A stretch of 26,384 bases of DNA from a virus, in IMG/VR virus record IMGVR_UViG_3300005613_000357, positions 1-26,384 of that record, one strand, 5' to 3'. Positions 1 through 26,384 of the stretch are shown in pieces. Every line of letters starts with the position of its first letter. Position 1 is the first letter of the stretch. The notes under the pieces were generated by a model. That model saw only the letters and a list, made by a program, of their open reading frames with translations, made no database searches and was not told the DNA's origin. A program made the position numbers and the translations under genes.

Positions 1-736
1 TGTCATCAAGTTTTTCTACCATACTCTCAAGTACATCATATTTGTCTTCAGGGATTGTTACATAATGTTCTTCAAAAAGACCTTTCATTCCTTCAAGGAA
101 TGATTCGGTCATCTCGGTCTTGAGTCCTTGCTCAATGGCGAGTGCGTTTTCTTCAAACCACTCGTCAGCAACATACTCAAGATAAGAATCAACACGCTCA
201 GCGAATGATTCTTTCATTTCTTCTACTTCCTCTGCAAGTGCAGCAGCATATTGCTCTTCCAGAGATTCTTTGATTTGAGCAACCTTAGTATTGATTGCTG
301 CTTCAAAGATTGTTTTTGCTTTTTCTTTGAATTCTTCGGAGAGTTCTTCACCACCGAGAAGTGCGTTAACATCTTCTTCAATATCATATTCTTCAACAGA
401 TTCTTCTTCAGAAACTACTTCATCAGTAATTTCCTCTTCTTCTTCAATAACTTCGTCCTGAAGTTCTTCTTCTTCTTTCATACCTTTCATTGAATCTGCT
501 GCCTTAGCTCCTTTGTTAACTACATCTCTAACTTGCTTCAGAGTGCTACCAGGAGTCTTCAGTTTTGCTGAATCATCATCTGGACGATAGTTATCTGGAG
601 TAGGACCACCAAGATCTTCATAAGAAGCAGCAACTGAAGTATCCATTGGTTCTCCTGGTTTTGCACCAGCATTTACAGCAGTTTTGGATTGCTTAGTGCC
701 TGCTTCCATTTCTTGTAATTGTTTGCCACGAGACAT
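1..736 (-). CDS. 22: Prohead core scaffold protein gp22 (partial, C-terminus beyond window)
   Basis: I translated this directly from the minus strand: an ATG at 736-734 opens 245 codons with no stop before base 1, so the C-terminus lies outside the window. The product would be the main internal scaffold around which the T4-type capsid assembles; in this family it is digested by gp21 during maturation. The N-terminal ~85 residues are Gly/Pro/Lys-rich and flexible. Residues ~88-122 are extremely acidic with runs of Glu. From ~125 a segment with ALLGGEELSEEFK and KAKTIFEAAI is a typical gp22 signature, followed by long amphipathic helices. A GGAGAG ribosome site lies 5 bases before the ATG and a late promoter lies just upstream. 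It follows gp21, as in T4, and the next gene off the edge would be expected to be the major capsid gp23. Glu-rich coding makes long antisense open frames here, which I treat as shadows. Confidence 0.93.
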   Translation of the reverse strand, partial: MSRGKQLQEMEAGTKQSKTAVNAGAKPGEPMDTSVAASYEDLGGPTPDNYRPDDDSAKLKTPGSTLKQVRDVVNKGAKAADSMKGMKEEEELQDEVIEEEEEITDEVVSEEESVEEYDIEEDVNALLGGEELSEEFKEKAKTIFEAAINTKVAQIKESLEEQYAAALAEEVEEMKESFAERVDSYLEYVADEWFEENALAIEQGLKTEMTESFLEGMKGLFEEHYVTIPEDKYDVLESMVEKLDD

Positions 737-741
737 TTGAA

Positions 742-747
742 CTCTCC
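742..747 (-). promoter_or_regulatory. Ribosome binding site of gp22
   Basis: Read on the minus strand this is GGAGAG, 5 bases before the ATG of gp22. It is one of the better Shine-Dalgarno matches in the window, in keeping with high scaffold expression. Confidence 0.7.
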
Positions 748-771
748 GATTCCGTTATTTAAAACTATATT

Positions 772-780
772 TATTTATTA
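772..780 (-). promoter_or_regulatory. Late promoter upstream of gp22
   Basis: The minus strand reads TAATAAATA, matching the T4 late promoter core (TATAAATA, recognised by the gp55 sigma factor). It lies between the gp21 stop (785-783) and the gp22 ATG, about 36 bases before the start codon, and would give the scaffold its own late transcript. Confidence 0.7.
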
Positions 781-782
781 AA

Positions 783-1433
783 TTAAAGATTTGACAAGAA
801 ATTATTAAATAAATCTAACTTTTTCTCATCAAGTTGTTTTTGTGTTACAAGTGTGTTAATCTCTCTATATGTTCTTTCAGCAAACTTCTCACGAAGAATA
901 CCTCCATCCCACACCCATTCTTTACCTTCCATAATACCTTCAACAAAGGCATCAGGAGCAGAAGGATCTGCTACAATATCAGCAGCAGTTGCAAGCATAA
1001 AATCATCACCAACAACATTGATTCCCTCTCTTGTCATTTTGAGTGAACCAATGCCACGAGAAGATACTCCGAGTTTTACACCTTCTTCAATTAAAGAAGA
1101 TGCAATCTTACCCATAGGAGTGTTTAATATTTTTGCTTTACCAATAAAGTTTGATCCACTTTCTCTTAAAGAAACAATCTTATGTGAAACTCTATCAAGG
1201 TTGACAGTTGGACCGTCAGGATGACCTAACTCTCCAAGTGCTCTTCCTGCTTGAACGTGATTTTCATTGTATCTAGAAACTTCACGACGAAGAGTTTCCA
1301 TAGGATACATACGACCATTACGATTCTTGATGTTACCCTGAAGGAAAACTCCTTCAATATACATTGACTTCTTGCCGTTCTTTTGTTCGACAAGAAACTC
1401 TACTGATTCGATTTCTTCCCTGATTAATTTCAT
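783..1433 (-). CDS. 21: Prohead maturation protease gp21
   Basis: 216 residues, close to the 212 of T4 gp21 (serine peptidase family S77). The enzyme is built into the prohead core, activates itself and cleaves the scaffold and capsid proteins. The likely catalytic His is H71 in GELGHP and the Ser is in GVSSRG (S124/S125). An early segment, GVFLQGNIKNRNGRMYP, is also typical of phage prohead proteases. The start codon overlaps the stop of the 184-aa gene as TAATG, so translation is probably coupled to that gene. It is followed by gp22, the expected partner and substrate. Family identity is clear; the catalytic residue assignment is by motif only. Confidence 0.95.
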   Translation of the reverse strand: MKLIREEIESVEFLVEQKNGKKSMYIEGVFLQGNIKNRNGRMYPMETLRREVSRYNENHVQAGRALGELGHPDGPTVNLDRVSHKIVSLRESGSNFIGKAKILNTPMGKIASSLIEEGVKLGVSSRGIGSLKMTREGINVVGDDFMLATAADIVADPSAPDAFVEGIMEGKEWVWDGGILREKFAERTYREINTLVTQKQLDEKKLDLFNNFLSNL

Positions 1434-1987
1434 TAGGCTACTCCGCTAATTTGAACTTGTTGTGCATATAACGTACCACTACCGTCTGCGGCAATAGATC
1501 CGATTTTAAATGATCCTCTCAATTCAGCGTAAGGAGCACCAAATGATGTTACGACTCCAGATGAATCATGGTTTACTACAATTCTTGTATTGTAGTATCC
1601 ACCAACATTGGAAGATGTATCAACTGATTTTACGGTTTTATGACTAAAATCATAATATGACTGACCTGTAACAGTCAAAGAAACAGCATCACCAACCGCA
1701 AATGGAGATCCAGTTCCTTCTGGAAAATCGATTATTGTTGTTGCTCCAGTTGTAATACCAACTACTCTTTGGGAAGATGGTCTACCCAAACTAATAGTTG
1801 CTTCCTGGCCACTAGCAACATAATAATTTGCATTTGTAGCAGTAGGATCTGTTCCAATTGCCACATGTGCAGGAGCGCCGACAGCAACAACTCTCAGAGT
1901 ATCTGACTGATGGGATATCGCAGAAGACTGTGCATTAGATGAAGTAATAGTAATGGACGTGCCATTACCAACTGGTTGATGTGCCAT
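1433..1987 (-). CDS. Beta-rich putative virion protein in the gp68 position
   Basis: 184 residues, with no family I can name with certainty. The composition is Thr/Ser/Val/Gly-rich with few charged residues, alternating short strands and turns, and no signal peptide, membrane segment or coiled coil. An internal stretch (~residues 28-70) resembles the small beta-barrel structural proteins seen in marine T4-like phages. It lies between the gp67-like gene and gp21, where T4 has gp68, a helical core protein, but this sequence does not look like a scaffold component. It has its own late promoter about 30 bases upstream, a weak ribosome site, and a TAATG overlap with gp21. A head decoration or other head surface protein is a reasonable guess from position and composition. 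Confidence 0.85.
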   Translation of the reverse strand: MAHQPVGNGTSITITSSNAQSSAISHQSDTLRVVAVGAPAHVAIGTDPTATNANYYVASGQEATISLGRPSSQRVVGITTGATTIIDFPEGTGSPFAVGDAVSLTVTGQSYYDFSHKTVKSVDTSSNVGGYYNTRIVVNHDSSGVVTSFGAPYAELRGSFKIGSIAADGSGTLYAQQVQISGVA

Positions 1988-2016
1988 TATTTTCTAAATA
2001 CTAATCATTTAATAGT

Positions 2017-2024
2017 TATTTATA
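2017..2024 (-). promoter_or_regulatory. Late promoter upstream of the 184-aa gene
   Basis: The minus strand reads TATAAATA, a perfect T4 late promoter core, in the 39-base gap after the gp67-like stop codon and 30 bases before the ATG at 1987. It should also serve the coupled gp21 gene. Confidence 0.75.
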
Positions 2025-2026
2025 AA

Positions 2027-2209
2027 TTACTCTTCTTCCCCATATTCTATTTCAGATTCTACCTCATCTTCTCCAAATAAAGCATTTGCTGCTAAAGGAC
2101 GAAATGCATCTACTCTTTCTGCAGATTTTGAAAATAACAAATCTTTAATCTTATCGCTAATCTGTGAAGGAGATTCATCAGTAGCAATCATATCTAAAAG
2201 TTCTTCCAT
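2027..2209 (-). CDS. 67: gp67-like prohead core peptide
   Basis: 60 residues, translated from an ATG 30 bases after the portal stop. The first half is predicted helical, beginning MEELLDMIATDES. After a middle segment ending in ALFGEDE the tail is strongly acidic with closing Glu residues. T4 gp67 (80 residues) has the same architecture, a short helical head and an acidic tail, and the same gene position directly after portal gp20. In T4 it is an abundant minor core protein needed for correct head shape and is degraded during maturation. The identification rests on position, size and charge pattern, since such short acidic proteins show little residue-level conservation. Confidence 0.75.
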   Translation of the reverse strand: MEELLDMIATDESPSQISDKIKDLLFSKSAERVDAFRPLAANALFGEDEVESEIEYGEEE

Positions 2210-2236
2210 TTAAATAAATCAATAGACAACTAAACG

Positions 2237-2244
2237 TATTTATA
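2237..2244 (-). promoter_or_regulatory. Late promoter upstream of the gp67-like gene, over the gp20 stop
   Basis: The minus strand reads TATAAATA. The box contains the TAA stop codon of gp20 (2242-2240) and sits 28 bases before the gp67-like ATG. Confidence 0.75.
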
Positions 2245-3904
2245 TCTCACCACCCTTGGGTAGTTCTGGTGCTTCCACTGAAGAAGCATTAATTTCTGGT
2301 TCCATTACTGGTTTACCAAGATCCATTTGTGATGTTGAATCTAATGGCATTTCGGTTTCTGGATCTACAGATACATTTGGATCTGGAATAATTCCATTTT
2401 CAATTTCTTTTTTAATGAGAGCATCCTGTTCAATAATTTCAATATCAGTCTGACGAAGTATCTTACGTCTTACATAATCTTGTGAGTAATACTTTCCAAT
2501 GTAAGGTTCTGCGGTTTGAACCATTGCAAGTCTTTCATTGAGAAGTTCTGCTTCTTTCAGTTCAGAGAAATGATTATCGTAAAGGAAGTCATATTGAATA
2601 TGCTCACTCATCATTTCCCAATCTTCGGGAGTAATAATATTTTTGAGAATTAATTGAGTCTTCAGCATGTCATTGAACATGTTGGAGAATCTCTTTCTCA
2701 AACGTCCAACAAACTTAGTAAACTTAAGTTCATCTCTTAAGATCTCAGAAGATCTCCCCAAGTTAAACCCACCTTCTCCATCCATTCTTGATGGAGGAAC
2801 ATTAAGCGAACGGTAGAGTTTCTTTTTAAAATACTCAATATCAGTGATTTCTCCAAGGTTTTGTCCTCCTGGAAGTGTTGAGATTTCTGTTCCTCTTCCA
2901 CCTTCCCTTCTTGGCAGCCAGAAATCTTCAAGCATAGCCATGTATTTTTTGTCATCACGAATTTCTCCAGTGTTAGCATCATAAACTAATTTATTGCGAT
3001 ATCTCATCATAACATCGCGGAGATATTGCTCTGCCTTTACTTTTGGGAGATTACCAACATCAATATAAAAAATACGACGTTCTGGTGCTCTTGATAATCT
3101 GTAAATAACCAGAGAATCCTCAATCATGCGAAGTTGATTAAGAGACTTAATTGCTTTATGAAGATATGAAAGAGTTGATCCCTTATTCCTATCTACGAGA
3201 CCAGAAGTGCAGTAAGTAATTGCATCTTTTGCAATCTTAATTCCTTGGACTGCGCCAGTCTGCATTGGATTGCCAGTTGGATAAACTGACTTTGGATTGT
3301 AAATGAAATATTCTTCAATTTCTGGGAAGTCATAATCCATTGGATTACCACTGTTAACCCTTTGGATAGCACTTCCTTTATCGTTTTTTGGTTTCTTACT
3401 TTGTCTTATGTAACGCATTTTCATTGCGTCAATATAACGAAGTTCTTGAATACCTTCTGTTGGATTTTTTAAGTCGATTACTTTATGATAGTAAAGTCTA
3501 CCATCAATGTACCAATTTCTATAGATTTCGTGCGCTTTCTTATCGAAATCTAAAAGATCAAGAATATATTTAAACTCTTGACGAATTTTTTTCTTGATAC
3601 CATCGCTGGCATTGAGATTTGATAACTCGATTTCTACTGGACTATCATTAGTATCTGAAACAATCGCTTCATTTACAATATCTTCAATGGCACTATCCGC
3701 TTCTGGATGAAGTGCCATTTCACGATATCTTTTAATGAGGTCAAACTCAGTACGATATACTCCCTCAATATCAACATAAGAACCAAAAAAACCACTACTC
3801 ATATAGTGGTCAACCCCGTCCTCATTGTTAGGAGGAACGGGGGAAACCGCTGTGGGTGATAGTGGTTCAATGTCCTCTATTGAGAACCCAAACAGTTTTG
3901 CCAT
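2240..3904 (-). CDS. 20: Portal protein gp20
   Basis: 554 residues (T4 gp20: 524). It would form the dodecameric ring at the unique head vertex that starts prohead assembly, is the channel for DNA packaging, and joins the neck. Recognisable parts include the segment from YRTEFDLIKRYREMALHPE into DSAIEDIVNEAIV, the RAPERRIFYIDVGNLPK segment in the middle, and NVPPSRMDGEGGF followed by the clip/stem helices; these regions are very conserved in T4-like cyanophages. The C-terminal ~70 residues are Pro/Glu-rich and probably flexible. It follows tube gene gp19 and precedes the gp67-like core gene, which is the T4 order. A late promoter lies 29 bases before the start. Confidence 0.97.
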   Translation of the reverse strand: MAKLFGFSIEDIEPLSPTAVSPVPPNNEDGVDHYMSSGFFGSYVDIEGVYRTEFDLIKRYREMALHPEADSAIEDIVNEAIVSDTNDSPVEIELSNLNASDGIKKKIRQEFKYILDLLDFDKKAHEIYRNWYIDGRLYYHKVIDLKNPTEGIQELRYIDAMKMRYIRQSKKPKNDKGSAIQRVNSGNPMDYDFPEIEEYFIYNPKSVYPTGNPMQTGAVQGIKIAKDAITYCTSGLVDRNKGSTLSYLHKAIKSLNQLRMIEDSLVIYRLSRAPERRIFYIDVGNLPKVKAEQYLRDVMMRYRNKLVYDANTGEIRDDKKYMAMLEDFWLPRREGGRGTEISTLPGGQNLGEITDIEYFKKKLYRSLNVPPSRMDGEGGFNLGRSSEILRDELKFTKFVGRLRKRFSNMFNDMLKTQLILKNIITPEDWEMMSEHIQYDFLYDNHFSELKEAELLNERLAMVQTAEPYIGKYYSQDYVRRKILRQTDIEIIEQDALIKKEIENGIIPDPNVSVDPETEMPLDSTSQMDLGKPVMEPEINASSVEAPELPKGGEI

Positions 3905-3932
3905 AATTTATTTTATCGTTGTTCTTAAATAC

Positions 3933-3941
3933 TATTTATTA
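3933..3941 (-). promoter_or_regulatory. Late promoter upstream of gp20, over the gp19 stop
   Basis: The minus strand reads TAATAAATA; its first three bases are the gp19 stop codon. The box ends about 29 bases before the portal ATG. Confidence 0.72.
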
Positions 3942-4529
3942 TCCGTTTGGAGTGCCAGATGCAACGATATTGAACGATTGAACTTGGAATTCAACAGTAA
4001 ATTCTTCAATTGTATCTGAAGAATCATAAGAAAGATCAATCTGAGAAACATTAGTTGGGAAAATATCGACAAATTCATACTCAGCAAGAACTGCATTAGA
4101 TTCACCTGCATTATTTTGACTGCTTGCTACAGATCCTCTTCCTAACTGGAAAACCCTTGCATTTACCATATAAGCACTTGGATCAGTTGCTCCAAGGTTG
4201 TTATCAAGTTTAGCAATCTGCTCAGCCCATGCTTCAAATGCTCTTCTCAATCTGAATCCTTCATCATTGATGATTGTGACAGTCCAAACATCGATGGTTC
4301 TGTCTCCAGCAACTTTGAAAATTCTTCCTCTAAAAGGAACATCAATAGAAGCAATGTTTTGTGCTGGCAGAGCAGCAGACTTGCACATATATCTAAAGTT
4401 ATCAGCATCCCAATCAATACCAGCAGGTAAAGTTGTTAATTCAACTTCAAATAGATTGGGGCGGGCACCGCCCCCAATCAGTGCAGATTTAAATTGAGAA
4501 ATTGTTTTGTTTTCTCTAGATGTTGCCAT
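3939..4529 (-). CDS. 19: Tail tube protein gp19
   Basis: 196 residues (T4 gp19: 163). It is expected to stack as hexamers into the inner tube through which DNA leaves the head. The N-terminus is a typical T4-like tube, with FKSALIGGGARPNLFEVEL, then FRYMCKSAALPAQNI, VPFRGR and KVAGDRTIDVWTVTIIND (residues ~12-90), all strands of the tube fold. The C-terminal third ends in a strand-rich FTVEFQVQSFNIV. It has the strongest ribosome binding site in the window (AAGGAGGAG), as expected for a protein needed in more than a hundred copies per virion. It is preceded by sheath gp18 and followed by portal gp20. Confidence 0.97.
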   Translation of the reverse strand: MATSRENKTISQFKSALIGGGARPNLFEVELTTLPAGIDWDADNFRYMCKSAALPAQNIASIDVPFRGRIFKVAGDRTIDVWTVTIINDEGFRLRRAFEAWAEQIAKLDNNLGATDPSAYMVNARVFQLGRGSVASSQNNAGESNAVLAEYEFVDIFPTNVSQIDLSYDSSDTIEEFTVEFQVQSFNIVASGTPNG

Positions 4530-4535
4530 GGTTTT

Positions 4536-4544
4536 CTCCTCCTT
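4536..4544 (-). promoter_or_regulatory. Strong ribosome binding site of tail tube gp19
   Basis: The minus strand reads AAGGAGGAG, six bases before the ATG. This is a near-perfect complement to the 16S rRNA tail and clearly stronger than the sites of neighbouring genes. Confidence 0.85.
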
Positions 4545-4547
4545 TTG

Positions 4548-4555
4548 TTATTTAG
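4548..4555 (-). promoter_or_regulatory. Possible weak late promoter before gp19
   Basis: The minus strand reads CTAAATAA in the short gap between gp18 and gp19. It resembles the late promoter core but has CTA in place of TATA and lies only about 19 bases from the ATG. Expression of gp19 by read-through from the gp18 promoter is equally possible. Confidence 0.35.
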
Positions 4556-4566
4556 ATAAACTTATA

Positions 4567-6765
4567 TCAAACTCTGCCAGCGACTTCTTCGAAACTAACG
4601 CCTGTGCGTGTAGCAACGAAAGTAAGAGTGACGTAGTTAATAGACTTCGCAGGTTTCAGGAAAATATCTGCCCTGAACTCATTGTTATCAATAACATCAG
4701 GAGTGTTATTTGTGGTATCACAAACAACGAGGAATCCATAAAGACCTCTCTTTGCCTGAACATCACGGAGATATGGTTCTACAATGTTTCTGAAGTTTGC
4801 TCTTGTTAACTCATCGTTGAGTTCGAAGAGTTGTGCTTCTGCTGCTTTCTGCAGTGCCTGCTCAATTGTCAAGAACAGGCGACGAACGTTAATTCTATCA
4901 AATGCTGAAGCATATCCGAGAGCAGTTTTATCACCGAATAGAAGAGTTCCTAAACCAGGTTGAGTAATAATAGAATTAACTCTCTGTGGATACAACTTAT
5001 CTCTTTGATCCTTGTTTGGATTGTAAGCAAGCTTAACAGCATTATTAATAATACCACGTTGCTGACCAGCAGGTGAGAACCATGGATAAGCAACAATGTT
5101 TGTTCTTGCCATCAATCCAGCAACGTCAGCGTTACATGGAATATATCGGAACTTGTTATTGAAGCGATCATAAGTGTACTTATAACCACTATCAAATACT
5201 GCGTAAGATGATGATTGGAGAGAACTGAAGTAATTAATCAGATTATTTGTCTGAGTTGTTGAATTAGTAAGTCCAACCAAGTTTGCTCTGTGTGGTCCAA
5301 TGGTTGCTACACAATCTTTTCTGTTATTTGCTATAGAGATAAGATAGTTTGCTTTTGCCTGAGAATCTGATTCTGCATCAAATCCTGGACCCATGATCAG
5401 ATAATCAACTTCAATCTCTTCTTTATTAGAGAACTTGCCATAAGAAGTTATAATATCTCCAAGTCCTGGTTTCATTCCACCAGCAGCAGAGTAATCAACA
5501 CCACCACCAAGAGTGTATGATACGTTTCCGATTGCACTGAAAGTAATGCCTTGTGCGTTTTGTCCCCAGAGACCATCTCCAGTTGTGATTGGAGTGAATG
5601 AGGTTGAGAATCCAGTTGCTCTTGGTTCTGTATTCCAATAAGTATCAGCAGAGTTGGATGGATTTCCACCTGCGTAGATATTTGGTGAGTAGTCGGCAAG
5701 ATAAGACTCGTACCAGATCTTCTGTGGCGCATTCACGTTTGAAATTGAGTCAAATGCCTTGGAAAGACTTACGTGCTTCTCAAGGATGTTTCCTTGAATC
5801 CCAGTGATGCTACCAAGATCATCTACAACTGCGATGTGGAGGGCATCGTTTTTGCCGTTTCTATCCAAAGAATAGACGTTTGAAACTGGTTTTGGAGCAA
5901 TCTCTTTCCAGTAAACAATTGAGTTTGTAAGACCGAGAGTTTGCTGATCATACCAGTCAACAATAGAAACTGGGGTTGCTCCAGTATCTCCAAGGCTTCC
6001 TGTTGGAACTCCTACATTGTTAACAAATCTGATTGTGTCTGAAGTATCGAATGAAGCAAATGCAGAACTTTCTGCATAAGTGATTGGGGTTTCCGATCCT
6101 GCAGCAGAAACTCTTGAAAATATCTTTACATCAAAAGAACTATTACCATTAGTGGAGTCAGTGGTGACACCAGTGATAATTCCTTTTAGGTATCCATTGA
6201 ATGTAGTGGTTGTTCCTGCTCCAGGAACAGTTACGTTACTAAGAGCAGCAGTAACAGCAACACCAATTGTTGCGCCATATGAACCAGGATTTGTGGTATT
6301 AATACCAATTGTTTGGTCTGCTAAATCATCGATGAAGCAAACTTTTAAACTGTTCGCCCAACTTCCTGGGTTCTTAGCAGCAAAGGTAAAATCTGTTGCT
6401 TCCGAGTGATTATTAATATAATCATCGTAGTTATCAATTCTTAATGAAGTAGTAGAAGCAGCACTTACGCCAGCATTTGCGTTATTTAAGCTGGATCCAC
6501 CAGTTCTGCAAACTTTTAAAACACCTCCATACGAGAGGTAAGAAGCAGCACTCATCCAATACTCATACTGAGCATCGGTTGAAAGTGGCTTACCAAATAC
6601 ATTGATAAGGTCTTGTTCTGTAGTAATATCAATTGGTTCGTCAACTGGTCCAATTGGGAATGGTCCTGCAATTGCTCCAATGTTATCTAAAACATTATCA
6701 GCTCTTCCTACTGTTAAATCAACTTCTCTGACTAATACGCCAGGAGATAATTGAGGAGTCGCCAT
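4567..6765 (-). CDS. 18: Contractile tail sheath protein gp18
   Basis: 732 residues (T4 gp18: 659). It would polymerise around the gp19 tube and contract to drive the tube into the host. The N-terminus (LSPGVLVREVDLT, then AIAGPFPIGPVDEP, then a YGGVLKVCR segment) and the C-terminal ~130 residues (INVRRLFLTIEQALQKA, FRNIVEPYLRDVQAKRGLYGF, DIFLKPAKSINYVTLTF) are the conserved core of the sheath fold. The extra length relative to T4 lies mostly in residues ~120-300, a Thr/Gly/Ser-rich, strand-rich region that should form the exposed outer domain. A GGAG ribosome site lies 6 bases upstream and a late promoter 33 bases upstream. It is followed directly by the tube gene. Confidence 0.97.
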   Translation of the reverse strand: MATPQLSPGVLVREVDLTVGRADNVLDNIGAIAGPFPIGPVDEPIDITTEQDLINVFGKPLSTDAQYEYWMSAASYLSYGGVLKVCRTGGSSLNNANAGVSAASTTSLRIDNYDDYINNHSEATDFTFAAKNPGSWANSLKVCFIDDLADQTIGINTTNPGSYGATIGVAVTAALSNVTVPGAGTTTTFNGYLKGIITGVTTDSTNGNSSFDVKIFSRVSAAGSETPITYAESSAFASFDTSDTIRFVNNVGVPTGSLGDTGATPVSIVDWYDQQTLGLTNSIVYWKEIAPKPVSNVYSLDRNGKNDALHIAVVDDLGSITGIQGNILEKHVSLSKAFDSISNVNAPQKIWYESYLADYSPNIYAGGNPSNSADTYWNTEPRATGFSTSFTPITTGDGLWGQNAQGITFSAIGNVSYTLGGGVDYSAAGGMKPGLGDIITSYGKFSNKEEIEVDYLIMGPGFDAESDSQAKANYLISIANNRKDCVATIGPHRANLVGLTNSTTQTNNLINYFSSLQSSSYAVFDSGYKYTYDRFNNKFRYIPCNADVAGLMARTNIVAYPWFSPAGQQRGIINNAVKLAYNPNKDQRDKLYPQRVNSIITQPGLGTLLFGDKTALGYASAFDRINVRRLFLTIEQALQKAAEAQLFELNDELTRANFRNIVEPYLRDVQAKRGLYGFLVVCDTTNNTPDVIDNNEFRADIFLKPAKSINYVTLTFVATRTGVSFEEVAGRV

Positions 6766-6797
6766 GTTTTTCTCCGTGATCTCAGTTTATCTAAAAA

Positions 6798-6806
6798 TAT
6801 TTATTA
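6798..6806 (-). promoter_or_regulatory. Late promoter upstream of sheath gp18
   Basis: The minus strand reads TAATAAATA in the 76-base gap before gp18, the longest gap in the window. The box ends about 33 bases before the ATG at 6765 and would drive gp18 and possibly gp19. Confidence 0.75.
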
Positions 6807-6817
6807 AAAAGTTACTT

Positions 6818-6841
6818 TTCACGGGGGAAATATGACGTGAA
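6818..6841 (-). terminator. Weak hairpin after the CxxC gene, possible terminator
   Basis: A perfect 6-bp inverted repeat (TTCACG/CGTGAA) with a 12-base loop starts right after the stop codon of the small CxxC protein. On the minus strand a short T-run follows about 7 bases after the stem. The stem is short and the T-run is offset, so termination would be inefficient; it may instead protect the 3' end of the terminase transcript. Confidence 0.25.
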
Positions 6842-7072
6842 TTACCAATCTGGATATTCCCACCTATCAAGTACTCTACATACCACTTTGCTAGCAATAA
6901 TTCTTTGCACAGTACACTCTTTACATTCATAAGAATATGACGATGCTACAGGTCCTCTATCTTTTCTTGTTCTATAAAATCCCTCTATCAAATTTTTAAC
7001 TTTGCCACAAACTCTACATTTTCTATCTTGTAATAAAAGGTGACCTAATTTTATTTGACCATCTAAATCCAT
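6842..7072 (-). CDS. Small CxxC...CxxC (zinc-ribbon-like) protein between gp17 and gp18
   Basis: 76 residues if begun at the ATG at 7072-7070, which overlaps the terminase stop as TGATG; an in-frame ATG at 7087 would add five residues (MGLYV). I prefer 7072 because of the coupling geometry. The protein has two CxxC knuckles, CRVC and CKEC, about 25 residues apart with a basic, aromatic stretch between them (GFYRTRKDRG), consistent with one structural zinc site. There is no HNH or other catalytic motif. Similar short CxxC proteins are, to my recollection, common at this place in T4-like cyanophages. Given its tie to the large terminase, a DNA-binding or packaging accessory role is possible, but the function is unknown. 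Confidence 0.82.
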   Translation of the reverse strand: MDLDGQIKLGHLLLQDRKCRVCGKVKNLIEGFYRTRKDRGPVASSYSYECKECTVQRIIASKVVCRVLDRWEYPDW

Positions 7073-8715
7073 CACATATAATCCCACATATAAGATCGAT
7101 CCCCATATTCATCAGTAAACCACCTATCACCATCAGAATCAACAAAACTAGTTTCATCTAGTCCATCAGATATGAATCCAAAGGGTGACATATCTTGTTC
7201 AATTTGATTTTTTTGTTCTTCGTACAATCTTTTACGAACGTCTTGGTCTGTAAGTTCTTTAAAGTAATCTTGAGCAACTAACCAAGCATAAATCACAAGG
7301 CACATTGCAAGGTCATCATTGCAACCTTCTTCTGCCTCAAATGAATTGCTTTTTGAGATAAAGGTAGTAAGTTCAGAAATAATTTCATAGTCATTGAAAA
7401 TTAATTTATCTTCTTCTACCATTGTCTTAAGATTAAGAGATCCGACTTTTTTCACAGTTTTGGACATCTTTACTCCAAGTTGAGTTTTCTTTCCAGAAAA
7501 TCCCTGTCCAACAATTTGTCCTGCTCTTCCTCTCATAGAACACATAAGAAGATTTTGATATTCCAAATCATATTGAAGAATACTTGCTACTTGATCTCCA
7601 ATATCATTAACTTCACAAAGTATAAATGCATTATTATAACTTTTTGCCATTTCATAAATTATGTTTGGAAATATCATTGGTTTGATTTCATTATTTCGAT
7701 ATTTTGCAACAACCCTATGTGGAAATTGTGTAATATCAATAACTACAAATGCAGAGTAATCCTCACTTACGCCTCTTGCTACATCAACAGTAATTACATA
7801 ATCGTGCTCATCTTCTGGATCAACATATACATCCAATCCAGCATTCCTTGTTTTTGGTTGGTCATACACAAGATTTCTGAGTTTACTTGGAGCAATCAGA
7901 GTATCAACAGATCCTAAAAATTCACATTCAAACTCAACCTTAAACTGTTGTTCTGAAGTGTTAGCAATCGTTTGTGCTTTCCATTCTGCATCTCTTCCTG
8001 GAACTTCACTCCAATGAACATCAGTTGGAATATATTCGTTTTTACCTTTCTCCGCATCGTGCCACATACGGTAGAAATGATTCATACCGTGTGGAGTGGA
8101 AACGATAATTACCTTCGTTGATTTACCAGAAGTAATAGTAGGATAAACAGAGGCAAAGAACGAGTCAGCAATGTGATTCGGGACGAATGCGAACTCGTCG
8201 AGAAAGAGGATGTTGAACGACATACCTCGGACAGCACTCGCAGATGTAGAAGCTGCCAATATCTTACTGCCATTTTCTAACTCCAGTGATCCTTTGTTCC
8301 AAGATATAATACCTTGTTGCATCCATTTTGGAAGATTTTCATATGCAGTTTGTAATCTATCTAAAAGTTCTCTCGCAGTTGCTGCTTTGTTTGCAAGAAT
8401 ACCAATGTTAACATTATCGTTAAAGACGGCATAGTGGAGCAGGAAGGACACTACAGTGGTTGATTTACCTGTCTGTCTTGGCATCTTACAGATATTAAAT
8501 CTGTGATTGTGAAAGTTATTAACTAACTTCTCCTGAAATGGATACATCTGGAAAGGTTGTAGTCCCTTATCAAGAGTTACAATCTTTACATAGTTTTTTG
8601 CAAAGTATACGGGATCACTTTGACATTTAATAAACTCCTCAATTTGTTCTTGAGTGAACTCAATAGGAGTATTTGCTTTCTTCAGTAACGGATTTCCCAA
8701 ATAGACATCACTCAT
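7072..8715 (-). CDS. 17: Terminase large subunit gp17
   Basis: 547 residues (T4 gp17: 610). It is the ATP-driven packaging motor docked on the portal and the nuclease that cuts concatemeric DNA into headfuls. The N-terminal ATPase has a Walker A at ~78-86 (MPRQTGKST), a Walker B ILFLDEF at 169-175 with D173/E174, and a coupling motif STPHG at 206-210. The C-terminal RNase H-like nuclease shows D311 in TVDVARG, E368 in ILCEVND and D468 in CNDDLAM, matching the acidic triad of the family. The C-terminal ~35 residues are acidic and end SYMWDYM. It is separated from its partner gp16 by five genes, unlike T4, where the two genes are adjacent. Its start is 10 bases after the stop of the 454-aa gene, with a weak AGG site. 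Confidence 0.98.
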   Translation of the reverse strand: MSDVYLGNPLLKKANTPIEFTQEQIEEFIKCQSDPVYFAKNYVKIVTLDKGLQPFQMYPFQEKLVNNFHNHRFNICKMPRQTGKSTTVVSFLLHYAVFNDNVNIGILANKAATARELLDRLQTAYENLPKWMQQGIISWNKGSLELENGSKILAASTSASAVRGMSFNILFLDEFAFVPNHIADSFFASVYPTITSGKSTKVIIVSTPHGMNHFYRMWHDAEKGKNEYIPTDVHWSEVPGRDAEWKAQTIANTSEQQFKVEFECEFLGSVDTLIAPSKLRNLVYDQPKTRNAGLDVYVDPEDEHDYVITVDVARGVSEDYSAFVVIDITQFPHRVVAKYRNNEIKPMIFPNIIYEMAKSYNNAFILCEVNDIGDQVASILQYDLEYQNLLMCSMRGRAGQIVGQGFSGKKTQLGVKMSKTVKKVGSLNLKTMVEEDKLIFNDYEIISELTTFISKSNSFEAEEGCNDDLAMCLVIYAWLVAQDYFKELTDQDVRKRLYEEQKNQIEQDMSPFGFISDGLDETSFVDSDGDRWFTDEYGDRSYMWDYM

Positions 8716-8725
8716 AAAAAATTAC

Positions 8726-10090
8726 CTATCTAGTTTCTCTCCATTGCATAGCAACATAGATTTCGTTTGCGGTATTTGTGGTTAAGTTCTGAACAACCAC
8801 TGCAAAAATATTACTATCATCACTATCTATGTTTTGTGCAAGATATGATTTCTTTGCAGATGAAGGACTGAGATTAATATTACCAGATGCTTGCTTACCT
8901 GATGGATTATTTCCTGTTACATATCCAGTAAATTTTGAATATGCATTTGTTAGATTGAAGTTAGTGCCAACACCGATATTATACTGAACACCAGAGTAAT
9001 CATCATCAAAATCCACCCAAGTTCCCCCAGTAATGTTTGAACTATCTGGCATTCTATAAACATCAAACTTACAAGGTGCAGAAGTAGAAAGAAGTTCTAA
9101 ATCTGAAATACGAATTGTTGTTCTGTTTGGATATCCATTTATAGTTGGTTTGGCACGAATTGCCATTACACACTTAATGTGATTTGGAGCACTATTGGAA
9201 CCAGGAAGAGAAATAGCAGTTGTTACTCCAACTGAGAATTCAAAACCACTTTCTTCATATCCACCTTCACTCAATACAGTAGAACAAATCTGCTGCATTG
9301 ATGTAACACCAACAGCAGTGTCGGTGTTTCTTACTTCACAACGAATTGGAAGTGATGGTTGACTCCAATAGACATTTTCTTCAATATTAGAATGATTAAA
9401 TTCATGGCAATATACAAGACTTCCACCAATAACAAATCCACAACGAATTCTACCAACACCTAACCACTGAAAGTCTGTAGCAAATAATTGAGTTTTTGTA
9501 AAGTCAAGACTGATGCTGGAAATGCCAACACCGTTCATTGGATCTAAACTCCAATTAGATTGATTAACAACAGTATCTGATACAATACCAGAGACATAAT
9601 CTCTTCTTACCAAAGAAACTGTTCCATCACCTTCTTGTTGGACGAATACTCCATTTCTATCATCAAAGTATCCAGTTCTTTTAACAGTATTCTCCCTAAC
9701 ATCATTAAAGTTAAAACTGGAAAGTGCAAATTGTGATTTGCCTGGCATATAGTGATGATACATTCTGGATTGATGTATCACATAATCTGTAGAACCAATT
9801 CCAACTACAAGTGATGCTGCTGCTTTATTTGTAAGATATTCTACTGTTGAACCTACACCAATTTTTTTAGTGAGAATTTCTTCATTCAATCCATATTGAT
9901 GAGAGTAATCTGCAAGAGTGAATGGTTCTGATGTTCTTGATCTACCAAAAGCATCATATCCACCAGCACTTATACCTGTAGATACTCCACAATCCCCTAT
10001 GTTGCCATATCTATCGGCACACATAAAGACTTCATGAAGTGTTCTTTCTTGGTTTAGATAATCTTGTGTATTTTTATTCCACTGAGCCAT
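8726..10090 (-). CDS. Putative virion structural protein (FGR-SEP motif)
   Basis: 454 residues. The N-terminal ~65 residues carry DAFGRSRTSEPFTLADY (~46-62), a variant of a motif (DAFGR-R-SEP-TLFD) that I know from many marine phage and prophage virion proteins. The rest is strand-rich with many Gly, Asn, Ser and Thr, no long helices, and no signal or membrane segment. It contains scattered Cys (about nine), unusual for a phage tail protein here. The C-terminus ends in a conserved-looking strand, EIYVAMQWRET. A fibre, head or tail surface role is likely, but the exact location in the virion is not visible from sequence. It lies four bases after the 110-aa gene and just before the large terminase. 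Confidence 0.88.
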   Translation of the reverse strand: MAQWNKNTQDYLNQERTLHEVFMCADRYGNIGDCGVSTGISAGGYDAFGRSRTSEPFTLADYSHQYGLNEEILTKKIGVGSTVEYLTNKAAASLVVGIGSTDYVIHQSRMYHHYMPGKSQFALSSFNFNDVRENTVKRTGYFDDRNGVFVQQEGDGTVSLVRRDYVSGIVSDTVVNQSNWSLDPMNGVGISSISLDFTKTQLFATDFQWLGVGRIRCGFVIGGSLVYCHEFNHSNIEENVYWSQPSLPIRCEVRNTDTAVGVTSMQQICSTVLSEGGYEESGFEFSVGVTTAISLPGSNSAPNHIKCVMAIRAKPTINGYPNRTTIRISDLELLSTSAPCKFDVYRMPDSSNITGGTWVDFDDDYSGVQYNIGVGTNFNLTNAYSKFTGYVTGNNPSGKQASGNINLSPSSAKKSYLAQNIDSDDSNIFAVVVQNLTTNTANEIYVAMQWRETR

Positions 10091-10094
10091 AATT

Positions 10095-10427
10095 TTATAC
10101 CCACTCTAATTTTCCTGGATGATATCTTTTTACGTCTGCAATTTTGACAGTTGGTTTTGGTTCTATTGGATAAATTCTTTGAACGATTGCTCCAGGATAT
10201 TCATCTTGAAGTTGTTCTGCAAGTTCTTGATTTGTAGGAAGTCTTAGTGCTTTTTTGTGCTCTAACTTCATTCTATAGATGCTTCCCATCCAAACAACAT
10301 CAGCAAAATACTGCTCATCAAAATTTTCTACTTGTTCTTCGTTTTCAGAACCATTAACAATAAGAGTACCGTTAAAGTCGCCAGAGATATTTACTGACTC
10401 TGACATAAATTCTTGGAATGATTTCAT
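10095..10427 (-). CDS. Putative internal head protein with T4-like capsid-targeting N-terminus
   Basis: 110 residues starting MKSFQEFMSES. T4 internal proteins begin with a capsid-targeting sequence, MKTYQEFIAE (recalled), that gp21 removes after the Glu. The match here is close in residues, spacing and position, with E10 as the probable cut site. After cleavage the remainder has an acidic strand segment (~15-40), then a module at ~43-90 with W46, G48, Y51, K54 and YPGA at 77-80. The same module occurs near the C-terminus of the adjacent 585-aa protein. The start lies one base after that gene's stop. A packaged, co-injected protein is the most economical reading; a minor structural protein is the alternative. 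The function after entry is unknown. Confidence 0.85.
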   Translation of the reverse strand: MKSFQEFMSESVNISGDFNGTLIVNGSENEEQVENFDEQYFADVVWMGSIYRMKLEHKKALRLPTNQELAEQLQDEYPGAIVQRIYPIEPKPTVKIADVKRYHPGKLEWV

Positions 10428-10428
10428 T

Positions 10429-12186
10429 TTAGTTACAGTTCCAACGACGGAGTGCTTTGTTAATTCTGCTATCTGGATCTCTAGCAGTTTTGGATGAAGT
10501 AAGTTTTGACTTCATACCTTTCATACGACGACAGAATGACTTACGACGATCTGCTCTTTTACCCGTTGGTTTCTTTTCGGTTACAGCAGTTTGTAATTTT
10601 GAACCTGGGTTTTCTCTACGATATGCATCAACTGCTTTCTGACTTAATCCATCAGTTTTATCCTTGCGGTTTACTGATTGCCAGTCTTCAGTTTGTAAAA
10701 ATTGCTCTCCTGGTTTGATTTCAGAAACATTATATGCAAGAACTTTTGCTCCAGGATATACTTTATCAATCTGGTCTTGAATTTCTTTTCTGCTTGGTCT
10801 TGTTACCTGAGGGAAGAACATTTTAATTCCATAATACTTTCCTCTCCAAGTTAGAGTTACCATGATAATATTTCCAGTTTTAGCAGGAATCCTAACTGCT
10901 TCTTCTAAAGGACATTCTTCCATACCATGAATAGGACACTCTTTACCTTTTTTGGTGTGAATGCATTCTGCTTCTTCTTTTTTCACACAGCGATTATAAG
11001 TCTTTCCAAAAAGTTTCTGTGTCCCTTTCTTTTCATATCCTGGCCAGCACTTCTTTGCCTCTTCTACCTCTGTCTGCTCACTTTTAGTCCCCCAATTAGA
11101 TGCACCTGCTTTGCGACACTTTACAAGGGCACCTGAGGCATAGGCAGAAGGCCAAACTCTATAACGAGATTTTACTTTATGATAGCAAGCATCTTTCTTA
11201 CCGCTACCTTTTCCTTTAATATCTTCTTGCTCAACAATAATCTGGTCACCAACCTCAACGTTGTTTTCCTTAAACCATCCACGATTTACTTCCAGAGCAC
11301 TTAATACTTCCCCTTCAGAATAAACTGGATTTTGATCGTATGGTTCCAACTGCTTAATACTATCAACTATTCCTTCTTCGGTGATGAAAGCAATATCCAG
11401 AGGAATTTTGGTCTCTGACATATGGAATGACTTTTGTCCAACCTCATCAAAGATGAAATACATTCCACTGTTTTGATCAAGACTTTCTCTAAACATCAGT
11501 CCAAGATTAAAGTCCCTAATGTTGATTGGAATTTCAACATTTAAAGGTAAAGTTATAAATTCTACTACTTCCTTTACAGACTTTACTTTCATCTCGCCAC
11601 TATCGACATAATCAGCAGCAGAGTCGAGATAGTCTGCTGCTTTTGTGATTTTTGATTGAACCCATGCTTCAATATCGCCTTCGCCTTTTCCCATTTTCTT
11701 CTTCAATCTTCTAGCAGCATTCATAACTGTAGAAAGTTCAGAACGTGCCATTGAATACTCATGATCTCTTTCTTGTGCTTCGTTCATTTTCTTCTTTGGT
11801 TTATCTGTTGAAACATAAGTTGGTTTTGCTGCACCAGTTTTTTGTTGTTGTCCGGGATCTGCTGCTTTTTTCCTTCTTGCTGCAGAAAGTCTTTCTGCTT
11901 TAGTCATACTTGCTCTTTTTGCTGATGAGACACATTTAGGAGTTCCTTCTCCGGGTTCATCACTAGCACAGGTTCCTCCTGTAACTACATTTACCCAACC
12001 AGATTTTCCATCCTTAGATTTTGATGATTTAAACCATTTATGAAGAGTTCCTTCGTCAACAGAAGCACCGTTTTCTTTACGAAGCATTCCTTCAGGATCA
12101 ACCATAAATCCTGCTGGAATGGGTCTACACTCCTTATTTGTATAGCAGTAATATTGTCCTGCAGGGCAGCGTCCGTTCTTTTTCAT
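10429..12186 (-). CDS. Mosaic Cys/basic protein with a DUF192 domain
   Basis: 585 residues built of separate modules. Residues ~7-22 are Cys-rich; ~50-110 hold KWFKSSKSKDGKSGWVNVV and CVSSAKRASMTKAERLSAARRKKAAD, strongly basic and, as I recall, named as a DUF in cyanophage annotation. Residues ~145-200 form a helical pair (AWVQSKITKAADYLDSAADY). Residues ~212-318 are a DUF192 domain (GLMFRESL, SFHMSETKIPLDIAFI, ALEVNRGWF). ~332-368 reads CYHKVKSRYRVWPSAYASGA; ~379-402 CWPGYEKKGT; ~405-425 holds four Cys and two His. ~443-492 is the YPGA module shared with the next gene, and the C-terminus (SFCRRMKGMKS to ALRRWNC) is another basic Cys module. It overlaps the 51-aa gene by ATGA. Nucleic-acid contact is likely for the basic modules; the function is unknown. 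Confidence 0.9.
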   Translation of the reverse strand: MKKNGRCPAGQYYCYTNKECRPIPAGFMVDPEGMLRKENGASVDEGTLHKWFKSSKSKDGKSGWVNVVTGGTCASDEPGEGTPKCVSSAKRASMTKAERLSAARRKKAADPGQQQKTGAAKPTYVSTDKPKKKMNEAQERDHEYSMARSELSTVMNAARRLKKKMGKGEGDIEAWVQSKITKAADYLDSAADYVDSGEMKVKSVKEVVEFITLPLNVEIPINIRDFNLGLMFRESLDQNSGMYFIFDEVGQKSFHMSETKIPLDIAFITEEGIVDSIKQLEPYDQNPVYSEGEVLSALEVNRGWFKENNVEVGDQIIVEQEDIKGKGSGKKDACYHKVKSRYRVWPSAYASGALVKCRKAGASNWGTKSEQTEVEEAKKCWPGYEKKGTQKLFGKTYNRCVKKEEAECIHTKKGKECPIHGMEECPLEEAVRIPAKTGNIIMVTLTWRGKYYGIKMFFPQVTRPSRKEIQDQIDKVYPGAKVLAYNVSEIKPGEQFLQTEDWQSVNRKDKTDGLSQKAVDAYRRENPGSKLQTAVTEKKPTGKRADRRKSFCRRMKGMKSKLTSSKTARDPDSRINKALRRWNCN

Positions 12187-12338
12187 TCAACTGGTTTTGA
12201 TTTAGTAGTCTCACCTTTTGCTCTTTTCTTTCTTCCAGCACAATGCGCTTTTTGAGAGAATCCTTTTGGATTTGAGCAATCAATACTCTTTTTATATTTA
12301 TTACTCCACTCCTCTTGAAATTGTTTAAAGGTTTTCAT
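12183..12338 (-). CDS. 51-aa basic Cys protein linked by ATGA overlaps on both sides
   Basis: I read this small gene directly: ATG at 12338-12336, TGA at 12185-12183. It begins MKTFKQFQEEW, resembling the start of the 110-aa protein and the capsid-targeting sequence of T4 internal proteins, then continues to IDCSNPKGFSQKAHCAGRKKR and a Lys/Thr/Ser tail. Two Cys, one His and many Lys/Arg make it a likely nucleic-acid-binding peptide. The start overlaps the stop of the 624-aa gene as ATGA, and its stop overlaps the start of the 585-aa gene in the same way, so all three are probably translated in a coupled series. The GFSQKAHC motif occurs, as I recall, in other cyanophage proteins. It is easily missed because of its length. 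Confidence 0.85.
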   Translation of the reverse strand: MKTFKQFQEEWSNKYKKSIDCSNPKGFSQKAHCAGRKKRAKGETTKSKPVE

Positions 12339-14209
12339 GTTTCTATCGCAGTAAAAATAACTTTAAATGTAGTTGTTGTTGCAGCAGAAGGATATCCAAG
12401 AAGCCTCAAAGATCCTGAGTTAATGTCTGTAGAAAAAGTAGCGATTCCAACAGGTTGATTGATTGATCCGTACTCTGTCATATATGTAGTAGAACCATCA
12501 TGAATAACATTAATTGTTGTCATATTAAAGTTGGTTCCATCCGAAACTTGAATTTGATAATTTACTGACCTATACGTGGAAGCACTCACGGATATAACAG
12601 TTGCGGTAGATGTAGAATTTGTTGTTAAGATTCCAGATTGAATATCTCCTGCAATAAGTTCTAAATTAGAAGCAGATACGGGAGCAAAAGTGAATTCTGA
12701 AGAAGATGCATTATATCTTAAAAATCTACCATCTCCTAAATTTGAAGTGTCTACATCTGTTAAATCTACAAGAGCAGTTGATCCACTTAATGAAGTACTA
12801 GCAATACCAACCCATTTTGATCTTGCTTGATCAAAAATTAAAAGTTTGTTGTTTCCGGTTGTTTGATCAAATTCAACATCATCAAGATCCCTAATAAATC
12901 CAGCTCCACCACCACCAATTGAAGATAGTTGATATTGAACTCTTTCTACAAATAATTTGTAATGTTTTTGTAATTGATCTAAAGTTACAAAATTTTGATC
13001 AATAGGCGTTAATGGATCTTCATTATCAACATCTGGAGGATCCGCAAGTAATGTTCCTTGTTCTTGAATTTCTTCCGATAAAGTTTTTTGCTGCTCCTGC
13101 AACTCATTTTGAAATTTTTTGATATCTTCAACAAGTTTATATAAACTTTTTATATCAGATTTTACATAATCAATATCTTTGTCATAATATTTGACTTCAG
13201 GAAGATTTGATATTTCTTCTTTCAGTTCATTAAAATAATTTAAAAGTAGTTCATCAGTTTTTATACTTTCTTCATTAACTTTTTTTAGTTCTTTATTAAT
13301 GTTTTCTTTTAACTTATTGTATTCTCCAAGAATTTGTTTCTTTAATTTTCTATCATCATCTTTAAATTCCCTATGATACTCCCAAAGTTTTAGTGAAGAT
13401 GTTTTTATTTCCTTCCATATCTTTTCTTTCTCTTCATTAATTCGACCATCAATCTTTTCATTTAAATTAATGATTTCTGAGTCAATTTTTACCGAATTTT
13501 CAAAATATTTTTTATCAATATCTTCAGATAACTCATTAATATTAAAGTTTACTTTTTCTCTAAGATAATCAATCGTATCTTTTACTTTGATAAAATCATC
13601 ATCAATGACACTGAAAGTTTTTCCAATCCAAGAAAAATCTGGAACTTCATTTACCTCATTTACCCATTTTGGAAATACTGGAATTTCAGATCTAACTTTA
13701 TCAATTGCTTCACAAATTGCCTCAATTTCGGAATCATAATATTTTACTTCTGGCAAATTAACAAGCTCAGTTTGAAGAGTATCAATCCTATTTTCAATTT
13801 GATTAACTTGATCATCATAATACTTGACTTCAGGGAGATCTTTAATTTCTTCTTTAATAAGATCTATCTGCTCACATATTGCTTCTACTTCTTGGTCATA
13901 ATATTTTACTTTAGGAAAACTTAAAATTTGTTCCGTAAGTTTTTCTAATTGATCATCATAGTATTTAATTTCTGGAATATCTGGTATATCTCTTCTTACA
14001 TCATTAATAAGACGTATAATTTCGGTTAAGTCTGTTTTTTCGTCTACTATTATATCTTCTTCAACTTCAATATCTTCCTCTTCTTGCTCAACAAAATCCT
14101 CAACGGAAGGAAGACTTTCGTCAGTTTCCTCCGTGATATAATCATCAATTGATGATAAATCACCTTTTTCGTCAATAAAATCATCAATAGAAGGCAAGTC
14201 CTTTGGCAT
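12335..14209 (-). CDS. Coiled-coil fibre-like virion protein with KYYD repeats
   Basis: 624 residues in three zones. The acidic N-terminus has three spaced copies of LPSIDDFI-like motifs (~5, 18 and 33). A long helical zone (~60-390) holds five copies of P-E/K-V/I-KYYD (at ~79, 99, 126, 153 and 337), each followed by a charged heptad-like helix. After GGGGAGFIRDLDDVEFD (~432-448) the C-terminal ~190 residues are strand-rich, with two DLDDV/DLTDVDTSNLGDG blocks and a Thr/Ser-rich terminal domain. Trimeric fibres with a helical shaft and beta tip have this look. It stands between small terminase gp16 and the 585-aa gene and has its own late promoter. In T4, wac (whisker, neck-attached) has a long coiled coil, but it lies elsewhere and I see no direct match. 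A neck or head fibre is an inference. Confidence 0.9.
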   Translation of the reverse strand: MPKDLPSIDDFIDEKGDLSSIDDYITEETDESLPSVEDFVEQEEEDIEVEEDIIVDEKTDLTEIIRLINDVRRDIPDIPEIKYYDDQLEKLTEQILSFPKVKYYDQEVEAICEQIDLIKEEIKDLPEVKYYDDQVNQIENRIDTLQTELVNLPEVKYYDSEIEAICEAIDKVRSEIPVFPKWVNEVNEVPDFSWIGKTFSVIDDDFIKVKDTIDYLREKVNFNINELSEDIDKKYFENSVKIDSEIINLNEKIDGRINEEKEKIWKEIKTSSLKLWEYHREFKDDDRKLKKQILGEYNKLKENINKELKKVNEESIKTDELLLNYFNELKEEISNLPEVKYYDKDIDYVKSDIKSLYKLVEDIKKFQNELQEQQKTLSEEIQEQGTLLADPPDVDNEDPLTPIDQNFVTLDQLQKHYKLFVERVQYQLSSIGGGGAGFIRDLDDVEFDQTTGNNKLLIFDQARSKWVGIASTSLSGSTALVDLTDVDTSNLGDGRFLRYNASSSEFTFAPVSASNLELIAGDIQSGILTTNSTSTATVISVSASTYRSVNYQIQVSDGTNFNMTTINVIHDGSTTYMTEYGSINQPVGIATFSTDINSGSLRLLGYPSAATTTTFKVIFTAIET

Positions 14210-14253
14210 TTTATTAGTAACCTTTGTACTTTGGGATTTCTCTCCCTGTCTTA

Positions 14254-14691
14254 TTATTTATTATTATCCTCTTTCAGTCCATTCTTTAACATCTTTGCTA
14301 ACTCTGCAGTTGATCCAACAAAAAGTGCATTATTGACTGTAGATGGTCCTTTTATTTGTTTTTCTTCTTCAACATCCTTAAGTTTTTTCTGAAGTTCCAT
14401 TAACTTATCAGTTGCATCTGCAACATTTTTAATTAATTGACCAGCAACTTCATATGCCCTTGCCTGTTCCGTTTCTTGAGCAAGTTCAAGAATACCATTT
14501 ATAGCTTCTTGTCCTTTTTCTATTAGTGAATAAAGATTTCCTCTTGTATAATCATAATCTTTTTTAATATCATCTGAGGAAAACACAGATTCTTCTTTTT
14601 TATTTGGAATTTTTTCAACCTCAACGGGTACTATATCTCCGTCAACATCAAAAGTTTCATTTAACTTATCAAATTTTTTTGTCATTTTCAT
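14254..14691 (-). CDS. 16: Terminase small subunit gp16
   Basis: 145 residues (T4 gp16: 164). In T4 this protein forms an oligomeric ring that recognises DNA and stimulates the gp17 ATPase and translocation. The central helices (~45-110) with RGNLYSLIEKGQEAI, then ARAYEVAGQLIKNVAD and KLMELQKKLKDVEEE are the conserved coiled core of the T4 type. The C-terminus carries VNNALFVGSTAELAKML, a segment also typical of cyanophage gp16. The start codon overlaps the gp15 stop as TAATG. The second start, at codon 3 (MTKKF), is also possible. It is followed by the five-gene block rather than by gp17. Confidence 0.93.
   Translation of the reverse strand: MKMTKKFDKLNETFDVDGDIVPVEVEKIPNKKEESVFSSDDIKKDYDYTRGNLYSLIEKGQEAINGILELAQETEQARAYEVAGQLIKNVADATDKLMELQKKLKDVEEEKQIKGPSTVNNALFVGSTAELAKMLKNGLKEDNNK
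14255..14263 (-). promoter_or_regulatory. Late promoter upstream of the 624-aa gene, over the gp16 stop
   Basis: The minus strand reads TAATAAATA, overlapping the TAA of gp16 (14256-14254). It lies 46 bases before the ATG at 14209 and would drive the accessory block and perhaps gp17. Confidence 0.7.
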
Positions 14692-15689
14692 TACAGACTA
14701 CCACTAAATCCAAAATCATCTCCAGTCTCTACCAAAGCATCATCTGCGGAAGTGATTGATTTAATAGGTGCCCCCTTAAGGTGAGATGTAATAGTGGTTC
14801 CATCTTGACCTCTAAGAACTGTAACTTTATTTCCAGATATTGACTTAATATACAACTCTTCACCCTCAAGATCAATATATGTTTTTACTACCAGCCCACT
14901 AGCATCATCAACCTCAAATACTGTTGACGTTGTTGTAATATCATTTGAAATATTAGTAACAATATCTCCGGTATAGTTTTTAATTGCTCTAGGTTCTGCT
15001 GTATATGTAATTTCTCTGGTAGTATTTGAAACATCTGTACCAGTAAGATAACTGATAGTTGCTTTTTTGATAATATCTTTGGAAGCAGAAGATACTGGAC
15101 CAAAAAGATATGTTTTAGCAGTAAATCTCAAAGTATAAAGTAAAACTCTACGAGATGTAAAATCACCCTCATAGTCATCTTGCATAGTTATGTTTTCTAA
15201 AACAATCGGAATGTCACGTTTCTCTTTAATGTCCTCAACAAGTTCTACTGTGAGATTATATGCTGGTTGAAAATATGGCAATATTTGCTCTACAATTTGA
15301 AGCATATCATCATTAAGTTTTGTCATAATACTCAATTCAAATTGCATATTATACGGAACGGGCATATACATTTTTTTTGTTTGCGTTCCATTTGTAGGAT
15401 CCTTTACAACAAATTGTTGAGTTGTAGTAACTTTTCTGGAAGGATCATAAACTAAACCAGTAAACTCAAATGACATTCTTGGCAATGTCATAGATGTTGA
15501 TTTATTTAAATCTGCAGATTGCTCTAGTCTAGCAAGAAACTTTTGAGTCGGTCCATATGCAAGAGGTACTTTTATAACGCTAACTACATTATCAGAAGAA
15601 TCATTATGTTTTATTGATATTTCATTAAATAAACTACCAAAAGAAATAATAGTTCTTCTTAAAATTTCGTTGTAAAAATACTCAAACAT
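14691..15689 (-). CDS. 15: Tail sheath terminator / neck protein gp15
   Basis: 332 residues (T4 gp15: 272). In T4 it forms the hexameric cap that stabilises the completed sheath and tube and joins the tail to the neck. It starts MFEYFYNEILRRTIISFGSLFN, with the typical DVVSVIKVPLAYGPTQKFL and LPRMSFEFTGLVYDPSRK segments (residues ~30-90), followed by VPYNMQFELSIMTKLNDDMLQIVEQILPYF (~117-147). These form the T4 gp15 core. The C-terminal ~100 residues, absent or shorter in T4, contain a strand-rich domain (VDDASGLVVKTYIDLEGEELYIK, then GQDGTT) resembling a small beta module also seen in tail proteins. It follows gp14 and precedes gp16 with a TAATG overlap, as in T4 order. Confidence 0.95.
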   Translation of the reverse strand: MFEYFYNEILRRTIISFGSLFNEISIKHNDSSDNVVSVIKVPLAYGPTQKFLARLEQSADLNKSTSMTLPRMSFEFTGLVYDPSRKVTTTQQFVVKDPTNGTQTKKMYMPVPYNMQFELSIMTKLNDDMLQIVEQILPYFQPAYNLTVELVEDIKEKRDIPIVLENITMQDDYEGDFTSRRVLLYTLRFTAKTYLFGPVSSASKDIIKKATISYLTGTDVSNTTREITYTAEPRAIKNYTGDIVTNISNDITTTSTVFEVDDASGLVVKTYIDLEGEELYIKSISGNKVTVLRGQDGTTITSHLKGAPIKSITSADDALVETGDDFGFSGSL

Positions 15690-15731
15690 TTTTTATGCCT
15701 TATTATGTTATTATTTAACCAAGTTAATTTT

Positions 15732-15739
15732 TATTTATG
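15732..15739 (-). promoter_or_regulatory. Late promoter upstream of gp15, over the gp14 stop
   Basis: The minus strand reads CATAAATA; the TAA within it is the gp14 stop (15737-15735). It lies 43 bases before the gp15 ATG, in an AT-rich gap that also holds an AAGG ribosome site about 10 bases before the start. Confidence 0.6.
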
Positions 15740-17159
15740 GAATTCCAAATGGGTTTTGCTCAGTGAAGTCTATAATAGAATCTGCACTTGTTTCAATGTC
15801 AAAGTTGTCTGAAAATCCATCATTTGTTGTATTTGTATCTATAACACGAAGTCCGTGAGAAGCTCCAGATGTTGATCCAACTATATTTTCCCCGATACTG
15901 AATGATCCGGTAATATTAGAAACTTCAAGAATATTTGTGGAAGAGTTCCAAGTTCTAACCCGTGCTGTTGTTCCACTTATTGACCCAGTAACAATTTCAT
16001 TAAATACAAAATCTCCAAATGATCCAGTGCTTGGATCTGAAATTGTTATTGTCGGTGCCTCTGTATATCCAAGTCCAGTATTTGTTATGTTAATTGCAGT
16101 GATTGTTCCGGCAGCACTAACAACTGCTGTTGCCGCAGCAGAAACTGTTGATATTCCAGTGAAGGTAATTGTTGGTGCTGTAACATAACCAGAACCACCA
16201 GAAGTGATAGTAATTAAACCAACTACTCCATCACCAATGGAAGCTGTAGCAGCTGCCCCTGATCCACCTCCACCAAAGAATCTTATTAGTGGCGCAACTG
16301 TATAACCAGAACCAGCATTTACAATATCTACATTTTGTACCGATTTTAGACTTGCGTTTACATTTAAGTTGCAAACATTAATTCCTCCAATCATTCTTGC
16401 AGTTGCAACTCCAGTGACTCCACCGATTGGTGCTGAAGAAATACCAATTGTAGGAATACTACTATATCCTCCTCCTCTATTAGTAACTGTAATATATCTA
16501 ATTCCACCATTAACAAAACTTGCCGTTGCTGTAGCAGTAACTCCAACACCAACAAGAGTAAGAGTTTGAGTTGGACCTAAAATAGTAGGAATTCCATCTT
16601 CAGTAAGTCCGTCTTCATCGTTTCCAACTAAAATATCATCAATATTATCAACCCCAGTAGTAATAAGTTCATCCTCATATCTAAAGAGTTCGCATCTCAA
16701 CTCATAAACATAATTTTTTTGTAGTTGGTAAAATGGTTTTTCGTGTTCAACATATTTGATTTCATACAAACGATCTCCAAGAGGAAAATAAATCAAATCC
16801 CCTTCTTTTGGTCTAGTTGATAGTTTAATATTTGTTTCATTTTTAATCAAAGGTTGAATATATGTTTCCCACCTTTCCTTTGAAATTATTAAAGTTACCT
16901 CTTGAGTTTGCTGAATACCAAATTTTGATAGCAATACTGGATTATCAGAATATCCTTCATAGTTTTCTACATATGCTTCAATGGGATATGCATCATCAAA
17001 TACTGACTGAATAACCTCTCTTAATATCGTTTTTTCTGTAACATATTTTCTGGGAAGATAATGCACTTCCACACCATACATTCTCAACTGTTCGTTGATT
17101 AAATCTTGAATAAGATTTTGCTCAGATCTTGATCCTTGTTGAAAAAATGGATTAAGCAT
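15735..17159 (-). CDS. 14: Neck protein gp14 with a long beta-repeat insertion
   Basis: 474 residues, against 256 in T4. gp13 and gp14 close the portal after packaging and join head to tail. Residues ~1-180 are gp14: LNPFFQQGSRSEQNLIQDLI, EQLRMYGVEVHYLPRKYV, DDAYPIEAYVENYEGY, STRPKEGDLIYFPLGDRLYEI and YELRCELFRYEDE. Residues ~196-440 are inserted beta-rich sequence with four copies of T/N-x-G-x-GY-xxxPTI (at ~226, 280, 319 and 359) and then two GxxSG-type strands. The end, DSIIDFTEQNPFGIP, looks like the original gp14 tail. The inserted part shares the GGxGY and GxTSGxxA motifs with the 2506-aa protein. The start is four bases after the gp13 stop. The insertion is, as I recall, usual in marine T4-like phages. 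Confidence 0.94.
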   Translation of the reverse strand: MLNPFFQQGSRSEQNLIQDLINEQLRMYGVEVHYLPRKYVTEKTILREVIQSVFDDAYPIEAYVENYEGYSDNPVLLSKFGIQQTQEVTLIISKERWETYIQPLIKNETNIKLSTRPKEGDLIYFPLGDRLYEIKYVEHEKPFYQLQKNYVYELRCELFRYEDELITTGVDNIDDILVGNDEDGLTEDGIPTILGPTQTLTLVGVGVTATATASFVNGGIRYITVTNRGGGYSSIPTIGISSAPIGGVTGVATARMIGGINVCNLNVNASLKSVQNVDIVNAGSGYTVAPLIRFFGGGGSGAAATASIGDGVVGLITITSGGSGYVTAPTITFTGISTVSAAATAVVSAAGTITAINITNTGLGYTEAPTITISDPSTGSFGDFVFNEIVTGSISGTTARVRTWNSSTNILEVSNITGSFSIGENIVGSTSGASHGLRVIDTNTTNDGFSDNFDIETSADSIIDFTEQNPFGIP

Positions 17160-17163
17160 AAGT

Positions 17164-18009
17164 TTAACCGATCATATCCAATGGAGGAAGTTCATAAGTA
17201 TTTGACATTTTTTCCATTATCATATCAATTTCTTTTTGGGCATCATCATATATTTGTCTGCCATTTAACTCAACTCCACCTGGAAGTTTGACTCCTTGGA
17301 ACTTAATTAGGTTTTGACCCCACTGTTTCTTTATTAAAGCAGTTAAATATTTTTTTAAGAAAGAGTCGTTCCAAACTCTGCTAAAATCATTTGGATCCAA
17401 TAAACGATAACAATCAATTACCAAATAGTCATTTACAGTAACACTTGACCAATCAATGTCTAGATATAATCTATCCATTCTCTGATTGAATCTAATTTGT
17501 TTTTCGGTTGTGAGTAGAAAATCAATATCTTCAAGGTAAGTTTTTACCATTGCATAGGTTAAAAGTTCAGTGGATCCCCAATAATAAATATCATTTAAAA
17601 ATAATTGATATTTGACACTGAACATATTATTTGTTACAGTGTTTGATCCATCAAAATGATATATCTTTTGAACTCCTATAACAGATGGAGGAACTTGTAG
17701 ATAATTGCTATTTTCTTCATAATCAAATTGAACAGATGATCCATCTATCGTTGTACTTGCACTAGTAGTTACAATACCGATAGGATTATTTCCTCCTCTA
17801 CCTCTACCTCTGTCAATATCTGCCTGTGTAATCTTATACTTCAGAAAAGTTTGAGTTACTCCATCAAAATGCCTCTCATGAAAAAACTGAAGAGCATCAT
17901 CCACTAAGTCATCTACTTGCTCATCGGCAACATTTACCTCCAATACAGGAGCTCCTAACTGCCTTTTGCAGTAGTTTACCAATTCTGTTCTACTTGTTGG
18001 TTGAGCCAT
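17164..18009 (-). CDS. 13: Neck protein gp13
   Basis: 281 residues (T4 gp13: 309). It acts with gp14 at the portal exit to seal the filled head and provide the tail joining site. Recognisable parts are the N-terminal SRTELVNYCKRQLGAPVLEVNV, then VDDLVDDALQFFHERHFDG (~30-50), the KIYHFDG strand, the VKYQLFLNDIYYWGSTELLTY segment in the middle, and WNDSFLKKYLTALIKKQWGQNLIKFQGVKLPGGV-type sequence near the C-terminus. These are typical of the cyanophage gp13 family. The start lies 25 bases after the stop of the 128-aa gene. It precedes gp14, as in T4. Confidence 0.95.
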   Translation of the reverse strand: MAQPTSRTELVNYCKRQLGAPVLEVNVADEQVDDLVDDALQFFHERHFDGVTQTFLKYKITQADIDRGRGRGGNNPIGIVTTSASTTIDGSSVQFDYEENSNYLQVPPSVIGVQKIYHFDGSNTVTNNMFSVKYQLFLNDIYYWGSTELLTYAMVKTYLEDIDFLLTTEKQIRFNQRMDRLYLDIDWSSVTVNDYLVIDCYRLLDPNDFSRVWNDSFLKKYLTALIKKQWGQNLIKFQGVKLPGGVELNGRQIYDDAQKEIDMIMEKMSNTYELPPLDMIG

Positions 18010-18031
18010 TTATTTACAAGTTTCCTAATGA

Positions 18032-18038
18032 TATTTAG
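18032..18038 (-). promoter_or_regulatory. Possible late promoter upstream of gp13, over the stop of the 128-aa gene
   Basis: The minus strand reads CTAAATA; it contains the TAA stop codon of the 128-aa gene (18037-18035) and lies 23 bases before the gp13 ATG. It lacks the first TA of the core, so it is weaker than the other boxes. Confidence 0.45.
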
Positions 18039-18421
18039 GGTGCAGAAGAAATACCAGGAATAACCAAAATGTTTCCATTAACCAAACTATAAATTGTTGA
18101 TCCAGAACTAACTAAAAGGTTGTAAATATATCTTCCTTCTTGTAGATTTCTGGTTGCAGTAGATCCTAGTGATATTTTTACTTTACCACCAGCCGCACTA
18201 GTAAATCCAACCGTGAATGTTGCGGTTGGAACTGTAGTTGCACCAATTCCTGCACTTTTTTGCATCTGAGAAGATCCTGTCCAGTTCTCAAAGTTAAATG
18301 GAGAATTGGAAAGTCCAACAACATTAAAAGTTGCAGAGAAATCTGATCCAGTATAAATTGTTAAATTTGCCGCCTTTGGTACTCCTGCATCTAAATCAAA
18401 GGTTATGTTTCTACTCGGCAT
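18035..18421 (-). CDS. 128-aa beta-sandwich-like virion protein
   Basis: 128 residues, nearly all predicted strand. The layout is an early NITFDLDAG segment, a TIYTGSDFSATFNVV strand, FNFENWTGSSQMQKS, TATFTVGF, GGKVKISLGSTATRNL and GRYIYNLLV, ending with NGNILVIPGI. This arrangement (set-up of a field, 'T-G-x-Q-x-x', then 'G-x-x-x-L-x-L-s-x-x-x-T', then 'G-x-Y-x-Y-x-L') resembles the N-terminal domain of BppU-like baseplate proteins, found in many phages as a small structural subunit. It overlaps the preceding 60-aa gene by 11 bases and precedes gp13. It is likely a minor virion component; its place in the particle is not visible. Confidence 0.85.
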   Translation of the reverse strand: MPSRNITFDLDAGVPKAANLTIYTGSDFSATFNVVGLSNSPFNFENWTGSSQMQKSAGIGATTVPTATFTVGFTSAAGGKVKISLGSTATRNLQEGRYIYNLLVSSGSTIYSLVNGNILVIPGISSAP

Positions 18422-18593
18422 TTGGTATTCCTATAATAGAAAGAGTTTCTTGTTGCTTATAATAAAGTTTACAAAAACACTTTGCAATGTTTTTAAGTTG
18501 TTCAATATTTTCACAACTATCTATTTCATTTGAAAGTTTTATATATTCAAAACTTTTCGTAAGATTTTCAAGATTAATTTTATTTGGATCCAT
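18411..18593 (-). CDS. 60-aa helical protein of unknown function
   Basis: 60 residues starting MDPNKINLENLTKSFEY, almost entirely predicted helical, with no signal or membrane segment. A Cys pair (CFC) lies within LKNIAKCFCKLYYKQQETL (~34-52). It overlaps the 75-aa gene by 14 bases at its start and the 128-aa gene by 11 bases at its end, so expression is probably coupled. I know similar short helical proteins from T4-like cyanophages at this position but cannot name a function. It could be an assembly chaperone for the neighbouring virion proteins. Confidence 0.75.
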   Translation of the reverse strand: MDPNKINLENLTKSFEYIKLSNEIDSCENIEQLKNIAKCFCKLYYKQQETLSIIGIPNAE

Positions 18594-18807
18594 TGAGCAA
18601 CTCCTTTAGGATTGATTTGATCTCATCAATATCACTTTTCATACTAGCAACTTTTTCTTCAATGTTTTGTACTTTTTGATTCTTTTTATCTTTAACTTTA
18701 CGTCTTGAGACGTATTGCTCATATTCAAATGAATTTACGTTTACGATAGAATTTGTTTCTGGGTCCCTTGCAAGATCTGCATGACCCTCTACACCATAGT
18801 ATTCCAT
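18580..18807 (-). CDS. 75-aa protein with a C-terminal coiled coil
   Basis: 75 residues. The N-terminus (EYYGVEGHADLARDPETNSIVNVNS) is short and extended, with a conserved-looking pattern of a first 'EGH' and a later 'NVNS'. From ~residue 33 the sequence is basic (SRRKVKDKKNQK) and then forms a heptad helix (VASMKSDIDEIKSILKELL), predicted to oligomerise. Small proteins of this type (extended head, basic linker, coiled coil) occur in many tailed phages beside structural genes; the function is not established. It starts one base after the stop of the giant protein and overlaps the following 60-aa gene. Confidence 0.8.
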   Translation of the reverse strand: MEYYGVEGHADLARDPETNSIVNVNSFEYEQYVSRRKVKDKKNQKVQNIEEKVASMKSDIDEIKSILKELLNGSK

Positions 18808-18808
18808 A

Positions 18809-21800
18809 TTATGCTAAAGCAATGACTCTTAAATCTTTCATTCTTGGCACATATACTTGATCAGTGGATGTCATTACAATCTTAATTTTATAAGATCTGA
18901 ATGATGGAAGTTGATCTGCAGTAAATGTATATTCTCTATATTCTAAAGTTTCCCCTTCAAATCCTTTAAAGTTTGTTTTTGGTACAAAAACATCAGATTG
19001 TCCATTATTATTCTCTGGAGAAATCACTTGACCCCTACTATTAAGGTTTTCGTATCCGGGGAATGGCTCAAAGATTGGTTCAAATCCTTGCTTATCACTA
19101 ATGGCATAAAATGCTCTGATATCATTGTTTTCATTAATGTGAGCACTCAAAAGAATCTTCAATGAAGAAGCTGGATTTTCCAAAACAATTTCTTTAGAAA
19201 TATATTGACATGCAGTAGGATCTGTAAAGATTCCATTTACTCTGCTATCTGTTGCATAATCTGATATTATGCTATTGACTCTATTTGAGGTTAAGATAGT
19301 ACTAACTCTCTGTGCATCAATAACTGGACTCAATCTTGTATCAGTAGTATTAAGGAATAATCTCAAATTCATTGATTTATTTCCAGGAATGTTTGTAAGT
19401 TGAACATCTTCATTAACTTTTGAACAAATTATTCTTGGAGTCTCTAAGTAATTTGACTTGTTTAGGGCAACAGATTCAAATCCAGCATCGATAAATGGAA
19501 TTTCATTACCACTTAATGACTGACCTGTGGTGGTTCTAACTTCTGCAGTTAAGTTAGTTCCGCGTACAGTGATATTTTGAACAGATGGTGTAATAATTTC
19601 AAACGGCATATTTTGAGATGCCTTTATTTCATATCCACCAGTGGATTTTGTTTGTCCAACATAAAGTTTTGGATAACCACTATCATCACTTCTATCATCA
19701 TTATTAACATTATATTTTTCTGACATATCAAGTTTGATATGATAAGAATCAAAAGTAATTGGATTACTAATAGTTACATCGGATAAATCATGAGTTTTAT
19801 TGATTCTTGCTAGACTGACACTATTGAGTTCATATTTGTATACTGGAGTTCCCACTGGATATGTTTTTGGATTAACACCTCTTACAATATTTCCTCCAAT
19901 AGTATTTCCAGAAACATTAGTATATTCAATAATCTCATTTCCAATACGTATTAATCCAACATTAGTTGTACCAACTCCAACATTTTCAAATGTTGAAAAG
20001 TTTGCTGAACTATCAACAGAAATCGCACCAACAGATCCAACATCATAAGCAGCACTTAGTTTTGTTGGCTTTATGTCGGATTGTGCCCCAGAAATTTTAA
20101 CAAGATTGTTGTCAAAGTACATTCCATGATTTTGATGATTTACTTTGACATGCAATCCATCAGAATCAACATTAATTGCTGATATTTGAACATCTCCGCC
20201 ATTTGAATAATTTAATTCTGTTGTAATGCCAGAACTATTTGTGTAGAAAATAGTATTAGCAGATCCTACAATAAATTCACCTTGAACGTTATCGAGAATA
20301 AGTTCACTAGTCATTCCAATAGAAACTACAGAAAATCTTGCATTTCTACCAACAGAGGAAACTCCAATTGTTGTAATTCCAAGAACATCTCCAACTTGAT
20401 ACCCAGATCCACCACTCGCAACTGTTGCTGCAACTGCTACTCCATTATTGATAGTAACATTAGCAGTAGCTCCTCTACCGTTGCCACTGATTGTTACAAG
20501 ATTTACTCCAGAGAAAGTAAATCCGCCACTATTTGGAGTATATCCAATACCAGCATTTGTGATTGTTAAATTACTAGTTGCAGAACCAGCAGTTCCAACA
20601 AGATTTCCTGTTGCATTTGTTCCCTGCTGAGAGAATGTATTTCCATTTACAAATCCACTATCAGCAATCGTTGTCCCAAGACCAACTCTTATTTTTCTTG
20701 AGTTGAATACTAAAGAATCTGGCATCAAGGTTGGGATTTGATTATTGCCTTCAGTAAGTTCTGGACTATAGAATTCAACAGAACCAGACTCTAAGAAATC
20801 TGCTCTATAAAGAGTAAACTTAAGATCTTCCCATTGGCTTGGTTCCCATGTAGAAGCATTTTGAGATTTGAAGAGAGATCCAAGATATGGTTGATTGGAA
20901 ATAAATGTATCCGAAAGAAGATCATTTTCACCAATTCTTGAAATATAAACACTATATTTGGTGGAATTTGATGCTAAACATATTGCATATTCATTATTTC
21001 CACCCTCAAGATAAACAGGTGCCTTAAATTCAAATGTTGTTGCCACAGATCCATCTGCTGAGGTCTGAACATCACCCGGATCCAAGACAATTTCGGAGAA
21101 AGGAAGGACTTTTTGAGTTGGGAATCCATTTTCCATGGTTCTCAGTTGGAATACAACTGGAATATCCATGTCATCTTTGGATCTAAAGAACACTTCACAT
21201 TTAGTTAAGAATACTCCAGTGTCATCCTCGACCAAGAAAGATTGTGCAAGTGGGTCATACCATCCGATAGTTCTTTCTGATGAAGACTGACCTATTACTC
21301 TACTTGAAACAACTTGAGTTCCAAGAGTTCTATTAACGTTTCTCTCTTCAAACTCTTGCTTTTGTTCAATTCTTGCATTTCTAATAGAAATAATATTTTC
21401 TTGAACAGTTTCAAGAGTTCCAGCAGCAGTATATGCTTCTTCAGCAACAGTGGTTGCTGCATTTTGATCATTATCAATATCATTAACTAAAGTGAATACT
21501 TTTGTTCCAGTCTCAAACTTGGGATGATTGATATTATTTGGATCTGGAATATAAAAACTTCCGATTAAAGTCGCAGAAAGATCTGAGACAAGTCTCAAAT
21601 TGGTAATTGTTGCTTGTGCCCCACTAGTTTGTCCCGTAAGAACCATTCCAGACTCAACCCATCCATAATATTGCCCCTGAGGTTCATTTGAGAGAGAAAA
21701 AGTGTCAATATTTAAAAGTGTTGAAGTTGATGAATAATTTGCAGGGAGAACTGTTCCATTATATGGATTTTCTGGAAAAGTTATTGTTGGGGAATCATAT

Positions 21801-24800
21801 GGACCTTCCCTATGATTTGACTGAGCAACTCTAAAAGTTATACTTGGTGTTGTATTAGTTGTGTTTTGATTCAATCCTGTTCTAATTACAGTTCCTTCCA
21901 CAGTTTCTCCAACTTGGAATGTTCCATTTGTCATGGAAATTTCAAGTAGTTTTGGAACACAATATTTTGTAACATCATTTCCATCAAAAAATGCATATAA
22001 TCTAGTAAGAGGTTTAACTCTTTTAGAAACAAATTGAATGTTTCTAGATCTCATATTTGCAATAATATCTCTACTTACAACTCTATCTCCAACGGAAGTT
22101 CTCTCAAAATCTTCAACAACAATTGTTCTCAATCCATTTCTAGATTCTACTCCATTTTGAACTGTTGTTTTAAGTTGCTCTTCGATTGTTGTTGTAGTAG
22201 TCCGTTCAACTCTTTCTGCAGGACCTCCAGATCCACCATTGATCCATCCACCTCTACCAAAAGTTGTTGAGTTGGACTCTGTTCTAGTTCTTGTGCTTGT
22301 CGTAACATCAGTGCCTGTCCAGTTTGTTGTCCAGGAATCCCAAACAATAGGAGCAAATCCAGTTTGAGGGTCAACATTTAATGTTCTAGCAGCATCAGCC
22401 ATTGTTTCTGCATAATTACCCTCAGCCTGAATGACTTTAGCGGTAAGTCTTGTAGTGTCAACCCAGTTGTCAGATGAAGGAGTTAACTCAAGAGTTCCCT
22501 GCCAAAAACTGATTAGAAAAGGAGTTACACTTTCACTTCTTGTTGCAAAAGATTGTTTTAACCATTCAACTTCAGCATAATCCAAGGTAATAACATCATT
22601 TTGTTTTCTTACATTATTCCCCTCAACAGGCGCAAATGCAAGATCATCATTTGGATCTATATTTACAACTGGTCCTGGAATCAGATCTACAGAGTTTGTA
22701 TAATGTTTTGGTCTAAGTTCTTTGCGTTTTCTATCAATACTATTATTAAATGGAACAAGACTATCTTGAGGTTTGAATGAATTGAAGTTATCAACAAAGA
22801 AGCCAGATTTAAACCTATTCAATCCGTCTGCATCGGGAACAAAAAGATTTGCGGTGTTTGTTTCTAACAATGATAAGGAAGTATAATACTCTAAATTTTT
22901 GATTCTATTTTCGAGTTGCTTGATATCGATCATACGATATCTCTTGTGCTCTAAAAATTCTATTACTGCTTGACTATTATTATACAGATATGGAGGAAGA
23001 GAAATAGTTGCTATTTCTAGAGCATCATCTACATGGACAGGTTTTTCTGGTTTATCAGATGGAGTTCCATATTTCACTTGGAACTTTCCATCTTTTGTTA
23101 AGAAAACTCTATCAATCCTTCCCAAATAATAAGAAAAATCAATCAAAATAGACTCATTAGATGCTAAAATATTTGTTGAAGAATTTCCGGATTGATTAAA
23201 TGATCTTCCTAAAAATTCTAATGGAGATCTAGATCCTGCTGAAGTCGTAAAGTTAGAAACTCTGGGACGAATATCAATAATATCGGAATTCTGAATACCA
23301 TCAATTGCTTTAATCTCTCTAGCATAGTTGAAATTATTGTAAGAATTTACGGTTGTAATATCACCATCATCAGTTGAATCATAAAATCCGCTAGAAAAAT
23401 ATACTTTTAATTTTTTAGATGGTTCTTCAGAGTCAGTTTTTCTCTTAATAAATCCATAGTCATAAAAAGATTTCTCTTGTCCACTAGAAAATGTATAATT
23501 TGAAGAAATCTCAAAACTCAAAGAATTAATTGATGTTATTGTTCCGGTTACATTTGAATTTTGGAAAGTAACAGTTTCACCCTCTCTAAATTCAATTTGA
23601 TTTTTATATACAAATGAAACAACTGAATCGGAGTTCTTCTCTGCAAGAATTGCAACTGCGCCACTTGCTTGACCAATCAACAGTTCTCCAAGAACAAGAT
23701 CACTTGTAGTTGTAGTTGGACTATTCAGAGCAGCTAAAGTCATCCTTGGAGCAGATGGATTAGAAGTATCTGCAGATTCAAAAATTCCGTGTATTTCAAC
23801 AATATCTGGAACATTAAGTGAAATTATTTCATCTTGAACTCTTGTTCCATATGGATAATTACCGTAGGTTAAACCATCATTAAGTGTAGTTGCGCCAACA
23901 CCAGAACCAGAGTATTTTGATTTATCGATGATAACTGAATTTACTTTATTGATATTTTTTATTTTTGTTTTTGGTTTTGATTTTCTAAGAGTAGTGACTA
24001 ATGTTGCACCGGTATCATTTGATCCCAAATTACGAATCTGACAAGTTGATCCCGAACCAAAATCAAATTTATCTGCAGTTAATACTTCAGTGTTTCCATC
24101 AGATCTTATTAAAGAATATCTGTTTGAAGCAAATGGTAGAAAAACTTCATTATCTCCAGCTGTTGGAAGAGTTCCAGTTGTAATTTGATTTCCCGAAATA
24201 TTAACAGTAAAAGTTTTTCTTATGGTAAGATATGCATCCGTAAGATCAACATTTGAAATATTACCTTTCGGTAAACGAGTAAACAGTGTATTATCTGTAG
24301 ATTCCTCTAATCTAGTTGTAAGTATTCTTAAATCTGTTACATCTAAATTTGAACCTGGAAGTTCTCCACTAGTAACTCCAGTTACAGTTGTAACTCCAGA
24401 AACATTTATAGAGTTAGATGCGATACTAATGACCTTTGCTGTGATAGGATCTGCAGATCTTGATAAGTCACTATATCTCACTAAATCCCCAATCTTTACA
24501 AGAGTTCCTGGGAAAGATTCATTAGAACTTCTGATAGTGCTTATACCACCAGAAAAAGCAGAAACTGTTGCAATACCAATTCTGGAGGAAACTGACTGAA
24601 TTACATCAGCACTAAATGTATTAATTCCAATAACCCCATCGGTTGTCCCATACAAAGACTTAACTTTTGATATTCCGTGTTCAGTAACCGCAATAGCGAT
24701 TCTTCCATCTTCAATACCATTAAAAATTAATTTTTCATTGGGAACAAAAGTTCCAGTCTTTTCGTATACAGTAAGCGCAACTCCTGCAGTTACGCTATCT

Positions 24801-26329
24801 TTTAAAAATGCAGTTGCCCCACTATTTGCACCTTTAATAAAAGTTGGTGTAGATAATGTTGTTGCCTGATTTAAAGTAATATTTGTAAATGTTTGAATAT
24901 CAAAAAGTGAAATATCCCACTGATTAATATTTGAATTTGTAGAGTCATAAGAACCAGAATTTAATCTAAAATCATAAACTCTAGCAAGACCAATTTCTTT
25001 TCCTGGGGCAGTTTCTGAGTTCAAACCAACCCTACTGTCTCTTAAACTTACAAAATAGGTATTTCCAATGCCTATAGTTGGTGTCCTATAAACACGGTTT
25101 ACCTTTAAAGTAGCACCCGTATTGTAGATGAGTGCTTGATTTTCAATTGTTCTAGTTGTTCTTGGTTTTTCTACATCAATAAAAGTTGGAGATGTAGTTT
25201 CGATTTCATATCCACGAACAAATGCTTTTCCCGGAGAAATTTTGTAAATTGCTAGATCGTCAGATGGAGTTCCTCCACTTGGAGTAAACTGTCCAGCATT
25301 AAATAATCCTCTATTTCCTAAATTGTTATTTAAAGAGTTTACAATAGAAACATCAAATGGAGACACATAGTAATCTCCAGATTCTGCATAGGTTCTTCTT
25401 GCAAGAGTGTCTGTAATGTCTTCATATCCAACTCCACCACCAAGAGTTCCTCTTGTAGAAGTTTTTGTTCTCAATATTCCATCGACAACTGTTGCAAGTT
25501 CGATGAAACTGGTGTCATCAAAATCAGTCAGAGGTTTTTTAAATAAACTCACACTAATTTTTAATCTATCTGCTCCAGGTGCAGAATAGTTATTGTATCC
25601 CTGAGAATTATCATTTAAACTTTCATCTAAATCTGCATTTATAATCTCTTCACTCACAAACAATCCTATTCTATAACTTGGATTACTTGTATATTGATCA
25701 AGAATCAAAGTTTCTTTATTGACATTTATGAAGTTTCCTCTAATAAAATAAACACCATTTTCTATTTGGAAAGCTGATCCAGTTGCTGCTGCATTATTTG
25801 CAAGAGTCGTTGCAAAAGGAGCTCCCGCTTCAATAACAGAATTACCTAGAAGACCAGATGTAATCAATTCACTACAAATCAACTCTTCTCCATCAGAAAA
25901 TATTTGAGTTGAATTGTTTTGAGTGCTAGAACCAAGATAACTGATATACAGTGTAAGATTTCCTCTTTCCGAATCTTCTGGTAGCAAAATTGAATCTACA
26001 TATGCAGTTACACCAGAAGTTTGTCCGGTAATTCTTGTTCCTTGTAACTGATCGGCATATGCAGATACTGGAACTCCTTGATAATTATTGTTTAACTGGA
26101 CGCAATAATAGAGTTGAGAGTATCCAGTATTTCCTGGAATTACTTTTGCTCCCTCTTTAAAAAAGTGTTGACCAAATTTTTCAATTTGGTTTTGCAGTAT
26201 GGATTGTAAAGTCGTTAACTCTCTTGCCTGAACAGGATATCCTGGTTTAAATAATACTCTATGATAATCATTAGCAGGATCAAAATCGTCAAAGTATGGC
26301 GATACGTTGAGGTTAGTTTGTTGTGGCAT
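18809..26329 (-). CDS. Giant 2506-aa DUF4815-type virion structural protein
   Basis: 2506 residues, the largest gene here (28% of the window). The N-terminus (NVSPYFDDFDP, VLFKPGYPVQARELTTLQSI, QIEKFGQHFFKEGAKVIPG) is a DUF4815 domain as found in marine phage structural proteins; it also holds a late AFVRGYEIE block near residue 370. Small beta modules with GxTSGxxA occur at ~107, 505, 890 and 1563. A helical block with LEHKRYRMIDIKQLENRIKNLEYY lies near 1140. A Gly/Thr-rich hinge (WINGGSGGPAERVERTTTTTIEE) is at ~1370. A domain beginning DPLAQSFLVEDDTG is near 1690, and a GGSGYQVGD module like that of gp14 is near 1975. The end is strand-rich. There is no transmembrane segment or signal peptide. 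A tail fibre, baseplate or tail-side adhesin function is likely. The ATG lies six bases after the upstream gene's stop. Confidence 0.93.
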   Translation of the reverse strand: MPQQTNLNVSPYFDDFDPANDYHRVLFKPGYPVQARELTTLQSILQNQIEKFGQHFFKEGAKVIPGNTGYSQLYYCVQLNNNYQGVPVSAYADQLQGTRITGQTSGVTAYVDSILLPEDSERGNLTLYISYLGSSTQNNSTQIFSDGEELICSELITSGLLGNSVIEAGAPFATTLANNAAATGSAFQIENGVYFIRGNFINVNKETLILDQYTSNPSYRIGLFVSEEIINADLDESLNDNSQGYNNYSAPGADRLKISVSLFKKPLTDFDDTSFIELATVVDGILRTKTSTRGTLGGGVGYEDITDTLARRTYAESGDYYVSPFDVSIVNSLNNNLGNRGLFNAGQFTPSGGTPSDDLAIYKISPGKAFVRGYEIETTSPTFIDVEKPRTTRTIENQALIYNTGATLKVNRVYRTPTIGIGNTYFVSLRDSRVGLNSETAPGKEIGLARVYDFRLNSGSYDSTNSNINQWDISLFDIQTFTNITLNQATTLSTPTFIKGANSGATAFLKDSVTAGVALTVYEKTGTFVPNEKLIFNGIEDGRIAIAVTEHGISKVKSLYGTTDGVIGINTFSADVIQSVSSRIGIATVSAFSGGISTIRSSNESFPGTLVKIGDLVRYSDLSRSADPITAKVISIASNSINVSGVTTVTGVTSGELPGSNLDVTDLRILTTRLEESTDNTLFTRLPKGNISNVDLTDAYLTIRKTFTVNISGNQITTGTLPTAGDNEVFLPFASNRYSLIRSDGNTEVLTADKFDFGSGSTCQIRNLGSNDTGATLVTTLRKSKPKTKIKNINKVNSVIIDKSKYSGSGVGATTLNDGLTYGNYPYGTRVQDEIISLNVPDIVEIHGIFESADTSNPSAPRMTLAALNSPTTTTSDLVLGELLIGQASGAVAILAEKNSDSVVSFVYKNQIEFREGETVTFQNSNVTGTITSINSLSFEISSNYTFSSGQEKSFYDYGFIKRKTDSEEPSKKLKVYFSSGFYDSTDDGDITTVNSYNNFNYAREIKAIDGIQNSDIIDIRPRVSNFTTSAGSRSPLEFLGRSFNQSGNSSTNILASNESILIDFSYYLGRIDRVFLTKDGKFQVKYGTPSDKPEKPVHVDDALEIATISLPPYLYNNSQAVIEFLEHKRYRMIDIKQLENRIKNLEYYTSLSLLETNTANLFVPDADGLNRFKSGFFVDNFNSFKPQDSLVPFNNSIDRKRKELRPKHYTNSVDLIPGPVVNIDPNDDLAFAPVEGNNVRKQNDVITLDYAEVEWLKQSFATRSESVTPFLISFWQGTLELTPSSDNWVDTTRLTAKVIQAEGNYAETMADAARTLNVDPQTGFAPIVWDSWTTNWTGTDVTTSTRTRTESNSTTFGRGGWINGGSGGPAERVERTTTTTIEEQLKTTVQNGVESRNGLRTIVVEDFERTSVGDRVVSRDIIANMRSRNIQFVSKRVKPLTRLYAFFDGNDVTKYCVPKLLEISMTNGTFQVGETVEGTVIRTGLNQNTTNTTPSITFRVAQSNHREGPYDSPTITFPENPYNGTVLPANYSSTSTLLNIDTFSLSNEPQGQYYGWVESGMVLTGQTSGAQATITNLRLVSDLSATLIGSFYIPDPNNINHPKFETGTKVFTLVNDIDNDQNAATTVAEEAYTAAGTLETVQENIISIRNARIEQKQEFEERNVNRTLGTQVVSSRVIGQSSSERTIGWYDPLAQSFLVEDDTGVFLTKCEVFFRSKDDMDIPVVFQLRTMENGFPTQKVLPFSEIVLDPGDVQTSADGSVATTFEFKAPVYLEGGNNEYAICLASNSTKYSVYISRIGENDLLSDTFISNQPYLGSLFKSQNASTWEPSQWEDLKFTLYRADFLESGSVEFYSPELTEGNNQIPTLMPDSLVFNSRKIRVGLGTTIADSGFVNGNTFSQQGTNATGNLVGTAGSATSNLTITNAGIGYTPNSGGFTFSGVNLVTISGNGRGATANVTINNGVAVAATVASGGSGYQVGDVLGITTIGVSSVGRNARFSVVSIGMTSELILDNVQGEFIVGSANTIFYTNSSGITTELNYSNGGDVQISAINVDSDGLHVKVNHQNHGMYFDNNLVKISGAQSDIKPTKLSAAYDVGSVGAISVDSSANFSTFENVGVGTTNVGLIRIGNEIIEYTNVSGNTIGGNIVRGVNPKTYPVGTPVYKYELNSVSLARINKTHDLSDVTISNPITFDSYHIKLDMSEKYNVNNDDRSDDSGYPKLYVGQTKSTGGYEIKASQNMPFEIITPSVQNITVRGTNLTAEVRTTTGQSLSGNEIPFIDAGFESVALNKSNYLETPRIICSKVNEDVQLTNIPGNKSMNLRLFLNTTDTRLSPVIDAQRVSTILTSNRVNSIISDYATDSRVNGIFTDPTACQYISKEIVLENPASSLKILLSAHINENNDIRAFYAISDKQGFEPIFEPFPGYENLNSRGQVISPENNNGQSDVFVPKTNFKGFEGETLEYREYTFTADQLPSFRSYKIKIVMTSTDQVYVPRMKDLRVIALA

Positions 26330-26335
26330 AATTCT

Positions 26336-26384
26336 TTAGAACTGCAAAATGACTTTGATATCTTCTTTTTGGTTTGATGATCTA
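26336..26384 (-). CDS. C-terminal end of an upstream gene (partial)
   Basis: On the minus strand, one frame entering from the window edge is open for 15 codons and ends in a TAA at 26338-26336, six bases before the giant gene's ATG. It encodes a fragment ending KEDIKVILQF. Endings of this type are, as I recall, common in cyanophage virion proteins of this region, but the fragment is too short to identify the gene. The tight six-base spacing fits the packing of the rest of the cluster. Confidence 0.5.
   Translation of the reverse strand, partial: RSSNQKEDIKVILQF

Follow-up and report, generated by a model that had tools for sequence, protein, structure and literature searches.

A probable T4-type capsid-targeting sequence on a small protein of a T4-like phage and on unrelated proteins of marine and freshwater T4-like phages

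The capsid-targeting tag is a concept already known from T-even phages. For the T4 internal protein IPIII, the first ten residues are enough for packaging, mutagenesis of the T4 tag has assigned residues 4 and 7 to targeting and residues 8 and 10 to processing, and the cleavage consensus of the prohead protease gp21 lies after L/I-x-E (PMC9026906). Both IPII and IPIII begin with MKTYQEFIAEA and are cut between E and A; IPII has, in one T4 record, a removed signal peptide annotated at residues -10 to -1. No such tag in cyanophages was found in the searched literature, where only a T4 review names capsid targeting together with cyanophages. Studies of cyanophage particles detected NMNAT, SAM hydrolase and kinases, and their authors were unable to separate packaged from contaminant enzymes. 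What is new here is the extension of the tag to cyanophages, a wide list of its cargo, and its link to these contested virion enzymes.

The window, a stretch of 26,384 nucleotides from the viral record IMGVR_UViG_3300005613_000357, represents the late structural cluster in the genome of a marine T4-like phage. On its minus strand, an ORF with its ATG at 10427 and its stop at 10095 (10095–10427, stop codon included) encodes a 110-aa protein, MKSFQEFMSESVNISGDFNG..., which matches phrog_1742 over nearly its full length, including the tag (residues 1–104, E 4.5e-32), and in which a Pfam search found no domain. The ATG lies 1 nt beyond the stop of the upstream ORF (10429–12186). Homologues were detected by tblastn in 137 phage records, cyanophages throughout, and also in no fewer than 152 stretches of viral contigs; in Syn33 and S-SCSM1, the orthologous gene is likewise found in the corresponding gp16–gp17 interval. 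A spurious ORF is thereby ruled out, and we regard the gene as genuine because of its homologues in 137 records and their synteny. As the earlier note had stated, a gp21-type prohead protease, the expected processing enzyme, is encoded in the same late-gene cluster and on the same strand (783–1433, minus; Peptidase_S77, E 1.6e-35; phrog_207). The cluster also contains a gp22-type prohead core scaffold gene, incomplete at the window end (2–736, minus; T4_CASP, E 4.8e-50; phrog_237), with whose product the tag would be expected to dock. A 60-aa acidic protein encoded between a portal-type gene and gp21 (2027–2209, minus; phrog_14164, function not annotated) is possibly a gp67-type core protein, judging by its position and composition. 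The next gene downstream of the 110-aa gene encodes a 454-aa virion structural protein (8726–10090, minus; phrog_1645, E 9.7e-103).

The first ten residues of the 110-aa protein, MKSFQEFMSE (codons 1–10; 10398–10427, minus), are in all likelihood a genuine T4-type capsid-targeting sequence, given their conservation, their fit to the tag pattern, and their agreement with T4 residues 4, 7, 8, and 10. The T4 peptide had been named in the earlier note and described as matching almost position for position; MKTYQEFIAEA was verified in IPII and IPIII, and six of the ten residues are identical (M1, K2, Q5, E6, F7, E10) and the other four conservative. In an alignment of 63 phrog_1742 homologues, M1, K2, F7, and E10 never change, 62 sequences have F and one has Y at position 4, and positions 3, 5, 6, and 9 are variable. 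Position 8 is L in 29, I in 28, and M in 6 homologues, so that the window copy, with M, indeed departs from the usual I/L of 57 of the 63, and the T4 processing residue E10 is placed correctly for gp21, both as previously proposed. The constrained positions 4, 7, 8, and 10 are those assigned by T4 mutagenesis. Some members of this alignment were gathered using the tag pattern itself; the tag is also present in all members of a separate set gathered with six peptides, and every examined homologue whose N-terminus is intact conforms to MKx[FY]xxF[LIM]xE. As residues 11–24, with a conserved SVNIxGDFNGxL directly after the tag and before a variable linker, are conserved as strongly as residues 1–10, conservation within the family alone cannot single out the tag. 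A gp21 cut is predicted between E10 and S11, leaving a predicted mature protein of residues 11–110 that starts with SVNISGDFNG (10098–10397, minus). Serine after the cut has a precedent, since T4 gp24, with the N-terminus MAKINELLRE|S, matures by loss of its ten N-terminal residues. The cleavage site of the major capsid protein is also alike in S-SCSM1 (SGSFLAE-AP) and T4 (FGSFLTE-AE).

The AlphaFold2 model of the 110-aa protein consists of an isolated, short, low-confidence N-terminal helix (residues 4–9), disorder at residues 20–36, and a folded core of residues ~39–90 in strand-strand-helix-strand order with pLDDT mostly >80 (10158–10313, minus), the confident part covering residues ~40–87. 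This core is repeated at residues 440–483 of the 585-aa neighbour by profile comparison (hhalign, E 6.5e-5), whereas a direct BLASTP comparison of the two proteins was not significant, and it also appears in predicted structures of the S-SCSM1 and S-CAM9 virion/DUF6321 proteins. The neighbour (10429–12186, minus) combines DUF192 (E 3e-23), the copy of the cargo domain, and a C-terminal DUF6321, and its counterpart SSCSM1_29 is labelled as a virion protein; DUF192 is here part of a phage virion protein. Stand-alone DUF6321 proteins carry the tag in other contigs (L316, L345); thus, the domain of the neighbour is itself tagged cargo elsewhere. Searches of the mature domain against Pfam, PDB sequences, and PDB folds yielded nothing firm on its function. 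The best solved-structure match of the core is T7 Gp2 (Z 4.7, rmsd 2.6 over 50 residues; Foldseek E 0.84), which lies within 1 Z of ribosomal protein folds. With this tie and no sequence relation, a T7 Gp2-like function was dropped as a hint at most, and no function is claimed for the core. No T4 internal protein resembling the mature part was found either, and an anti-restriction role, raised in the earlier note by analogy with T4, would be a guess that does not follow from the tag.

A search for proteins starting with the tag, as had been suggested from the window sequence, was carried out with a DNA pattern for MKx[FY]xxF[hydrophobic]xE and with the reversed pattern as control. It gave 31 matches in 20 phage records (21 in 11 cyanophage-like records and 10 in nine named phages, one of them T4) and none for the control. 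In T4, the pattern picks out IPII, IPIII, and gp61.1. Among the records scanned, there was no match in the cyanopodovirus, nor in S-PM2 and HTVC008M of the named phages; the NMNAT of HTVC008M begins with MKTLKELLRKK and lacks the tag. NMNAT/cytidylyltransferase is the usual second tag carrier beside phrog_1742, and among 21 distinct NMNAT N-termini taken from viral contigs, 18 are strict matches and the remaining three have L at position 4. Viral contigs were scanned with fixed MKSF and MKTF codons, and families were clustered without the tag, which gave at least 102 gene starts in at least 40 families for MKSF and at least 115 gene starts in at least 65 families for MKTF. The scrambled pattern gave 47 gene starts, nearly all gp31/GroES-like, in two families among the matches listed; the real and scrambled patterns are compared here by family number, not by rate. 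When 68 unrelated cargo proteins were aligned, mean column identity was 6%, with invariant columns that are the pattern positions by construction, and conservation between different cargo families ends after the tag. In the 25 contigs selected by the scrambled pattern, all tag matches but two coincide with a scrambled-pattern site, and those two are on one contig, which has the strongest T4-type S77 protease match of the 25. As a marker, the S77 protease is weak (11 of 30 tagged contigs vs. 3 of 25 control contigs), probably because most contigs are fragments.

Recognised tagged cargo includes an ADP-ribosyltransferase (E 1e-23), an HD-domain protein (E 4e-16), an adenylate kinase (E 1e-38), a lysozyme (E 3e-7), and a GNAT protein (E 1e-7). 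On viral contigs, a tagged ADP-ribosyltransferase (L365:6037–6813), an HD_4 hydrolase (L326:1226–1783), and an adenylate kinase (L379:11382–11966) are candidate injected enzymes that would target nucleotides or host proteins. On another contig, tagged cargo genes stand in tandem: five adjacent and otherwise unrelated genes each start with MK[ST]FK[QS]FIxE (L221:5915–9422, minus). Two tagged proteins are also encoded by the vibriophage KVP40 (NC_005083; L121, L556): a 215-aa protein that appears methyltransferase-like by eye and has no Pfam match (39187–39834), and one of 372 aa whose match to PARP/ADP-ribosyltransferase is weak (156073 onward, E 1e-4). S-CRM01 (NC_015569) encodes a tagged GNAT-like protein of 131 aa (139045 onward; L122) and, two genes from a tagged cytidyltransferase, the small tagged g129 (101249–101485, MKKLDQFLTE), which resembles S-CREM2 gp13. 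In T4 itself, the 54-aa gp61.1 (NC_000866, 18966–19130, minus; L123) starts with MKTFKEFIKE|D, which makes it a candidate for an internal protein; we have not seen it described as such. A GroES/gp31-like family starting with MKTFNLFIVE (L337:150–179 and L321) also matches the pattern; it is probably a mimic of the tag and a warning for searches by pattern only.

Several of the tagged proteins have been found in purified virions. Mass spectrometry detected the NMNAT homologue in S-SM1, S-SCSM1, and S-CREM2 particles, where its tags are MKKFSAFLNE, MKSFLQFLKE, and MKNFSSFLTE, respectively. The S-CREM2 virion proteome comprises 52 of 219 gene products and, according to its authors, may include contaminants, leaving packaged vs. 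contaminant enzymes undecided. All three S-CREM2 genes matching a relaxed tag pattern (gp6, gp13, gp154) are virion-detected (Fisher p=0.013), gp6 being a SAM lyase (PF23780, E 2e-19). When GTG starts and Q2 are allowed, exactly five genes match and all five are detected, with a p-value of 6.5e-4 that is post hoc, as the pattern was widened only after the N-termini had been inspected; the additional two, both virion-detected, are gp14 (APH-like kinase, VKRFDAFLTE) and gp136 (MQTFSMFFSE). The tagged gp6, gp13, and gp14 (GTG start), all virion-detected, lie in one minus-strand group of S-CREM2 (OR473000.1, 3837–13331; L564). Also virion-detected is the Cas9-like gp12, whose annotated protein has LRFASFMAEA at residues 17–26, perhaps an embedded or mis-started tag. 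S-SCSM1 has two tagged genes, the detected NMNAT and SSCSM1_30, the orthologue of the 110-aa gene, which lacks the virion-protein label carried by the genes flanking it on both sides. The label is a near but inexact proxy for detection, as we counted ~48 virion-labelled genes in the S-SCSM1 record vs. 45 in the paper. SSCSM1_30 yields only two tryptic peptides of 7–30 residues in silico, which makes its non-detection weak evidence, and its new N-terminus after cleavage would escape a tryptic search. In S-SM1, whose proteome has been measured, no 110-aa gene is present at the corresponding place.

Together, we consider the 110-aa protein very probably a T4-type internal head protein, with the individual steps modelled on T4. 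The ten-residue tag would dock it in the prohead core and the phage's own gp21 would cut after E10, releasing a 100-aa mature protein in which a flexible linker joins a conserved strand to a small strand-strand-helix-strand domain. The mature protein would stay with the DNA and then be ejected into the cyanobacterium. As the sequences show, the same phage group places the tag on unrelated cargo, including NMNAT, SAM lyase, a kinase, and others, several of which published mass spectrometry has detected in virions. It is possible but rather unlikely that the protein enters the prohead via its tag to serve head assembly or DNA condensation instead of acting as an injected effector. Its gene is part of the late structural cluster, 1 nt past a virion-protein gene with the same domain, and the tag accounts solely for head entry. 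On the other hand, S-SM1 and similar cyanophages lack the gene at this place, indicating that cyanophage heads do not require it, and the tagged proteins of T4 are dispensable and injected.

That the N-terminus is merely part of the family fold and resembles T4 by coincidence seems very unlikely. The strong conservation of residues 11–24 would fit this explanation, and short motifs can be mimicked, as by the gp31/GroES-like start MKSPFYFIVE and by the one GroES-like family that matches the pattern. Yet dozens of unrelated proteins start with the tag and share no conservation beyond it, the scrambled pattern yields only two families among the matches listed, and the AlphaFold2 model sets the N-terminus apart from the core. 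A real tag that sends proteins uncleaved to the tail or baseplate is highly improbable; the cyanophage proteomes in the literature cover whole virions and give no position of the proteins within the particle, which would leave room for such a destination, but the fixed positions are the residues for head-core targeting and gp21 processing in T4, and the only tag matches away from the selection sites of the control contigs occur in the one contig with the strongest T4-type S77 protease match.

Besides the interpretation of the 110-aa protein as an internal head protein, our results suggest that the T4 capsid-targeting sequence probably serves as a general export tag of marine and freshwater T4-like phages for dozens of cargo families, among them NMNAT, SAM lyase, ADP-ribosyltransferases, GNAT, HD hydrolase, adenylate kinase, lysozyme, and many unknowns. 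The earlier note had envisaged a simple, recognisable export tag, an idea borne out more widely than proposed: with unrelated proteins carrying it, several of them in virions, it looks like a shared, searchable label for injected proteins. With its mechanism known from T4, the ten-residue tag offers both a reason and a test for the contested virion enzymes and, if this is true, would explain the presence of suspected contaminants in cyanophage particles. What a phage injects could then be read from its genome; for cyanophages, this would give a list of the proteins that enter the abundant photosynthetic cells of the sea at the onset of infection, and uncultured T4-like phages could be searched in the same way.

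Compared to known systems, the 110-aa protein is a full-length member of phrog_1742, a family previously without a proposed role. It shares the core domain with the WxGxxY...YPGAxV signature with the T4-GC119/DUF6321 neighbour (SSCSM1_29), which is much larger and has no capsid tag at its N-terminus. T4 gpAlt, an ADP-ribosyltransferase of the head core that is trimmed by gp21 and injected, has possible counterparts in the ADP-ribosyltransferase-like proteins among the tagged cargo of viral contigs, whereas the 110-aa protein lacks an ADP-ribosyltransferase signature. The T4 internal proteins differ in the unrelated sequence of their mature parts, in having A instead of S after the cut, and in lacking M8; moreover, the phage group studied here infects cyanobacteria and its gene lies in the gp16–gp17 interval, not at the T4 ip loci. 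Still, the 110-aa protein is small and non-core like IPII and IPIII, and it has in common with IPI, IPII, and IPIII a ten-residue N-terminal tag with fixed residues 4, 7, 8, and 10 and a cognate gp21.
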